NCBI GenBank assembly: GCA_000751595.1 | Contig: CCMH01000003.1 | Location: 62,001 to 126,000 of the forward strand | Origin: Weeksella massiliensis | Lineage (GTDB): Bacteria > Bacteroidota > Bacteroidia > Flavobacteriales > Weeksellaceae | Length of the DNA: 64,000 nt | Reading direction: 5' to 3' | In this document: piece by piece, positions 1 to 64,000 of the stretch | Layout of the letters: the number at the start of each line of letters is the position of its first letter | Numbering within the stretch: position 1 is the stretch's first letter | Made by a program: the position numbers and the translations under genes | The notes under the pieces: model-generated | What the model was told of the DNA's origin: nothing | Database searches by the model: none | What the model saw: the letters and a program-made list of their open reading frames with translations, nothing else

Positions 1-1
1 C

Positions 2-385
2 CTAAAAATTGCACCAGATTTATCTACACATCAATTAGATGATATTATCGAGATTGTAGAGCAGGCCAATATCGCAGGTATTGTGGCGACCAATACGACA
101 CTTTCTCGTGAAGGACTTGTATCAGATCAAAAATTAACCCAAGAAGCTGGTGGTTTGAGTGGTGAACCTTTGATGGAAAAATCGACTCAAGTACTTCAAT
201 ATCTTCATACCAAAATACAAAAAGAGAAAGTATTGATTGGCGTTGGGGGAATACATACTTCTAAAGATGCCCTCCGTAAACAAAAAGCCGGAGCATCATT
301 GGTCCAATTGTACACCGGTTTTATTTATGAAGGTCCACAATTGATACAAGCCATAAAAAAAGCCTGGCATTCTATCCAAAAGTAA
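2..385 (+). CDS. pyrD: Dihydroorotate dehydrogenase (quinone), C-terminal part
   Basis: This is the 3' end of a gene that begins before the window; the reading frame is open from base 2. The product oxidises dihydroorotate to orotate in pyrimidine synthesis, and the class 2 enzyme passes electrons to quinone at the membrane. The visible part starts with LKIAPDLS, continues with VATNTTLSR (the FMN/orotate-binding Asn-Thr-Thr of the family), GGLSGEP, and [13 protein letters not shown] followed by [16 protein letters not shown], which is the FMN phosphate-binding end of the TIM barrel. It ends in a typical amphipathic helix. Its stop codon lies 9 bases from the 3' end of the convergent RNase P RNA gene. 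Class 2 rather than class 1 is judged from the overall sequence only. Confidence 0.93.
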
Positions 386-394
386 AAAAGAAAA

Positions 395-710
395 AAGCAA
401 GTCTATAAGCCGGATTCTGTACTTTGATTGGTAAAATAACCAACCAAAGCCTTTGTCATTTATCTACTATTTTGGTTGCCCAAAACATGAAGCTGCCTAC
501 CCCCCAACAACGCACGAGCAGCACTTAACTGTTGGTGTACATGGCATTTCACCGCATAGAGTTTACCTGTTTTCACTACAGCCGAACTGTACTTGCTTTC
601 TGTTGCACTTGTCCTCGCCTTTCGACGGACGGATGTTATCCGCTATGCTTGCTCTTTGGTGTCCAGACTTTCCTCTCCGATTTTCATCGCAGCGACAAAG
701 CGACTTGCTC
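395..710 (-). ncRNA. rnpB: RNase P RNA (bacterial type A)
   Basis: This is the catalytic RNA that matures the 5' ends of tRNAs. Read on the minus strand, the 5' end GAGCAAGTC (710-702) pairs with the 3' end GACTTGCTT (403-395) to form helix P1. The 5' conserved core GAGGAAAGTCTGGAC lies at 675-661, an AGTGCAACAGAAA element lies in the middle, and the universal AGAATCCGGCTTATAG element lies next to the 3' end. The RNA is about 316 nt, on the short side for type A. P1 is followed on the minus strand by a T-rich stretch (394-381) that probably ends transcription. Open frames across this stretch are not genes. Confidence 0.95.
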
Positions 711-714
711 GGTA

Positions 715-722
715 CAAAGGTA
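715..722 (-). promoter_or_regulatory. -7 promoter element of rnpB
   Basis: Minus-strand TACCTTTG fits the Bacteroidota -7 consensus TAnnTTTG and ends four bases before the predicted first base of RNase P RNA at 710, the expected spacing. I found no convincing -33 TTTG. Confidence 0.6.
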
Positions 723-780
723 AACTTTCTTTCGGTTTGATACGATTTTCGTGAAAATAAATCCATTTCCTACCAAAACA

Positions 781-1581
781 CTAATTATCCTCTTCTTTCG
801 GATCGTTTTTATCTTCTTCCTGATCGAGCAAGGTTGCTTCGGTATAATGATAATGAATATTCGGTTGATTTTGCGCTTGCGCTTTTTGTTCTTCTAATTC
901 TAAATAAGCTTGCCAAAGCGCTTCTGCTTTAGGGTCGTACACATTTTCATCTTCCCAATAATAGGTTTGTTTTTGTGGTCCTAATTTTCTGAAATAAAGC
1001 GCTAAAACAAATCCGACCAAAAATCCAGACAAATGTCCTTCCCAAGAAATAGGATTTTTATTGGCATTCATTTTCAGGGTTGGCAACATATCTTCGGGTA
1101 GAATTCCCCAAATAAAACTACCGTACAAGAAAATCACGATCAAAGAAGCAGCCATGGTATTGCGATCTTTCCGAATCAGACCGCTAAAAAACAAGAATGA
1201 AGCCAACACATAAACCACGCTACTTGCCCCGATATGACAACCAACGGTTTCGTCGAACCAAGGAAGATCGCCGATGAACCAAAGTAGGATTCCAGAAAAA
1301 ATCCAACCAAAAAAAACGACCAAATAGGTAATTCTATCGTACAATAAAATACTGAGCGCCGAAAGAAACAACAATGGGAAAGTGTTGCTCAAGATATGCT
1401 CCCAACCCGAATGAAAGAGTGGAGAGAGAAGAATTCCTTTTAGCCCAGCCAAATGTCTCGGAATTACACCATAACATTGATCGTCTAAAAAACCGTTGAG
1501 GTTGAAGAGAAAAACAATCCAAATGGGTAACAATAGAAGTATCGGAAAATAAATCGCTTTTTTGGGTAAAGATGTCGCCAT
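781..1581 (-). CDS. Rhomboid family intramembrane serine protease
   Basis: A predicted polytopic inner-membrane protein of 266 residues that cleaves transmembrane substrates. About six hydrophobic segments span residues 10-200. The family signature is present: HSGWEHILSN (residues 57-66, the HxxxN element of TM2), CHIGASSVVY with the catalytic Ser in GASS (Ser120), and the catalytic His in WEGHLSGFLVG (His183). A charged cytoplasmic tail of about 65 residues, rich in Glu, Gln and Asp, follows. I start at the ATG at 1581; an upstream in-frame extension reaches into the neighbouring ATP-grasp gene and lacks rhomboid features. It lies downstream of that gene with an 82-bp gap, possibly in the same transcript. 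The substrate is unknown. Confidence 0.88.
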   Translation of the reverse strand: MATSLPKKAIYFPILLLLPIWIVFLFNLNGFLDDQCYGVIPRHLAGLKGILLSPLFHSGWEHILSNTFPLLFLSALSILLYDRITYLVVFFGWIFSGILLWFIGDLPWFDETVGCHIGASSVVYVLASFLFFSGLIRKDRNTMAASLIVIFLYGSFIWGILPEDMLPTLKMNANKNPISWEGHLSGFLVGFVLALYFRKLGPQKQTYYWEDENVYDPKAEALWQAYLELEEQKAQAQNQPNIHYHYTEATLLDQEEDKNDPKEEDN

Positions 1582-1663
1582 AATTCTATGAGTGTTTTTG
1601 TGGTTTGGAGAAGGTAAAACAGAAATCAAACCAAAACAAATATACCGACAAAAAGGCTTGATT

Positions 1664-2650
1664 TTATGCCTGCAACAGAACTTTTGCCAAAGGTTGCCAA
1701 GCCAAATAGGCAAAACCACGTTGTTTATTTTGTTGAGCAATCTGAAATTGAATTTCGAGTAATTCGGCTGCAATTGCCCACGCCCGAAACACAGAATATT
1801 GCGGATCGTACAACTGTGTTGCCTCTGAATTAGCCGCATTGAGCTCGAGAATAATAAAGTTGCCTTGTTGCAAATCTTCTATTGATTTTGTTTTGACATC
1901 TAATCGACCATAAAAAAAATCGGGAAGTGTTTGAATGATTTCATCTACTTTTTGATTCAATTTTTCAGTAATCAAATGAGAAGCATCTAAGAAAGTTGTT
2001 CCTTTAAAATGATTTCCTATTTTACTCAATTGTAGTGTTTCTCCGACCTCCAAAACCTCATCTAAACGATTCGAAAACTTAAGATACAACTCCTTTTCTT
2101 GCCCATGAGTTCTTGGATTTTCGGCAATCAGTCGGCGCAAATTTTTCTTTCCATCGCCTTTCACAGCTAGAAATTCTTTACCGGTGATTGACCAAACAAA
2201 TCCTTTTTGTTGGTCAGGATAGCGAATATAAAACAAGCCAAATTCTAGCGGAAAGTCGATTAACTCTTGTAGAATCAGCTCCTCTTTAACTGTTTTTTTA
2301 TAATTTTCCCAATCGGTAGGATGATACAAAATCGCGACATCTTTTCCTCTTTCACCCTTATTTGGTTTGACAACAATCGGATAATAAGGAGGTTGAAAAG
2401 TGCTTATATTTTTTTGAGAGATCGAAAGCGTTTCGGGAATATATTTTTTTGGTAACTGTTGAATTAATTCGTATTTTGGATAATCATAAAAACCGCCAAA
2501 ACGTAAATGTGGATTAACATTGCAAAAATACATCAACGATTTTGCACGGATGGCATACAATAAATACAGCGGAGTAAGTGCGCCATAGAACACCCAAAAG
2601 GGCCAAAACTCGTACTGATAGATTCGTTGCCAAAACTTTTTCCACATCAT
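1664..2650 (-). CDS. ATP-grasp domain protein with N-terminal membrane segment
   Basis: About 328 residues from the first ATG at 2650; the longer frame starts with TTG at 2677, so I prefer ATG, and a second ATG follows immediately. The N-terminal 40 residues (FWPFWVFYGALTPLYLLY) look like a membrane-association segment. The rest is an ATP-grasp ligase-like fold: PIVVKPNKGERGKDV (nucleotide-binding Lys), ELILQELI, GRLDVKTKS, and FIILELNAANSEATQLYDP carrying the Glu and Asn of the metal site. The relation to D-Ala-D-Ala ligase-type enzymes is distant and the substrate cannot be read from the sequence. It is divergent from clpC with about 210 bp between them. Possible roles are peptide or cell-wall ligation; this is a guess. 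Confidence 0.75.
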   Translation of the reverse strand: MMWKKFWQRIYQYEFWPFWVFYGALTPLYLLYAIRAKSLMYFCNVNPHLRFGGFYDYPKYELIQQLPKKYIPETLSISQKNISTFQPPYYPIVVKPNKGERGKDVAILYHPTDWENYKKTVKEELILQELIDFPLEFGLFYIRYPDQQKGFVWSITGKEFLAVKGDGKKNLRRLIAENPRTHGQEKELYLKFSNRLDEVLEVGETLQLSKIGNHFKGTTFLDASHLITEKLNQKVDEIIQTLPDFFYGRLDVKTKSIEDLQQGNFIILELNAANSEATQLYDPQYSVFRAWAIAAELLEIQFQIAQQNKQRGFAYLAWQPLAKVLLQA

Positions 2651-2859
2651 ACCGCAAAATAAAGGATAATCGAGCAATCTTCAAAACTGACATTCTGACA
2701 TAAAAAGAATAAAGCAACGTAATTTTTAATATTTTATTAGAACTTTAACAGACAGATTAACCACTCGTATTGCATTATTGCTTAATATTATTGCACGGCA
2801 TAATTTATGCAACAGACCAACATATAATTTTATATTAAACTGAGTAAGAGAACTGAACA

Positions 2860-5391
2860 ATGAACGATAATTTTTCTCAACAAGTAAAAGACGTAATCGC
2901 TTACAGCAAAGAAGAAGCGTTACGTTTAGGTCACGAACAAATCGGCACCGAACACCTTCTTTTAGGGATTCTACGAGATGGTGAAGGGAAAGTGATTTCT
3001 GTTCTTGAGGCCCTGAATGTTGATTTGAAAGAAGTGAAATCGAAAATCGAAACTTTGGCACCGCCTAGAGAAGTAGATTCGATGAATGCTTCTCGAAATT
3101 TAACCTTAACTAAACAAGCAGAACGCGCTCTGAAAACTACTTTTCTAGAGGCAAAACTATTCCGTAGTCCGACTGTAAATACAGTCCATCTATTGTTATG
3201 TATTTTACGTAATGAAAATGATCCGATTACGAAATTGATGAAAAAAATGGATATTGATTATGATAGTGTAAAAGAAGAGTTTAAGTTTCAATACCAAGAT
3301 GACGCTTCTTTGGATACGCCACGTGCAGAATCTTCATCGTATGATGATGACGAAACATCTGGACGTGCAGAATTCGATCGTCCTTCTTCTAAATCTACTT
3401 CCAAAAGTAAAACGCCCGTTTTGGATAATTTTGGGCGCGATTTAACGGCTATTGCACAAGAAGGCAAATTAGATCCTGTAGTTGGTCGAGAAAAAGAAAT
3501 AGAGCGTGTATCGCAGATTTTATCTCGTCGTAAAAAAAATAATCCATTACTAATCGGTGAACCAGGTGTCGGAAAATCTGCAATTGCAGAAGGTTTGGCA
3601 CTCCGCATTATTCAACGTAAAGTTTCGCGTGTTTTGTACAACAAACGTGTTGTTACCTTGGACTTGGCAAGCTTAGTTGCTGGCACCAAATACCGTGGAC
3701 AATTCGAAGAGAGAATGAAAGCCATCATGAATGAATTAGAAAAAAATGATGATATTATTCTTTTTATTGATGAGTTACACACTATTGTAGGTGCTGGTGG
3801 AGCTACTGGATCTTTGGATGCATCAAACATGTTCAAACCTGCTTTGGCTAGAGGAGAACTACAATGTATCGGTGCAACAACTTTAGATGAATACAGACAA
3901 TACATCGAGAAAGATGGAGCTTTAGTAAGACGATTCCAGAATGTAATGGTTGAGCCTACTTCACCCGAAGAAACGCTTCAAATCTTACATCAAATCAAAG
4001 ACAAATATGAGGCACATCATAATGTAAATTATACCGAAGAAGCCTTAGAAGCTTGTGTAAATTTGACGACTCGTTACATTACCGATCGTTTTTTACCAGA
4101 CAAAGCTATCGATGCAATGGACGAAGCTGGATCTCGTGTACACATCAAAAACATCAAAGTTCCTCAAGAAATTTTAGACCTTGAGAAAAAATTAGAAGAA
4201 ATACGCGAAGAGAAAGCGAAAGTTGTTACTTCACAGAAATATGAAGAAGCAGCAAGATTACGTGACACCGAAAAGCAATTAGAAGCTGACCTAAAACGTG
4301 CTCAAGCTGATTGGTTGAAAGAATCGAAAGATCACCGAGAAACCGTATCAGAAGACAATGTTGCCGAAGTAGTTTCGATGATGAGTGGCGTGCCTGTACA
4401 ACGCGTTGCCGCTGGCGAAATGAAAAAACTAGCCAAAATGAACGACCAAGTAAAAGGTAAAGTAATCGGGCAAGATGTAGCGGTAGAAAAAGTAGTGAAA
4501 GCTATTCAACGTAACCGTGCCGGACTGAAAGATCCGAACAAACCGATTGGTTCGTTTATTTTCTTAGGTACAACAGGAGTTGGTAAAACTCAATTAGCCA
4601 AAATATTAGCCAAAGAATTATTCGATTCGGATGATGCTTTGATCAGAATAGACATGAGTGAATACATGGAGAAATTCGCTGTATCTCGCTTGGTAGGAGC
4701 ACCTCCGGGTTATGTTGGTTATGAAGAAGGTGGACAATTGACTGAAGCTGTTCGTCGCAAACCGTATGCAGTGATTCTTCTCGATGAGATAGAAAAAGCA
4801 CACCCTGATGTTTTTAATATTTTGTTACAAATCTTAGATGATGGTCATGTTACGGATAGTTTGGGTAGAAAAATTGATTTTAGAAATACAATCATTATTC
4901 TTACCTCGAACATTGGAACAAGACAATTGAAAGATTTTGGTGACGGTGTAGGATTCGGAACATCTGCGAAAAAAGAATCTGCTGATGAAAGAGCAAAATC
5001 GACAATAGAAAGCGCCTTGAAACGTGCTTTTGCGCCAGAGTTCCTAAATCGAATAGATGATATAATTATTTTCAATTCTTTATCGAAAGAAAATATTATA
5101 GAGATTATCGATATCGAACTCGAACAACTTTTCCATCGTCTATCAGCATTAGATTACCATTTGGAATTGACTGCGGAAGCAAAAGATTTTATTGCAGAAA
5201 AAGGATTTGATAAAGATTTTGGTGCTCGTCCGCTAAAACGTGCTATCCAAAAATACATAGAAGATCCATTGGCTGAGGAAATCATCAATACCAATGTAAC
5301 AGAAGGCGACCATGTTTTGCTAGAATTAAACGATGCAAAAGATGGAGTGAAAATTCAAGTAAAAGGAAAAGCAGAAGAGAAAAACTCATAA
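2860..5391 (+). CDS. clpC: ATP-dependent Clp protease ATP-binding subunit ClpC
   Basis: An 843-residue AAA+ unfoldase that feeds proteins to ClpP in the cytoplasm. In order: a Clp N-domain repeat (about residues 4-145), an acidic/serine linker (about 150-185), the first AAA+ module with Walker A GEPGVGKS (233-240) and Walker B ILFIDELH, a short middle domain with the UVR-type stretch YEEAARLRD (about residue 461), then the second AAA+ module with Walker A GTTGVGKT (about 570-577), sensor TSNIG and the C-terminal D2 small domain [10 protein letters not shown]. The UVR motif and medium-length middle domain point to ClpC rather than ClpB or ClpA. No clpP is nearby. A strong bidirectional terminator follows. 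Confidence 0.95.
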
Positions 5392-5412
5392 CGCTTTTAT
5401 AGTATAACACAT

Positions 5413-5446
5413 AAAAAAACCCACTTCAGATTGAAGTGGGTTTTTT
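5413..5446. terminator. Bidirectional terminator between clpC and the LysM gene
   Basis: Perfect 8-bp stem CCCACTTC/GAAGTGGG (5420-5427 and 5433-5440) with a 5-base loop, flanked by A6 on the left and T6 on the right, so it can serve both convergent genes. Confidence 0.9.
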
Positions 5447-5474
5447 GTTTTATCCTAATCGAACGATTATCGAT

Positions 5475-7355
5475 TTAGTTTTTTAATCGCACTACACGAA
5501 CGGCATCATTCACATAAGCTTTGTTGTTTCCTAATCGTTTGTAACTAAATTTAGAAGAAAGCTGGGTGTTTTCTGCAGAAAGATTTCCTGTGAAATCACC
5601 TTTAAAATTCATTCTATTGATAATATCATACGTTACATCATACCCAAATTGTTCGTAATCGTTTGGCGATGAACAATAGTTTTCATTAAAAAGTTTCAAG
5701 ATTTCTTGTTCATTCGCTCCGTAAATATTCATCAATCGAGAAGTACTATAAGCGAATCCGATATTTTTTAGAGCTTCTATATTGGCTTGATTATTTTTAC
5801 TGAAAATATCATACACAGAAACTGCTTTTATACCAAAAGCTTTGAGATTCGAAGCATCAAACGTTTTTAATCTGTTGAGGTACGAAACTCCTAATTGATC
5901 ATTGTCAGAAATTAAAACCGTAACAATTGGCGTTACATATTTATCGGCTCCGACAACTTCTGTTGGTTGAACAACTTTGTTTACATCGGTTACAATAACC
6001 ACATTGGCTTTTAATTTTTTAGTCAATTCTTTTTTGGTGTATTCTGCCAAATCTTTGTATTTATCTTCGGTCAACAAATAGATCTGTTCCTTAGCATAAT
6101 CTTTAGCAATTTCATCAATAATCTGATCCGCCAAAACCTCATCTCTCGGCGTGGCCATAATCACATTTCCGTAATTATCTAAGTTGCTCGCATTGGCAAA
6201 AGGCGAAACGATAGGAATGTTAGAATTGCTCAACATTTGGGCAGCTTGTTCCACACTCGAAGCATAAAATGGTCCGATGATAACATCCGCTTTGTTCAAA
6301 TCATATTCATCATTGATCTGAAAAAGTTTATTCACATCACGCTCAGAATCAATAACTTTCACATTCACATTTTTTCCTTCTTTGGCTAATTTTTCTAGAG
6401 CGACTTTTGATCCAGAAAAGAAATTCATCGCTAAGTTTTTAGAAAGATTTCCTTTCCCCAAATCAAACGGAAAAAACATCACAACATTAATCTCGTTATC
6501 GGCAATTCGTTTCAACTCAGATATCGAAGCTGTGGTTGTAATTTTAGCTCCTTCTTGCAACGGAATTCTCAGAATAGATCCTTCTAAAAGTCCTTTAGCG
6601 GCAAGATCTGCATTGGCTTTGAGTAATTGATCCATGCTTACTTGGTATTCGGTCGTCAAACCATAAATCGTTTCACCAGCTTTTACTTTGTGCTCAATAA
6701 AATTATCACGAATCACGGTATTGCTTCCTTTTCTTGGTATAATGAGATACATCCCCTCTTGCGTACCGTTTGTTTGCAAATCTGGATTGGCCGCATAAAA
6801 ATCTTCTACCTTGAAATTGTATTTCTTCGCAATCGAATACAGCGTTTCTCCTTTTCTTACCAAATGCATACCTTCTGGTACAATTTCTTTTTCGGTAGTA
6901 GTAGCATTTGTGTTGTTTGCTTTTGGTAAACGGATAATATCACCTGCCTTCAAACCATCTTTCAATTGAGGATTCAGGCTGACCAAAGTAGCTTCAGAAA
7001 CTTGGTATTTCTTGGTAAGAGAATAAATGGTTTCTTTGGGTTCGATCAATAAATAGGTATAATTATTATCGTCTTTTGGTAATGATGGTGGCGTAAGAGA
7101 TTGATCATTTTTCGGAGATTTTGGCTCCTCTTCTACCTTTGTTATTTTACCATCTTTTGAGGGAATCGTCAAAACATCGCCAGGATGCAAGCCTTTCGAT
7201 TCGATTGTGGGATTGGCTTTTAGTAACGCCTCTTGTGTAATCTTGTACTTTTTAGAAATTCCGTAAACGGTTTCTTTTGCTTGCACTGTATGCATTTGTT
7301 GCGCAAACAATGAAAAACTGCTTAGCAGAAAGGCGAAAGTCAATATTTTTTTCAT
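5475..7355 (-). CDS. LysM repeat protein fused to a type 1 periplasmic-binding-protein domain
   Basis: A 626-residue exported protein. A signal peptide (MKKILTFAFLLSSFSLFAQ) is followed by four LysM modules at about residues 21-67, 98-145, 163-208 and 220-267; each has the ETxYxxxKKY...LLxxNP...GLxxGDxLxIP pattern and should bind peptidoglycan. From about residue 286 a branched-chain amino-acid receptor-like fold begins (VVMFFPFDLGKG, KVIDSERDV, DVIIGPFYASSVEQ, IPIVSPFAN). The combination resembles proteins of Bacteroidota annotated as PBP1 and LysM domain proteins. No ABC transporter is adjacent, so a wall-attached sensor or scaffold role is more likely than uptake; that is inference. It is the last gene of a minus-strand group with bshC. 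Confidence 0.85.
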   Translation of the reverse strand: MKKILTFAFLLSSFSLFAQQMHTVQAKETVYGISKKYKITQEALLKANPTIESKGLHPGDVLTIPSKDGKITKVEEEPKSPKNDQSLTPPSLPKDDNNYTYLLIEPKETIYSLTKKYQVSEATLVSLNPQLKDGLKAGDIIRLPKANNTNATTTEKEIVPEGMHLVRKGETLYSIAKKYNFKVEDFYAANPDLQTNGTQEGMYLIIPRKGSNTVIRDNFIEHKVKAGETIYGLTTEYQVSMDQLLKANADLAAKGLLEGSILRIPLQEGAKITTTASISELKRIADNEINVVMFFPFDLGKGNLSKNLAMNFFSGSKVALEKLAKEGKNVNVKVIDSERDVNKLFQINDEYDLNKADVIIGPFYASSVEQAAQMLSNSNIPIVSPFANASNLDNYGNVIMATPRDEVLADQIIDEIAKDYAKEQIYLLTEDKYKDLAEYTKKELTKKLKANVVIVTDVNKVVQPTEVVGADKYVTPIVTVLISDNDQLGVSYLNRLKTFDASNLKAFGIKAVSVYDIFSKNNQANIEALKNIGFAYSTSRLMNIYGANEQEILKLFNENYCSSPNDYEQFGYDVTYDIINRMNFKGDFTGNLSAENTQLSSKFSYKRLGNNKAYVNDAVRVVRLKN

Positions 7356-7392
7356 AGTTTAAAAGATATCCTATAGATTTTTACAAAATTAA

Positions 7393-9000
7393 TCATTTTC
7401 TCTCATCCGAAAGGGTTTTTATTATAAAACCAAAAGCAAACGGAGAAATGACTTCATATACGTCATTTAGCCAATCCTTACCATAATCAAGCCAAAAATC
7501 GCTAAAATTCACATGTCGTTCTTGTAATTCTCCTTGCGGAAACAGTTCACTTTTCAATTCTTTGATTTGATTGCTCAGCGCTTCGTGTTCTTTTATTTCG
7601 GCTTTCATCATTCTTTTTTTCAACTTCTCAAAACCTTTTAATTGTTTTGTCCGTTGCGCTTGAAGCATATTCGAAAACGTAGGATTGGTTTGTTCTGCTA
7701 ATTTTTCTAAATCATCAAAAAGCTCGACCAATCGATTTTCATACGGAAGTATTTCATCATAAACCGTAGATTCTTGTTGCACTTTTTCTCGCACCAATTC
7801 ATGCGTCGGGTAAAATAATTGTTGGTTACTCAACTGTAAACGCTCTTGTTTATGGTGTTGCTTTTCTGATAAAAACAGCAACGAATTTCTGAGAAACAAC
7901 AATGGAAAATCAACGTTTAATTCCTCAAAATTCGATTTCAATTGCAGCCAATACGCTAATTCTCCACCTCCACCAATATACGCAACATTCGGCAAAATAA
8001 CTTCCTGATAAACAGGGCGAAGAACAACATTCGGACTAAAATTTTCTGGATGCACGTGCAATTCATCAACAATCTCTTTGCGAGAAAAAGATAAATTGGT
8101 ATTCAATACCTGAAAGCGACCTTCTTGTTCAACGATTCGTTCTCGTTGAGAATTTCCTAAATAAAATAAATTTATTTCTCTCGGATGCACTTGAATCGAA
8201 TAGCCTAAATCGTGTAATGCTTCGCTTTGTTCTTGTATTTTTGAGTAGGATGATTGTTCGAGGAGTTCTTTCTCGAAAATCGGAATCATTTCCTTTTTCA
8301 AGAGTGCATCATCTCCATCCAAACACAAAATTCCGAATTCACCTAATAATTCTTGTACCAAAATTCTCGTAGCTTCGGTAAGATTTTTAGCCGAACAATA
8401 ACTTTTTTCTATTAGTTTTTTCAGTTCATTCTTGCGCTCACTTTTCGGGAAAAAATTTAAAAAAGCATCCATTACTTTTTCTATTCCTTCTAAACTCAAA
8501 CGACCAACCGCACCACCATGTGGATGTTCCCACACGAATTTTCTATTCTGAAAATAAAAATGGTTAATCTCTTCGAAATCATGATCTTCGGTTGCCATCC
8601 AAAAGATTGGAACAAATGAATATTTTTTTTGTGATTCGTTCAACGAAACACTCATTTTTATGGTTTGTAGAATTTTATAAAAGAAAAAAACCGGCCCTGT
8701 TAATAAGTTCAATTGATGTCCAGTGGTAATGGTCAATGTATTGTTATTTTTCAGTAATGCTAAATTCTCTCGTTGTTTTTGGGTGAGAGAAATCTCCGAA
8801 TATTGAGCTTGTAAACGTTCTACCAAAAGTTCTCGATGAGCGTAAGAACACAATTTTTTTTCGGCTTGTTTCAGGAGGTTTTCCTCATTCGGATATGCTT
8901 CATAAAACGGTTCTAAGTTTTCATTTTTCGAGAGGTAATCCTCCATCAAGGTAGAAAAAGATTGACTCACGGTAAGGGTAAGTATCGGATTGTTCATCAT
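7393..9000 (-). CDS. bshC: Bacillithiol biosynthesis cysteine-adding enzyme BshC
   Basis: A 535-residue cytosolic enzyme proposed to add cysteine to glucosaminyl-malate, the last step of bacillithiol synthesis. Family features are visible: TITTGHQLNLLTGPVFFFYKILQTI (residues about 92-116, the nucleotide-binding-like segment), FWMATEDHDFEEINH, VVLRPVYQEVILPNVAYIGGGGELAYWLQLK, and a C-terminal coiled coil (about 395-490). The length matches the family. The start ATG overlaps the TGA stop of the upstream GDPD gene by four bases (ATGA), so the two are probably translated together. Other bsh genes are not in this window. Bacillithiol is known in several Flavobacteriia. Confidence 0.93.
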   Translation of the reverse strand: MMNNPILTLTVSQSFSTLMEDYLSKNENLEPFYEAYPNEENLLKQAEKKLCSYAHRELLVERLQAQYSEISLTQKQRENLALLKNNNTLTITTGHQLNLLTGPVFFFYKILQTIKMSVSLNESQKKYSFVPIFWMATEDHDFEEINHFYFQNRKFVWEHPHGGAVGRLSLEGIEKVMDAFLNFFPKSERKNELKKLIEKSYCSAKNLTEATRILVQELLGEFGILCLDGDDALLKKEMIPIFEKELLEQSSYSKIQEQSEALHDLGYSIQVHPREINLFYLGNSQRERIVEQEGRFQVLNTNLSFSRKEIVDELHVHPENFSPNVVLRPVYQEVILPNVAYIGGGGELAYWLQLKSNFEELNVDFPLLFLRNSLLFLSEKQHHKQERLQLSNQQLFYPTHELVREKVQQESTVYDEILPYENRLVELFDDLEKLAEQTNPTFSNMLQAQRTKQLKGFEKLKKRMMKAEIKEHEALSNQIKELKSELFPQGELQERHVNFSDFWLDYGKDWLNDVYEVISPFAFGFIIKTLSDERK

Positions 9001-9866
9001 TTATTTATCGTTTCTAAAACAGCCAAAGGTCGATCTGTAGCAAAAATATCTACACCCATTTTTTCGTATTCTCGGTAGCGACTATTGCCTCTTTTTTCGG
9101 CTTGTTTATCCAAGTTACCTAAAGTTCCTAAAATTACCATGATATCTTCTTGATGAATTTTTTGGTACAATGATTTATCCGACAAACGCGTTCCGGTAAA
9201 GGCAATCATTCGATTACTCGGAATATTAGATTCGAGTAAATCATTCAATTCTCGTTCGTTACGCATGTTTACCGACAACATCATTTCGGGAGCTAAACGA
9301 TGAAGCTTCTGCGCTTGTCCTACCGAATAACTCACCAAAACACATTGTTGTTCCATTTTATTTTCCCTAATTACATCAATCAACTGTTGGTAATCGACTG
9401 TCTTTTTTATATCTACCATAAAGTAGACCATTTTTTCTTTTCCCCATTGTAAAGTCTCTGCGAAGGTCGGAACTTTATAGGTCGTTTCGTTTCCGAAATC
9501 ATCTACTAAAAAATAATTTTTTATCGTAGACAAACTCACCTGATCAACATCTTGTCTGCCGGTTGTGGTGCGTTGCAAAGAGTTATCGTGCATCAAAATT
9601 AATTGTTTATCTTGGGTAGTCGAAATATCAATCTCGAAAATATTGATTCCTTTTTGGTATAAAAAATTCATGGTTTCTATACTATTTTCAGGATAATTTT
9701 TCAGACCACTTCCGCCGCGATGTGCGCTGACTAAAGTTTTGGTTTTGTTGGCGTAAGAGAAATCTTCGGTAGAATTTGGTATGATATTTTCTGTAGAAGA
9801 AGAAGGTTTACATTGCATGAAAAGAAACAATGCAGAAAATAATAAATATCGGAAAATCGATTTCAT
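8997..9866 (-). CDS. Glycerophosphodiester phosphodiesterase family lipoprotein
   Basis: A 289-residue predicted lipoprotein: signal MKSIFRYLLFSALFLFMQ followed by the lipid-attachment Cys19. The GDPD TIM barrel is clear from VSAHRGGSG (catalytic His-Arg), YPENSIETM, FEIDISTTQDKQLILMHDNSLQRTTTG (metal and catalytic residues) and DIFATDRPLAVLE at the end. It should hydrolyse glycerophosphodiesters from phospholipid turnover in the envelope. It is transcribed ahead of bshC with a 4-bp overlap; the pairing has no obvious metabolic logic. It is divergent from the 9927 gene across 60 bp. Confidence 0.9.
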   Translation of the reverse strand: MKSIFRYLLFSALFLFMQCKPSSSTENIIPNSTEDFSYANKTKTLVSAHRGGSGLKNYPENSIETMNFLYQKGINIFEIDISTTQDKQLILMHDNSLQRTTTGRQDVDQVSLSTIKNYFLVDDFGNETTYKVPTFAETLQWGKEKMVYFMVDIKKTVDYQQLIDVIRENKMEQQCVLVSYSVGQAQKLHRLAPEMMLSVNMRNERELNDLLESNIPSNRMIAFTGTRLSDKSLYQKIHQEDIMVILGTLGNLDKQAEKRGNSRYREYEKMGVDIFATDRPLAVLETINK

Positions 9867-9891
9867 ATTATAACTTGATAAAAGTGAACCA

Positions 9892-9899
9892 CAAAATTA
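9892..9899 (-). promoter_or_regulatory. Candidate -7 element of the GDPD-bshC operon
   Basis: Minus-strand TAATTTTG matches TAnnTTTG 26 bases upstream of the GDPD start codon. The -33 region is not convincing. Confidence 0.45.
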
Positions 9900-9926
9900 G
9901 AAGTTTAATTTTAAAAATACAGTAAA

Positions 9927-10340
9927 ATGGGTTTAAGATCGTTCGTAAAAAAAGTAGTACACGGTGCAGAAGATCAAACGCACCGTTTGTTTCATAAATT
10001 AGAAGACGCAAGACACGAAGCGTCTAAACTTGCTATTGATGTTGCGATAGATGGCATTGATATTACACAAAAAGCTTTGAGAAAATTTGACGAAAAGTCA
10101 GAGGAAGTTTATGAAAAAACCAAAGAAAGTGCATCTAAACTAAAAGACAAACTAGAAGAAGAAACAAAAGACGTTCGCGAATTAGCCGAAGATCAATACC
10201 AAAAAACAAAAGATTTGGTACAAGAAAAAATGAAAACGGCAGAAGATAAAGCGTACGAAAAAAGTGCCGATTTAGCCGATAAAGTAAATGATAAGATCGA
10301 CGAGGTAAGTGAAAAATTAGACAAAGAAAAAGAAGATTAG
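9927..10340 (+). CDS. Highly charged helical protein (YtxH/LEA-like), function unknown
   Basis: 137 residues, no cysteine, no membrane segment, no signal peptide. Almost the whole chain is Lys/Glu/Asp/Ala-rich helix with irregular 11-residue-like repeats (YEKTKESASKLKDKLEEETKD, QYQKTKDLVQEKMKTAEDK type). Such composition is typical of YtxH-like, apolipoprotein-like or LEA-like stress proteins. The N-terminus MGLRSFVKKVVHGAEDQTHR could form an amphipathic helix. It stands alone between a divergent GDPD gene and a co-oriented coiled-coil gene 103 bp downstream. Function is not known from sequence. Confidence 0.7.
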   Translation: MGLRSFVKKVVHGAEDQTHRLFHKLEDARHEASKLAIDVAIDGIDITQKALRKFDEKSEEVYEKTKESASKLKDKLEEETKDVRELAEDQYQKTKDLVQEKMKTAEDKAYEKSADLADKVNDKIDEVSEKLDKEKED

Positions 10341-10443
10341 TCTTTTCTTTTTTTATCAATAGGATGTTTTAGGTGAGATATTCTCTGCTTAACTACATTA
10401 TTGGACTGATTTTTGCTAACTCTGCAAAGGTTTAGTTTAGAAA

Positions 10444-11397
10444 ATGGAAAATAATTTAAATGATTACAGCAGACATAATCGTCCGCGAGATATTGCTATT
10501 TGGGCATTATCTATTTTGCTTTTACTATCTATTGGTTATATAATTTATCAGAATTTTAATTATAAAGTAGATAATTCTTCGCTCACCATAGATGCAAATG
10601 ATTTGGAACGTAGCCGAGAAGTTCTGAAACAAGAGTTGCGCGTTTTACGGTCGGATTACGAAGACATGAAAAAAGTAGCTATAGAACAAGATTCTACCAT
10701 AAATGATCGAGATTTAGCTATTTTCGAAAAGCAAAAACAAATACAAAGCATTCTCAATAAACAAGATATCAACGAAAACGAATTGCAGAAAGCCCGAAAA
10801 TTAATTATCTCTCTTCAAACTGATATTTCAGATTATAAGGAGCAAATTGCAAAATTAACGTACGAAAACAAAAAACTAAATGCTAAAAATTTAGCACTCA
10901 ATACGGCGAAAGATTCTATCAGAAATGAGAAAGATAAAACAGAAAACGCACTTCAAAAAACCAAAGAAGCTTATACAGATCATCAAGAAAAAGTGAATGC
11001 GACCTTGTCATTATCGAACTATAAAATAAAAGGAATCAATGTTCGTCGTGGCGGAAAGGAAGTGGAAACTACACGTGCGAAACGAATAGATAAAGTTCGA
11101 GTTTCGTTTGATATTGATAAAAACGAAAGCGCTTCTGGAGAAAAAACATTATACATTGCTGTGCATAAACCAGATGGTTCTTTAGGAATTTTTGAAGGCG
11201 CACAAAACGGAAATTTAGTCTTGAGAAATAACAACGAAATTAAGTTTTCGGACAAAGTACAAATCAATTATACACAAGGAGAAGTGCAAACGGTTTCTTT
11301 TGATTGGATTGATTATGATTTCCCAAAAGGAAAATACGATATTGACGTCTATGAAAATGGTTTCAAGATTGGACAATCTACAATAGAATTGCGTTAA
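10444..11397 (+). CDS. Membrane-anchored coiled-coil protein, function unknown
   Basis: 317 residues. A cytoplasmic N-terminal tail of about 20 residues is followed by one transmembrane segment (about residues 19-37, IWALSILLLLSIGYIIYQNF), a long coiled coil (about 55-190, LERSREVLKQELRVLRSDYE and following heptads), and a C-terminal beta-rich domain (about 195-317, ISFDIDKNESASGEKTLYIAVHKPDG...) ending in YDIDVYENGFKIGQSTIELR. Similar proteins of Flavobacteriia are generally annotated as hypothetical. The layout suggests a periplasmic domain held on a stalk. It is followed by a strong terminator, so it is probably monocistronic or co-transcribed only with the 9927 gene. Confidence 0.75.
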   Translation: MENNLNDYSRHNRPRDIAIWALSILLLLSIGYIIYQNFNYKVDNSSLTIDANDLERSREVLKQELRVLRSDYEDMKKVAIEQDSTINDRDLAIFEKQKQIQSILNKQDINENELQKARKLIISLQTDISDYKEQIAKLTYENKKLNAKNLALNTAKDSIRNEKDKTENALQKTKEAYTDHQEKVNATLSLSNYKIKGINVRRGGKEVETTRAKRIDKVRVSFDIDKNESASGEKTLYIAVHKPDGSLGIFEGAQNGNLVLRNNNEIKFSDKVQINYTQGEVQTVSFDWIDYDFPKGKYDIDVYENGFKIGQSTIELR

Positions 11398-11430
11398 AAA
11401 CATCGTTAAACGTTGCTCGAAAAGAGTAAC

Positions 11431-11469
11431 AAAAAAAAACCGGAATTTATAAATTCCGGTTCTTTTTGT
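11431..11469. terminator. Bidirectional terminator
   Basis: Stem ACCGGAAT/ATTCCGGT around a short AT loop, with A9 on the left and a T-rich run on the right. It lies between two convergent genes. Confidence 0.88.
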
Positions 11470-11484
11470 TTAATATTTTAGTTC

Positions 11485-12741
11485 TTATTTAGTTTTTGCA
11501 GGGACTCTATTGGTGGCAGGTCCGCCACCATCCATAGTATTGGGAGCATTTAAGGTTATCGGATAAGAGCGACTCATGATTCCGACCAATTTAAAAGCAT
11601 CATAAATTTTTCTATTTTGCTGATTTCCTAAGGCGATAATTGCAACTCTATTTTTCACATCGTGGACATAGACACTATAATTTCCGTGCCACCAACCGTT
11701 ATGATACATAAATTTTCCGCCGTCCGGATATTCCATCATACGAAAACCTAAACCGTAGTTTTTGACTCCTTTACTCTCATAACTATAACCCGTATAGGCT
11801 TCTTTCAATAGATCTTTAGGTAAGAACTTTTTCGAGTACATGGCATAATCCAAACGATAAATATCTCGCGGTGTTGAATAAATATTTTTATCTCCATACA
11901 CTTTATCGAGATGATCCCAAGCCCATTTCTGACCTTTGAATCCGTACGAAGAAGAAACTTTATCTTTATCCTTATCAAACTCGAAAACAAATGTATGCTC
12001 CATCCCAAGCGGATCAAAAAGCATGTATTTCATTGCTTTTGGATACGACATTCCAGAAAATTTTTCTATCATCAAGGCAAGTAACGCGTAATTGGTATTC
12101 GAATAGGCAAATTTGGTTCCGGGCTTACTCAGCAAAGGAACTTGATGGTTAGCAAACAACGCCAAAACTTCTTCATTGGAGATTTGTTTGGTTTTGTCCC
12201 ACAACTTCATATTATCGATCACGTAAGCATAATTGGGTAATCCGCTTCGGTGATTAAGTAAATTTCTCACGGTAGTTTCTGGGTAAGGAAAACTCGGTAG
12301 GATACTTTGCACGGTCTGATCTAACGTAAGTTTTTTATGTTCGACCAATTTCAGAATAGCCAAAGAAGTCATCACTTTCGACACTGAAGCTATATGGATA
12401 GGCGTTTCTGCCGTTAACGGAATATTCTTTTCTACATCGGCAAAACCATCATACGCTTCGAATAGGATCAAACCATTTTTGGCAACCAACATTCCTCCAC
12501 TTACAGGTTCAGTTTCCCAATGATCTCGATGAAAATTAAACAAGGCATTTCGGTAATCGTAAATTTCTTTTTTAGGAAGAGGATGAAATTTTATGGCTGT
12601 AAACCAGTTTATCGAATCGAATCTTGGCGGTGCATTCGGATCCGTTTTAACTATTTTTTTTAATTCTTTTTCTTCTTTTTTACACTGTGAAAATGTTGCA
12701 ATGATGGTGGTTAAGCTAAGGGCGACAATCAATTTTTTCAT
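11485..12741 (-). CDS. Serine hydrolase lipoprotein, beta-lactamase class C family
   Basis: 418 residues. A lipoprotein signal (MKKLIVALSLTTIIATFSQ then Cys20) puts it in the envelope. Penicillin-binding/class C motifs are present: SxxK as SVSK (Ser119-Lys122), YxN as YSNTNY, and a HxG-type third motif in MYHNGWWHG. It also has LLNHRSGLPNY and GLGFRM, typical of the esterase/peptidase branch rather than true beta-lactamases. The substrate is unknown; D-amino peptides or esters are likely. A short, low-complexity C-terminal tail (APNTMDGGGPATNRVPAKTK) follows the domain. There is no sign of resistance-gene context. Confidence 0.88.
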   Translation of the reverse strand: MKKLIVALSLTTIIATFSQCKKEEKELKKIVKTDPNAPPRFDSINWFTAIKFHPLPKKEIYDYRNALFNFHRDHWETEPVSGGMLVAKNGLILFEAYDGFADVEKNIPLTAETPIHIASVSKVMTSLAILKLVEHKKLTLDQTVQSILPSFPYPETTVRNLLNHRSGLPNYAYVIDNMKLWDKTKQISNEEVLALFANHQVPLLSKPGTKFAYSNTNYALLALMIEKFSGMSYPKAMKYMLFDPLGMEHTFVFEFDKDKDKVSSSYGFKGQKWAWDHLDKVYGDKNIYSTPRDIYRLDYAMYSKKFLPKDLLKEAYTGYSYESKGVKNYGLGFRMMEYPDGGKFMYHNGWWHGNYSVYVHDVKNRVAIIALGNQQNRKIYDAFKLVGIMSRSYPITLNAPNTMDGGGPATNRVPAKTK

Positions 12742-12838
12742 ACTATCACAAATATTACAACCAAAAAAAGGAAAACAAATCTACTCTATAAGTTGGAAGT
12801 GTAAAAACAGATAGTTGATTTTAGCATAAAAATAACAA

Positions 12839-13573
12839 TTAGCGTAATTTCTGTGAGAAGTATTCGCCAACAATGATGCTTGTAGCCATGGCTACATTAA
12901 GACTTTCGGTTTGTTTCCCAATGGCCGGAATACTTATTTTATTAGTGATTTTATCCTCAACTGCCTTACTAATTCCATGCGCTTCACTCCCCATTACCAA
13001 CATTGCATTTTCTGGAAACGGAAATTGAAAAATCGACTCACCTTCCATAAACGCACCTAAAATAGGAAACTTATAATTTTCTATCACTTCTAAAATATCG
13101 GTATAATGAACCGCAACCCTCGCAAAAGATCCCATCGTAGACATGATAACTTTCGGGTTGTAAACATCAACGGTTTCTTTAGAACAAATAATTTGTGTAA
13201 TGCCAAACCAATCTGCCAACCGAATTATTGTTCCTAAATTCCCTGGATCGTTTATCGTATCCAAAACCAAAGTCAGTCCTTTTATTGGAGCTATAGAGCG
13301 CTGTGGCGGAATTTCGCAAACCGCTAAACATTCGTTTGGTGTAGAAAGAAAACTAATTTTTTTCAGTTCATTGGGTGATAAATAATGTACCGGAAGATTG
13401 ATTTTCGCATCAAAATTTTGGTTCGTTGTGTACAATTCTTTTACCGTGATGTTACTTTTCAGTACTTCTTTTACATTTTTAACACCTTCTACGACAAACA
13501 AATTATATTTTTGCCTATATTTTTTAGATCCTAATGAAGTTATTATCTTCATTGCGTTTTTAGTTAACATCAT
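12839..13573 (-). CDS. TrmH/SpoU family RNA 2'-O-ribose methyltransferase
   Basis: 244 residues. An N-terminal substrate-binding domain (VEGVKNVKEVL, residues 28-38) is followed by the knotted SPOUT fold with its three motifs: NDPGNLGTIIRLADWFG (motif 1), AMLVMGSEAHGIS (motif 2) and ISIPAIGKQTESLNVAMATSIIVGEY (motif 3, with the conserved Ser-Leu-Asn-Val). It should methylate a ribose 2'-OH in tRNA or rRNA using S-adenosylmethionine. The exact site (RlmB or TrmH type) cannot be assigned. Its start codon is separated by only three bases from the divergent tamL start. Confidence 0.9.
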   Translation of the reverse strand: MMLTKNAMKIITSLGSKKYRQKYNLFVVEGVKNVKEVLKSNITVKELYTTNQNFDAKINLPVHYLSPNELKKISFLSTPNECLAVCEIPPQRSIAPIKGLTLVLDTINDPGNLGTIIRLADWFGITQIICSKETVDVYNPKVIMSTMGSFARVAVHYTDILEVIENYKFPILGAFMEGESIFQFPFPENAMLVMGSEAHGISKAVEDKITNKISIPAIGKQTESLNVAMATSIIVGEYFSQKLR

Positions 13574-13576
13574 TTT

Positions 13577-16204
13577 ATGCGAAGAAATATTACAAATATA
13601 TCATTATTATTTGGTGCAGGAATCTTTTTTTGGTCATGTAATGCCACAAAAAAAGTACCCGAAGGTGAATATTTATTAACTAAGAATACATTCGAATTTG
13701 TAGACAAAGAACAGAAAAAAAATCTAACTGGTGATCTGAATAATTATGTCAAACAAAAACCAAACTCTAAAGTGCTTGGTTTCTCGATTCCTTTGGCTGT
13801 CTATAACATGTCCGACCCAAAACTCGATACCGTTTTTGATATTTATTATAGCTATCCAGAATCTCGACAAAAAAAAGAAACGCTCGATAGCTTGTTCCGT
13901 TCACATCATCTCGATGAATATGTTGGGAAAAGCAAATGGCTCGATCGATTATTCTTCTCAAAAGGACAACCTCCTGTTATCTTGGATACGGCTCAAATGG
14001 ATTTTTCTGAGCGAAATATAGAAGTTTATCTCAAAGATAAAGGTTTCTTTGATTCGGATGTGGTGGCTGTTGCCAAGACAGATTCCACCAATAAAAAAGC
14101 AGAAATCAAATACGAAATAAAACTCAACTCTCCGTCTTTTATCGAGACCTATAACTACAACATTCAAGATACTTTAATCAGTCGATACGTGAATCAATCA
14201 GCTGAGCGTTCTATGTTGTTTGCGGGTGATCAGTACAATTATGAGAATTTCGAAAACGAAAGAAATCGGATTGTAGATTATCTAAAAAACAGAGGTTTTT
14301 ATGATTTTAATGCCTCAGGAGAAGATATTTATTTCGAAGCTGACACTACAAAAAGCAATAAAAGATTAGATGTAACCATGTTTATCGATCGATATATTGT
14401 CGATTCTACCCTTTTGGTTCACGATACTTTACAACAAAAACAATACAATCAATACACGTATAACAAAATAAGAATTTTCCCTGATTCGGAAACTGCCGTT
14501 ACGCAAGATCAGTTCAATCCAGACGATTATCCATACCAAAGAAATTACAAAGGATATGAATTGTATTATCGAGAAAAACCGCGTTATCGAGCAAAATATT
14601 TCACCGATGGAATGGTAATGGAGCAAGATGCGCTGTATCGTTTACGAACCGAAACGCAAAGTAAACGCAACATCTTGAAAAAAGAAAACATGACTTTCCG
14701 CGGTTTTGTGCCCGAAAAAGTAGACACAACGCTCAATTATTATATTACTTATAGTCCGAAAAAAACCTATGATATGAATTTGTTTTTTGAGGGATATTGG
14801 GCGCGTTACCTCAACTTTGCAATTTCTCCCGGGGTTACGCTCACAGCAAGAAATCTATTTCGGGGAGGTGAAAATTTAGAAACCACTTTCAAAGGAACTT
14901 TAGGAAATGTAAACAATGATTTCGCTGCCAAAAAACAAGGTTTTTTCAATGCTTACGAATTATCATTAGAATCAAAAATTCGTTTTCCTTACCTCTTTTT
15001 ACCGTTCAATACAGAGAAATTATTGCCGAAAAGATTTTCTGCAGAATCAGCAATCCGAATTGGTTCTAGCACACAACGAAATGTTGGTTTGGATAGAAAT
15101 CATTATACCTTTGGATTGGATTTTGACATTTCCTACCGAGAATATCAACACAAAGTTTCTTTCTTCAATACCGAATACGTGCGCAACAACAGAAAAGAAC
15201 GGTATTATGACATTTATTCTCGAGATCGAGAAATTTTTGACGAAACAGCAAAAGATTATTTTTTGTATGATTCGACTTTGCAAACCGATTATGAAAATGA
15301 TTTGATTACCCGCGATCAATTAAGTGCTGTGATCGATGCCGACCAAGGATTCAGAACATGGATGGATACTCAAATGGCAGAAAATTTTGTGTTGTTCCAA
15401 AACATGTTATACCGAAAAGCGAGTATTTCTCAAGATGCTTTGATCAATTCTTTCATCTATCAATTTACGTATAACGAAGAAAATGTTCCGAGAATATCCA
15501 ACAGAAACCCTTGGTTTATCAATGCTCGCGTAGAGCTTGCCGGTAATTTGATGGGGTTATTGGATAAAAGTTTTGGTTTTATAAAAGACACCGATGAACT
15601 TGGTGAAGAGGTTGGGACTATATTTTCTATTCCATACTCACAATTTGTCAAAGTGGATGTTGATGTTCGGAAAAAATGGAATTTCGATAAAACTTTTGCC
15701 ATTGCAACCCGCGCAATGTTTGGTTTCGCACAACCCTACGGGAATTCTAATTTCATTCCGTTTATCCGAAGTTATTCGGCCGGTGGTTCGAATGATGTTC
15801 GTGGTTGGGCTCCTTTAACATTAGGACCTTCTGATCAGCCTCGTGTGCCAAATTCTAAAAACCAAAGTTTATCTTTCGAAAGCATGAAAATATTATTGAA
15901 TGCCGAGGTGAGAAAACGTTTTTTCGGAAGTGTAGAAGGTGCATATTTTATCGATGCTGGGAATATTTGGGGAACGAGCAGAGATCGTCCTCAGACCATG
16001 TTTCATTTCGACGAGTTTATCAATCAGTTTGGAGTTGGTACGGGTGTTGGTTTACGGTATCACATAGGGACTTTTGCAATTTTGCGTCTAGATGCGGCAT
16101 TCAAACTCCATGATCCATCCTATCCAAAAGGAGAACGTTGGCGTTTTGTTGATTTTAAAGATAACAAACCCCGTTTACATTTTGGGATAAATTATCCATT
16201 CTAA
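13577..16204 (+). CDS. tamL: Translocation and assembly module lipoprotein TamL (BamA/TamA family)
   Basis: 875 residues. A lipoprotein signal (MRRNITNISLLFGAGIFFWS then Cys21) starts the protein, which distinguishes the TamL type of Bacteroidota from classical TamA. POTRA-like repeats occupy about residues 30-330 (YLLTKNTFEFVDKEQK; IEVYLKDKGFFDSDVVAV; IVDYLKNRGFYDFNASGED). The Omp85 barrel occupies about 430-875 and ends in LHFGINYPF, a typical outer-membrane C-terminus ending in Phe. The family motif region RSYSAGGSNDVRGWAP corresponds to the VRGY/F loop that enters the barrel. TamL works with TamB in outer-membrane biogenesis; no tamB lies here. It is divergent from the TrmH gene with almost no spacer. 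Confidence 0.9.
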   Translation: MRRNITNISLLFGAGIFFWSCNATKKVPEGEYLLTKNTFEFVDKEQKKNLTGDLNNYVKQKPNSKVLGFSIPLAVYNMSDPKLDTVFDIYYSYPESRQKKETLDSLFRSHHLDEYVGKSKWLDRLFFSKGQPPVILDTAQMDFSERNIEVYLKDKGFFDSDVVAVAKTDSTNKKAEIKYEIKLNSPSFIETYNYNIQDTLISRYVNQSAERSMLFAGDQYNYENFENERNRIVDYLKNRGFYDFNASGEDIYFEADTTKSNKRLDVTMFIDRYIVDSTLLVHDTLQQKQYNQYTYNKIRIFPDSETAVTQDQFNPDDYPYQRNYKGYELYYREKPRYRAKYFTDGMVMEQDALYRLRTETQSKRNILKKENMTFRGFVPEKVDTTLNYYITYSPKKTYDMNLFFEGYWARYLNFAISPGVTLTARNLFRGGENLETTFKGTLGNVNNDFAAKKQGFFNAYELSLESKIRFPYLFLPFNTEKLLPKRFSAESAIRIGSSTQRNVGLDRNHYTFGLDFDISYREYQHKVSFFNTEYVRNNRKERYYDIYSRDREIFDETAKDYFLYDSTLQTDYENDLITRDQLSAVIDADQGFRTWMDTQMAENFVLFQNMLYRKASISQDALINSFIYQFTYNEENVPRISNRNPWFINARVELAGNLMGLLDKSFGFIKDTDELGEEVGTIFSIPYSQFVKVDVDVRKKWNFDKTFAIATRAMFGFAQPYGNSNFIPFIRSYSAGGSNDVRGWAPLTLGPSDQPRVPNSKNQSLSFESMKILLNAEVRKRFFGSVEGAYFIDAGNIWGTSRDRPQTMFHFDEFINQFGVGTGVGLRYHIGTFAILRLDAAFKLHDPSYPKGERWRFVDFKDNKPRLHFGINYPF

Positions 16205-16216
16205 AAATAGTTTACC

Positions 16217-16224
16217 TATCTTTG
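16217..16224 (+). promoter_or_regulatory. Candidate -7 element of fbaA
   Basis: TATCTTTG fits TAnnTTTG, 20 bases upstream of the aldolase start and just after tamL ends. There is no clear -33 partner at the usual distance. Confidence 0.45.
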
Positions 16225-16244
16225 TTCAACCAAATTTTAATACG

Positions 16245-17312
16245 ATGAGTAGAAAATTTCCTGCTGGTGTTGCCACTGGCCAATTAGTACAAGAAATCAT
16301 ACAAGATGCAAAAGCAAATAAATATGCACTTCCGGCGTGTAATGTAATCGGTTCCGATTCGATCAATGCAGCAATGGAAACCGCAGTTGACGTTAACTCG
16401 CCAATCATTATTCAATTTTCGAATGGTGGTGCGGTATTCAATGCAGGAAAAGGACTAAACAATGAGCAGCAAAGAGCCGCTGTTTTAGGTTCGATTGCAG
16501 GTGCAAAACATATCCATCAGTTAGCCGAAGCTTACGGTGCAACGGTTATTTTACATACCGATCACTGTGCAAAAAATCTTTTACCTTGGATTGATGGTTT
16601 GATGGATGCCAATGAGCAACATTATAACCAATTTGGTAAAACTTTGTTCAGTTCGCATATGCTCGATCTTTCAGAGGAACCTTTGAAAGAAAATATGGAA
16701 ATCTCTAAAAAATATCTAGAACGCATGTCGAAAATCGGGATGACTTTAGAGATAGAATTAGGAATTACCGGAGGTGAAGAAGATGGTGTAGACAATTCAA
16801 ATGTCGATAATTCTTTACTTTACACTCAACCAGAAGAAGTTGCTTATGTTTATGAAACCCTAAAAGAAGTTAGCGATAATTTTTGGGTTGCAGCAGCATT
16901 CGGGAATGTACACGGAGTTTACAAACCAGGAAATGTGGTTCTTACACCAAAAATCTTGTATAACTCTCAACAATTCATCGAACAGAAATTTGGTGTAAAA
17001 GATGCCATTAATTTCGTTTTCCACGGCGGGTCAGGTTCTTCTTTAGAAGAAATTAGAGAAGCAATTGATTATGGTGTGATAAAAATGAATATCGATACCG
17101 ATTTGCAATTTGCTTTTATGGAAGGAGTGAGAAAGTATTTTGATAAAAATGCCGCTTACCTTCAGTCGCAAATAGGAAACCCAGAAGGAGCAGACAAACC
17201 GAATAAAAAATTCTACGATCCGCGCGTATGGTTACGAGCAGGAGAAGTAAGTTTCAAAGATCGCTTGAAACAAGCTTTTGAAGATTTAAACAACATTAAT
17301 CGTTTAGGATAA
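16245..17312 (+). CDS. fbaA: Fructose-bisphosphate aldolase, class II
   Basis: 355 residues. This zinc-dependent enzyme splits fructose 1,6-bisphosphate into dihydroxyacetone phosphate and glyceraldehyde 3-phosphate. Diagnostic stretches: ALPACNVIGSDSINA, VILHTDHCAKN (zinc His and catalytic Asp), MTLEIELGITGGEEDG, AAFGNVHGVYKPGNV (zinc His), NFVFHGGSGSSLEEI (phosphate loop and zinc His) and VIKMNIDTDLQFAF. Length and the NVHGVYKPGNV form point to the class II A (E. coli FbaA) branch. It lies 40 bp after tamL and 31 bp before accD, in the same direction. Confidence 0.96.
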   Translation: MSRKFPAGVATGQLVQEIIQDAKANKYALPACNVIGSDSINAAMETAVDVNSPIIIQFSNGGAVFNAGKGLNNEQQRAAVLGSIAGAKHIHQLAEAYGATVILHTDHCAKNLLPWIDGLMDANEQHYNQFGKTLFSSHMLDLSEEPLKENMEISKKYLERMSKIGMTLEIELGITGGEEDGVDNSNVDNSLLYTQPEEVAYVYETLKEVSDNFWVAAAFGNVHGVYKPGNVVLTPKILYNSQQFIEQKFGVKDAINFVFHGGSGSSLEEIREAIDYGVIKMNIDTDLQFAFMEGVRKYFDKNAAYLQSQIGNPEGADKPNKKFYDPRVWLRAGEVSFKDRLKQAFEDLNNINRLG

Positions 17313-17343
17313 CCCTTATCCTAACAAAAACTAAAATAGCATT

Positions 17344-18192
17344 ATGCCTTGGTTTATTAGACGAAAAAAGAATATTACCACTCCTACCGAAGCGAAAAAA
17401 GACGTGCCAAAAGGTTTATGGTACAAAACTCCTTCGGGAAAAATAATTGAAACAGAAGAACTAAAAGCGAACAATTATGTAAGTCCAGAAGACGACCATC
17501 ATGTGCGCATTGGTAGTACAGAATATTTCGAGATCCTTTTTGATGATGGAAAATTCAAAGAGCTCGACGCCAATCTTAGCAGTGAAGATCCACTGAATTG
17601 GGTCGATACCAAACCCTACAAAGAACGTCTAGAAGAACTGAAAAAGAAAACCGGTCTCAATGATTCTATTCGTACAGGCGTAGGAAAAGTACATGGTAGA
17701 GATATTACAGTTTGTTGTATGGATTTTAAATTCATCGGAGGTTCATTAGGATCAGTGATGGGTGAAAAAATCGCGCGCGCTGTGGATTATTGTATCAAAC
17801 ACAAAACTCCTTTGTTGATCATTACTCAATCTGGAGGAGCCCGTATGATGGAAGCCGCCATTTCTCTGATGCAATTGGCAAAAGTAGAAGCAAAACTCAT
17901 TCAATTAGCCGAGCACAATATCCCTTATATTACCTTATTGACCAATCCTTCTTTTGGTGGGATTACGGCTTCTTTTGGTTCGATAGGAGATATTATTATG
18001 GCTGAACCAGGAGCTTTGATCGGATTTGCAGGACCACGCGTAATTAAAGAAACCATTGGACGAGATTTACCAAAAGGTTTCCAAACTTCAGAATTTTTAT
18101 TAGAAAAAGGGTTTGTAGATATGATTGTTCATCGAACAAAACTAAAAGATAAATTAAAAGAGGTAACAGATATGTTGATGCCTATCAAATAA
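17344..18192 (+). CDS. accD: Acetyl-CoA carboxylase carboxyltransferase subunit beta
   Basis: 282 residues. It forms the carboxyltransferase of acetyl-CoA carboxylase with AccA and makes malonyl-CoA for fatty acid synthesis. Crotonase-fold features: [59 protein letters not shown] and [13 protein letters not shown]. The N-terminal zinc ribbon of the E. coli protein (CxxC...CxxC) has no cysteines here: the region reads [13 protein letters not shown] and [15 protein letters not shown], so the fold is present in outline but cannot bind zinc in the usual way. I recall similar cysteine-free AccD in other Flavobacteriia. It is followed by tRNA genes. Confidence 0.95.
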
Positions 18193-18237
18193 TTACCGAA
18201 AAAAGTGCAAATATTTTTAATTATTTCGAAAATATGA

Positions 18238-18270
18238 TTTGGATTATTAAGAAATGATTTATTATATTTG
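18238..18270 (+). promoter_or_regulatory. Promoter of the first tRNA-Gly/tRNA-Leu module
   Basis: -33 TTTG (18238-18241) and -7 TATATTTG (18263-18270) are separated by 21 bases, ending 10 bases before the tRNA. The same pair with the same spacing precedes the second module. Confidence 0.7.
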
Positions 18271-18280
18271 CACTCCAATC

Positions 18281-18353
<73 letters not shown>

Positions 18354-18355
18354 CA

Positions 18356-18369
18356 ACTTCGAAAGAAGT
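18356..18369 (+). other. GAAA-capped hairpin between tRNA-Gly and tRNA-Leu
   Basis: ACTTC-GAAA-GAAGT forms a perfect 5-bp stem with a GNRA tetraloop in the tRNA spacer. The same hairpin lies at the same place in the second module (19274-19287). Confidence 0.6.
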
Positions 18370-18373
18370 GGAT

Positions 18374-18457
18374 GCCTTGGTGGTGGAATTGGTAGACACG
18401 CAGGACTTAAAATCCTGTGTCCATTAGGACGTGCGGGTTCAAGTCCCGCCTGAGGTA
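18374..18457 (+). tRNA. tRNA-Leu (anticodon TAA)
   Basis: 84 nt class II tRNA with a long variable arm (TGTCCATTAGGACGT). The anticodon arm CAGGACTTAAAATCCTG carries anticodon UAA, reading Leu UUA/UUG, the leucine codons favoured in this AT-rich genome. The acceptor stem GCCTTGG/CTGAGGT contains G-U pairs. A second identical copy lies at 19292. Confidence 0.96.
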
Positions 18458-18460
18458 CAC

Positions 18461-18505
18461 AAAAACGCTTGATAACTTTTAGTTATTCGAGCGTTTTTCT
18501 TTTTT
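18461..18505 (+). terminator. Terminator of the first tRNA module
   Basis: An AACGCTTGATAAC/GTTATTCGAGCGTT stem with one bulge is followed by a T-rich run, directly after tRNA-Leu. Confidence 0.85.
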
Positions 18506-18515
18506 ATCTATTTTC

Positions 18516-19007
18516 TCATCCTAACAGAAACAATCGTATTTCTTTGATCAACGATAAATGATTTTCGCAACTAAGGTATATTCTTTTTCCATTTTTCAAT
18601 AGGATAAGAATACTACTTTCAAAATCAGAAATATTATAAATATACCCATCCATATTGCCACTAATTACACCAAAAACTCCTCGTGTACCATAAACCATAT
18701 AATTCGAATTAAAGTTTATTGCACGTATATTTTCGATGGTGTTTAGTTTAATGATTCGTTTTCTAAGAAGAGATTTCAGCACCAATTGATCTTTCTCTAA
18801 AATAATCCATCTTATCCTGTTGAGGTGCAAGTAAAGCATATAAAACAAAAGCAATAAACCAATACAGATATTCATCCAATTGAGAGTCGGATATTCCTGA
18901 TTATAATAAAAACCAAAAAAGCCTACTGCCAATAAACATACAACAATAAGAAAAGTAAAAATGGTTACCAGAATATAAAAACTATTAAGTTTCACGCGAA
19001 AATGCAT
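18516..19007 (-). CDS. Small membrane protein with a bacterial PH-like domain, function unknown
   Basis: 163 residues. Two transmembrane segments (about residues 12-34 and 44-64) are followed by a soluble beta-rich part: WIILEKDQLVLKSLLRKRIIKLNTIENI, GTRGVFGVISGNMDGYIYNISDFESSILILLKNGKRIYLSCEN. This resembles bacterial PH-domain membrane proteins of Bacteroidota, which share a G-x-GGxFG-x-G-type stretch followed by a tyrosine and a LVLI/DGKKY hairpin. It lies on the opposite strand between two copies of the tRNA module. Role unknown. Confidence 0.7.
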   Translation of the reverse strand: MHFRVKLNSFYILVTIFTFLIVVCLLAVGFFGFYYNQEYPTLNWMNICIGLLLLFYMLYLHLNRIRWIILEKDQLVLKSLLRKRIIKLNTIENIRAINFNSNYMVYGTRGVFGVISGNMDGYIYNISDFESSILILLKNGKRIYLSCENHLSLIKEIRLFLLG

Positions 19008-19153
19008 AGATGTATTTTAGTTAAATTTAAGAATTATTACGATATAATTAACAATAAAAGAAGATTTAAAGATTCTTATAAAAATATTAATCATTTTATA
19101 ATTCTTTCTTAACCAATGAGAAAGAAAATATTTTTATTTTTTTTGATAATTTA

Positions 19154-19186
19154 TTTGGTAAAACGAAAAAACTTGCAATATATTTG
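19154..19186 (+). promoter_or_regulatory. Promoter of the second tRNA module
   Basis: -33 TTTG (19154-19157), 21-base spacer, -7 TATATTTG (19179-19186), then tRNA-Gly 13 bases on. It has the same boxes and spacing as the first module. Confidence 0.7.
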
Positions 19187-19198
19187 CACCCACAATTA

Positions 19199-19271
19199 GC
19201 GGGAATAGCTCAATTGGTAGAGCGTCAGCCTTCCAAGCTGAATGTTGCGAGTTCGAGTCTCGTTTCCCGCT
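19199..19271 (+). tRNA. tRNA-Gly (anticodon TCC), copy 1
   Basis: 73 nt. Acceptor stem GCGGGAA/TTCCCGC and anticodon arm TCAGCCTTCCAAGCTGA with anticodon UCC. The T arm GCGAGTTCGAGTCTCGT is regular and CCA is not encoded. It is identical to the copy at 19403. Confidence 0.97.
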
Positions 19272-19273
19272 CT

Positions 19274-19287
19274 ACTTCGAAAGAAGT
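19274..19287 (+). other. GAAA-capped hairpin, second copy
   Basis: ACTTC-GAAA-GAAGT again separates tRNA-Gly from tRNA-Leu; it is identical to 18356-18369. Confidence 0.6.
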
Positions 19288-19291
19288 GGAA

Positions 19292-19375
19292 GCCTTGGTG
19301 GTGGAATTGGTAGACACGCAGGACTTAAAATCCTGTGTCCATTAGGACGTGCGGGTTCAAGTCCCGCCTGAGGTA
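19292..19375 (+). tRNA. tRNA-Leu (anticodon TAA), second copy
   Basis: 84 nt, identical over its whole length to the tRNA-Leu at 18374. It has the long variable arm and anticodon UAA. Confidence 0.96.
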
Positions 19376-19402
19376 CAAAATACATAAAAACGCAGTAAAA
19401 TT

Positions 19403-19475
19403 GCGGGAATAGCTCAATTGGTAGAGCGTCAGCCTTCCAAGCTGAATGTTGCGAGTTCGAGTCTCGTTTCCCGCT
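19403..19475 (+). tRNA. tRNA-Gly (anticodon TCC), copy 2
   Basis: 73 nt, identical to the tRNA-Gly at 19199. It lies 27 bases after tRNA-Leu, so it is probably processed from the same transcript. Confidence 0.97.
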
Positions 19476-19480
19476 CTAAT

Positions 19481-19517
19481 AAAAAAATCAGCACTAAATT
19501 AGCGCTGATTTTTTTTA
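19481..19517. terminator. Terminator of the second tRNA module
   Basis: Stem AATCAGC/GCTGATT with one inner mismatch is followed by T8 and preceded by A7. It overlaps the stop codon of the convergent HhH gene and can act in both directions. Confidence 0.85.
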
Positions 19518-20510
19518 TTCACCAAACTCTAAATAGGGTTCCATTTCTTTGAACTTAGCATCTGAAATTACATAACACTTCTGTAAAGTAGCTGCATCGG
19601 CAAAGCGACCACCAAGAGAATAACGATACTTCATAATCGTATTGGCTTGCTTTTCTGTGAAACCAATTTTCATCCAACCCTCTTTATCGAGTTTATTGGG
19701 ATCGAATTTCTCTAAAGCAACAACTTGTTTATGCTCTTTCGTTACTGCAACCGAAGAGGTTTCTGTAGCTGTTGTATTGCTCACCGCTTGATTTGAACGA
19801 TAAGCCGGCGACTTCTCTGGCAAATTGATGTATGGCTTCATTTCTTGAAACTTCTCGTCAGAAATCACGTAACATTTCGATAATTGTTCTAAAGAGGTAA
19901 ACTCATTCCCGACAATTCTTTTGTACTTCAGAATTGTTTCTGCCTGTTTCTTACTAAAACCGATTTTTATCCAATCATTTTCTGAGTAATCATTTGGATT
20001 GAATCGGGTGTAAGCAACATTTTTTCTTGTTTGTTGCTTGCCTAAACGCACATCACTTTTCGCTTTTTCTGGCAATAAAAGATACGGCGAAAGCATCGCA
20101 TAGGCTTCGTCATTGATCACATAACATTTTCTGATTTGTTCTTTCGATTCGAATTTCCCACCTAACATTGCTTTGTATTTCATGATTACTTCAGCTTGTT
20201 TTGGTGTAAAACCATATTTATGCCAATCGGTTTGGGTAAGATCATTTGGGTCGAATGCTGCTAAAACAGTATCGATTTTCGATTTCGTAAAGCGATTCTT
20301 ATAAGAGGATGAGGATAAGGTTGCTTTTGCTTCTGCAGAAAGCTGAATTTGTTTCAGTTCGCTTTGTTGAATTTCATCGAAAACCAAATTTTCATTCGAA
20401 TTCCCAAATACCATTAACCCTTCTCCAACCAAAAGAATAATACAAAAGACAATTAATCCGGTTTTCTGAGCTTTGGTCAATAATAAAAAAGGTAATAAAG
20501 AAGACTTCAT
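19515..20510 (-). CDS. Helix-hairpin-helix (ComEA-like) protein with three repeats
   Basis: 331 residues. An N-terminal membrane segment (about residues 15-33, KTGLIVFCIILLVGEGLMVF) is followed by three copies of an HhH unit of about 60 residues, each reading FDPNxLTxxDWxKxGFxxKQAExIxKYKxxxGGxFxSxEQLxKCYVIxDExFxxMxPYxxLPE (starting near 85, 169 and 262). The units look like the soxR-reducing/ComEA type DNA-binding HhH, but each carries a conserved KCYVI Cys. DNA uptake or a structural envelope role are both possible. It is not part of a com cluster. Related HhH proteins of Flavobacteriia are usually left unnamed. Confidence 0.8.
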   Translation of the reverse strand: MKSSLLPFLLLTKAQKTGLIVFCIILLVGEGLMVFGNSNENLVFDEIQQSELKQIQLSAEAKATLSSSSYKNRFTKSKIDTVLAAFDPNDLTQTDWHKYGFTPKQAEVIMKYKAMLGGKFESKEQIRKCYVINDEAYAMLSPYLLLPEKAKSDVRLGKQQTRKNVAYTRFNPNDYSENDWIKIGFSKKQAETILKYKRIVGNEFTSLEQLSKCYVISDEKFQEMKPYINLPEKSPAYRSNQAVSNTTATETSSVAVTKEHKQVVALEKFDPNKLDKEGWMKIGFTEKQANTIMKYRYSLGGRFADAATLQKCYVISDAKFKEMEPYLEFGE

Positions 20511-20662
20511 AGGTCATTAGATTTTTGTTATTACAAAAACCAGCGTACAAATCTAAACTATACAAACAAGCGTTTGTTGACCTTCTATAACAAGTAGTTG
20601 AGGAGTAAAGATAAACTATAAAAAATTAGGAAACAACTATTAATTGATTAATATCGAGTAAT

Positions 20663-20884
20663 TTATAAATCGAACACCGATTTTCTTCTGATTACGAAAC
20701 AATCTTTTACCCACAAAGCAAAGGCCATAATAAAATAAGCTACAAACGCAACTCCTAAGGTTGCAAAGGCAAGATAAATATACAATAAACGTAATTTGGT
20801 AACTCGCACACCTATCTTATCTGCAATCCTTTCGATTACATTGAACCATGAAATTTCGGTAATATTTCTAAATTTATCCAACAT
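20663..20884 (-). CDS. PspC-like small membrane protein
   Basis: 73 residues. FNVIERIADKIGVRVTKLRLLYIYLAFATLGVAFVAYFIMAFALWVKD has the PspC layout: a short helix, a conserved VRVTKLRLLYIYLAF segment, then one or two membrane-spanning stretches. PspC proteins in other bacteria sense envelope stress. The start overlaps the end of the DUF2851 gene by 11 bases, so it is probably translated from the same mRNA. No other psp genes are near. Confidence 0.75.
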   Translation of the reverse strand: MLDKFRNITEISWFNVIERIADKIGVRVTKLRLLYIYLAFATLGVAFVAYFIMAFALWVKDCFVIRRKSVFDL

Positions 20885-22154
20885 AAGGTTTCAATACTTC
20901 GTATCCGATGCTGCAATTTAAGCATTTTTTTGGTAAACAAAAATGTTCATACGCTTGTAAAAAAGCTTGTGAATCATAGGCATTTTTATTCTTCAACCCA
21001 GCTTTTTCATATAGGTTTGTTATATTATTTTTCTCTGCTTTTATTTCTTCATACATCGAAAGCCAGCGTTCATCTACTTCTTCATCACGATAAAAAGCAT
21101 AGGCAAAACGCAAAGGCAATAAAGTATTCAGGATAATATTTTCTATTTTAGAACTACTAATTTTCTTACTCATTTTTATACTTTCCTCCCCAAAACGATA
21201 ATGATTTTCCCAATACATATCCACTTCAATCGATTGAAAAACAACAATTATTTCTTCTTTCGATTGCGCACTCATCAAAACCGAAAATAAGTTTTTGTGC
21301 ATTCCGTACAAAGCGGCTAATTGAGCAATTCGAATGGTAGGAAAACTTATCGGGCGCATACGAAAATAGCGAAATAAATGATGCGACATCGGTTGAAGAT
21401 GATATTTCACCCGAAGAAATTGATATTTTTCTGATAAGTTTTTTTGATAATCATCTTGACGCAAATCCTCTAACAATCCGGCCTGACCGAAAAACAAAGC
21501 AGTTATTGCTTCTCTGTTGTATTGAACTTTTTGCAAGACCGAAAACGGAAAAGAAACACTCCATTGTAAAAATATTTCAGCATTGACTTTCAGACCAAAC
21601 GTATAGGCCAATTGTCGGAAAAGCACAGCTTCCCAATTGTGTTGCGCCTTCTCTAACTCCGATAGTAATTTATTCGATTTCATCAACATCCTATCCAACA
21701 AAAGTTGATTTTTCCACAACGAAATTTTCTCCTCCTCTACTCGATTAACCAACGAATAACAAGGCAAAAAATACGTTTCGGTTGTCAATCGATGATAAGC
21801 TTCGAGAGTTTTGGGATCGATTAGATTTTTTAATTCTAAGGTTTCTATACCCAATTCTTCGAGCAACGTAAGGTGCACATCTTGTTCGTACACCACATGC
21901 AAAATCAAGGTATGATAATTCGGATCTTTGTTATGATTATGATGCAACCAATCGGAAGATTTTACATGAATTTCGACCGATCCATACCAACGCAATTGAT
22001 CAATCTTCAGATGAGCTTCTAGAAAATCTGGACCAGCATTCGGATTAGAAACTCCAACCTTTTCTATATCGATTGTTTTCCCTGATAAGGTTTTCGCGTC
22101 CTGAAACCGAAAAAGCTTGAATCGCCAAATATGATGTAGAAATTCCTCTTTCAT
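20874..22154 (-). CDS. DUF2851 family protein
   Basis: About 426 residues from the ATG at 22154; a longer frame to 22202 adds 16 residues unlike the family. The start MKEEFLHHIWRFKLFRFQD, then GVSNPNAGPDFLEAHLKIDQLRWYGSVEIHVKSSDWLHHNHNKDPNYHTLILHVVYEQD near residues 33-92 is the typical DUF2851 N-terminal block, and the C-terminus carries CLNCSIGYEVL. The SDWxxHxHxxDxxYxxxILHVVxExD pattern looks like a metal or nuclease-like site, but I know of no proven function. It is cytosolic. It overlaps the PspC-like gene. Confidence 0.85.
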   Translation of the reverse strand: MKEEFLHHIWRFKLFRFQDAKTLSGKTIDIEKVGVSNPNAGPDFLEAHLKIDQLRWYGSVEIHVKSSDWLHHNHNKDPNYHTLILHVVYEQDVHLTLLEELGIETLELKNLIDPKTLEAYHRLTTETYFLPCYSLVNRVEEEKISLWKNQLLLDRMLMKSNKLLSELEKAQHNWEAVLFRQLAYTFGLKVNAEIFLQWSVSFPFSVLQKVQYNREAITALFFGQAGLLEDLRQDDYQKNLSEKYQFLRVKYHLQPMSHHLFRYFRMRPISFPTIRIAQLAALYGMHKNLFSVLMSAQSKEEIIVVFQSIEVDMYWENHYRFGEESIKMSKKISSSKIENIILNTLLPLRFAYAFYRDEEVDERWLSMYEEIKAEKNNITNLYEKAGLKNKNAYDSQAFLQAYEHFCLPKKCLNCSIGYEVLKPYVG

Positions 22155-22280
22155 GAGATTCGATTTTTGCTTAGCGTGCATAAAAATTACAACAAATTTC
22201 AATCAAAAAAAAATCGATTTGATTTCTCAAACCGATTTTCTATCAAAGCATTAAGCTTATACTAATTATTTTTCCGACTT

Positions 22281-23369
22281 CTACATATCGTCGTCACCTT
22301 TTAGTTTTTCTGCATTTTCTGCCACCTTCAGCGCATCAATCATTTCTTGAATATCTCCATTCATAAAATTATCTAAATTATAAATTGATTTATTGATTCG
22401 ATGATCGGTAACACGACCTTGCGGATAATTGTAGGTTCTGATTTTTGCCGAACGGTCACCGGTAGAAACCAATGATTTTCTTTGTTCTGATCGTTCTGCA
22501 TGTTTCTTTTCGTATTCGATTTCGTATAACTTGGTTCGTAACAACTGCAAAGCTTTTTCACGATTTTTGTGTTGCGAACGCGCCTCTTGACAAACAATTA
22601 CTATCCCAGAAGGTTTATGCGTCAATTGTACTTTTGTTTCTACTTTGTTTACGTTTTGCCCTCCTGCACCAGACGAACGCGCTGTTTGGTATTCTAAATC
22701 GGCCGGATTAATTTCTACGTCAACTTCTTCTGCTTCTGGCAAAACAGCCACAGTAATTGCGGAAGTATGCACACGACCTTGCGATTCGGTTTCTGGCACT
22801 CGTTGCACGCGATGCACACCCGACTCGTATTTCATCGTACCAAAAACAGCATTGCCTTCTACCGAAATCACCATTTCCTTGAAACCTTTTCCAGATGCTT
22901 CTGAGGTATTGAGAACCTCATGTTGCCAACCTTTTTGTTTGAAGTACATTGCGTACATTCGGTAAATATCTTCTACGAAAATTGCTGCTTCATCTCCTCC
23001 GGTTCCGGCACGCAATTCAACAATTACGTTTTTGTCATCTTCGGGATCTTTCGGGATAAGCATAAATTTTATTTCTTCTTCCAATTCTGGAATTTTATGC
23101 AAAGCTTCGTCTTTTTCTAATTTTGCCAATTCAACCATTTCGGCATCCGATCCATCGGCAATAATTTCATTTGCTTCTTCGAGCACATTGAGCAAACCTT
23201 CGTATTCTTCTTGTTTCTCTACATAATCGCGTAGATCCGAATATTCTTTATTTAGTTTGGCGTAGCGCGCCTGATCGGTAATAATATCGGGCTGAATAAT
23301 CAAATCTGCCACCTCATCAAACCGTTGTTTTATAGCACGTAATTTATCTAATAATCCTGTATCTGCCAT
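22281..23369 (-). CDS. prfA: Peptide chain release factor 1
   Basis: 362 residues. It recognises UAA and UAG stop codons and triggers peptide release. It carries the peptidyl-tRNA hydrolysis motif GGQ in [20 protein letters not shown], the RF1-type stretch [19 protein letters not shown] ahead of it, and the C-terminal [15 protein letters not shown]. There is no programmed frameshift, and the sequence is RF1 rather than RF2. It is a minus-strand gene about 80 bp upstream of DUF2851 and downstream of the GT39 gene. Confidence 0.96.
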
Positions 23370-23442
23370 TTTTTTTCTTTGGGTTGTAAAGATACGGCTT
23401 CACAAGCATTTCTGGAAATTTGACTTTAACTTTTCCTCGAGT

Positions 23443-25092
23443 TTAGGGTTTTTCTGGTTCGATTGAAATTTTATTGGAAATAGAATACATCGGCAAATCC
23501 TTGGGTTGAAGTCCGACATAGACTTTCTTGCTCTTCCCTAACAAACTCGATTTTATCGAAACCTGAATCGTTTTTTGTTGGTTAATTTTCGCTTCCCACA
23601 ACACTTCTCGAATATCTTCTAAATACACCAAAGTATAATGCGGATCACCGATAAACACTAAATATAGCAAAGGTAAATCATCAAAATTTTTGGTAGAAAA
23701 AAGAGAAGGTGAAACTGAGGACAACTCTATAATAAGAAAGTTTTCGGTAGGATGAATAACATTGTTCGAAAGATGAAAAGCATAGTTCTCTTCGGGTTTG
23801 AAATTTTCTATTTTCGTAATAAAATATGGTTCAGCTCGCCAACCAATCACCGATTGATTACTTTTTTGCCAACGAGAAACAAAAGCAAAATCCTTTCCAT
23901 CAAAATCGTTTAATTGTTGCCAATCATCGAAACTCGATCGTCGATTATCCAAAGTTCTATACACCCACGTTTGTCGATTTGCATAAAAAGCGAACAAGGA
24001 AGCTTCTTGATATTTTTCGAATAAAACCAGAGAATCATTCACTTGGTTTCCGATGCGCAAGGCTGCGTCCCGATTGTCATCCAACCAAGAAAAAGCTGGA
24101 GAAAACAAGGCGATTCTTGCAACCATCAACCCTAAAACATTCGTAAGTCCTAACCGAAAAAATAGTTGATTGTTTAGATTTTCGGTCCGATACAACCAAA
24201 TAAGTTGCGCCACAAATCCCACCAAAAGCCATTGTAGTTGGGGTTTATTTTTTAGGCTCATGATCAGAAAAAATAACAAAGGTAAGACCGACAAAAACAA
24301 AATCGACTGATCGAATCTATTCATACTTTTTATATTTTTTATCGAACAAAACGATTTCCATAAAAAAGGAGAATACGCCAACGTCCCTAAAAACAATCCA
24401 CCCAAAAGCAGATAAACAAGAGCGTCATAATGCATTTTGGTCTGATTGCGATCGGCGAGATGGTACCGAAAAGGAGCAAAATCATGTTCGATTAACCAAG
24501 ACAAATGAGGAATATAGAGTATGAATGCGATGAAAATCGTTAGATAGAATTTTTTATTGTTTAGTAAAAATCGAAGATGAGGCAATAAAGTAAACGCAAC
24601 AACTAAAAATCCGTGGTATTTGCTGTAGAACAAACCAGCGATGGCAAGAGATAATCCTAAAAATGCCAAAGGTTTTTTATGCTCTAAAAACTGTTTCAGG
24701 AAAAACAAATACAGCAAGGTAAAAAATAACAAAGCAGTATCAGGCGTAGAAATGAAGCCGAAAAGTTGCAACAATGGTGCAGAAGCAAAAAGACATAGAA
24801 CTTTCCAGCGTTGCACTGCAGATCGAGGTTGTAGAATTGTATAAAAAAGAAAAAAGTTACAAGCGAAAAGAATAGTCGAAACAAATCTTAATCCGATTTC
24901 GTGCGCTCCTATAAAATTTCCTACCCAAATCATCCAAGCAATCATCGGCGGATGATCATAATACCCAAAAGCGAGATGTTTGGACCAAACCCAATAATAT
25001 GCTTCGTCGTCGACGAGCAGTGTAAAAGTTGCTTGGAGAAAATTGAGCAGAAGAAGCAACGCAAAACAAAGGACAAAAGCGTACTTTTTCAT
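23443..25092 (-). CDS. Glycosyltransferase family 39-like membrane protein
   Basis: 549 residues, with about ten or more transmembrane segments in the first 350. The N-terminal LLVDDEAYYWVWSKHLAFGYYDHPPMIAWMIW (residues 25-56) is the hallmark of ArnT/PMT-type GT-C enzymes: the acidic pair binds the metal and lipid-phosphate sugar donor. FISTPDTALLFFTLLYLF and SKYHGFLVVAF also fit. A soluble C-terminal half (about 370-549) faces the periplasm. The substrate, probably a polyprenyl-phosphate sugar transferred to lipid A or protein, cannot be fixed. A candidate -7 TAATTTTG lies upstream at 25112-25119 on the minus strand. Confidence 0.88.
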   Translation of the reverse strand: MKKYAFVLCFALLLLLNFLQATFTLLVDDEAYYWVWSKHLAFGYYDHPPMIAWMIWVGNFIGAHEIGLRFVSTILFACNFFLFYTILQPRSAVQRWKVLCLFASAPLLQLFGFISTPDTALLFFTLLYLFFLKQFLEHKKPLAFLGLSLAIAGLFYSKYHGFLVVAFTLLPHLRFLLNNKKFYLTIFIAFILYIPHLSWLIEHDFAPFRYHLADRNQTKMHYDALVYLLLGGLFLGTLAYSPFLWKSFCSIKNIKSMNRFDQSILFLSVLPLLFFLIMSLKNKPQLQWLLVGFVAQLIWLYRTENLNNQLFFRLGLTNVLGLMVARIALFSPAFSWLDDNRDAALRIGNQVNDSLVLFEKYQEASLFAFYANRQTWVYRTLDNRRSSFDDWQQLNDFDGKDFAFVSRWQKSNQSVIGWRAEPYFITKIENFKPEENYAFHLSNNVIHPTENFLIIELSSVSPSLFSTKNFDDLPLLYLVFIGDPHYTLVYLEDIREVLWEAKINQQKTIQVSIKSSLLGKSKKVYVGLQPKDLPMYSISNKISIEPEKP

Positions 25093-25111
25093 AAAATATA
25101 AATCATCTCTC

Positions 25112-25119
25112 CAAAATTA
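25112..25119 (-). promoter_or_regulatory. Candidate -7 element of the GT39 gene
   Basis: Minus-strand TAATTTTG fits TAnnTTTG about 20 bases upstream of the start codon. The -33 box is weak. Confidence 0.4.
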
Positions 25120-25215
25120 GCTGTATTTTTATGGTTTTGAAGTTGGAAAAGGATGATATTATTCAACATAACGAAAAATTCATGTTGCAAATTCCCTAAA
25201 ACCCAACAATATTTA

Positions 25216-25223
25216 TATTTTTG
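25216..25223 (+). promoter_or_regulatory. Candidate -7 element of sucC
   Basis: TATTTTTG fits TAnnTTTG 22 bases before the sucC start; no -33 box at the usual spacing. Confidence 0.4.
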
Positions 25224-25244
25224 TAATCTGAAAAACTAAAAAGA

Positions 25245-26435
25245 ATGAATCTTCACGAATATCAAGCAAAACAAATTTTGAGTAAGTATGGTGTTAAAGT
25301 TCAACGAGGAATAGTTGCAACGACACCAGATGAAGCTGTTGAGGCTGCACAAGAGTTAACCAAAGAAACGGGAACATCTTGGCATGTTGTAAAAGCCCAA
25401 ATCCATGCAGGTGGACGTGGTAAAGGTGGCGGAGTAAAACTTGCTAAAAGTTTAGAGGAAGTAAAAGAAAGAGCTACAGATATTATCGGTATGCAATTGA
25501 TTACCCCACAAACTCCACCCGAAGGAAAAAAAGTAAATCAGGTATTAATCGCTGAAGATGTTTACTATCCTGGAGAATCTGAAATTGAAGAGTTCTACGT
25601 TTCAGTATTATTAAACCGTGCAACTGGAAGAAATATGTTTATGTATTCTACCGAAGGTGGAATGGACATTGAAGCTGTTGCAGAAGCTACCCCAGAAAAA
25701 ATCTTCACTGAAGAAATTGATCCTGCGGTTGGTTTAACAGGTTTCCAAGCAGCAAATATTGCATTCAATTTGGGTGTAAAAGGAGCCGCTTACAAAGACA
25801 TGATTAAATTTATACATGCACTTTACAATGCTTATGTTGGGATTGATGCCTCATTATTCGAGATCAACCCAGTATTGAAAACATCAGACGACCAAATTAT
25901 GGCTGTTGATGCGAAAGTAGTTTTAGATGGAAACTCATTATTCCGTTATAAAGACTTAGCAGAATTACGTGACACCCGCGAAGAAGATCCTACCGAAGTA
26001 GAAGCTGATGCAGCAGGATTAAACTTCGTAAAATTAGACGGAAACGTTGGTTGTATGGTAAACGGTGCTGGTTTAGCGATGGCAACAATGGACATCATTA
26101 AACTTTCTGGTGGTAACCCTGCCAACTTCTTAGACGTAGGAGGAACAGCTGACGCAGAACGCGTAGAAAAAGCTTTCCGTATTATCTTGAAAGATACCAA
26201 CGTAAAAGGAATCTTAGTAAATATCTTTGGAGGAATCGTTCGTTGTGACCGTGTTGCTCAAGGGATTTTAGATGCGTACAAAAACTTAGGTGACTCGATC
26301 AATGTGCCAATCATTGTTCGTTTACAAGGAACCAATGCCGATATCGCAAGAAAAATGATTAGCGATTCTGGTTTACAAGTTCACGCAGTAGACACACTAC
26401 AAGATGCAGCAGACAAAGTAGCTGAAATTTTGTAA
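25245..26435 (+). CDS. sucC: Succinate-CoA ligase (ADP-forming) subunit beta
   Basis: 396 residues. With the alpha subunit SucD it converts succinyl-CoA to succinate in the TCA cycle, forming ATP or GTP. An ATP-grasp fold is seen from MNLHEYQAKQILSKYGVKV, VVKAQIHAGGRGKGGGVKLAKS, FEINPVLKTSDDQIMAVDAKV (metal-binding Glu-Asn), NGAGLAMATMDIIKLSGGNPANFLDVGG and GILVNIFGGIVRCDRVAQG. Full-length. sucD is not adjacent, so the subunits are encoded apart here. A terminator follows at 26466. Confidence 0.97.
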   Translation: MNLHEYQAKQILSKYGVKVQRGIVATTPDEAVEAAQELTKETGTSWHVVKAQIHAGGRGKGGGVKLAKSLEEVKERATDIIGMQLITPQTPPEGKKVNQVLIAEDVYYPGESEIEEFYVSVLLNRATGRNMFMYSTEGGMDIEAVAEATPEKIFTEEIDPAVGLTGFQAANIAFNLGVKGAAYKDMIKFIHALYNAYVGIDASLFEINPVLKTSDDQIMAVDAKVVLDGNSLFRYKDLAELRDTREEDPTEVEADAAGLNFVKLDGNVGCMVNGAGLAMATMDIIKLSGGNPANFLDVGGTADAERVEKAFRIILKDTNVKGILVNIFGGIVRCDRVAQGILDAYKNLGDSINVPIIVRLQGTNADIARKMISDSGLQVHAVDTLQDAADKVAEIL

Positions 26436-26465
26436 TCTTATTATAATAATTTTAAGGAATATTTA

Positions 26466-26500
26466 AGGGCTTTTGAATCTTCAAAAGCTCTTTTCTTTTT
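26466..26500 (+). terminator. Terminator of sucC
   Basis: GGGCTTTTGA/TCAAAAGCTC hairpin followed by TTTTCTTTTT, between sucC and coaE. Confidence 0.75.
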
Positions 26501-26530
26501 GTATCTTTCACTCTGCTTTAACATTCCTTT

Positions 26531-27139
26531 ATGGACACACATAAAATAAATATTGGTCTTACGGGTGGAATCGGATCTGGAAAATCAACTGCAGCAAAAT
26601 TCTTCGAACAAGCTGGCATACCGGTATATTATGCCGATCAACGCGCCAAAGATTTGATGAACAACGATCCCCATCTCATCCAAAAAATAAAAAATATTTT
26701 CGGTGAAAAAGCATACCAAGACGGAAAATTGAATCGAGTTTGGATAGCCGAAAAAAGTTTTAGTAATCCCGAAATTTTACAACAACTCAATCAAGCCGTG
26801 CATCCTGCTGTGTACAAAGATCACGATGAATGGATCGCTCAACAAACATCGCCGTTGGTGATGAAAGAAGCTGCAATTTTGATAGAAAGTGGCTCGTACA
26901 AAAGCTGTGATGAGGTAATTGTGGTGGTTGCGGATGAACAACTAAGAATAAAACGCGTTAGCGAACGCGATCAAACTACGCAAGAAGCCATACAGCAAAG
27001 AATGAACAACCAGTTGAGCGACGAAGAACGAAAGAAATTTGCTACCTTTATTATAGAAAACAATGAAGGCGTCGAACAATTACAGAAACAAGTTTCTAAG
27101 GTAGTCGAAGCACTTCGGACCAAATATCATTTGACCTAA
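26531..27139 (+). CDS. coaE: Dephospho-CoA kinase
   Basis: 202 residues. It phosphorylates dephospho-CoA, the last step of coenzyme A synthesis. P-loop GGIGSGKST (residues 11-19), lid-associated YADQRAKDLM, VHPAVYKDHDEW, and the PLVMKEAAILIESGSYKSCDEVIVVVADEQLRIKRVSERD block (LxxEAAILxESG...RxxR) identify it. Length is normal. The start codon of the following sensor kinase lies five bases after the stop, so the three downstream genes probably share a transcript. Confidence 0.96.
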   Translation: MDTHKINIGLTGGIGSGKSTAAKFFEQAGIPVYYADQRAKDLMNNDPHLIQKIKNIFGEKAYQDGKLNRVWIAEKSFSNPEILQQLNQAVHPAVYKDHDEWIAQQTSPLVMKEAAILIESGSYKSCDEVIVVVADEQLRIKRVSERDQTTQEAIQQRMNNQLSDEERKKFATFIIENNEGVEQLQKQVSKVVEALRTKYHLT

Positions 27140-27143
27140 CTTT

Positions 27144-28694
27144 ATGAAGAAAGGATTTTACAAAGTCTTAATTGTTGTGATGAGCGTCGCCCTTATTGGG
27201 TTGATGATTATCCAATTTTATTGGCTGAAATTAACCTTTGCCTCGAGCAAAGAAAACTTCAATACCAGTGTTTATCAGGCGATGAACAATACGGTAGAAA
27301 AGATAAACAAAGGAGAACTCGAAACGTATTATAAACAATTCGAGCATGTCCAAAAAGATTTTAAGAATAACCAAGACAAGCCCGAAGTTTTTTCGACTCA
27401 AGCGATCAAAGATTCGGTTGGCGTAACCTATGTTTTGTTTACACGGTATATTTTAGACCGAGCCATGTTGCCAATCTCTGGACAATACAACGATAGCATT
27501 ACCAAAGCCGATATTTATAAACAAGAAAGTTTAATCAAAATTCCGAAAGATACTTCGGCATTAGGTGTTTCTCCGTTGAACATGAATTTCGAAGATGCGT
27601 TTAAGAATTCTACTTATTCTATCGAACGTTTGGCCCGAATCGATGCCGGAACGAAACCTATCGAGAAGCGAGTTTCATTAGAAATTATCGATTCGATCTT
27701 CAAAAAAGAATTGAAACATCGTGGCGTCCATGCCAATCCAGAATTAGGAATTACGAAAGTAGATTCGGGCGATACGAAAATCAAAACCAAAAACTTTCGT
27801 CTGGCAGACACCAATTATTCTATTCCTTTGTTTTATGACAAAGACGAACATCCTGCCTTTTATTTCAACACCTATTTTCCGCAACAAGTATTTGCTATTT
27901 TGGGCCCTGTTGTTCCGATTTTGGCTTTGACATTTATTTTGACCTTGATTATCATTTCGGTATTTTCTTTGGCAATTTATTATATGCAAATGCAGCGAAA
28001 TATTTCCGAGATCAAAACGGATTTCATCAATAATATGACCCACGAATTCAAAACCCCAATTGCAACCATCAATATTGCTTCGGATGCTTTGAAGAATGAG
28101 AAAGTGACGCAAGATCCCGAAAAGGTAAAATATTATGCAGACCTCATCAAACAAGAAAACAAACGAATGAATTCGCATGTAGAAATGGTTCTTCGGATGT
28201 CTAAACTCGAAAGAAACCAAATGGAGATGAACCTGCAAGACGTGGATATGGATAGCATTGTAGAAAATGCCCTCGAACCTATTCGATTTATTGTATCTGA
28301 ACGAAGTGGTACAATTTTTGAAAGTTATGAAGCAGATCAAACCATTGTCAATGGTGATTCTTTCCATTTAGAGAATATTGTGATTAATATTTTAGACAAT
28401 GCACGAAAATACTCTATTGGGAAACCCGAAATTTATATCAGAACTTATAACGATGATCAGTATTATATCATCGAAGTAAAAGATAAAGGAATTGGGATGT
28501 CGCCAACGGTTTTACGAAAAATGTTTGATCAGTTTTATAGAGAAGAAACAGGAAATATACACAATGTAAAAGGGCATGGACTTGGTCTTGCCTACGTGAA
28601 AAAAATTGTAGAACTGCACCACGGAGCCGTTTGGGCAGAAAGCAAATTAGGCGAAGGAAGCACTTTCTATGTAAAAATACCTTTAAAAAAATAA
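27144..28694 (+). CDS. Two-component sensor histidine kinase
   Basis: 516 residues, inner membrane. TM1 (residues 7-29), a periplasmic sensing part of about 220 residues with no known domain, TM2 (about 250-278), then HisKA with FINNMTHEFKTPIATI (phospho-acceptor His300) and the HATPase domain: N box ENIVINILDNARKYS, G1 VKDKGIGMSP, and G2 VKGHGLGLAYVKKIV. It should phosphorylate the regulator encoded next to it. The pair resembles RprX/RprY-type systems of Bacteroidota, but I would not name it on that basis. The signal is unknown. Confidence 0.92.
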   Translation: MKKGFYKVLIVVMSVALIGLMIIQFYWLKLTFASSKENFNTSVYQAMNNTVEKINKGELETYYKQFEHVQKDFKNNQDKPEVFSTQAIKDSVGVTYVLFTRYILDRAMLPISGQYNDSITKADIYKQESLIKIPKDTSALGVSPLNMNFEDAFKNSTYSIERLARIDAGTKPIEKRVSLEIIDSIFKKELKHRGVHANPELGITKVDSGDTKIKTKNFRLADTNYSIPLFYDKDEHPAFYFNTYFPQQVFAILGPVVPILALTFILTLIIISVFSLAIYYMQMQRNISEIKTDFINNMTHEFKTPIATINIASDALKNEKVTQDPEKVKYYADLIKQENKRMNSHVEMVLRMSKLERNQMEMNLQDVDMDSIVENALEPIRFIVSERSGTIFESYEADQTIVNGDSFHLENIVINILDNARKYSIGKPEIYIRTYNDDQYYIIEVKDKGIGMSPTVLRKMFDQFYREETGNIHNVKGHGLGLAYVKKIVELHHGAVWAESKLGEGSTFYVKIPLKK

Positions 28695-28696
28695 CG

Positions 28697-29395
28697 ATGA
28701 GCGAAAAACAAAGACTGCTTTTAGTGGAAGATGATCCAAGTTTTGGTAGTGTACTAAAGGATTATTTATTAATTAATGATTTTGATGTTACCCACGCGAT
28801 TGATGGAGAAGATGGTCTTAATAAATTTAAAGAAGACGAATACGACTTATGCATCTTAGATGTGATGATGCCAAAGAAAGATGGCTTCACATTGGGGAAA
28901 GAAATAAAACAACTAAAACCCGATCAACCAATAATTTTTCTTACCGCGAAAAATATGCGAGAAGATGTGTTGAATGGGTATAAAATTGGTGCCGATGATT
29001 ATGTCCTGAAACCTTTCGATTCGGAAGTGTTATTGTACAAAATAAAAGCGGTACTACAACGTAATTTTGGCGAAGAAGAAAAATTCGAGCAAGAAGAATT
29101 TACGATTGGGAAATTTCATTTCAATGCTAAACTTAGACAATTGGTTTACGAAGGGAAATCGCAAAAATTATCGCCAAAAGAAAACGAATTGCTTCGTTTA
29201 TTAGCGATTTATAAAAACGATTTGATGCCTCGTGAAATTGCTCTTACCCGCATTTGGCACGATGATAATTACTTTACCTCTCGTAGTATGGACGTTTACA
29301 TTGCAAAGTTGCGTAAATACCTAAAAAAAGATCCGAATGTAGAAATTGTCAACATTCATGGTGAAGGATTCCGTTTGCTCATACAAGAAATATAA
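28697..29395 (+). CDS. Response regulator, OmpR family
   Basis: 232 residues from the ATG three bases after the kinase stop codon; a longer frame would run into the kinase gene and has no receiver-domain content. Receiver domain: LLLVEDD (acidic pocket), phospho-acceptor Asp55 in LCILDVMMPKKDG, TAKN, and KPFD with the conserved Lys. Winged-helix DNA-binding domain in the last 100 residues: LSPKENELLRLLAIYKND and SMDVYIAKLRKYLKKDPNVEIVNIHGEGFRL. It works with the kinase just upstream. The target genes are unknown. Confidence 0.94.
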   Translation: MSEKQRLLLVEDDPSFGSVLKDYLLINDFDVTHAIDGEDGLNKFKEDEYDLCILDVMMPKKDGFTLGKEIKQLKPDQPIIFLTAKNMREDVLNGYKIGADDYVLKPFDSEVLLYKIKAVLQRNFGEEEKFEQEEFTIGKFHFNAKLRQLVYEGKSQKLSPKENELLRLLAIYKNDLMPREIALTRIWHDDNYFTSRSMDVYIAKLRKYLKKDPNVEIVNIHGEGFRLLIQEI

Positions 29396-29410
29396 AATCA
29401 TCTATCAAAC

Positions 29411-29451
29411 AAAAAGCGCAAGATTTAGTTCTAAATCTTGCGCTTTTTTTT
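29411..29451. terminator. Strong bidirectional terminator
   Basis: A 15-bp perfect stem, AAGCGCAAGATTTAG with its complement around TT, is followed by T8 and preceded by A5. It lies between the convergent response regulator and yqeY. Confidence 0.92.
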
Positions 29452-29491
29452 ATGCCTTTACTTTTTCGGACTCGGTTGTATTCATCTGCGT

Positions 29492-29944
29492 TTAGGCAGA
29501 TAATATTTTTTTCACTTGCTCAGAAATTGCTTTTCCATCGGCTTTCCCGGCCAATTGTTTAGACGCAGCTCCCATCACTTTTCCCATATCTTTTGGCGAG
29601 GTCGCTCCTACTTCGGCAACAATTGCTTCCAATGCTTTCACCAACTCTTCTTCTGACAATTGTGCAGGTAGAAAAGTCTGAATAACTTCTGCTTGTTTCA
29701 ATTCTTTTTCTTCTAATTCTGCACGGTTATTGGCTCTGAATTGTTCCGCAGCTTCTTTGCGTTGTTTCACTAACTTTTGCAACAAAGCAATTTCGTCTTC
29801 TTCCGTTAGTTCTGCATGATTTCCGCCAGCTGTTTTGGCCAATAACAACTCAGATTTTATCGCTCTTAACGCTTCCAAAGCGATGGTATTTTTTTCTTTC
29901 ATGGCCGTTTTCATTTGGTCCATGATGTTGGTTTCTAAACTCAT
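29492..29944 (-). CDS. yqeY: GatB/YqeY domain-containing protein
   Basis: 150 residues. An all-helical YqeY fold related to the tail domain of GatB: MKEKNTIALEALRAIKSELLLAKT, LLQKLVKQRKEAAEQFRANNR, IQTFLPAQLSEEELVKALEAIVAE and DMGKVMGAASKQLAGKADGKAISEQVKKIL. It may bind tRNA, but the function is not established. It follows ftsZ with a 190-bp gap containing a terminator, so it may have its own promoter. yqeY next to ftsZ is common in Flavobacteriia. Confidence 0.9.
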   Translation of the reverse strand: MSLETNIMDQMKTAMKEKNTIALEALRAIKSELLLAKTAGGNHAELTEEDEIALLQKLVKQRKEAAEQFRANNRAELEEKELKQAEVIQTFLPAQLSEEELVKALEAIVAEVGATSPKDMGKVMGAASKQLAGKADGKAISEQVKKILSA

Positions 29945-30072
29945 TTGTATTCCTTTTTGTTTCTCAAATTTACGAAAATTCTACCAAATATCCTTTGTTC
30001 TTGTTCGGCTTTCGTTGGTTGTTTTCTTTGATTTTGGTTGGATGTTTTTCTTGTATTTCATCCTACCGAAAC

Positions 30073-30102
30073 AAAAAAGCTCCAACTTTTCAGTACGGAG
30101 CT
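30073..30102 (-). terminator. Terminator at the end of the dcw cluster
   Basis: Minus-strand AGCTCC/GGAGCT stem with a 13-base loop and T6 tract, 33 bases after the ftsZ stop. Confidence 0.6.
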
Positions 30103-30134
30103 CCTTTTGAATTAATAAGAATATAATATAGCGA

Positions 30135-31913
30135 TTAATCTACATTATCGTGTAAAAAATTATTGGGTTTGATTTTAGAATCTGGACCAATCATGAAATC
30201 TGAAGGTTTTTTTTCTTCTCTTTCAGAAAGGTTCAACCCTTGACGTTTATAAGCCGGAATCGACTCGAATTCATCTACTTGAGCGTTATTCAAGGTATTC
30301 TTGAATTTGAAATTGAATTGTTTCAAACGATTTCTACGCTCTTCGATAGTCGAATTCAATGCTTCTGAAATCGGCTTTTGGAAATCGACAATTGGTGTTT
30401 CGATTTCTTCTTCCTTCATCGTTTCCACTTCTTGTGCAGCCAATGACGTTTGTTTGTCTTGATTAAGACTATAAATTACCGACTTCGGTGTTTCTACCAT
30501 TGGTTTACTCGGTTTTTGGATAAAAGAATTCTGCGGTTGATCTGGATTCGATTTTCCTATGTTTTGGTAGGATGATCCTGATTGGTTTTGAGTAGAATTC
30601 TCTTTATTGATTTCTGATTTTAGACGTGGTTCGTACTCATCAAAATGTTTTGTTTCTTTTGGTGTGTACGAAGTTTCTTCATCATCTAAAACAAATTTAG
30701 TAATGCCTTCGTCATCGCTCTCTTTCTGCTCGATTGGTTCTGAGAAAGTTTCTTGATCATGATGAGCAAACTCGTCATGTTCTTCTTTTCTTGCCCCGAA
30801 ATTCAACTCGAAATTTATCGGATTTACTTTAGGCGTAATCGGTTCGTCGATTGCCAAAGTTTTGGTAATTGGCTGCTCATCTTCGAGCGCATGAATAATT
30901 TTCTCTTCCTCTTTCCCTGTATACACCTGATCTTCTTTTGGGAAACCAGTTGCCACAATAGTAATAGAGATTTCTTCTCCTAAGCTTGGCTCTTCACCGA
31001 TACCCATAATAATATTGGCGCTATGTCCGGCTTCATTTTGGATATAATCATTGATGATTCCGATTTCGTCCATCGTTAATTCATTATCACCAGAAAGCAA
31101 TAACAAGAGAACGTTTTTGGCACCCGTGATACGGTTATTGTTCAACAATGGAGAATCTAATGCAGCCTGAATTGCTTCTTTTGCTTTGTGTTCTCCTTTT
31201 GCTTTTGCAGATCCCATAATTGCGGTTCCACTATCGGCCAAGACCGTTTTGGCATCACGTAAATCGATGTTGATCGAGTAGTTATGGGTAATAACTTCTG
31301 CAATTCCTTTCGCTGCGGTTGTCAGAACCTCATCGGCTTTTGAGAAACCACTTTTATACCCTAAGTTTCCGTAAAGTTCGCGTAATTTATCGTTATTGAT
31401 AACAATAAGCGAATCGACATTTCCGCGTAATTTTTCGATTCCTAACTCGGCTTGTTCCAACCTCATTTTACCTTCGAAATAAAATGGCGCTGTCACAATC
31501 CCAACCGTTAAGATTCCTAATTCTTTGGCAATTCCTGCGATCACAGGAGCAGCACCGGTTCCGGTTCCACCTCCCATTCCGGCAGTAATAAAAGCCATTT
31601 TGGTATTACTATCAAGAACAGTTTTGATTTGATCCATACTTTCTAAGGCAGCTTGCTCACCCACTTCTGGATTGGCACCAGCTCCTAAACCTTCTGTAAT
31701 AGCTTCACCTAACTGTATTCTGATCGGAATTGAGCTATTTTCTAATGCTTGCGCATCGGTATTACAAACCACAAAGTCTACCCCGGTGATTCCTTGTGCA
31801 AACATGTAATTGACGGCGTTGCTACCGCCTCCACCAACGCCAATAACTTTGATGGCTGATGATCGGTGTTTTGGTAAGTCGAATTTGACTAATCCTTCTG
31901 TAATATCGCTCAT
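30135..31913 (-). CDS. ftsZ: Cell division protein FtsZ
   Basis: 592 residues, tubulin-like GTPase that forms the Z ring. Core: [26 protein letters not shown], and the tubulin signature [16 protein letters not shown]; the T7 loop follows at [11 protein letters not shown]. The core ends near residue 330 and a linker of about 220 residues, rich in Glu, Gln, Ser and Lys, follows. The conserved peptide reads [10 protein letters not shown] (about 551-560), and a further tail of about 32 residues ends in [10 protein letters not shown]. coli FtsZ has 383 residues, so the linker is unusually long; this is normal for the class as far as I know. It is the last of the overlapping dcw genes, 36 bp after ftsA. 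Confidence 0.97.
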
Positions 31914-31949
31914 ACTAATTCTTTTTATTAATTCTTATTTATTCAATTA

Positions 31950-33386
31950 TTATTCGGTTTCGTTGATCATTTGAATGAACTTGTCTGTCCATTTCGAAAA
32001 GATGTTTGATTTTTTAGGTTTTTCACTACTTTTTACTTTAGTTCCTAATTTAGCATCCATCAATTCATCTACTTTTTCTTCTTCTTTATTTTGATGTTTT
32101 ACTTTGCTTTCGGTTTCTTCAATTACCTCGTTTGATGGTTGATCGATAGCTTCTTCTTTACTCATCGAACCAATAATATTTCCGGTTACTGGATTTTCGT
32201 AAAGATCTTTCATCTGTTGATTTTCTAACTCTTCGATACCCTTCATCAACAATCCGACAGAAGTTGCGTATTCTGGTCCTGATAATTCTTCTGCTTTTGC
32301 CCCAACGATATGTTCGTTCGAGTAACCAATTCGCACATCCATTCCGGTAATATATTCGGTCAATTGGCGAATATGTTTCAATTTAGATCCACCACCTGTC
32401 AGAACAATTCCTGCAATAAGTTTCGAGCTTTGCTCTTCGCATCCATAATTTTTAAGTTCTAAAAATACTTGTTCGAAGATTTCTTGCACACGAGCATTGA
32501 TGATTTGCGATAATCTTTTGAGTGAAATCTCTTTCGATCCACGTCCTTTGAGTCCTGGAATAGAAACGATTTCTGTTTCTTTGTTTTCTCCTGGCCAAGC
32601 AGAACCATAACGTTCTTTGAGCAACTCTGCCTGACGACCAATAATCGAACATCCGGTTTTGATGTCTTCTGAAATAACATTTCCACCGAACGGAATTACC
32701 GAGGTATGACGAATAACATTGTCCTTGAAAACCGCAATATCGGTAGTGCCACCTCCGATATCGACAAGGGCAACACCAGCTTCTTTTTCTTCTGGACTAA
32801 GGGCAGCATTCGACGAAGCAAGCGGCTCTAAGGTGATACCAGAAAGTCGTAAACCAGCATTTTTCACACAACGAGCAATGTTACGGATAGAAGCTACTTG
32901 CCCAATCACTACATGGAAATTAGCTTCGAGGCGGCTACCATACATCCCGATTGGCTCTTCGATTTCACCTTCGTTATCTATCTTAAATTCTTGAGGGAGC
33001 ACATGGATAATTTCTTCTCCTGGCAGCATCACCAATTTATAAACTTGGTTAATCAATAAACGTAAATCTTCTTCATCGATGACTTCTTCTGCATTAAGAC
33101 GAGTTATGTAATCACTATGTTGCAAACTTCTAATGTGTTGCCCAGCAATTCCTACTGTAACTTCTTCTATCTTGATCCCGGACATCGCTTCTGCTTGCGA
33201 AACGGCGAGCTTAATAGAGTTAATGGTTTGGGTGATATTATTCACTACCCCACGGTGTACGCCTAGGCTCGGTGCATGACCATATCCTAAGATTTCGATT
33301 TTACCGTTGTCATTTTTCTTTCCGACTAAAGCGACAATTTTTGTTGTCCCGATGTCTAATCCGACTGCGATTTTACTATTATTCAT
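31950..33386 (-). CDS. ftsA: Cell division protein FtsA
   Basis: 478 residues, actin-like membrane tether of FtsZ. Features: KIAVGLDIGTTKIVALVG (phosphate 1), the 1C domain around VTVGIAGQHIRSLQHSDYI, VALVDIGGGTTDIAVFKDNV (phosphate 2), GIVLTGGGSKLKHI (adenosine loop). After residue 415 comes a charged linker and the C-terminal membrane-targeting amphipathic helix KKSNIFSKWTDKFIQMINE. The linker is longer than in E. coli (420 residues). The start overlaps the end of ftsQ by eight bases. Confidence 0.96.
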   Translation of the reverse strand: MNNSKIAVGLDIGTTKIVALVGKKNDNGKIEILGYGHAPSLGVHRGVVNNITQTINSIKLAVSQAEAMSGIKIEEVTVGIAGQHIRSLQHSDYITRLNAEEVIDEEDLRLLINQVYKLVMLPGEEIIHVLPQEFKIDNEGEIEEPIGMYGSRLEANFHVVIGQVASIRNIARCVKNAGLRLSGITLEPLASSNAALSPEEKEAGVALVDIGGGTTDIAVFKDNVIRHTSVIPFGGNVISEDIKTGCSIIGRQAELLKERYGSAWPGENKETEIVSIPGLKGRGSKEISLKRLSQIINARVQEIFEQVFLELKNYGCEEQSSKLIAGIVLTGGGSKLKHIRQLTEYITGMDVRIGYSNEHIVGAKAEELSGPEYATSVGLLMKGIEELENQQMKDLYENPVTGNIIGSMSKEEAIDQPSNEVIEETESKVKHQNKEEEKVDELMDAKLGTKVKSSEKPKKSNIFSKWTDKFIQMINETE

Positions 33387-34116
33387 TTTCGTTTGTTTTG
33401 GTTGCCACGACTTGATTTATAAATTTAATACTGATTTTCTTATAATAATCCAATCCTACATTTCCGAGGTATTGATCATAAAAAAGTTTCAGATTCTTTA
33501 GTTTCTTCTCAAAATTATTTAGGGTTCCGAGTTCGATATAATAGTTTCCTTTGTTCACTATTAAATTAAACGATCTTTGCCCAACTTTCTGAATGCCAAT
33601 GATATGATTTTTTAACAAATTATCGGTATTGATAAATTGTATCAAATCACTCAAACCCTGATAGTCTACTTCTTTTACATCACCTGCAACCATAATTACA
33701 GGAGCTGAATAAACTTTAGAGATTGGCATTCTCTTACCATCTGTTGTTATATAAAACTCATCTCTCGCAGTGTTTACTCGTGCGATCGGTTCTTTTTGTT
33801 CTATGTTTACCCGAATGTTCCCATAAATATCTTTACACACTTGCGCTGTATCGACGTAGGGACTTTCGTTTATTTTCTTTTCTAATTCGTACACATCGAG
33901 ATTCCCGATGGGTGTATCCATGATCGAATGTCCATCTTCTTCTAAGATATTTTTCACGATACTATCGTTCAAAAAATAATTATTTTTTTGATGTTCGATG
34001 ACTACTTTCAATGATTCAACTTTTCGGCACGCATTTTTTCTTACCGAAAATCCCACCAAAACGCCAAGGATCACCAATCCCAAGAATACTTTTATGACAT
34101 TGATCTTAGTTATCAT
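33379..34116 (-). CDS. ftsQ: Cell division protein FtsQ/DivIB
   Basis: 245 residues. A short cytoplasmic tail and one membrane segment (residues 8-24, IKVFLGLVILGVLVGFS) are followed by a POTRA-like domain (about 33-110, ESLKVVIEHQKNNYFLNDSIVKNIL; IRVNIEQKEPIARVN) and a beta domain. It recruits late divisome proteins (FtsB, FtsL, FtsI, FtsW). The sequence is diverged, but position between murC and ftsA and the fold order fit. Overlaps: 11 bases with murC and eight with ftsA. Confidence 0.9.
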   Translation of the reverse strand: MITKINVIKVFLGLVILGVLVGFSVRKNACRKVESLKVVIEHQKNNYFLNDSIVKNILEEDGHSIMDTPIGNLDVYELEKKINESPYVDTAQVCKDIYGNIRVNIEQKEPIARVNTARDEFYITTDGKRMPISKVYSAPVIMVAGDVKEVDYQGLSDLIQFINTDNLLKNHIIGIQKVGQRSFNLIVNKGNYYIELGTLNNFEKKLKNLKLFYDQYLGNVGLDYYKKISIKFINQVVATKTNENE

Positions 34117-35449
34117 TCAGCCATTCTTTTATCGGTTTCACCAAAGTATCGATATTTCCTGCGCCAACGGTGAGCAAGATATCAAATTCCTTGGTTTTTA
34201 ATCTGTCCATTGCCTCATCTAGGCTGCAAACTTCTTTTTGTTCTGTCGTAATTTTAGACAATAACCAATCAGAAGTAACTCCTTCGATCGGGAGTTCTCT
34301 TGCCGGATAAATATCCAACAAAAGCAATTCGTCTACGCTCGATAAACTTTCTGCAAATTCATCTACAAAATCGCTCGTTCTCGTATACAAATGCGGTTGA
34401 AAAACCACCAACAATTTCTTGGCAGGATACAATTCTCTTACCGATCCGATAACGGCTTTCAGTTCGTTCGGATGATGAGCATAATCATCGATATAGATTT
34501 TATCGTTGTTACACTCGAACCGATTGAATCGACGTTTCACGCCTTTGAACTCGGCCAATGCTTCGACGATTTTCTTTTCATCAATCCCCATATAATCGGC
34601 TACAGCTAACGCTGCCAAAGCATTCTCCATATTATGACGACCAGGCAAAAGAATTCCAACGTTATGGATTTCTTTGGTTGGCGTTTGCACATCGAACACA
34701 TAATGTCCGTCTTCTATGCGCACATTTTTTGCTACATAATCGGCTTCTTCTTCCACGCCATAAGTTAAGGCATTTGGGAAATTTAATCCTTTCCGAACAA
34801 ATAATTTTTCTTCAACAATATCACCAAATTCATGAAACGATTTTTCGACTTCTTCTCGTTCTCCATAAATATCCAAATGATCGGCATCGACCGAAGTGAT
34901 AATGGCTAATTTTGGCGATAAACGTAAGAAAGAACGATCGAATTCATCAGCTTCTGCAACGGTAACTTCGCTCCCATTCAGTATAATACTCGAATGATAA
35001 TTTTCGGCCACTCCACCCAAAAAGGCAGTGCTATTGACATCTGCAAATTTCAGTACATGTCCCAAAATAGACGAAGTTGTTGTCTTCCCATGTGTACCGG
35101 CAACACCGATGCTATAGGTATGTTTTGTGATTTCTCCTAACACCTGAGAACGTTTAAGAACCGTAAAATTATTCGTTCTGAAATAGTTTAGTTCTTGATG
35201 ATCAGACGGTACGGCAGGCGTAAAAATCACTAAAGTATTGGTTGGATTAATTTCGGTAGGAATCAACGCAACATTGTCTTCGAAGTGGATGTCGATTCCT
35301 TCATCCATCAAAGCTTTGGTCAATTCAGTTTGGGTTTTATCGTAGCCTAAAACGTTTTTTCCTAATGATTTGAAATAACGTTCTAAAGCACTCATACCGA
35401 TTCCTCCTGCACCGATAAAATAATAATATGTATAGTCTAAAACATTCAT
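34106..35449 (-). CDS. murC: UDP-N-acetylmuramate-L-alanine ligase
   Basis: 447 residues, cytosolic. It adds L-alanine to UDP-MurNAc. Features: YYFIGAGGIGMSALERYF (N-terminal UDP-binding domain), VAGTHGKTTTSSILGHVL (P-loop), AEADEFDRSFLRLSP, TSVDADHLDIYG (metal and substrate residues) and YIDDYAHHPNELKAVI. Length fits. Start ATG overlaps the murG stop by one base (TAATG). Confidence 0.97.
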   Translation of the reverse strand: MNVLDYTYYYFIGAGGIGMSALERYFKSLGKNVLGYDKTQTELTKALMDEGIDIHFEDNVALIPTEINPTNTLVIFTPAVPSDHQELNYFRTNNFTVLKRSQVLGEITKHTYSIGVAGTHGKTTTSSILGHVLKFADVNSTAFLGGVAENYHSSIILNGSEVTVAEADEFDRSFLRLSPKLAIITSVDADHLDIYGEREEVEKSFHEFGDIVEEKLFVRKGLNFPNALTYGVEEEADYVAKNVRIEDGHYVFDVQTPTKEIHNVGILLPGRHNMENALAALAVADYMGIDEKKIVEALAEFKGVKRRFNRFECNNDKIYIDDYAHHPNELKAVIGSVRELYPAKKLLVVFQPHLYTRTSDFVDEFAESLSSVDELLLLDIYPARELPIEGVTSDWLLSKITTEQKEVCSLDEAMDRLKTKEFDILLTVGAGNIDTLVKPIKEWLNDN

Positions 35450-36555
35450 TAAATTAATCCTAATACGATATCTACAATTTCTTTTGTGGCATTTGGTTTT
35501 GCCAATTTCTTAATATTTTCGCCTAAGCGATTTTGTTTCTCTTTATCGTTCGCTAACAAAAGAACTTCGGTTACCAAACGCGTTTTGGCTTGTTCGTCGC
35601 TCAACATTAGCGCAGCATCAGCTTCAACCAAAGCTTGCGCATTTTTGGTCTGATGATCTTCTGCTGCAGTTGGTAAAGGAATAAGCACGACTGCTTTCCC
35701 GACCATTTCTAGCTCTGATATAGCCATTGCTCCGGCACGCGAAACAATTGTATCCGCTGCTGCATAGGCATCTTGCATATTATAGATAAACTCTGCCAAA
35801 TGAATCATCGGATAACGATTACCCAACTTTTCTTTTATCGACTGATAATCTAATTTTCCGGTTTGCCAAATCAACTGAGCACCCGATTGTGCAAACTCAT
35901 CAATATTGGCTAACCATGCATTGTTAACTGCTCTAGAACCCTGACTTCCTCCCACGCTAAGCACAGTCGGTTTTGTTGGGTCTAATTGAAACTTACGGAT
36001 CGACTCTTCTCTTTCGGGTAAGTTCTGAAACATATCTACCCGAATTGGATTTCCGGTATAATGTGTTTTCTCTTTCGGGAACTGTGGTATTTCTTCGTAA
36101 GCTGTACAAATCGCCGATGCTTTGCCCATTAATAATTTATTGGTTACACCCGGATACGAGTTTTGTTCTTGCAATACAAAAGGAATTTTATGTTTCCCTA
36201 CTTCCCACAGCATCGGACCAGAAGCATAGCCTCCTGTTCCTACAGCCACATCGGGTTGAAATTCTTTTCTAATTTTTTTTGCCAAGAAAAGAGACTTCAT
36301 CAATTTCATTGGGAAGCTAATATTGGCTAAAAGATTTCCACGATCGAAACCGGCAATTGGTAAACCTTTTATCGCATACCCAATTTTCGGCACTTTCTCC
36401 ATCTCCATTCTCCCTTCGGCACCAACAAACAATATAGCAGCATCGGGTAGTCGACGTTTTATTTCGTCGGCTATCGCAATCGCAGGATAAATATGCCCGC
36501 CGGTTCCTCCTCCGCTGATTAATATTCTAGGCGATGTCTTCGATGACTTCTTCAC
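35449..36555 (-). CDS. murG: UDP-GlcNAc: lipid I N-acetylglucosaminyltransferase
   Basis: 368 residues, peripheral on the inner membrane. It makes lipid II from lipid I. Features: ILISGGGTGGHIYPAIAIADEI (lipid-phosphate-binding G loop 1), AVGTGGYASGPMLW (loop 2), LSVGGSQGSRAVNNAW (loop 3), and the donor-binding end SRAGAMAISELEMVGKAVVLIPLPTAAEDHQTKNA. The most upstream start is GTG at 36555; no in-frame ATG precedes the fold, so it overlaps the end of ftsW by 29 bases, with the stop of ftsW inside the murG start region. Confidence 0.96.
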   Translation of the reverse strand: MKKSSKTSPRILISGGGTGGHIYPAIAIADEIKRRLPDAAILFVGAEGRMEMEKVPKIGYAIKGLPIAGFDRGNLLANISFPMKLMKSLFLAKKIRKEFQPDVAVGTGGYASGPMLWEVGKHKIPFVLQEQNSYPGVTNKLLMGKASAICTAYEEIPQFPKEKTHYTGNPIRVDMFQNLPEREESIRKFQLDPTKPTVLSVGGSQGSRAVNNAWLANIDEFAQSGAQLIWQTGKLDYQSIKEKLGNRYPMIHLAEFIYNMQDAYAAADTIVSRAGAMAISELEMVGKAVVLIPLPTAAEDHQTKNAQALVEADAALMLSDEQAKTRLVTEVLLLANDKEKQNRLGENIKKLAKPNATKEIVDIVLGLI

Positions 36556-37726
36556 TTTTCAATTCTTTTTCTAATTCTATTTCTTCTTTCGATATGATTT
36601 TTGTGCTAACGCTTAAGATTACTCCAAACGATAAACAAGTCATCCATAACGAAGTTCCTCCGTAACTGATTAATGGCAAAGGTTGACCAGTTACGGGAAA
36701 CAAACTTACTGCTACGGCCATGTTGACAAATGCCTGAATAATGATTGGCAAGCCCACGGCAAAAACCAAAAGGGTTCCGAAAACAGTATGTATTTTAGTC
36801 GCAATTACGCATATTCTAAACAAAATACAAGAGAAAACTCCTATCAGAAATAGAGCCCCGAACAGACCATATTCTTCGACAATAATGGCAAAAATGAAAT
36901 CGGAAGAAGATTGTGGCAAAGTTTGTTTGAACACGCTTTTTCCAGGTCCGGCCATTTCTACCAATCCTTTTGCAATTGCTGCTTTGGCACGTAATACTTG
37001 ATATCCTTCTACTCCTTCATCATTAAAAAACTTACTGATTCTAGACATCCATGTATGCACACGCGAGTTGGGAATGAGGTCGGGGAAATTGAGTGCTAAG
37101 TAAACAAACAATCCAATCAAAACTGCACAAATCAATCCTACGCCCAATAAATATTTAATAGGAAAACCTCCTATAAATAACAATATACCACACATAACGA
37201 GCAGCATTATCGCAGTAGAACCATTGGCAGGGAGAATCAATCCGACAACAATCACAATAGGTAAAAACAAATATAGAAAGATGCTTTTTGGGGTTGGCAC
37301 TTTGTGTCTATTGATGGTAAGATATCTTGCGATGTAGATCAACAGTGCTTGTGATGCCAAAACCGAAGGTTGGATTCCGACCCCGATTCCAGGAATAGAT
37401 AACCAGCGAGCTGCATTGGCGCCCTCGATGGTGGTTCCCATTAGGGCAGTGATTAACAAGACGACAGAGGTTATAAAAACGCCAAAAATAGCGATTACAC
37501 CAAACCACTTGTAATCAACTCGTTGAACGAAAAAAATAATCAACAAACCGCCTATCAAGAAGCCTGCATGTTTGATCATGTGAGACAAAACCGTACCCGA
37601 ACCCACTGTATACACCAAGTTCGAGCTTGCTGAATAAACAGGTAAAAACGAGAACAAAGCGAGCAAAATAATAAATGCCCATAATGCTTTGTCACCTTTT
37701 AGGTTATTTTGGATAATGTTTCGCAT
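36527..37726 (-). CDS. ftsW: Lipid II polymerase FtsW (SEDS family)
   Basis: 399 residues with about ten transmembrane segments. A peptidoglycan glycosyltransferase of the divisome that works with FtsI. SEDS features: LSIPGIGVGIQPSVLASQALLIYIARY (QPSE-type motif after TM3, here QPSV), NGSTAIMLLVMCGILLF, EYGLFGALFLIGVF and FPVTGQPLPLISYGGTSLWMTCLSFGVIL (PxxSYGGTS motif). The context (murG, murD, ftsI) argues for FtsW rather than RodA. It has a charged cytoplasmic C-terminus. It starts four bases after the murD stop. Confidence 0.95.
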   Translation of the reverse strand: MRNIIQNNLKGDKALWAFIILLALFSFLPVYSASSNLVYTVGSGTVLSHMIKHAGFLIGGLLIIFFVQRVDYKWFGVIAIFGVFITSVVLLITALMGTTIEGANAARWLSIPGIGVGIQPSVLASQALLIYIARYLTINRHKVPTPKSIFLYLFLPIVIVVGLILPANGSTAIMLLVMCGILLFIGGFPIKYLLGVGLICAVLIGLFVYLALNFPDLIPNSRVHTWMSRISKFFNDEGVEGYQVLRAKAAIAKGLVEMAGPGKSVFKQTLPQSSSDFIFAIIVEEYGLFGALFLIGVFSCILFRICVIATKIHTVFGTLLVFAVGLPIIIQAFVNMAVAVSLFPVTGQPLPLISYGGTSLWMTCLSFGVILSVSTKIISKEEIELEKELKSEEVIEDIA

Positions 37727-37730
37727 TCGT

Positions 37731-39062
37731 TTATAATTCTTTTACTTCTTTTTTAAATTGGTTTCCGCGATCTTGGTAGCTCGTGAACAAATCGAAACTG
37801 GCACAAGCGGGAGATAACAAAACAGTATCTCCTTTTTTACCATACATATAGGCTGCGCGAACAGCGTCTTTCATCGAGTTGGTTTCGGTAATATTTTCGA
37901 CAACTCCCGAAAAGGCATCAATAATTTTATGATTATCTACACCAAGACAAACGATGGCTTTTACTTTTTTCTTAACAAAAGGCATCAGTTCGTTATAGTC
38001 ATTTCCTTTATCGGTTCCTCCGACAATCCAAACGACAGGATTTTTCATGCTTTCTAATGCAAAATAGGTTGCGTTAACGTTGGTTGCTTTACTGTCGTTG
38101 ATGAATTCTATTCCACCAATTTTCAGTACGTTTTCTAATCGGTGCTCAACCGACTGAAAATCGGATAAGCTACGTTTAATCACCTCCTTTCTTATCTTCA
38201 AAATATTGGCTGCAGTAGCTGCGGCTAAAGAATTCGACACATTATGTTTTCCTATCAAACCTAAATCTGTTGTAGGCATCTGGAAACCACCGTCTTTATC
38301 TTTTATCTCGAAAATCTTCTCATTTGCAAATGCTTTCTGATCTTTATCTTTCATAGAAAAGGACGTTTTTTTTGCTTTCACTTTCAGTTCGTTAATCAGC
38401 TCATTAATCTTCTCATCATCAACATTGTACACCAAATATTCCTTATCGGTTTGGTTTTCGGTAATGCGAAGTTTAGAATGAGCGTATTTATCAAAATCAT
38501 ACTCGTATCGATCCAAATGATCGGGTGTGATATTCAATAAAATGGCGATATAGGGTTTGAAGAAGTGAATATCATCCAACTGAAAACTACTGATTTCTAA
38601 CACATAATATTCGTGTGGATCTTCTGCGACCAATTGCGCAAAACTTTTTCCGATATTCCCACCTAAACCTACATCTAATCCCGCTTCTTTCATGATATGA
38701 TACATGAGCGAAGTGGTGGTTGTTTTTCCATTACTTCCGGTAATGGCAATTATTTTCGATTCGGTGAATCTTGAGGCAAATTCGATTTCAGAAACAACTT
38801 CGATTTGTTTGGCTTTTAGGGCCACAACCAAAGGTGCATTTTCTGGAATTCCTGGACTTTTTACCACCAAGTCTGCCGACATTATTTTTTCTTCGGTATG
38901 ATGACCAAATTCGTACTCGATTTGATGCTCATCCAATATTTTTTGATAATTTTCTTTTAGCGTTCCTCGGTCTGACAAGAAAACCTCATAGCCTTCTTTT
39001 TTACCCAAGATCGCGGCACCTACACCACTTTCACCTCCGCCTAATACAATCAACTTTTTCAT
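37731..39062 (-). CDS. murD: UDP-N-acetylmuramoylalanine-D-glutamate ligase
   Basis: 443 residues, cytosolic. It adds D-glutamate. Features: LIVLGGGESGVGAAILGKKEGY (N-terminal UDP-binding), VVKSPGIPENAPLV, ITGSNGKTTTTSLMYHIM (P-loop), LEISSFQLDDI, LLNITPDHLDRY, FINDSKATNVNATYFALESM and VWIVGGTDKGNDY. Length normal. The start overlaps the mraY stop by one base. Confidence 0.97.
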   Translation of the reverse strand: MKKLIVLGGGESGVGAAILGKKEGYEVFLSDRGTLKENYQKILDEHQIEYEFGHHTEEKIMSADLVVKSPGIPENAPLVVALKAKQIEVVSEIEFASRFTESKIIAITGSNGKTTTTSLMYHIMKEAGLDVGLGGNIGKSFAQLVAEDPHEYYVLEISSFQLDDIHFFKPYIAILLNITPDHLDRYEYDFDKYAHSKLRITENQTDKEYLVYNVDDEKINELINELKVKAKKTSFSMKDKDQKAFANEKIFEIKDKDGGFQMPTTDLGLIGKHNVSNSLAAATAANILKIRKEVIKRSLSDFQSVEHRLENVLKIGGIEFINDSKATNVNATYFALESMKNPVVWIVGGTDKGNDYNELMPFVKKKVKAIVCLGVDNHKIIDAFSGVVENITETNSMKDAVRAAYMYGKKGDTVLLSPACASFDLFTSYQDRGNQFKKEVKEL

Positions 39063-40297
39063 TATCTAATTTTTAGGGTGATGATGGCAACAATCGCTAA
39101 GAAAATTCCTACGATTATGGCGCGGTTAACTATTTTACTTTCGTGGTAACCCAACTTCTGAAAGTGGTGATGCAAAGGCGACATCAGGAAAATTCTTCTC
39201 CCTTCACCGTATTTACGCTTGGTATATTTGAAGTAGGAAACCTGCATCATCACCGATAAACTTTCTGCAAAGAAAATTCCGCACAAAACCGGTAACATCA
39301 ATTCTTTTCTGACAATAAGTGCCAAAACAGCAATCAATCCACCGATGGTCAAACTCCCTGTATCGCCCATAAAAACTTGAGCCGGATAGGTGTTGTACCA
39401 CATAAAACCAATTAAACCACCGATAAAAGCGCCACAAAAAATAAGAACTTCTTCTGATCGTGGAATAAACATGATATTGAGGTAATCTGCAAAAACAATA
39501 TTCCCCGACACAAACACAAAAAGCGAAAGTGCCAAGACAATTACAGAGGAAGTTCCGGCCGCTAAACCATCGATTCCATCGGTAAGATTTGCCCCATTTG
39601 ACACGGCAGTAATAATAAAAATCACCGCAAAAACAAACACCAACAGAACCACCCAAGAGTATTGCTCTTTCTGATGATCGTCTAAAAAGAAAAGAATATC
39701 TCCGTAGTTGAATTCATTTCCTTTGAGGAAAGGAACGGTTGTATCTAAACTTTTTTCTTCTTCGCCAAAGCGGACAATTTGATAACTATTCTCTAATTGT
39801 TCGGTTTTATTTTCTTGATGTTTTACCGTTACTTGTGGACTAAAATACAAGGTCAATCCTACCAAAACACCCAAACCAACTTGCCCGAGTACTTTGAATT
39901 TTCCTTTTAGACCTTCTTTATTTTTCTTGAATACTTTGATATAATCATCTAAAAAACCAATCACTCCAAGCCAAAGCGTAGAGATGAGTAATAAAATAAT
40001 ATAAATATTTTCGAGTTTCGCGAACAACAAGGTCGGCACGATAATCGCCAAAATAATGATGATTCCGCCCATTGTTGGCGTTCCTGTTTTTTCTTTTTGT
40101 CCAGTAAGTCCCAAATCGCGAACAATTTCGCCCATTTGTTCTCTACGCAGATAATTGATAATTTTTTTCCCGTAGAATAAGCTAATCACCATTGCCAACA
40201 AAACCGCACAAGCAGCTCTAAATGAGGTGTACTGAAAAATCCTTGCTCCAGGAAATTGGTATTGTTCATGTAAAAAATCAAATAAATAGTACAGCAT
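39062..40297 (-). CDS. mraY: Phospho-N-acetylmuramoyl-pentapeptide transferase
   Basis: 411 residues, about ten transmembrane segments. It transfers phospho-MurNAc-pentapeptide to undecaprenyl phosphate to form lipid I. Features: [30 protein letters not shown] (Asp-Asp of the active site, residues 116-120), [17 protein letters not shown] (catalytic Asp), [18 protein letters not shown], and [12 protein letters not shown] (HHH motif). An extra segment of about 60 residues (152-214, between two membrane helices) is absent from E. coli MraY (360 residues). It starts one base after the murE stop. Confidence 0.96.
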
Positions 40298-40298
40298 A

Positions 40299-41765
40299 TT
40301 ATTTATTTAGTTGGTGACTTAATTCTTTTGCAACTTCTACGTCGGAGAAATGATTTCTAACTCCGTTTATTTCTTGATAGGTTTCGTGTCCTTTACCTGC
40401 AATGAGAATAATGTCGTTTTTCTGACTCATTTTCAGGGCAGTTTTTATTGCTTCCTTTCGGTCGGTAATTTTCAATGTTTTATTATAAAATTGTGGTTCT
40501 ACTCCTGCTTCCATATCAGCCAAAATAGCCTCAGGATTTTCGGTACGAGGATTATCAGACGTAAAAATTGCTAAGTCTGATTTTCGCGCTGCGATATCGG
40601 CCATTTCTGGACGTTTTGTTTTATCGCGATCGCCTCCACATCCTACCACGGTTATTAATTGTTCGTTTTTGGTACGAATCCCTTCTATCGTACTCAATAC
40701 ATTTTCTAAGGCATCGGGCGTGTGTGCATAATCGACAATAATCACGCGATCGCCTTGGGTATGAAAAGTTTGGAAACGTCCATCGACACTTCCCAAAACA
40801 CTAAGAGTTGTTAAGATTTCTGTATCCTCTTGTCCAAGCAAATGCGCAATTCCGTACACCAACAAAAGGTTATACGCATTGAATTGCCCAATCAGGTTGG
40901 TCCAAAATTCTTGTTGATTAAAATTGAGCAACATACCATCAAAACGAGATTCAAGTATTTTTCCCTTAAATTCTGCATCTCCTTTTAGCGTGAAGAAATG
41001 TTTACTCGCTGCAGTATTTTGCAACATTACACGGCCATTTCTATCATCCAAATTCACCAAAGCTTTGGCTGTTGAAGGCAAATCATCAAAGAATTTCTTC
41101 TTCGCTTGGATATAATTTTGGAAAGTTTTATGATAATCTAAATGATCGTGAGTGATATTGGTAAAAGCCGCTACCTGAAAGTGTAAACCAGCAATTCTGT
41201 TTTGCACAATTCCATGAGAACTCACTTCCATAAAAGCATATTCGCACCCTTTATCCACCGCTTGGCGGAAAATTTTATTCAGGGTTACAATATCTGGTGT
41301 TGTGTTTTGGGTAGGAATAATTTCACCATCGACAATAATCTGAATGGTCGAAACCAATACCGACGCATAACCCAACTTCTCGAACAGTTCGTACAACAAA
41401 GTAGTTGTCGTTGTTTTGCCATTGGTTCCGGTAACACCTACCAAATGGAAATCTCGGGTAGGATTATCGTAATAATTAGAAGCCATTACTCCTAAAGCAA
41501 TTGAGGCATCTTCTACCAAAACATAAACAACATTTTCTTTCTGTGTCGCAGGAAGAACTTCGCACACGATAACCGACACTCCTTTCTCGATGACTTGTTC
41601 GATGTATGAATGTCCATCGGTTTGTGTTCCTTTTATAGCGACAAAAACATCCCCCTTTTTAGCTTTTCGCGAATCGAAAATCAATTCACCGATAAGCACA
41701 CCTTCGGTATCACCAATAGTTTTGATGACGGTTAGGTTTGTTAAGATGGTTGTTAATTGTTTCAT
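40299..41765 (-). CDS. murE: UDP-N-acetylmuramyl-tripeptide synthetase
   Basis: 488 residues, cytosolic. It adds the third amino acid to UDP-MurNAc-L-Ala-D-Glu. Features: [50 protein letters not shown] (P-loop), [43 protein letters not shown] (carbamylated Lys region follows: AKKKFFDDL), [14 protein letters not shown] and [13 protein letters not shown]. The DNPRTE motif selects meso-diaminopimelate, as expected in this phylum. Overlaps the ftsI stop by one base. Confidence 0.97.
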
Positions 41766-43735
41766 TATTTTAATACTAAATAAATCGTTTCTCCTTTTTT
41801 AAATTTTACCCCTTTCGGTAAAGATTGGCTGACTACTTTTCCGATTCCGTTGTATCGAACATCGAGTCCTAAATTTTCTAAGGTTGGGATGACCTCACTT
41901 CCGGCATATCCTACCACATTTGGAACTATTTTTTTCGACAAATCCACATTCAATTTTGATGAACTTGCCAATTGAGTTTCTAAATTTCTACCATTGCCAT
42001 TGGTTGGAACATTTTTAGGTGTTTTCGAATATACCCAGTCAGAAATACGCTTAAATACAGGCGCTGTAACGCGACCTCCATAATACCCTTTACTTCTATC
42101 AGGTTTATGAATAACCACGATACACGAATATTTTGGATTGTCTGCAGGGAAATATCCAGCAAAAGAAGCTCGGTATTGCATCGGTTGATTTTTCAACCAA
42201 TACTCAACTCGCGCGGTTCCTGTTTTACCTGCAATTGAATAATTTTCGGTAAAAATATTTGCAGCCGTCCCTCCTTGTTCCACTGCCCCGGTCAACATAT
42301 GTTGCATAGCACGAACATTCTCTATACTAGAAATTCTATCGACCAAAACTTCGGGTTCATAGACTATTTCGGGCTCGCCTTTTTTCATCACTTTATCCAT
42401 AAAAAGCGGTTTCAGCATTACTCCGTCGTTCGCAATTGCGTTATAAAATGTTAGGATCTGAATTGGCGTCATTCTAAATCCATACCCATAAGCCATAACC
42501 GGAAGAGTTACTTTACTCCATGTAGGATCTTTCGGCCCTATGATTCTTGGTTCTGCTTCTCCAGGAATATCAACTCCTAAAGATTTATCCAATTTCCATT
42601 CATGTAATTTTTTCAAGAACTTCTCGGGTTGTGCACCATAAGCACTATTGATTAATTTTGCCGTCCCAATATTAGATGATTTTTTGATGACACCATCTAC
42701 GGTCAATGTTCCATATCCACGGCTATCGGTAATGGTTCTATTGTATAATCGGTACGATCCGTTTCCGACCACCACGGTAGATTCTGCATTGAAATGTCCG
42801 TCATCCATACCAGCCATAATAGAAACCGGTTTGAAGGTTGATCCTGGCTCAGCAGCTTCCCCGACGGCGTAGTTATAAACATCTAAATAAGAACCATCTT
42901 GCATGCGCGACAAATTAACGATTGCGCGAATTTTCCCAGTTTCAACTTCCATCACAACCACACAACCATGTTCTGCGTTGTATTCGGCCAATTGATCGTT
43001 CAGAGCATCGTAGGCCACCATTTGCAAATCTGCATCAATAGTGGTGTAAACAGACGACCCTGAGATTGGTTCTTGTTCCCAATTTTTAAAAGGTTTCCAA
43101 GTTCCATTTCCCATTTTCTGCTCCATACGGATTCCTTCGCGACCTTTAAGCAAACTACTGTAAGCGCCTTCTAGTCCAGTTTTACCACGCGCATCATCGA
43201 AACCAATGGTTCTTGCTCCGACATCACGCACGATGAGCTCTCGTTTATTTTCTGTTTCGTGAATAAATCCACCTTTTATCTGCCCTTTATTAAAAATCGG
43301 AAAACTTTTGATGCGTTGGTATTGCTCGTAATCGAGATTCTTCACCAAACGCATGTATCGATTTCCTTTTTTTCTTTCTTCTCTAAAACGTTTTTCGTAC
43401 TCTGCTGCAGGCTTCCCAAGCATGATAGAAAGCGAATCGGACAAAGCTTTTATTTCTGATTCGAACAAATCATCTTTTATGGTTTTCAGGTCCACAAAAA
43501 TATTATGTTTGGTTACTGTTGTGGCCAACAAAGCACCATTCGATGCATAAAGATTCCCTCTTTCGGCCTCTTCAGTTGCTAAACGAAAATTGTTTTCTTG
43601 TGCAAACTCATCGAGTTCATCACCTTCTACCAATTTTATTCGCAACATAGCAAAGACAATAAGTACGGCCCATCCTAACATGAAAAAGGCCACCAACCAA
43701 CCACGAAGATCAGCTGTTTTTTTATTCTTCAACAT
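41765..43735 (-). CDS. ftsI: Peptidoglycan transpeptidase FtsI (PBP3) with PASTA domain
   Basis: 656 residues. A short cytoplasmic start, one membrane segment (about residues 12-31), the PBP dimerisation domain (about 50-230; RGNLYASNGALLATTV), and the transpeptidase: SxxK in EPGSTFKPVSIM, SxN as SSNIG, KTG as AGKTGTARVEYW. A PASTA domain at residues 590-656 (VPNVVGYAGSEVIPTLENLGLDVRY; GEKGETIYLVLK-like ending) is fused. This is the septal PBP that partners FtsW. It overlaps the ftsL end by 14 bases. Confidence 0.95.
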   Translation of the reverse strand: MLKNKKTADLRGWLVAFFMLGWAVLIVFAMLRIKLVEGDELDEFAQENNFRLATEEAERGNLYASNGALLATTVTKHNIFVDLKTIKDDLFESEIKALSDSLSIMLGKPAAEYEKRFREERKKGNRYMRLVKNLDYEQYQRIKSFPIFNKGQIKGGFIHETENKRELIVRDVGARTIGFDDARGKTGLEGAYSSLLKGREGIRMEQKMGNGTWKPFKNWEQEPISGSSVYTTIDADLQMVAYDALNDQLAEYNAEHGCVVVMEVETGKIRAIVNLSRMQDGSYLDVYNYAVGEAAEPGSTFKPVSIMAGMDDGHFNAESTVVVGNGSYRLYNRTITDSRGYGTLTVDGVIKKSSNIGTAKLINSAYGAQPEKFLKKLHEWKLDKSLGVDIPGEAEPRIIGPKDPTWSKVTLPVMAYGYGFRMTPIQILTFYNAIANDGVMLKPLFMDKVMKKGEPEIVYEPEVLVDRISSIENVRAMQHMLTGAVEQGGTAANIFTENYSIAGKTGTARVEYWLKNQPMQYRASFAGYFPADNPKYSCIVVIHKPDRSKGYYGGRVTAPVFKRISDWVYSKTPKNVPTNGNGRNLETQLASSSKLNVDLSKKIVPNVVGYAGSEVIPTLENLGLDVRYNGIGKVVSQSLPKGVKFKKGETIYLVLK

Positions 43736-44075
43736 AGACCTTATCGATTAACACGTACGGTTGCGAAAGCGGTAACTCCAACCCAAAACGTTGCGTATTT
43801 TGTATTATAGACGACTCTAATTGCAGCTGCATCAACTCTCTATGTTTGTCTGTATACTGCGTTTTTAGGTCGCTGACAGAATTTTTAAGTTCTGCGATAC
43901 GCACCACTCTTTTATCAACCCAATGCGCACTCGTAATACTAACAAAAGCCAAGAGCACTAAAAATGACATAAATTTCCAGTTTTTTCCAGCCTTTTCTTT
44001 TGTTAAAAAATCTCCTCGTAAAAAGCCCGCAAAAGTTTTCTTTTCAACTTTTGTGATTTTTTTCTTTTTAGCCAT
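43722..44075 (-). CDS. ftsL: FtsL-like cell division protein
   Basis: 117 residues. A basic cytoplasmic start (MAKKKKITKVEKK), one membrane segment (about residues 33-51, WKFMSFLVLLAFVSITSAHW) and a coiled coil (about 55-95, VVRIAELKNSVSDLKTQYTDKHRELM) ending in IQNTQRFGLELP. The layout and position between rsmH and ftsI match FtsL, although the sequence itself is poorly conserved. I start at ATG 44075, two bases after the rsmH stop; the longer frame starts with TTG. It scaffolds FtsQ and FtsI. Confidence 0.85.
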   Translation of the reverse strand: MAKKKKITKVEKKTFAGFLRGDFLTKEKAGKNWKFMSFLVLLAFVSITSAHWVDKRVVRIAELKNSVSDLKTQYTDKHRELMQLQLESSIIQNTQRFGLELPLSQPYVLIDKVYVEE

Positions 44076-44077
44076 GA

Positions 44078-44983
44078 TCAATTTTTTACAGCGATTCGCA
44101 TTTTCGCACTTCTTGCTCTCGAATTTGTTTCGATTTCTTTCTCACTTGGCACTATTACTTTTGATTGTAATGGTTTGAAGGGCGCTGACCAATTCCCGAA
44201 CATATCACGCTCTGGCTCCCCTTCGAACATGCCATTTCTCATATACCTCTTCACCAAGCGATCTTCTAGTGAGTGATAAGAAATCACCACCAAACGACCC
44301 TCTGGGCGAACTATCTCTCCCGACTGCAAAAGCATTTCGCGCAATGCAGCCATCTCATCATTTACCTCTATTCGCAAAGCCTGAAAAACTTGCGCAAAGA
44401 ATTTATTTTCTTTGTTTTTGGGTATAAATGAAAAGATTTGTTTTAACTGTTCTATATTTTCTATCGACTGATTATTTCTTGCTCTGACAATTTCCGAAGC
44501 CAAACGACGCGAGCCTTTTAGTTCTCCATAATTGTAAAAAATATCAGCCAATTGCTCTTCTTCATATTCATTAACGATTGATTTTGCCGATAACGGTGAA
44601 TTGATATTCATACGCATATCGAGCTCTCCATCGAAACGAGTTGAGAATCCTCTTTCGGGTGTATCAAATTGATGAGAAGAAACACCTAAATCGGCCAAAA
44701 TCCCATCTACTTGTTTCACACCACGAAAGCGTAAATTATTTTTCAGATAACGAAAGTTTTGATCAATCAACTCAAAACGATCATCTTCTATTCTATTTTG
44801 TTTTGCATCCTCATCCTGATCAAAAGCAAACAAGCGACCGTTGGCATCTAGACGAGAAAGAATTTCCCTCGAATGTCCACCACCACCAAAAGTGCAATCG
44901 ACATAAACACCCGAAGGATTTATGACCAATGCATCTACACTTTCTTGCAACAGAACCGGATTATGGTAAGTCGAATTCGTCAT
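44078..44983 (-). CDS. rsmH: 16S rRNA (cytosine-1402 N4) methyltransferase RsmH
   Basis: 301 residues, cytosolic. It methylates C1402 in the P-site of 16S rRNA. Features: YHNPVLLQESVDALVINPSGVYVDCTFGGGGHSREIL (SAM-binding), FAFDQDEDA, ILADLGVSSHQFDTPERGFSTRFDGELDMRM, FIPKNKENKFFAQVFQALRIEVNDE and LVVISYHSLEDRLVKRYM. It overlaps the end of mraZ by 23 bases, which implies coupling. Classic second gene of the dcw cluster. Confidence 0.97.
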   Translation of the reverse strand: MTNSTYHNPVLLQESVDALVINPSGVYVDCTFGGGGHSREILSRLDANGRLFAFDQDEDAKQNRIEDDRFELIDQNFRYLKNNLRFRGVKQVDGILADLGVSSHQFDTPERGFSTRFDGELDMRMNINSPLSAKSIVNEYEEEQLADIFYNYGELKGSRRLASEIVRARNNQSIENIEQLKQIFSFIPKNKENKFFAQVFQALRIEVNDEMAALREMLLQSGEIVRPEGRLVVISYHSLEDRLVKRYMRNGMFEGEPERDMFGNWSAPFKPLQSKVIVPSEKEIETNSRARSAKMRIAVKN

Positions 44984-45431
44984 TTTGATTTCCCATTACT
45001 TCTTCAGCTAGATCTGCAAAACTCTCAAAGTCTGCAGAAACAACTTTTTCATATTCCTCTTTATCCCACACTTCGATTACATCGATATTGAGTACTAAAA
45101 CGACTTCTTTATCGATTTTCGCGAAGCTTACTAAATCTTTCGAAAGCTGAACGCGACTGTTCGCATCTACTTCAACCTCTCGCACTCCTGCAGTAAAACG
45201 ACGAATAAACTCATCATTTTTTCTAATGAAGCGATTGAGTTTATTGATTTTTGCCATTTTGGTTCGGAATTCAGCTATCGGATGAATCTCTAGACATTGC
45301 TGAAAAATAGCACGCTTCAACACAAAGCCATCTTCCATTACCTCAGCCAGTTGCTTCTTAACTCCGGCTGGTAATGGCAGGCGACCTTTGGCGTCTACTT
45401 TACATTCATATGTCCCAAAAAGAGAATCCAT
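44961..45431 (-). CDS. mraZ: Transcriptional regulator MraZ
   Basis: 156 residues from ATG 45431; a longer frame adds 12 hydrophobic residues before it that the family lacks. Double AbrB/SpoVT-like fold: FGTYECKVDAKGRLPLPAGVKKQL (N repeat) and AGVREVEVDANSRVQLSKDLVSFAKI (C repeat, both with the D-xxxR pattern), separated by FRTKMAKINKLNRF. MraZ forms a ring that binds 10-bp-spaced DNA repeats in front of its own gene and controls the dcw operon in E. coli. Such repeats lie just upstream at 45461-45490. An acidic C-terminus ends in NDEFDLP. Confidence 0.96.
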   Translation of the reverse strand: MDSLFGTYECKVDAKGRLPLPAGVKKQLAEVMEDGFVLKRAIFQQCLEIHPIAEFRTKMAKINKLNRFIRKNDEFIRRFTAGVREVEVDANSRVQLSKDLVSFAKIDKEVVLVLNIDVIEVWDKEEYEKVVSADFESFADLAEEVMGNQNDEFDLP

Positions 45432-45443
45432 CAAGATTTTTTT

Positions 45444-45451
45444 CAAAAATA
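45444..45451 (-). promoter_or_regulatory. Candidate -7 element of the mraZ-dcw operon
   Basis: Minus-strand TATTTTTG fits TAnnTTTG and ends 12 bases before the mraZ start, giving a very short leader. The -33 position falls inside the repeat block 45461-45490, so MraZ binding could block RNA polymerase. Candidate only. Confidence 0.4.
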
Positions 45452-45460
45452 GAAAATATT

Positions 45461-45490
45461 TTACCACAATTTACCATTTTTTACCACATT
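45461..45490 (-). promoter_or_regulatory. Three 10-bp repeats, putative MraZ operator
   Basis: Read on the minus strand, three units GTGGTAAAAA-type follow each other with exact 10-bp spacing: TTACCACAAT, TTACCATTTT and TTACCACATT on the plus strand (starting at 45461, 45471 and 45481). Each has TGGTAAA at the same phase. E. coli MraZ binds TGGGN repeats with five-base spacers, i.e. also a 10-bp period. Position 30-60 bases upstream of mraZ fits autoregulation. Confidence 0.7.
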
Positions 45491-45808
45491 GTTGAAAACT
45501 TTTTCCACTTTGACTTGAAAATTTCTAAAATAGAATACCTTTTTGCAATATTGATTTTTCTCTAAGTATGATGACAGGCACATTTTAGAGCTAAAAATCT
45601 GATTTTTAAATTTTTAAAAAAAAATTCAGAAAAAGATATTTTTTTGATAAAAGAATTTTGCTGATAAATTATAATTCATCCTACCTAAATAAAATATTGT
45701 AAAATTTTTAAAATAAATAAATTGAAACAAATAAGGAATTAACAAAAACAACTGAAAATTAAAAACCGGTTTTTTCTCCACATGGCATATATATTATGAT
45801 AAATGTTG
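45491..45808. other. AT-rich divergent intergenic region
   Basis: About 320 bases between the MraZ-like repeats and the hydrolase promoter. It is very AT-rich with several A/T runs (for instance around 45600-45720). I see no gene, no tRNA and no convincing terminator. It probably only carries regulatory sequence for the divergent units. Confidence 0.5.
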
Positions 45809-45816
45809 TAAATTTG
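45809..45816 (+). promoter_or_regulatory. Candidate -7 element of the hydrolase-engB unit
   Basis: TAAATTTG fits TAnnTTTG 23 bases upstream of the hydrolase start. No good -33 box seen. Confidence 0.45.
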
Positions 45817-45839
45817 CTGACTTAACGAGAAAAAAACGC

Positions 45840-46622
45840 ATGTCATTTAGCTTGAAACATAAAGACAAGTTCTCCTATATAGAAGTAGGCGAAGGAATCC
45901 CTATCGTGTTATTACACGGTTTGATGGGAGAATTGAGTAATTTTAGTGCTTTAACAGATTATTTTTCTAAAAAAGGATATCGAGTATTTGCACCAGAATT
46001 GCCACTTTATTCGTTAGAACCAAATGAAACACGCGTAAAAAACATCGCAAAATTCGTTCATGAATTTATTGAGAAGATTATTAATGAACCTGTCATTTTG
46101 GTAGGAAATTCTTTGGGCGGACATGTAGGTTTGGTCGTTTGTAAATTTCATCCAGAAAGTGTTCGTGCACTTTGCCTGACTGGAAGTTCTGGATTATACG
46201 AAAAATCTTTCGGTGAAACATATCCAAAAAGAGGAGATTATGATTATGTGAAACGCAAAACAGAAGAGGTTTTTTATAACCCGTCTGTTGCGACAAAACA
46301 AATTGTAGATGATGTTTTCGAGACGGTAAATGACCGAAACAAAGCCATCAAAACCCTCTATATCGCGCGTGATGCAATTCATTATAACATGAAAGAAGAT
46401 TTGCAAAACTTCTTGATGCCGGTTTGTCTTATTTGGGGAAAACAAGACAATGTAACGCCGCCAGAAGTTGCGGTAGAATTCCATGACGGTTTACCAAATT
46501 CTGATTTGTATTGGATTGATGAATGTGGACATGCACCGATGATGGAACATCCCGAAAAATTTAATGAAATTTTGGGAGAATGGTTAATAAAAGTAGGAAT
46601 TCATCCTTCTACACAACAATAA
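45840..46622 (+). CDS. Alpha/beta hydrolase
   Basis: 260 residues, cytosolic. The nucleophile elbow is VGNSLGGHVGLVV (Ser in GNSLGG), the oxyanion segment PIVLLHGLMGELSNF, the acid LIWGKQDNVTPPEVA (Asp), and the catalytic His in DECGHAPMMEHPEKFNEIL. The substrate is not known. It sits with engB (6 bp) and divergently from the dcw cluster, a layout I recognise from other Flavobacteriia, which hints at a wall- or growth-related role, but that is inference. Confidence 0.88.
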   Translation: MSFSLKHKDKFSYIEVGEGIPIVLLHGLMGELSNFSALTDYFSKKGYRVFAPELPLYSLEPNETRVKNIAKFVHEFIEKIINEPVILVGNSLGGHVGLVVCKFHPESVRALCLTGSSGLYEKSFGETYPKRGDYDYVKRKTEEVFYNPSVATKQIVDDVFETVNDRNKAIKTLYIARDAIHYNMKEDLQNFLMPVCLIWGKQDNVTPPEVAVEFHDGLPNSDLYWIDECGHAPMMEHPEKFNEILGEWLIKVGIHPSTQQ

Positions 46623-46628
46623 GAGAAC

Positions 46629-47246
46629 ATGAGTGTACAAAGTGCCGAATTCGTAAAAAGTGCGCAAACCTATAAAGATTGTCCGAAACCCAATTTACCT
46701 GAATATGCTTTTATTGGTCGATCGAATGTAGGAAAGTCCTCGCTAATCAATATGCTAACCAACAAACGGGATTTGGCAAAAACTTCTGGTACGCCAGGGA
46801 AAACTCAACTTCTCAATACTTTTTTGATCAATAGCAATTGGTATCTGACCGATTTGCCTGGATATGGTTATGCGAAAGTTTCGAAAACAAACCGTGCAGG
46901 ATTTGAGCGAATGATCTATGATTATTTAGAATTTCGGACGAATTTAGTTTGCACTTTTGTTTTGATTGATAGTCGTCATGAGCCTCAAAAAAATGATTTG
47001 AAATTCATGGAATGGCTCGGACAAAAACATATTCCGTTCGCGATTGTTTTCACCAAGTTGGATAAATTATCAAGTGCCCAATATCAGAAAAATCTCAATA
47101 TTTATAAACGAGAATTACTGAAAACATGGGAAGATTTACCCATGATTTTTGCAACTTCTTCGAGTAGTTTTATTGGAAAAAACGAATTACTCGATTACAT
47201 CAACAATCTTACCGAACAGCTGAAAGACGAGTTTAGACACGGATAA
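46629..47246 (+). CDS. engB: Ribosome biogenesis GTP-binding protein YihA/YsxC
   Basis: 205 residues, cytosolic GTPase needed for 50S subunit assembly. G1 GRSNVGKSS (near residues 32-40), G2 around KTSGTPGKTQLLNTF, G3 LTDLPGYGYAKV, G4 FTKLDKLS, G5 TSSSSFIGKNEL. Length and the PGKT...DLPGYG combination are typical. Six bases after the hydrolase stop, so co-transcribed. Confidence 0.96.
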   Translation: MSVQSAEFVKSAQTYKDCPKPNLPEYAFIGRSNVGKSSLINMLTNKRDLAKTSGTPGKTQLLNTFLINSNWYLTDLPGYGYAKVSKTNRAGFERMIYDYLEFRTNLVCTFVLIDSRHEPQKNDLKFMEWLGQKHIPFAIVFTKLDKLSSAQYQKNLNIYKRELLKTWEDLPMIFATSSSSFIGKNELLDYINNLTEQLKDEFRHG

Positions 47247-47273
47247 TCGGCATTTTTCTAATCGACGAAAAAC

Positions 47274-47696
47274 TCAATCGATTAGAAACTTTTCTATTGC
47301 CAATCGATAGCCATCCAAGCCTTTTCCTGAGATAATTTCTATACAATTTTCTCCTGTAACACTTAGCTTCCTAAAATCTTCGCGCGCGTAAATATCAGAA
47401 ATATGCACTTCTATAACGGGCGTATTTATAGCTTTTATCGCATCAGCTAACGCATACGAATAATGCGTGTAAGCCGCTGCGTTGAGCACAATCCCATCAT
47501 AATGAAATCCTACTTCGTGTAATTTGTCAATCAAATCTCCTTCGTGATTCGATTGGAAATACTGCAAAGAGTCATTCGGGAATTTATGTTTCAATGTTTC
47601 GAAGAAATCTTCGAATGTTTGGTGTCCATAAATTTCAGGTTCACGCACGCCTAAAAGATTGAGATTAGGACCATTAATAATCTGAATTGTCTTCAT
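47274..47696 (-). CDS. aroQ: Type II 3-dehydroquinate dehydratase
   Basis: 140 residues. It dehydrates 3-dehydroquinate in the shikimate pathway; type II enzymes form dodecamers. Features: IQIINGPNLNLLGVREPEIYG (active-site loop with catalytic Tyr), YFQSNHEGDLIDKLHEVG, GIVLNAAAYTHYSYALADAI (Asn and His), and PVIEVHISDIYAREDFRKLS. Ends convergently with engB and is divergent from the haem transporter operon. Confidence 0.96.
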   Translation of the reverse strand: MKTIQIINGPNLNLLGVREPEIYGHQTFEDFFETLKHKFPNDSLQYFQSNHEGDLIDKLHEVGFHYDGIVLNAAAYTHYSYALADAIKAINTPVIEVHISDIYAREDFRKLSVTGENCIEIISGKGLDGYRLAIEKFLID

Positions 47697-47762
47697 CTTT
47701 TTTTCTTACAAGTTACTTCTTTTTCTACCGAAATAAACTACATAAGTTATTTGTTTAAATTA

Positions 47763-47774
47763 ATTCTAAATAAG
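47763..47774 (+). promoter_or_regulatory. Element shared by both haem promoters, copy 1
   Basis: ATTCTAAATAAG lies right before a TTG(19)AATCTTTG promoter-like pair (47777-47806). ATTCTAAATAA recurs beside the TonB receptor promoter at 56601-56611. Candidate iron- or haem-responsive operator. Confidence 0.5.
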
Positions 47775-47776
47775 CA

Positions 47777-47806
47777 TTGAACTCTAAAATATTTTTTTAA
47801 TCTTTG
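47777..47806 (+). promoter_or_regulatory. Candidate promoter of the haem transporter operon
   Basis: TTG (47777-47779), 19-base spacer, AATCTTTG (47799-47806), which differs by one base from TAnnTTTG. It lies 30 bases before the first gene. Confidence 0.45.
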
Positions 47807-47836
47807 TTTTTTATTTAGTCTTAATATAAATAACAC

Positions 47837-48712
47837 ATGAAGAAAGTAATTCTACTGGGTTGCACCTTGGCTTTTATGATGGCCTGCACCAAAGAAGCAA
47901 AAACAGAAAATGCACAACAAGCAGTCGCAGAAAAAACAGATGCAATTAATGCAGAAAGAATAGCATCCTTGAACGGCTCGATCACCGAAACCTTGGCACT
48001 ACTTGGAAAAGATAAAAATATTGTCGGTGTAGATGTCACGAGTACATTTCCGCAAAACGTCCAAGTACATGCTGCAAATCTTGGTCATATTTCGAGTGTT
48101 ACCGCAGAACCGATTTTGGCACTAAAACCGACCTTGGTATATGCAACAACGACTGAAATGAAACCAGAATTACAAAAGCAATTAGAGCAAGCTCATATTA
48201 CGGTTCGATTAATCGATCAGCCAATGTCGGTAGAAGAAACTAAGGAAATGATTACATCGATTGCCAAAGATGTTCAATCTCAAGATTATGAAAAATATCT
48301 GACCGAAATAGATCAAAAACTTCAGCAAGTAACACCTTTAGACCAAAAACCAAAAGTATTATTTATCTATGCTCGCGGTGCTGGAAACCTGATGATTGCT
48401 GGTAATAATACTCCCATCCAAAAAATAATAGAAATGGCAGGTGGCGAAAATGCGGTGAACAATATAGATGATTACAAACCCTTGACTCCGGAAGCAATGA
48501 TCAATGCCAATCCTGATTATATTTTACTTTTTGATCGCGGATTACAAAGTTTAGGTGGTAAAGAAGGTGTACAAAAAATTGAAGGAGTAATGGCGACCAA
48601 TGCAGGAAAAAAGATGAACATCATTTCGATGGACGGACAACTTTTATCAGGGTTCGGACCGAGATTGGGCGATGCTACATTACAACTTAATCACTTATTA
48701 CAAGGAAAATAA
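47837..48712 (+). CDS. Haem-type ABC transporter substrate-binding lipoprotein
   Basis: 291 residues. A lipoprotein signal (MKKVILLGCTLAFMMA then Cys17) is followed by a helical-backbone periplasmic binding fold: RIASLNGSITETLALLGKDKNIVGVD, AEPILALKPTLVYATTTEMKPEL, VLFIYARGAGNLMIAG and GFGPRLGDATLQLNHLL. The YARGAGNLMIAGNNTPI segment is typical of haemin-binding (HmuT/ShuT-like) members. The downstream permease, ATPase and HmuS-like protein support haem as the ligand, though it is not proven. It probably sits on the inner membrane facing the periplasm. Confidence 0.88.
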   Translation: MKKVILLGCTLAFMMACTKEAKTENAQQAVAEKTDAINAERIASLNGSITETLALLGKDKNIVGVDVTSTFPQNVQVHAANLGHISSVTAEPILALKPTLVYATTTEMKPELQKQLEQAHITVRLIDQPMSVEETKEMITSIAKDVQSQDYEKYLTEIDQKLQQVTPLDQKPKVLFIYARGAGNLMIAGNNTPIQKIIEMAGGENAVNNIDDYKPLTPEAMINANPDYILLFDRGLQSLGGKEGVQKIEGVMATNAGKKMNIISMDGQLLSGFGPRLGDATLQLNHLLQGK

Positions 48713-48738
48713 AACCATTCATTTTAATCTAAAATAAA

Positions 48739-49773
48739 ATGCACAAGAAGCTAAGATTTTATATAATTTCTTTCAGCCTGCTCACGATTCTTATCTCTAT
48801 CATCGCATTATTTATTGGCATATATCAATTCAATATTCCAATCACAGAACATGTGAAGAGTCTAATTCAATTGAAAAAAATTACCGACGAAAGTGATGCT
48901 TATGTCTTGTTCGATTTACGTTTACCTCGAATATTGATGGCTATTTTGGTAGGAAGTGGTTTGGCCGTAACAGGAACCTGTTTACAAGGAATTTTTAAAA
49001 ATCCACTAGCTTCTCCCGACCTCATCGGGATTACATCGGGTTCTATTTTATTTGCTGCAATAACCATTGTTTTAGGACAGCATTTATATGCGTTCTTACC
49101 AAAAATTGTGCATTACTTTTTACTCAGCATCATGGCATTCATCGGTGCTTTGCTTACCATTTGGTTGGTCTATAAAATTTCTACCAAAAATGGGCAAACC
49201 AACATTTCTTTACTTTTGTTATCGGGTGTTGCCATCACTGCGCTTTGCGGTGCCGGCACAGGTTTACTCACCTATTTATCGACAGAAGACGAACTAAGAA
49301 ATCTAACGTTTTGGACACTCGGAAGTTTAGCCGCCGCGAATTGGTACTCGATCGGAATTTTGAGTGTGGTTCTGTTTTTTAGTTTTCTATTTCTCATCCC
49401 AAAAGGTAAAACCCTAAATGCTATGCTTTTAGGAGAAAAAAACGCCTCACATATTGGGATTGATATTGAATCGTCTAAAAAGCAAATCATCCTATTTTCG
49501 GCTCTAATTGTCGGCAGCATTGTTTCTTTCACCGGTACGATAGGATTTGTTGGTTTAATAATACCATACATTTTACGATTAAAATTTCAATCGAATTTTA
49601 CTTATATGCTTCCATTATCAGCTATTTTAGGCGCGTTACTGGTAATTGTTGCCGATACATTGAGTAGAACGATTGTTGCACCAGCCGAGATTCCGATTGG
49701 GATTTTGACTTCATTGATGGGAGCGCCTGTTTTTATTTCAATATTGATTCGATACAAAAAAAACTTATCATGA
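48739..49773 (+). CDS. FecCD-family ABC transporter permease (haem type)
   Basis: 344 residues, about nine or ten transmembrane segments. Family marks: LFDLRLPRILMAILVGSGLAVTGTCLQGIFKNPLASPDLIG, FWTLGSLAAANW, GTIGFVGLIIPYILR and VADTLSRTIVAPAEIPIGILTSLMGAPVFISIL. It forms the inner-membrane channel with the ATPase that follows; their genes overlap by four bases (ATGA). Confidence 0.93.
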   Translation: MHKKLRFYIISFSLLTILISIIALFIGIYQFNIPITEHVKSLIQLKKITDESDAYVLFDLRLPRILMAILVGSGLAVTGTCLQGIFKNPLASPDLIGITSGSILFAAITIVLGQHLYAFLPKIVHYFLLSIMAFIGALLTIWLVYKISTKNGQTNISLLLLSGVAITALCGAGTGLLTYLSTEDELRNLTFWTLGSLAAANWYSIGILSVVLFFSFLFLIPKGKTLNAMLLGEKNASHIGIDIESSKKQIILFSALIVGSIVSFTGTIGFVGLIIPYILRLKFQSNFTYMLPLSAILGALLVIVADTLSRTIVAPAEIPIGILTSLMGAPVFISILIRYKKNLS

Positions 49774-50543
49774 TTCAGGCAGAACATATACGTTTTCCTA
49801 CCAAAACAGCTGCAATTCTAAAGGATATAAATTTCCGAGCAGAAAAAGGAAAACTGATTGCGATTATCGGACCCAATGGAGCGGGGAAAAGTTCTTTATT
49901 GAATTATTTAGCCAATGAAATCGACCCGAAAAAAAATTGTACGTGTTTCAAAGGAAAAAATTATCGAGAATGGTGTCGAAACGAATTGGCTTGTCAGAAA
50001 GCTAAATTCTCTCAACAGCAACAAAACGATATTCCATTGCGTGTAAAAGATATTTTATTGATGGGACGATATCCGTATTTTCATCAACAACCAAACGCGA
50101 ATGATTGGGAGGCGACAAAAATTTGGATGCAAAAAACGGAAATTTCTCATTTAGAAAATCGCGAATACAATCAACTTTCGGGAGGAGAAAAACAGCGCGT
50201 TCATTTGGCGAGGATTTTTGCTCAGGTAGAAAATAAAGCTCAAGAAAAATTAGTATTTTTAGATGAACCCTTGAACAACTTAGATATTGCTCATCAGTTT
50301 AAAATCTTACAAACCATCAAAGATTTTACACAAAATAACAATACGGCAATTACAGTTTTACACGACCTGAATCTTACGGCACAATTTGCAGATGAAGTTG
50401 TGTTGATGCAAGATGGAGAAATAAAAATGTATGATTCGCCCGAAAAAGTTTTCCAACAAAAAACTATAGAAAATGTCTATCAATTTCCATGTAAAATAAT
50501 TTCTAACCCAATAACCAATAGACCGTATATCGTCTTTGGATAA
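49770..50543 (+). CDS. hmuV: Haem ABC transporter ATP-binding protein (HmuV-like)
   Basis: 257 residues. Walker A GPNGAGKSS, Q-loop in KAKFSQQQQNDIPLRVKDILLMGRYP, ABC signature LSGGEKQRVHLARIF, Walker B LVFLDEPLNNLDIAH, and switch His in VLHDLNL. The Q-x-F-P... and HQQPNANDWE features and the neighbours fit the HmuV haem-import type. Drives uptake together with the permease and the lipoprotein. Confidence 0.93.
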   Translation: MIQAEHIRFPTKTAAILKDINFRAEKGKLIAIIGPNGAGKSSLLNYLANEIDPKKNCTCFKGKNYREWCRNELACQKAKFSQQQQNDIPLRVKDILLMGRYPYFHQQPNANDWEATKIWMQKTEISHLENREYNQLSGGEKQRVHLARIFAQVENKAQEKLVFLDEPLNNLDIAHQFKILQTIKDFTQNNNTAITVLHDLNLTAQFADEVVLMQDGEIKMYDSPEKVFQQKTIENVYQFPCKIISNPITNRPYIVFG

Positions 50544-50556
50544 AAAATAAAATAAT

Positions 50557-51591
50557 ATGAATTCAACCATCTCATTACAAGAACAATGGGATTTGCTGAA
50601 GAAAGAGCAACCCAATTTACGAATCAGAAATGCAGCCAATGCGCTAGGAGTAAGCGAAGTAGAATTACTTTGTTTGCAACTAGGCAAAGAAGTTATCCGT
50701 TTAGAACCTAAATTTTCTGATCTTTTACAAGCTATCGAATCGCTCGGAAAAGTGATGGCTCTTACCCGAAACGATGAAGCTGTACACGAACGAAAAGGAG
50801 TTTATCTCAATCCCGATTTCAGTTCTCCTCATGCGCAACTTTTTGTTGGCGAAGATATCGATTTGAGAATTTTTTCTTCCTTTTGGCAAAGTGCTTTTGC
50901 GGTTATCGAACCCACAAAAAATGGCGATAGAAGAAGTTTACAATTCTTTGGTAAAGACGGATCGGCTGTGCACAAAATTTATCTTACTCCGCAAAGCAAT
51001 GTGATTGCATTTGATACTTTGGTACAAAAATATAAAAGTGACGATCAGACTTCGGTAGAAAAAATAAATTATCAAGAAGAAATCGTGGATGAAAAAGCAG
51101 ATGATGAAATTGATGCAGCAACTTTTCAGAAAGCTTGGTTAGAGCTAAAAGACACGCATGATTTTTTTATGATGTTAAAAAAACACGGCGTAAGCAGAAC
51201 ACAAGCGATGCGCTTGGCTCCATCGGACTATCATGCCAAGAAAATTGAATCGAATAAAATTGTAGACCTTTTAGAAAAGGTTGCCGAAAATCAGACCCCT
51301 ATCATGGTTTTCATAGGAAATAAAGGAATGATCCAAATCCATACAGGACCGATAAAAAAATTGATGTGGCATGGCGAATGGTACAATATTATGGATCCTG
51401 ATTTTAATATGCACTTGGCAATGGACAAAATCGATAGCGCTTGGATTGTACGCAAACCAACCGAAGATGGCGTGGTGACGTCGATCGAAGCCTTCAACAA
51501 AAAAGGTGAACTAATTGTTCAGTTTTTCGGAAAGAGAAAGCCAGGAATTCCCGAATTAGAACAATGGCAACAAGTTGTTGCTGAATTGTAA
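50557..51591 (+). CDS. hmuS: Haemin-degrading factor / HmuS-type haem-handling protein
   Basis: 344 residues, cytosolic. Two repeats of the ChuX/HmuS domain (about residues 1-165 and 190-344) are seen from LGVSEVELLCLQLGKEVIRL, AVIEPTKNGDRRSLQFFGKDGSAVHKIYLT in the first and HGVSRTQAMRLAP, IMVFIGNKGMIQIHTGPIKKLMWHGEWYNIMDPDFNMHLAMDKI and SIEAFNKKGELIVQFFGKRKPG in the second. Proteins of this family accept haem from the importer and transfer or degrade it to release iron. Last gene of the plus-strand operon; a terminator follows. Confidence 0.9.
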   Translation: MNSTISLQEQWDLLKKEQPNLRIRNAANALGVSEVELLCLQLGKEVIRLEPKFSDLLQAIESLGKVMALTRNDEAVHERKGVYLNPDFSSPHAQLFVGEDIDLRIFSSFWQSAFAVIEPTKNGDRRSLQFFGKDGSAVHKIYLTPQSNVIAFDTLVQKYKSDDQTSVEKINYQEEIVDEKADDEIDAATFQKAWLELKDTHDFFMMLKKHGVSRTQAMRLAPSDYHAKKIESNKIVDLLEKVAENQTPIMVFIGNKGMIQIHTGPIKKLMWHGEWYNIMDPDFNMHLAMDKIDSAWIVRKPTEDGVVTSIEAFNKKGELIVQFFGKRKPGIPELEQWQQVVAEL

Positions 51592-51615
51592 GCCCCTTAT
51601 TTATTGTTTTTCTAG

Positions 51616-51648
51616 ACCCGATTCTTTTGTATGAGAATCGGGTTTTTT
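51616..51648 (+). terminator. Terminator of the haem transporter operon
   Basis: A 10-bp perfect stem ACCCGATTCT/AGAATCGGGT with an 8-base loop and T6 tract, 25 bases after the hmuS stop. Confidence 0.9.
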
Positions 51649-51681
51649 CTATTGGTTTAAGTAGCGTTATTTCATCTTACT

Positions 51682-51709
51682 AAAAAAAGGTTGCCTAAAA
51701 GACAACCTT
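51682..51709 (-). terminator. Terminator of the receptor/HmuY operon
   Basis: On the minus strand AAGGTTGTC/GGCAACCTT with one mismatch and a T7 tract, just after the T9SS-HmuY gene. Two terminators thus separate the convergent haem operons. Confidence 0.85.
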
Positions 51710-51735
51710 CTCAAGATAGATATAAAATACACAAA

Positions 51736-52977
51736 TTATCGCAGAACGATTTTCTTTGTTTTTTTGATGCCGTTACTCTCTGCCGTTACGATATATACGC
51801 CCGAAATCAACTTGGATAAATTAATTTTTTTGGTCGCAAATTGTGCGCTCGGACGATAATTTTCTTGATGCACAATTTGTCCATTAAGATTGAAAACGCT
51901 GAGCTGAATATTTTCGTTGCTCGAGTATTGACCATTAAAAGCAACCTGAATTGTTTTCGGATCATTCTGAATCGTAAATACATCAAAATTGCTGGTTTGA
52001 ACGCTAGAAATACTTAGAGAACTCGTTACATCTTCGTAATCGAAAGTAATTTTTCCGGTAGAACTTCCTTCGAAACCGGTGAAATTCAATCGATAAATTT
52101 TATTGGTTTCGGTATTTTTGATAAAATAATGTTGATTGGACAAGGTATATGTAGAACCGTTAAAATTTTTCCAATCATAACCAATCGAATTTATTTCGGC
52201 TTTGTACGCCTCATCATTACTCGGATTTCCCGATTCTGTTTTGGCAACTTTAACCAAATCAGATTGTAGAATACCGGTAACAGGATACATCATCGTTCCA
52301 CCTTCGTACGGCAGCGGTGTTTGGTATTTCGTAAACTTCATCTCCCACTTATCCTGCTCTGCTTCTGCATTTACGACTTGTTTCGTGGTCAAGTTATAAT
52401 AATTAAAAATACGATTTTCGGTAGTATTCTGTTCAATATTTACACTTTCATCGGCAGACCACGTTCCATTTTCCCACTTAGAAAAAGTGAAAGTATAGGT
52501 CCCGAAAGCCAATTTATCAATGCGTAATTTCACGTAATCTCCATTATCATACTTCAAGACAAAAATTATTTTACCGTTGACATTATGCGTTGCCATGTCA
52601 TATTCTCCCCAACCATAGGTTGCCGATCCCTGATTGAAAGCACCTTCGTCCCACTTTTCGTCGCTATTGTAAAGGGCTACCCAAGAATTTTCATTGCTTG
52701 GTGAAATTGAATTCCAATCGGTTAGCGAATTAGAAGCTTCGAAAACTTGAATACCTTTGGTATCATTTACTCGAATTCCTAAACCAAACATCGATTTTCT
52801 GAAAAAAGCTAAATCCCATTCTTGGCGATTCACCTCGAATTTTGTTTGATTTTCTAATCCAAAATACACATCATTTTGATAGGCTTGTCCCATCGAAACT
52901 TCGCTTTGGATTATTTGAGCTTGTAAACTAAGTGCCATCAAAAATGTTGCACTAAATAGAGTATACTTTTTATTCAT
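51736..52977 (-). CDS. HmuY-like protein with a T9SS C-terminal sorting domain
   Basis: 413 residues. Signal peptide MNKKYTLFSATFLMALSLQA. The central part (about 25-330) has the HmuY-like pattern: VYFGLENQTKFEVNRQEWDLAFFRKSMFGLGIRVND, then a second half QDKWEMKFTKYQTPL and IGYDWKNFNGSTYTLSNQHYFIKNTETNKIYRLNFTGF. This follows the same order as the neighbouring lipoprotein (WDLGF...VVLNG; IGSNWRD...FFVLKDTEGYFYKIRML). The last 75 residues (NIQLSVFNLNGQIVHQE ... KLISGVYIVTAESNGIKKTKKIVLR) are a type A T9SS sorting domain, so it is secreted across the outer membrane and attached to the surface or released. Unlike the lipoprotein, it has no lipobox. Haem binding is inferred. Confidence 0.82.
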   Translation of the reverse strand: MNKKYTLFSATFLMALSLQAQIIQSEVSMGQAYQNDVYFGLENQTKFEVNRQEWDLAFFRKSMFGLGIRVNDTKGIQVFEASNSLTDWNSISPSNENSWVALYNSDEKWDEGAFNQGSATYGWGEYDMATHNVNGKIIFVLKYDNGDYVKLRIDKLAFGTYTFTFSKWENGTWSADESVNIEQNTTENRIFNYYNLTTKQVVNAEAEQDKWEMKFTKYQTPLPYEGGTMMYPVTGILQSDLVKVAKTESGNPSNDEAYKAEINSIGYDWKNFNGSTYTLSNQHYFIKNTETNKIYRLNFTGFEGSSTGKITFDYEDVTSSLSISSVQTSNFDVFTIQNDPKTIQVAFNGQYSSNENIQLSVFNLNGQIVHQENYRPSAQFATKKINLSKLISGVYIVTAESNGIKKTKKIVLR

Positions 52978-53022
52978 GATTACAATTTTTATGTTATACT
53001 TTTTGTTTTGTTTATATTTTGA

Positions 53023-54423
53023 TTATGGTATGAGTTGATATTCTAGACGAGGATATCCTCTTTCACCTGAAGTATTTTTCAGGTTGAGCATTCGTATTTT
53101 ATAGAAATAACCTTCTGTATCTTTAAGGACAAAGAATCGATTTTTCGTCACTGTTCCTTCAAAAACATCTCGCCAATTGCTTCCGATAGTACGTACATCT
53201 TTATCGAATTTTGATACATCAATCATCGATTTAGAAAAAGTAGAAAACGTCACCTCTTTGGTTTCGGTCACCATATAGACTTCCACGCCACCCAAACGAT
53301 TATGGACAATGAAATCTGAATTCCCGTACGAGCCACTTCCATCAATTAGGGTTGTGAAAACCGTAAAACCAATATCCCATTTAGACGATTCGGGTTGGGC
53401 TTCAACTATTTTTTGATCTTGAAGATTGACAAAACTGAAATTGGCTCGTGAGTTTTTAGCGATTTCGATTTCTCGATGAGTTGTTTCATTGATTTTTGCA
53501 TACTGTAAGAGATAGTTTCCATTCTTTTTCAACACTCTAATTTTCATCCAACCTCTGTGATTACCAGCGATGGCAACAGAGCCTACCGCAGGTGTTATGT
53601 TCCCAACTTCATATCCTAAATTGATTAGATAGACATTATTTTCGTCATCATTATCCGCAATTTCTGCAATGGCGGTTTGTTTTATATCACCAGAAGGATG
53701 ATCGACAAAAGCTGCATTCTGTGCATCGAAAGTCCCAACCGCAACTTGTGGATAAAAGATTTTCACTTGATCTTCTGTTACTTGATCAATAGAATTGGCC
53801 GGCAATTTTTTCGCTGCCATATAAATAGACCCGTTGAGAACAACACGAAAATCATCTCCGGTATAAAAACCTAAATCCCATTGATCTCGTCTAAACTCGA
53901 ACATTTGCTCTTCACTGAGATCGATATACACTTGGTTTGGTTCAGTCGGTCCGCCAACATTCGGCGCAAGCGTTGCACCAATCGAAGCCTCGAAAGAAAC
54001 TGTTAATTGTGTATAGCCTTGAATAGAAAAAGCTTCTTCGGATTCGATATTTTTTATTTTGAATTGAATTCTTTTGTCTGCCCGATCAAACGGATAAATA
54101 AGATTGGTAAAAGAAAAACTCAATTGATGAACATCTTTCTCATACGGCAACCGAATTTGTCGATTTTGTGCTTTGGGAAATGTGGTATAATCTTGATTAT
54201 ATTCGGCATTTTCTTCTACTATTTCTATCACAACTACGCCGCTTTGCGTTGCAGGTTTAGAAAAGTCTAATTCAATTTTTTGTTCATTTTGGATTTTCGA
54301 ATAGTTGAGCGATTGATCGGCAAAAGCAATCACAAATGGTTCGGACAAAGGTTGTTCGTCATCTACACAAGCCGAGAGAAATAAAACCGTAATAAAAGAG
54401 ATTATCCAAAAATATTTAGCCAT
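53023..54423 (-). CDS. HmuY family lipoprotein
   Basis: 466 residues. A lipobox LSAC (Cys19) after MAKYFWIISFITVLF anchors it in the outer membrane. HmuY-type features: VYIDLSEEQMFEFRRDQWDLGFYTGDDFRVVLNGSIYMAAKKL (about 165-210) and RTIGSNWRDVFEGTVTKNRFFVLKDTEGYFYKIRMLNL (about 415-452), plus SKWDIGFTVFTTLIDGSGSYGNSDFI. The first 140 residues form an extra domain not seen in Porphyromonas HmuY (about 216 residues). It probably takes haem from host proteins and hands it to the TonB receptor encoded just upstream (2-bp gap). Confidence 0.85.
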   Translation of the reverse strand: MAKYFWIISFITVLFLSACVDDEQPLSEPFVIAFADQSLNYSKIQNEQKIELDFSKPATQSGVVVIEIVEENAEYNQDYTTFPKAQNRQIRLPYEKDVHQLSFSFTNLIYPFDRADKRIQFKIKNIESEEAFSIQGYTQLTVSFEASIGATLAPNVGGPTEPNQVYIDLSEEQMFEFRRDQWDLGFYTGDDFRVVLNGSIYMAAKKLPANSIDQVTEDQVKIFYPQVAVGTFDAQNAAFVDHPSGDIKQTAIAEIADNDDENNVYLINLGYEVGNITPAVGSVAIAGNHRGWMKIRVLKKNGNYLLQYAKINETTHREIEIAKNSRANFSFVNLQDQKIVEAQPESSKWDIGFTVFTTLIDGSGSYGNSDFIVHNRLGGVEVYMVTETKEVTFSTFSKSMIDVSKFDKDVRTIGSNWRDVFEGTVTKNRFFVLKDTEGYFYKIRMLNLKNTSGERGYPRLEYQLIP

Positions 54424-54425
54424 AA

Positions 54426-56540
54426 TTAATTGTATTTCAGATTATAAAGAATTTTAAAAAAGTAAGAACGCCCATATCCTAACATCATCGAACTATTGGC
54501 TGACGCATGTCCGTTGGCTCCTTGTGTTGTATTGTTAATGGTTTTTATATCAAACAGATTTCTCGCACCAAGCACCAATTCCATTCTATTATCGAATAAT
54601 TTTTGGCGAATAGAAGCATCCATCCAATTGTACGAATCTTGTATTCCTTTCACATACTCGATTTGCTGATCCAATTGACTTACTTCTCGATACAATTCTT
54701 GTTTGCCATTGTATTTGTAGAAAATAGAAAAAGTGGTTTCGGTCGAAGGAATTTGATAGGAAGCATTGAGATTGAAATTGGTGGTATAAAAATATTTTTC
54801 GTCAACGTTTGCCTCTTCAGCTAGACTTTGTTTGATTCCGGTTAATGAAATTCCAGCACCAAACTGAAAAGTTTTCCATTTCCAATCCGAGCTATAAGTT
54901 AGCCCTTGCGTATCGTACTTATCAACATTGATATATTTGTACTGAAGCGGCGAAAAACTCAAAGCCATCAGTTCTATTTTGTCGCGCAAATGAATTTTCC
55001 AAGCAGAAAGTTTTTGTTCATAAGATGAATTTTCCCAATACCAATTCTTTTTCAGATGCAAGAAAAGAGAATTTCCTTTTTCAGGTTTCAAGTCAGGATT
55101 TCCTTGCAAATCATGGTTCACGTCTACAAAATAGGTAAACAACTCATCAAAATCGGGCGTTCTTGGCGCCGTTCCTGCAATCACTCTCAACTCAAAATCT
55201 TTAGGCAACAGAATTTTAGCACTCAAACTTGCTGCATGTTGGGTATCGAATAAATTAGAAAACATCACTCTATATCCAGGTCGAACAGAGAATTTTGGAG
55301 AAAAATTAACTTCTGATGATGCAAAAAAATCATACGAACTAACCTGACGATCAATCGGATTGGTATAAATATCTTTGCGCTGAGCAGCTTTTCCGAAGAT
55401 CGAATTGATTTCATACCCAAGTTGAAAATCGAATTTCCGATCCTTCACAACATTGCTAACCGTAGCTTTAGAGTACACCGCTTCTCGACTGTCGTAGGTA
55501 GAAGTGCGTACATCATTTTCGGTCTGAGAAGCAATTTGGTATTGATAATTTTTTTGCTGTCTTTTTTGATTTTGGTAGGATAAACTCGCATCGTATTGCC
55601 ATGTATCCGAAATATTTCCACTTGCATTGAATAAATTATACCAACGTTGCGTCTTGAAATCAGTGTCTTCTGCAAGTGCATTTTTGGTTCCTGTAGAAGG
55701 CTGTTCGTGCAATTGAACGACCGGATTATAGTAATTTGTTTTTTCGTTGAAATATTCTAATCGATAAAAAAACTGATGAGCTGCCGTTGAATACCTCATC
55801 AAAAATTTACTGCTATTTTGTTCTTTTGGCAACCAAGAATAACCTCTTTTCCCGTCGTTTTCGGCATAATGTTTTCCTTTTTTATCATCCCAAAAACCTT
55901 TAAAATCATTTCGGTTGAAATTAAATTCCGTGTACCATTTCGGACTGATTGCGTGCCCGATTTTTAGCGATTGTATATGTCGGCCTTTATTCTTCAGATT
56001 ATATTCATCATTCACGGTTTCTTCTTGGACAAATGCAGAAATATCTATCTTGGCTCTTGCATTTTTTTTGGTAATAATATTGATAACACCTGCCAACGCA
56101 TTTGCTCCATAATCCACTCCCATAGCGCCTTCGACGATTTCTATTTGTTGAATATCATCTAAATTAAGCTGTGTTAAATCGGTATGATTTCCTAAACCTT
56201 CATCGTTGAGAAGAGGAATATTGTCGACCAAAACCTTGAAATATTGCCCACCCATCCCAAACATACTCACCGAAGATTTTCCGGTATTTGGACTGCTGAT
56301 CACGGTAAGATTCAGCGTTTGATTGAGCACATCGGCCAAGTTATTAGCGGCCAAACGATCGATCACATCTCGGCTGAGCACTTTCACTTCATAGATCGAT
56401 TTTTTTACCGATTGTTTATTGAATTGTCCAGACACGACGGTTTGCTCTAATTCTATTCGGTTTGATGCGATAGAATCTTTGGTTTGCGCAAACATTGTCT
56501 GAAACCCAACTGCTGTTATAAGCAAGAATGGAATCCTCAT
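54426..56540 (-). CDS. TonB-dependent receptor, haem type (HmuR-like)
   Basis: 704 residues. Signal MRIPFLLITAVGFQTMFAQ, then a TonB-box-like start (KSIYEVKVLSRDVIDRLAA), plug domain (LADVLNQTLNLTVISSPNTGKSSVSMFGMGGQYFKVLVDNIPLLNDEG ... IQQIEIVEGAMGVDYGANALAGVINIITKK) and a 22-strand barrel to the end (FKILYNLKYN). It lacks the N-terminal carboxypeptidase-regulatory-like domain of SusC-type receptors. Partners (HmuY-like proteins) make haem the likely ligand. First gene of the operon. Confidence 0.9.
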   Translation of the reverse strand: MRIPFLLITAVGFQTMFAQTKDSIASNRIELEQTVVSGQFNKQSVKKSIYEVKVLSRDVIDRLAANNLADVLNQTLNLTVISSPNTGKSSVSMFGMGGQYFKVLVDNIPLLNDEGLGNHTDLTQLNLDDIQQIEIVEGAMGVDYGANALAGVINIITKKNARAKIDISAFVQEETVNDEYNLKNKGRHIQSLKIGHAISPKWYTEFNFNRNDFKGFWDDKKGKHYAENDGKRGYSWLPKEQNSSKFLMRYSTAAHQFFYRLEYFNEKTNYYNPVVQLHEQPSTGTKNALAEDTDFKTQRWYNLFNASGNISDTWQYDASLSYQNQKRQQKNYQYQIASQTENDVRTSTYDSREAVYSKATVSNVVKDRKFDFQLGYEINSIFGKAAQRKDIYTNPIDRQVSSYDFFASSEVNFSPKFSVRPGYRVMFSNLFDTQHAASLSAKILLPKDFELRVIAGTAPRTPDFDELFTYFVDVNHDLQGNPDLKPEKGNSLFLHLKKNWYWENSSYEQKLSAWKIHLRDKIELMALSFSPLQYKYINVDKYDTQGLTYSSDWKWKTFQFGAGISLTGIKQSLAEEANVDEKYFYTTNFNLNASYQIPSTETTFSIFYKYNGKQELYREVSQLDQQIEYVKGIQDSYNWMDASIRQKLFDNRMELVLGARNLFDIKTINNTTQGANGHASANSSMMLGYGRSYFFKILYNLKYN

Positions 56541-56576
56541 GAATTGCTATTTAGATTTAGTCTATATTAATTTTAG

Positions 56577-56584
56577 CAAATATA
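56577..56584 (-). promoter_or_regulatory. -7 element of the receptor operon
   Basis: Minus-strand TATATTTG fits TAnnTTTG; the -33 region falls at about 56606 within the 56601-56611 element. Leader of about 36 bases. Confidence 0.5.
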
Positions 56585-56600
56585 TAGTTTATTTTTACTT

Positions 56601-56611
56601 ATTCTAAATAA
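56601..56611 (-). promoter_or_regulatory. Element shared by both haem promoters, copy 2
   Basis: ATTCTAAATAA (plus strand) is identical to 47763-47773. It covers the -33 position of the receptor promoter, so a repressor bound there could block transcription. Confidence 0.5.
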
Positions 56612-56643
56612 AGATTATAAAATCTTTATGATTTTTTTAAGCA

Positions 56644-56670
56644 CAAAAAACCCAACTATAAATAGTTGAG
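56644..56670 (-). terminator. Terminator of rarA
   Basis: On the minus strand CTCAACTA/TAGTTGGG stem with a 4-base loop and T6 tract, 28 bases after the rarA stop. Confidence 0.8.
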
Positions 56671-56697
56671 CTTGTAACAATTAAACCATAGAATTGG

Positions 56698-57972
56698 TTA
56701 ATATTTATTTTTCCAACGTGCTTTCATCATTTGTTCATCGACTTGTTCACGTTTATTTTTTCCGGGTTCGTAGAAAGAAGTTCCACTCAATTCATCAGGT
56801 AAAAATTCCTGATCGACAAAATTCCCATCATAATCATGCGCATACAAATAGTTTTTTCCGTAATCCATATCCTTCATCAACTTCGTTGGCGCATTGCGCA
56901 AATGCAAAGGCACAGACAAATCACCCGTTTGTTTCACCAATTGTTGAGCACGATTAATCGCCATATAAGTCGAATTACTTTTGGGTGAATTTGCCAAATA
57001 TATAGCACATTGACTAAGTATGATTCTACTCTCTGGATAGCCAATGACACTCACCGCCTGAAAAGTATTATTGGCCAAAATAAGTGCGGTAGGATTCGCA
57101 GCACCGATATCTTCAGAAGCAGCAATTAACATTCTGCGCGCTATAAATTTCACATCTTCCCCACCTTCGATCATCCGTGCCAACCAATAAACAGTCGCTT
57201 GAGGATCGGATCCACGAATCGATTTTATAAAAGCCGAAACAATATCATAATGCTGTTCCCCAGTTTTATCATATCGAGCTGTATTTTGTTGAATTCGTTG
57301 TTGCACCGTTTCGTTGGTAATCACTATTTCTTCATTCTCACCAAAACTATTCACAACCAACTCAAAAGCATTTAATAATTTACGAGCATCTCCACCCGAA
57401 AATCGAATCAAAGCATCGGTTTCTTCAAGACGGATAGTTTTTTTAGATAGGATAGTATCTTCACGAATCGCCCGAAACATCAAATCTTCTAAATCTTCTT
57501 TTTCTAATGCACGCAACGTATAAACTTGAGCACGAGAAAGCAAAGCCGGCACCACCTCGAAACTTGGATTTTCGGTCGTAGCACCAATCAACGTAATATA
57601 ACCTTTCTCGACCGCGCCTAATAAACTATCTTGTTGCGATTTATTGAATCGATGAATCTCATCAATAAAAAGAATAGGATTTTTTTCGGTACTAAATAGG
57701 TTCTGACTTTTTGCTTTATCAATCACATCGCGTACATCTTTTACACCTGCATTGATCGCACTTAACGTATAAAAAGGACGGTTCGATAATTCGGCAATCA
57801 ACTGAGCCAAAGTCGTTTTTCCTGTTCCAGGCGGACCCCAAAAAATCATAGAAGCAATCATATCATGCTTCAGCATCATCCGAATAGGCGCGTTTTCTCC
57901 TAACAAATGTTTCTGATTTATGTATTGATCCAATGATTTTGGTCGCATTCTTTCGGCTAAGGGCGCTATCAT
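56698..57972 (-). CDS. rarA: Replication-associated recombination protein A
   Basis: About 424 residues from ATG 57972, which gives the usual start MIAPLAERMRPKSLDQYINQKHLLG; a longer frame to 58074 adds 34 unrelated residues. AAA+ ATPase acting at stalled forks: Walker A FWGPPGTGKTTLA, Walker B ILFIDEIHRF, sensor 1 IGATTENPSFEV, box VII LLSRAQVY, and sensor 2 SGGDARKLLNAFEL. The C-terminal part carries RGSDPQATVYWLARMIEGGEDVKFIARRMLIAASEDIG. Cytosolic. A terminator follows, then the divergent small gene at 58090. Confidence 0.94.
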   Translation of the reverse strand: MIAPLAERMRPKSLDQYINQKHLLGENAPIRMMLKHDMIASMIFWGPPGTGKTTLAQLIAELSNRPFYTLSAINAGVKDVRDVIDKAKSQNLFSTEKNPILFIDEIHRFNKSQQDSLLGAVEKGYITLIGATTENPSFEVVPALLSRAQVYTLRALEKEDLEDLMFRAIREDTILSKKTIRLEETDALIRFSGGDARKLLNAFELVVNSFGENEEIVITNETVQQRIQQNTARYDKTGEQHYDIVSAFIKSIRGSDPQATVYWLARMIEGGEDVKFIARRMLIAASEDIGAANPTALILANNTFQAVSVIGYPESRIILSQCAIYLANSPKSNSTYMAINRAQQLVKQTGDLSVPLHLRNAPTKLMKDMDYGKNYLYAHDYDGNFVDQEFLPDELSGTSFYEPGKNKREQVDEQMMKARWKNKY

Positions 57973-58089
57973 ATCGAAGTTATTTTTATCAAAGTTACGG
58001 ATTCTCATCAAAAAATCATCACGACATAAATTGACGTTAGGCAATCGGATATTTGCTATACAATTATCAAACATATAAAAACAAATACC

Positions 58090-58425
58090 ATGAAAGAAGC
58101 ATTAGAACAAGCCTTGTTGATCTGTAAAAAACACGAAAAATTAGTAGATGATTTAACGTATCTTCGGTTGGATGAAAAATCTTACGAAAAGAAAAATGCC
58201 CTTCGCCTTTCGATCGAACGAGAAATGCAACTATTTTTAGCTGATGTCGCTGATCATAAATTCGAAATTATTTTGGATGGAAAAAGTATGGAAGCTTTTT
58301 ATTATTTACAAAATTATTTTTTGCATCTCCACGAAAAGGAAGCGCCGACTTTGCCCAAAAGAAATCCCCGAGTGAGAACAGGAATTTTAAACAATAGAAT
58401 AGAAACAGTACAAATAAGTTTTTGA
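58090..58425 (+). CDS. Small protein of unknown function
   Basis: 111 residues, no signal, no membrane segment. The N-terminal 80 residues are helical and charged (ALLICKKHEKLVDDLTYLRLDEKSYEKK; LSIEREMQLFLADVADHKFEIILDG) and the tail is basic (LPKRNPRVRTGILNNRIETVQISF). I do not recognise a family. Codon use is like the neighbours. It is divergent from rarA by 118 bp, or only 16 bp if the longer rarA start is used. Confidence 0.6.
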   Translation: MKEALEQALLICKKHEKLVDDLTYLRLDEKSYEKKNALRLSIEREMQLFLADVADHKFEIILDGKSMEAFYYLQNYFLHLHEKEAPTLPKRNPRVRTGILNNRIETVQISF

Positions 58426-58467
58426 TTTACCGCAAAATTTCGTGTACTTTGTATAAAATATAGAGTT

Positions 58468-58980
58468 ATGAAATTAACGCTTTTTGTGAGTATGTTTTTC
58501 TTTTTAGTGAATGCAAATTTATCTGCGCAAACCGCTATCGAAAAAAACATTTATCATCCCGAAGCCAATGCAGAAGAGCAAATCGACCAAGCAGTCGCTC
58601 TTGCTAAAAAAGAAAATAAACATGTTTTTGTACAAATAGGAGGAAATTGGTGTCCGTGGTGTCTGACATTTAACCATCTTGTGACCACGAATGAAGAGCT
58701 AAAAAACACGCTCAATAACAACTACGAAGTTGTGCATCTTAATTATAGTAAAGAAAATAAAAACCTCCCGATGTTGGCTAAACTTCAACATCCGGAGCGT
58801 TTTGGTTTTCCTGTTTTTGTGATTTTAGATGGGAATGGAAAATTGCTTCATACCCAGAATTCTGCTTACTTAGAAAGCAATGATGGCTCAAAAGGGCACG
58901 ACCCAAAAATTGTCAAAGACTTCTTAGAAGCATGGACTTACAAAGCATTAGATCCAGCTACCTACGAATCAAAAAAATAA
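58468..58980 (+). CDS. Thioredoxin-fold protein with CPWC motif
   Basis: 170 residues. A signal peptide ([20 protein letters not shown]) exports it to the periplasm. The thioredoxin fold follows: [20 protein letters not shown] with the redox pair Cys62-Cys65, and [21 protein letters not shown] carrying the cis-Pro. The GGNWCPWC form is that of thioredoxin-like proteins rather than DsbA or classical thioredoxin (CGPC). Partner proteins are unknown. yidD follows after 10 bases, so they may share an mRNA. Confidence 0.85.
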
Positions 58981-58990
58981 AAAATTCTTC

Positions 58991-59218
58991 ATGCGAAAGA
59001 TTCTTATCTATCCTTTTGTTTTTTTAGTCAGAGTTTATCAAGTAACGCTTTCGCCTTTGCTTGGTAGTAATTGTCGTTTCCAGCCAACTTGCTCATCCTA
59101 CATGATACAAGCTTTGCAAACGCATGGTTTATTAAAAGGGCTATATTTGGGTATGAAAAGAATTTTACGTTGTCATCCTTGGGGAGGCAGCGGCTATGAT
59201 CCTGTTCCTAAAAAATAA
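58991..59218 (+). CDS. yidD: Membrane protein insertion efficiency factor YidD
   Basis: 75 residues. An N-terminal hydrophobic/amphipathic stretch ([22 protein letters not shown]) is followed by the family signature [13 protein letters not shown] and the tail [14 protein letters not shown]. It assists YidC in inserting membrane proteins. yidC is not nearby. The lgt start lies just after it. Confidence 0.95.
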
Positions 59219-59222
59219 CACT

Positions 59223-60113
59223 ATGCCAATACATCTTTTATCATTTATTACCTGGGATCCAAGTCCATATTTGGTCGATTTAGGCTTCCTGAAAATTCAT
59301 TATTACAGTCTTTGCTGGATTCTTGCCTTTGTTATCGGTTGGTATATGATGGCGAAAATCTTCCGACAAGAAAACGAAAAGAAAGAACTGCTCGATCCAT
59401 TATTTCTATATGTTTTTGTAGGATGTATTTTAGGAGCTCGGTTAGGGGAATTTATTTTTTATGATCCGAAAGCGTTTATCGAACGCCCGATAGAAGTGTT
59501 GCTTCCGGTGGCTTATAGTCCGGGACATACAGCCTTTGGGTTTTTACAAGATTATGAATTTGTCGGTTTCCAAGGACTTGCTAGTCATGGCGCTGCTTTG
59601 GGAGTGATTTTATCGGCTTATTTTTTCTCTAGAAAATATCTTAAAAGAAATACCTTGTGGATTCTCGATCGCATTGCTGTAGTGGTTCCTTTGGGAGGAG
59701 CAGCTGTACGTGTTGGTAACTTCATGAATTCTGAAATCGTCGGAAAACCTTCTGACTTGCCTTGGGCTGTCAAGTTTTTAGCACAAAGTTCATCCTATGG
59801 TGAAATAGTACCTCGTCATCCGGCGCAGTTATACGAAGCACTTGGCTATGTAATTTTGGCTTTTATTATGTGGACATTGTACCAAAAACCTCAATACCGT
59901 AAACAAATGGGTGCTTTGCTTGGTGTGTTCTTATTCTTTTTATTTCTGATTCGATTTATTGTCGAATTCTTTAAAGAAAATCAAGGTAAAGAAGCTGTTG
60001 CAGAAGCATTGAATATCGGTTTGAATAATGGACAAATCTTGAGTATTCCTTTCATGTTGATTGGATTATATTTATTCGTCAGTTCGAAAAACAGAATATT
60101 TACCCAAGCATAA
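59223..60113 (+). CDS. lgt: Prolipoprotein diacylglyceryl transferase
   Basis: 296 residues from ATG 59223; an earlier in-frame ATG at 59196 would overlap yidD and adds nine residues. Seven or so transmembrane segments. Family motifs: HYYSLCWILAFVIGW, GCILGARLGEFIFYDP, ASHGAALGVI, AVRVGNFMNSEIVGKPSDLPWAV (signature with Arg and Asn) and PRHPAQLYEALGYVILAF. It adds diacylglycerol to the lipobox Cys of lipoproteins, including the several encoded here (GDPD, TamL, haem proteins). Four bases after yidD. Confidence 0.95.
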   Translation: MPIHLLSFITWDPSPYLVDLGFLKIHYYSLCWILAFVIGWYMMAKIFRQENEKKELLDPLFLYVFVGCILGARLGEFIFYDPKAFIERPIEVLLPVAYSPGHTAFGFLQDYEFVGFQGLASHGAALGVILSAYFFSRKYLKRNTLWILDRIAVVVPLGGAAVRVGNFMNSEIVGKPSDLPWAVKFLAQSSSYGEIVPRHPAQLYEALGYVILAFIMWTLYQKPQYRKQMGALLGVFLFFLFLIRFIVEFFKENQGKEAVAEALNIGLNNGQILSIPFMLIGLYLFVSSKNRIFTQA

Positions 60114-60132
60114 AAATTCATTTTTCAATCTA

Positions 60133-60172
60133 TAAAAAAGGTAGTTCGGTTTGCGCAGAACTACCTTTTTTT
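60133..60172 (+). terminator. Terminator of lgt
   Basis: An 11-bp perfect stem AAAGGTAGTTC/GAACTACCTTT with a 10-base loop, then T tract. The loop carries the -33 TTTG of the next promoter. Confidence 0.88.
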
Positions 60173-60182
60173 AATATCTTTG
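60150..60182 (+). promoter_or_regulatory. Promoter of mscL
   Basis: -33 TTTG (60150-60153), 21-base spacer, -7 TATCTTTG (60175-60182), 46 bases before the start. The spacer equals that of the two tRNA promoters. Confidence 0.7.
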
Positions 60183-60227
60183 CAGATTAAAATCGTTTTT
60201 CATTACCAATCGTAAAACATTTATATT

Positions 60228-60611
60228 ATGGGATTTATCAAAGAATTTAAAGAATTTGCTACCAGAGGTAGCGTTATCGACCTTGCTGTCGGTGTTGTAA
60301 TCGGTGGCGCATTCGGTAAAATAGTTACATCCTTAGTTGATGATATTATTACACCTGCTATCCTTAGTCCTGCGCTGAAAGCGATCAATGCAGAAGAGTT
60401 AGAAAAGCTTGTAATTCCTGGTACAGCTATCAAATACGGAAATTTCATTTCGGCTTTTATTTCTTTTGTTGTGATTGCATTCGCTTTATTTGTATTGATC
60501 AAAGGAATCAATAAACTAAAAAGAACCAAAGAGGTTGAAGAAGTAGCTCCAGCAGGACCATCTCAAGAAGAATTATTAGCAGAAATTAGAGATTTATTGA
60601 AAAATAAATAA
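60228..60611 (+). CDS. mscL: Large-conductance mechanosensitive channel
   Basis: 127 residues. N-terminal amphipathic helix MGFIKEFKEFATRGSVIDLAVGVVIGGAFGKIVTSLVDDIITPAI is the MscL signature with the first transmembrane helix; the second lies at about residues 68-93 (GNFISAFISFVVIAFALFVLIKGI), and the C-terminal bundle helix LLAEIRDLLKN follows. It releases solutes on hypo-osmotic shock. It has its own promoter and terminator. Confidence 0.96.
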   Translation: MGFIKEFKEFATRGSVIDLAVGVVIGGAFGKIVTSLVDDIITPAILSPALKAINAEELEKLVIPGTAIKYGNFISAFISFVVIAFALFVLIKGINKLKRTKEVEEVAPAGPSQEELLAEIRDLLKNK

Positions 60612-60625
60612 GCTAAAATCAACAT

Positions 60626-60663
60626 AAAAAAATCGGTTACTTTCTAAGCAACCGATTTTTTTT
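60626..60663. terminator. Bidirectional terminator after mscL
   Basis: AAATCGGTT/AACCGATTT stem with flanking A7 and T8, between the convergent mscL and FadL-family genes. Confidence 0.88.
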
Positions 60664-60694
60664 GTACTATTTTTTTCTTTTTGATTGAAAAGTA

Positions 60695-62068
60695 TTAGAA
60701 CTTCCAACCCAAAGTTAACAAATAGCTATTGGTATTATTTTTTACTTCGCCACTCGTCAAAGCTAAATCTACCGATGATTTACCATCGATAAAATGTCCA
60801 CCGATTGGCATTGCATATTTCTGATCCGAGTATTGATATGCTGCATCAATAAAGAAACCGCCAAAATCATAACCAAGTCCGAAGCTTACACGATTTACAT
60901 CACCTACGTACATTTTTTGGTAGTTATTGGCTAAGGTAATAGTTTGTCCTTGCTCGTTGACCCCTTCAGAAAAAATAGTTGCGTCTTTTAAAGGAGATTG
61001 CACATACGCATATCCTGCACGAACCTTGAACTTATCGTATCGATATTCACCTCCTACCCGAACTTCACTACTATTATTCACATTATTGTCTATAAACTGA
61101 TTTGCTCCTCGGAAATTACTGTTCGAAAAATCAGTCATTTTATTAAAGTGATGCGTATAATCTACATCAAACGCGAAAGATTTACCAAGTACAAAACCAA
61201 GCGATCCTACCATTCTTGCACCAGATTGAAGTTTATAATTTGAATAATAAATACTATTCAATCCTGCATCATTAACTCCGAAAAACTCTTCATCTACATT
61301 GTACCAAACCGGACTATGAAAAGCTAAACCAGCCCGCACATTTTGATTCAATTTCCCGATAACTCCTAATCCGAACGAAAAACCTTGTCCAATTTCTGAA
61401 TAAGGCGCACCGTCTAAATCCATATAAGAAATTGCTCCATTAGGCGCAACATCCGAATAAATGATAGAATTGGTATAATTGGTTTCATGAAAATTAAGGT
61501 TAGCTCCTAAATACAATCGATCTCGGTAAGAAGTACCAAAATTGAGGGTAAATTTGGTTTTATATCCTGAAACTCCATCATAAAAACCATTCATTTTATA
61601 GGCATTTCCTTGATCATCATAAGTAGCAATTTTTACATTAGACCCAAAAAGGACTTCATTGTCTAATTGCTCACTTAGGAAATTAAACCCAAGCACAAAA
61701 CGATTCCAATCTTCAGATCGAGTATTGAATACCAAAGCTCCACCGGCTTGACTAAAATCGAAAGTATTGTCTTTCGCAGTAGCCGCGTTATCCATTTGTG
61801 TTTTATTTTTATACGCATTGACCGAAGCCGTAAAAGCAACTTCAGACGAGATGGCTACACCAGAACCTGCAGGATTTTGTTCGGTAGAATTTATCTCACC
61901 ACCTAACGCACCATTTGCACCTGCCATACTGACACTTTTTGCAGAACCTGCCTGAACTCCTCCTCCATAAAAACGAAGGGCATTGGTCGGATATTGCACA
62001 TTATAATCCTGCGCCCATACACTCGAAAAGCCTATTGCAAAGAATAGGCTTAATGTTATTTTCTTCAT
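60695..62068 (-). CDS. OmpP1/FadL-family outer-membrane protein
   Basis: About 457 residues from ATG 62068; a TTG two codons earlier is less likely. Signal peptide MKKITLSLFFAIGFSSVWA. The family's N-terminal hatch follows: NALRFYGGGVQAGSAKSVSMAGANGALGGEINSTEQNPAGSGVAISSEVAF, then a beta barrel ending in SYLLTLGWKF (terminal Phe). Members move hydrophobic compounds such as fatty acids or aromatics across the outer membrane. The substrate here is unknown. It follows the aromatic-rich lipoprotein gene (27 bp), probably in one operon. Confidence 0.85.
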   Translation of the reverse strand: MKKITLSLFFAIGFSSVWAQDYNVQYPTNALRFYGGGVQAGSAKSVSMAGANGALGGEINSTEQNPAGSGVAISSEVAFTASVNAYKNKTQMDNAATAKDNTFDFSQAGGALVFNTRSEDWNRFVLGFNFLSEQLDNEVLFGSNVKIATYDDQGNAYKMNGFYDGVSGYKTKFTLNFGTSYRDRLYLGANLNFHETNYTNSIIYSDVAPNGAISYMDLDGAPYSEIGQGFSFGLGVIGKLNQNVRAGLAFHSPVWYNVDEEFFGVNDAGLNSIYYSNYKLQSGARMVGSLGFVLGKSFAFDVDYTHHFNKMTDFSNSNFRGANQFIDNNVNNSSEVRVGGEYRYDKFKVRAGYAYVQSPLKDATIFSEGVNEQGQTITLANNYQKMYVGDVNRVSFGLGYDFGGFFIDAAYQYSDQKYAMPIGGHFIDGKSSVDLALTSGEVKNNTNSYLLTLGWKF

Positions 62069-62094
62069 ATTCAACGTTATCTCTTTCGTTTATA

Positions 62095-63399
62095 TTATCT
62101 TCTAGTTCCTCTTGCTCCTCCACCCATAGAGCTTCCTCTAGATGTTCCCATCGAACCACTTCCCATCGAAGAACGAGAAGGTTGCGAATAAGAAGGAGAA
62201 CGATCAAAAGATGAAGATCTTGGTGTCATATTCCCTCTATTGGTTGGATACGATGACGAACGTGGTGCAGAAGAACGATCATATTGTGGTGTGGTTCTAA
62301 TAGTAGAACCATCTCTGATCGGTTGTTGTGATGATCTGATCTGACTACGATCTACTTGCGGACGAACAACACGGTCTGTAGAACGAACAGGAGCTGAATT
62401 AGTATTCATTTGCTCTGTCTGAGAACGAACAGGTCTTGTAGTTCTTATGGTTTGATCCTGTGATGCACGAACCGGTCTTGTTGTTTGCATAGATTCTTGT
62501 TGAGAACTTCTTACCGTTCCAATTCCATTATTTCTTGTAGGTGCTTCGGATGTATTTCTATCTGGACGAATAGTTTCTCTTACATTGCTGTTAGAAGAAC
62601 GAATCGTAGAGTTTCCTGCATTCGAACGAACTACCGACGAACTATTGCGTAACGTTCCATAATTCTGATTTACAATTGAATGTCCATAATCGCGGTTGGT
62701 TGCCCGTATTCCAGGTCGAGATCCTGCATAAGCTCTTTGCCAATAACGTGGTGTATTGTAGTAACCATAGTAACCGTTATAATAGCCACCATAACCGTAG
62801 CCATAATACGGATAACCCCAGCCTCCATAACCACCCCAAGCATAGTAAGGAGAGTACCAATAGTTCCAACCCCAAGCGCTGTAAGGTGAATACCAAGAAC
62901 TCCAACCCCAAGGTCTATACCAAGGATAATATCCAATGCCGTAATAATTCCAACCGAAAGGATAATCCCAAAAAGAATTCCCCCAATAATTGACTTGTAC
63001 ATTTACCCCATCATATCTTCCCCAATCTGTAGTTGGTTCTAAAGAAAAGGTCTGGCTTCCTCTGTATCCAGGATTCGTATAGATGTTAACTGTTTGATCT
63101 TTCTGATTATATTGCGAGGTATTATTTCCTGCTACTGCTGTGGAGTCATCATAAAACAAATCTTCTGCTCCATTCCCATTGGCATCAAAATAAGCACCAC
63201 CGATCCGAATCATCCCATCGTTTGCATTATTTTCGGTTTCTGCTTGTGCCAACGTTCTATCACTCGAAGGATTATAATAAACTCCATCGGTTTCTACTCC
63301 ACCACCCGATTGAGTTGCGCAAGAAACCAATCCCAAAAACAAGACAAGAGGACTACTTGTTTTTAGAATTTTTTTGGTAATGTTATAAAACTTATCCAT
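62095..63399 (-). CDS. Tyr/Trp/Gly-rich lipoprotein with Arg/Ser-rich tail, function unknown
   Basis: 434 residues from ATG 63399; the longer frame begins with TTG and hides the signal. A lipoprotein signal MDKFYNITKKILKTSSPLVLFLGLVS with Cys27 follows. Residues about 125-225 are dominated by Tyr, Trp, Gly and Pro (YGIGYYPWYRPWGW and similar short repeats). From about 240 to the end come Arg, Ser, Thr and Gln repeats of the form RSxxxTxRPxR and RSSQQ, ending in SSMGGGARGTRR. Annotators sometimes label similar Flavobacteriia genes vitellogenin; there is no basis for that name. It lies between a FadL-family gene and proS. It may be a surface or matrix protein. Confidence 0.75.
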   Translation of the reverse strand: MDKFYNITKKILKTSSPLVLFLGLVSCATQSGGGVETDGVYYNPSSDRTLAQAETENNANDGMIRIGGAYFDANGNGAEDLFYDDSTAVAGNNTSQYNQKDQTVNIYTNPGYRGSQTFSLEPTTDWGRYDGVNVQVNYWGNSFWDYPFGWNYYGIGYYPWYRPWGWSSWYSPYSAWGWNYWYSPYYAWGGYGGWGYPYYGYGYGGYYNGYYGYYNTPRYWQRAYAGSRPGIRATNRDYGHSIVNQNYGTLRNSSSVVRSNAGNSTIRSSNSNVRETIRPDRNTSEAPTRNNGIGTVRSSQQESMQTTRPVRASQDQTIRTTRPVRSQTEQMNTNSAPVRSTDRVVRPQVDRSQIRSSQQPIRDGSTIRTTPQYDRSSAPRSSSYPTNRGNMTPRSSSFDRSPSYSQPSRSSMGSGSMGTSRGSSMGGGARGTRR

Positions 63400-63440
63400 A
63401 ATTGTTGTTTTAATTAATGTTGTACTATTTTTGCAAATAG

Positions 63441-64000
<560 letters not shown>

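Follow-up and report, generated by a model that had tools for sequence, protein, structure and literature searches.

The haem system HmuR-HmuY of Porphyromonas gingivalis (3h8t) sets a haem-type TonB receptor beside a protein of the HmuY fold. In hfpR-hfpY of Flavobacterium psychrophilum, described as iron-regulated, a receptor is similarly followed by a HmuY-family protein, HfpY, which is reported to bind haem (PMC9331221). Riemerella anatipestifer combines one receptor (RhuR), an anchored HmuY protein (RhuA) and a secreted haemophore (RhuH) with a shared Fur-box promoter (PMC11967795, PMC5609570). RhuA is described as an outer-membrane, haem-binding protein unable to extract haem from haemoglobin, and RhuH as a haemophore (Kd 3.44e-11 M) that takes haem from haemoglobin; its authors propose that haem passes from RhuH to RhuA or RhuR, a link they leave for later work (PMC11967795). 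Proteins of the type IX secretion system (T9SS) also appear in this context: Flavobacterium columnare C6N29_01035 has a HmuY domain with a Por_Secre_tail and is stated to be T9SS-secreted (PMC9618737), the hmu operon of Porphyromonas endodontalis encodes a T9SS type A protein (POREN0001_0445) with HmuY (PMC11208336), and a review describes HBP35 of P. gingivalis as a haem-binding T9SS effector (PMC10202324). Prevotella intermedia is reported to have two HmuY homologues, HmuY Pi-1 and Pi-2 (PMC12106395).

The locus described here lies in a 64-kb stretch of Weeksella massiliensis DNA, the whole of which we call the window. The gene order given by the initial annotation, i.e., a TonB receptor, a HmuY-like lipoprotein (LP) and a HmuY-like protein with a sorting domain (T9), is present at 51736-56540 on the minus strand, with gaps of 2 bp between receptor and LP and of 45 bp between LP and T9 (Table 1). 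The stem-loop 3' of T9 was absent from the output of a consensus terminator scan. The operon is convergent with one encoding HmuT, HmuU, HmuV and HemS, and in many relatives HmuTUV/HemS likewise adjoin the receptor-LP-T9 triad. Compared with HmuR-HmuY of P. gingivalis, the window adds 1) two HmuY units per protein, as judged by sequence; 2) a Calx-beta domain; and 3) a T9SS-type paralogue. It resembles Riemerella in having one receptor, a predicted anchored HmuY protein, a predicted secreted haemophore-type protein and Fur-box-like promoter sites. Unlike the window, hfpR-hfpY has an intervening DoxX gene and a single HmuY protein in the operon (PMC9331221), the Prevotella hmu operon and hmuY-2 are on different chromosomes (PMC12106395), and the available part of the F. 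columnare account mentions no anchored HmuY partner (PMC9618737). POREN0001_0445 is beta-barrel-like, has homologues that are orphan genes elsewhere and is not termed a HmuY paralogue in the portion of the source at hand (PMC11208336). The chain named '35 kDa hemin binding protein' (5y1a) matches the T9 profile in the sorting domain only (E 0.024). The F. columnare case being in print, the novelty of a HmuY core joined to a sorting domain had been overstated (PMC9618737); the pairing of a lipoprotein with a T9SS-type HmuY was not found in published work, within the accessible parts of the open-licence literature.

Table 1. Features of the haem-uptake region, in window coordinates
Feature	Position	Strand	Remark
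HmuT-like ABC binding protein	47837..48712	+	Peripla_BP_2; IsdE 73.8 bits, under cut-off
HmuU-like permease	48739..49773	+	FecCD
HmuV-like ATPase	49770..50543	+	ABC_tran
HemS/ChuX-type haem protein	50557..51591	+	HemS 268 bits, ChuX_HutX 214 bits
TonB-dependent receptor, HmuR/RhuR-like, 704 aa	54426..56540	-	plug + barrel domains
LP, HmuY-family lipoprotein, Calx-beta domain + two HmuY units, 466 aa	53023..54423	-	Pfam HmuY, two stretches
LP lipobox Cys19, then VDDE	54367..54369	-	surface-export-signal-like; Cys in 39/39 aligned LP
LP Calx-beta-like domain, residues 28-144	53992..54342	-	3e9t Z 12.7, 109 aligned, rmsd 2.6
LP HmuY unit 1, residues about 155-322	53458..53961	-	Pfam profile 3-88 of 157
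LP HmuY unit 2, residues about 323-466	53026..53457	-	Pfam profile 3-157 of 157
T9, tandem HmuY protein + type A T9SS sorting domain, 413 aa	51736..52977	-	Pfam HmuY, Por_Secre_tail
T9 HmuY unit 1, residues about 27-183	52429..52899	-	Pfam stretch 33-156, profile 2-142 of 157
T9 His131, candidate haem ligand	52585..52587	-	His in 76/77 aligned T9
T9 HmuY unit 2, residues about 184-323	52009..52428	-	Pfam profile 6-157 of 157 (second stretch)
T9SS sorting domain, residues about 329-413	51739..51993	-	Por_Secre_tail; structure matches
Stem-loop + T run 3' of T9, likely terminator	51686..51710	-	seen by eye
Two Fur-box-like sites upstream of receptor	56591-56609, 56549-56567		in four best of window
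Two Fur-box-like sites upstream of HmuT	47753-47771, 47813-47831		in four best of window

We consider it somewhat probable that this is an iron-repressed haem-uptake locus in which the receptor and LP form the core, while T9 serves as an accessory capture arm that hands its haem over to LP. What is observed is the domain content, the predicted folds, the paralogy and export signals of the two proteins, the order of the genes, their conservation and the Fur-box-like sites; Fur control, haem as the cargo, His131 as a haem ligand and the hand-over from T9 to LP we infer.

A number of arguments favour the assignment of both proteins to the HmuY family. First, Pfam HmuY (PF14064, cut-off 27 bits) matches LP with E 1e-25 (91.1 bits) and T9 with E 5.8e-11 (43.2 bits). 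Second, the AlphaFold models (pLDDT 87.9 for LP and 91.7 for T9) match solved HmuY structures, as the initial annotation had anticipated, and the unlike folds that would speak against it did not arise: against 3u22, 3h8t, 6r2h, 6eu8 and 8b6a (families as listed by VIA-align), Z ranges from 11.8 to 16.4 over 126-157 aligned residues, the best solved matches of LP being HmuY-family members at Z 14.4-16.4, with 3h8t at 15.7 for LP and 12.2 for T9. Third, profiles reach the same structures, with modest E for LP (8b6a 0.001 and 6eu8 0.0026 with alignment A2; 6eu8 0.021 with A4, made of 38 Calx-beta LP and that of the window) and for T9 with 8b6a at 9.6e-4 (A1) and 2.6e-7 (A3). Alignment A3 holds 76 of 80 T9 loci plus the window, four (L250, L255, L257, L258) having been dropped as they carry no recognised sorting domain. 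Searches of the PDB by phmmer with the single LP or T9 protein gave nothing useful. By sequence, each protein has two HmuY units; single HmuY structures align with 125-157 residues, spread over a range that begins at or ahead of the first unit and closes with the second, and whole-model superpositions by Foldseek are poor (TM to target 0.33-0.41 in the HmuY rows).

The two proteins had been proposed to be paralogues, and here BLASTP (22% over 310 aa, E 4e-8) and unit-by-unit hhalign agree, the latter pairing unit 2 with unit 2 at E 1.8e-20 and unit 1 with unit 1 at E 1.4e-8. Most simply, LP and T9 would share a two-unit ancestor. WDLxF and IGxxW motifs do occur in both, but not in the single order first described: since each protein has two HmuY stretches, WDLxF falls in unit 1 (WDLGF in LP, WDLAF in T9) and IGxxW in unit 2 (WDIGF with IGSNW in LP, KWEMKF with IGYDW in T9).

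The proposal of two export routes also holds, in that the signals stay separate. A lipobox Cys with acidic residues directly after it is the surface lipoprotein export signal of Bacteroidota. In LP, a hydrophobic stretch leads to LSA, Cys19 and VDDEQ, and at least two of the five residues after Cys19 are acidic in 39 of 39 aligned LP; LP is predicted to be a lipoprotein placed on the cell surface. No sorting domain was found in 173 LP-labelled frames (123 LP and 50 Calx-beta LP, from overlapping locus sets). T9, in turn, has an N-terminal signal peptide and no lipobox by eye, and a lipobox-like motif was seen in 0 of 143 T9 (overlapping sets again). Its sorting domain is recognised by PF18962 Por_Secre_tail (37.1 bits, cut-off 27) and TIGR04183 (33.7 bits, cut-off 23), and its model matches the solved C-terminal domains of mirolase (8qb1, Z 11.0) and NucA (8glk, Z 10.1). 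The genome encodes the T9SS (SprA_N, E 9.3e-133) and 34 sorting-domain matches, 32 of them over the cut-off. T9 is predicted to be exported through the T9SS.

A His ahead of an NPDL/NPNL motif is a signature of haem TonB receptors, and the receptor has His476 (codon 55113-55115) five residues ahead of NPDL. This residue is kept in 160 of 160 aligned LP-linked receptors, the window included, where it is followed by NENL in 49, NPDL in 44 and NPNL in nine (overlapping locus sets). The receptor scores 76.7 bits with the haem model TIGR01785 (cut-off 316.85) and 79.6 bits with the BtuB model TIGR01779 (cut-off 599.7). These similar scores for B12 and haem models, all below cut-off, are a point against the main reading, as is the lack of a conserved HmuY His134/His166 pair. 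The cargo might then be another tetrapyrrole or a corrinoid, given that the BtuB model matches as strongly as the haem models and that some HmuY proteins are reported to bind via the porphyrin ring and to provide no ligand to the iron (PMC12106395), but HemS and HmuTUV adjoin the locus, both operons have Fur-box-like sites and the receptor His is invariant, and we regard such a cargo as very unlikely.

Fur-box-like sites were scored with matrices built from eight published boxes, from all 11, and from nine (two homologous Riemerella promoter boxes removed). With all three versions, the four best scores of the window are the four sites of Table 1. Since these precede the receptor and the HmuTUV-HemS operons, the locus is likely to serve iron-controlled haem uptake. 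Markov shuffles of the two upstream pieces reached the observed best in two and 0 of 500 cases with 11 boxes, and in three and 0 of 500 with nine. Among relatives, a first test (eight boxes, random control pieces that included coding DNA) singled out 94 of 180 loci against 8.6 expected; a repeat that omitted L041 and used same-piece shuffles as control upheld it, the receptor-upstream piece exceeding 20 of 20 of its own shuffles in 124 of 179 loci (11 boxes) or 122 of 179 (nine boxes) against 8.5 expected. Counts over both locus sets (143, 160, 173, 179 and 180) are not independent because some genomes recur in L035-L148 and L179-L258 (e.g., that of L129 and L179).

Known HmuY proteins are reported to use His-His, His-Met, Met-Met or no ligands (PMC12106395). 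The window proteins differ from P. gingivalis HmuY in lacking its His134/His166 pair: neither the LP nor the T9 alignment has a conserved His or Met at both positions, and in unit 2 of both proteins the His166 loop is without either. In T9, His131 precedes the strand IIFVLKYDNG, in a loop similar to that in which HmuY His166 precedes VFFVRGADG, and no second conserved ligand site was seen among 77 aligned T9. Among the 39 aligned LP, there is no near-invariant His (His316 is present in 31), and the best-conserved candidate ligand, Met202 (38 of 39), is located elsewhere than the His166-type loop. T9 could be imagined not as a haemophore but as a HmuY fold put to another use, binding haemoproteins or other cells at the surface: canonical ligand pairs are not conserved, and a F. 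columnare mutant without its T9SS-type HmuY is reported to grow and to kill fish like the wild type (PMC9618737), a finding that also counts against the main reading. Against this, His131 is near-invariant and the linkage to a haem-type receptor persists, and we think this role improbable.

The two-protein layout was to be sought in relatives, and the receptor-LP-T9 triad does recur. A receptor lies no more than 4 kb away, in the same orientation, in 72 of the 80 best among 161 T9 relatives, and 69 have LP as well. Genome searches for T9 scored only four, or at most nine, candidates per genome, which makes absence in them weak evidence; we therefore used fetched neighbourhoods, some of them shortened by contig ends, from 112 of the 117 HmuY-bearing genomes of the family (the window genome and four with weak matches of unlisted position omitted). 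Of the 101 own-family stretches with a tandem LP, 70 carry T9, in 59 of these 70 as a separate divergent unit (two, L085 and L093, being broken); it was not seen in the other 31, six of whose genomes have it elsewhere (G002, G017, G087, G106, G136, G191). In another family of the order, stretches picked by LP have no T9 beside receptor-LP in 20 of 20 cases, of which L272 stops about 0.5 kb behind LP and G384 has T9 elsewhere in the genome. T9 is dispensable at receptor-LP loci, and its absence in these 20 and 31 stretches argues against an obligate relay. A tie between T9 and the Calx-beta domain was rejected as a clade effect: in the own family T9 lies behind 11 of 11 Calx-beta LP and on the same strand in 0 of 90 LP without the domain, but T9 adjoins none of the seven Calx-beta LP from the other family, whose stretches were picked through LP only, and in Winogradskyella (L200, L202, L214, L256) T9 follows LP without the domain.

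This distribution suits a scheme in which LP and T9 supply the receptor independently, from different sources (e.g., free versus haemoprotein haem) or in different redox states, with no hand-over. Many genomes have LP without T9 beside it, T9 is mostly a divergent unit in the own family, and the best-conserved candidate ligands differ (His131 versus Met202), His and Met HmuY proteins being reported to differ in redox preference (PMC12106395). Yet in the window the two share one operon and are both HmuY paralogues, features that suit hand-over just as well, and the findings do not discriminate between the schemes; we hold separate delivery to be possible, though rather unlikely.

L041 is taken to be R. 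anatipestifer, given that its RhuH aligns with PDB entry 8xjc along 298 residues (672 bits). The receptor-divergent gene of L041 was considered as T9 and rejected: it is RhuH, a DUF6607 protein and not HmuY, and the HmuY protein of L041 has one unit (214 aa frame), unlike those of the window. PF20311 (DUF6607) has no match to T9 up to E 1 and none in the window genome and two sampled congeners, so Riemerella is an analogy only. The idea that T9 replaces RhuH, the two being mutually exclusive, was likewise rejected. Of 197 family genomes, 17 have DUF6607, which exceeds its cut-off in 16, and eight of these 16 also have T9 at E < 1e-50 (G017, G025, G034, G042, G068, G136, G167, G175).

In the preferred reading, with T9 handing haem to LP, low iron would lead Fur to free both the receptor-LP-T9 and the HmuT-HmuU-HmuV-HemS operons. 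T9 would leave via the T9SS and capture haem at or beyond the surface using His131, as an accessory arm extending the reach of the same receptor. LP, lipid-held on the outer face with the Calx-beta domain as a spacer, would obtain haem from T9, from free haem or from degraded haemoproteins and load the receptor, in which His476 may form part of the haem path of TonB-driven import. HmuTUV would then move haem over the inner membrane and HemS accept it.

More tentatively, and as a conjecture we would put no higher than a perhaps, a tandem-unit HmuY haemophore may have been duplicated early in Bacteroidota and its copies split over two export machines, the T9SS copy with His131 stripping haem in the open and the lipoprotein copy mainly receiving it and loading the receptor. 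If true, this would be a two-stage haemophore relay derived from one ancestral protein, with T9 in the role of the unrelated Riemerella RhuH. Here both partners, the secreted-type and the anchored-type, are paralogues encoded behind a single receptor, and the genera concerned include cultured members; removing a handful of genes and changing one residue would allow haem transfer, the sequence in which the proteins act and their routes of export to be tested. The locus thereby bears on how an outer-membrane receptor in Bacteroidota obtains haem from a free haemophore.

The receptor, the HmuY-family lipoprotein (LP) and the HmuY-family protein with a type A T9SS sorting domain (T9) that the initial annotation had placed at this locus are all borne out by the genes and by domain searches. 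Pfam HmuY scores 91.1 bits on LP and 43.2 bits on T9 (cut-off 27), two libraries recognise the sorting domain of T9, and the two proteins align at 22% over 310 aa (E 4e-8). They are the sole HmuY proteins found in the 2.56 Mb genome and hold four HmuY stretches in total, two each. The arrangement of LP and T9 behind the receptor thus exists, and it is conserved more widely than chance would allow. The motifs WDLxF and IGxxW are indeed shared but lie in different units: WDLxF marks unit 1 and IGxxW unit 2. Profile comparisons matched T9 unit 2 with LP unit 2 at E 1.8e-20, the two units 1 at 1.4e-8, T9 unit 1 with LP unit 2 at 3.8e-8 and with T9 unit 2 at 2.4e-7, and LP unit 1 with T9 unit 2 at 0.0047 and with LP unit 2 at 0.0022. 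The simplest reading would be a single two-unit ancestor, followed by the gene duplication that gave LP and T9.

Features of the haem locus in the window and of related stretches (L numbers) fetched around HmuY loci
Feature	Stretch	Position	Strand	Remark
TonB receptor	window	54426-56540	minus	
LP, lipoprotein	window	53023-54423	minus	2 bp gap to receptor gene
Calx-beta-like domain of LP	window	53992-54342		
T9, sorting-domain protein	window	51736-52977	minus	45 bp gap to LP gene
RhuH gene	L041	9067-9966	plus	match to PDB 8xjc
'INENFD' gene	L055	3655-4479	minus	sorting domain 25.7, just under cut-off 27
'INENFD' gene	L136	10433-11218	plus	sorting domain 52.6 bits
'INENFD' gene	L147	2008-2763	minus	
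HmuV-HemS fused frame	L181	8430-10262	minus	
HmuV-HemS fused frame	L182	8599-10431	minus	
HmuV-HemS fused frame	L183	9053-10885	minus	
HmuV-HemS fused frame	L060	3185-5017	plus	

The predicted folds agree with this assignment. AlphaFold models built from 77 (T9) and 39 (LP) aligned sequences reached pLDDT 91.7 and 87.9, and in VIA-align the top matches of both were HmuY-family structures: 3u22 for the LP model (Z 16.4, 139 residues, 2.3 A) and 6r2h for the T9 model (Z 13.9, 126 residues, 3.0 A), with 3h8t at Z 15.7 (136 residues, 2.5 A) and 12.2 (128 residues, 3.2 A), respectively. Plain Foldseek was weaker (T9 with 6r2h, E 3.8e-4; LP with 3u22, E 3.3e-4, ranked under Calx-beta rows). A single HmuY chain aligns across a range covering both units, which may form two closed folds or one interlocked fold. 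The modelled sorting domain of T9 matches solved ones (8qb1, Z 11.0; 8glk, Z 10.1). Ahead of its HmuY units, LP has a domain resembling Calx-beta (best shown by 3e9t at Z 12.7, with 109 residues aligned and rmsd 2.6), found in the LP of certain clades only.

The two proteins carry different export signals. Cys19 of LP is conserved in 39/39 sequences, each with at least two acidic residues among the next five; acidic residues of this kind after the lipidated cysteine direct lipoproteins to the surface. A crude lipobox-like pattern occurs in 76 of 89 short LP and in none of 143 T9, and none of the 173 LP-labelled frames has a sorting domain. The genome encodes SprA and 32 sorting domains over the cut-off. 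Candidate haem ligands also differ: the only near-invariant histidine of T9 is His131 (76/77), and the 39 aligned LP have none (His316, 31/39), their Met202 being kept in 38. Placed by motif order rather than superposition, T9 His131 precedes IIFVLKYDNG, and HmuY His166 precedes the VFFVRGADG strand. HmuY His134 and His166, numbered as in PMC11967795, were counted at positions 109 and 141 of the aligned chain (offset 25). No conserved His or Met stands at the His166 loop in unit 2 of the aligned LP and T9 sequences. In HmuY proteins described so far, the haem iron is held by His-His, His-Met or Met-Met pairs, or has no ligand from the protein (PMC12106395).

The same two-protein layout was sought in relatives, and it recurs. 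T9 loci with a named source number 161; of the 80 that score best, 72 have a same-strand receptor within 4 kb and 69 both receptor and LP (47 receptor-LP-T9, 22 T9-first), and eight show no receptor, some on short contigs. Holders among the 161 include Vaginella, Algoriella, Empedobacter, Chishuiella, Psychroflexus, Flavobacterium, Mesonia, Winogradskyella and Aequorivita, and T9 reaches metagenome-assembled genomes as far as Crocinitomicaceae, Chitinophagaceae and Bacteroidales. Across the order, with four candidates scored per genome, T9 occurs in at least 90 and LP in at least 82 of 395 genomes. Within Weeksellaceae, HmuY is present in 117/197 genomes and 88 have a T9 match of E 1e-10 or lower; since 11 of these fall only between 6e-11 and 2e-13, the clear T9 genomes number 77. 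The 114 family stretches, fetched from 112 genomes, comprise 11 with tandem LP then same-strand T9, 59 with tandem LP and T9 divergent from the receptor, 31 with tandem LP and no T9 within the stretch, and 13 with no tandem LP. In another family of the order (f3), T9 adjoins LP in 0/20 stretches (20 of its 21 LP-bearing genomes; stretch L272 stops 0.5 kb behind LP), and T9 is thus accessory to a receptor-LP core. The 21st f3 genome, G464, has T9 adjacent to LP by coordinates, and in f3 genome G384 it lies elsewhere. T9 appears broken in L085 (G135; two frames with stops) and L093 (G146; separated from its own sorting domain), through decay or assembly error.

A DUF6607 gene lies, by coordinates, directly behind tandem LP on the same strand in seven family genomes (G013, G017, G025, G041, G136, G167, G175). 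In several T9-less family stretches, a gene divergent from the receptor encodes a protein with 'INENFD' near its N-terminus, and of the 57 stretches that have >700 bp between T9 and receptor, a set that includes the 11 receptor-LP-T9 stretches, 30 hold an open frame with a similar motif there; these proteins, which may or may not form one family, are possibly a third exported component. In genus g29 (L039, L144) the receptor is preceded by a single-unit HmuY that Pfam scores far higher (E 8.1e-40 and 1.5e-34) and that is followed by a gene containing 'LVSHGSHSETWRN' or 'LVNHGSHSETWRN', a layout resembling the classical Porphyromonas-type hmu operon, here in the same family as the window.

The convergent plus-strand operon encodes HmuT-HmuU-HmuV-HemS, and both operons are preceded by Fur-box-like sites. 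Using a matrix of published Riemerella Fur boxes (PMC5609570), the top four places in the whole window were 56591 and 56549, ahead of the receptor, and 47753 and 47813, ahead of HmuT. The same four emerged with 8 boxes, with all 11 and after removal of the two taken from the homologous promoter in Riemerella; in this last run the fourth (14.7) barely exceeded the fifth (14.3). Markov shuffles equalled the observed best in 2 to 3/500 cases for the receptor-upstream piece and 0/500 for the HmuT-upstream piece, and the receptor-upstream piece exceeded all 20 of its own shuffles in 122 to 124 of 179 loci (8.5 expected). The receptor scores similarly for haem and B12 models, both under the cut-off; its His476, immediately ahead of NPDL, is present in 160/160 aligned LP-linked receptors. 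In Empedobacter, HmuV (418-419 bits) and HemS (610-613 bits) share one 611-aa open frame, a fusion of the import ATPase with the cytoplasmic haem protein.

The idea that one receptor has both an anchored and a secreted partner is not new: in Riemerella anatipestifer, anchored RhuA and secreted RhuH are encoded on either side of the receptor RhuR, with a common Fur-box promoter. RhuH can extract haem from duck haemoglobin and RhuA cannot, and hand-over is the authors' proposal only (PMC11967795). RhuH, identified in L041, taken as that species' locus, belongs to Pfam DUF6607 (PF20311, annotated 'unknown function') and is unrelated to T9. The hmu operon of P. endodontalis encodes a sorting-domain protein of different appearance (PMC11208336). 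Flavobacterium columnare has a HmuY with a sorting domain, described as T9SS-secreted, whose deletion left growth and virulence unaffected (PMC9618737). A search of open-licence papers found no tandem HmuY paralogues exported by two routes. A fair reading of the sequences is a putative relay, in which T9 would capture haem and LP would pass it to the receptor; close behind ranks independent delivery, in which each protein would bring haem to the receptor by itself.
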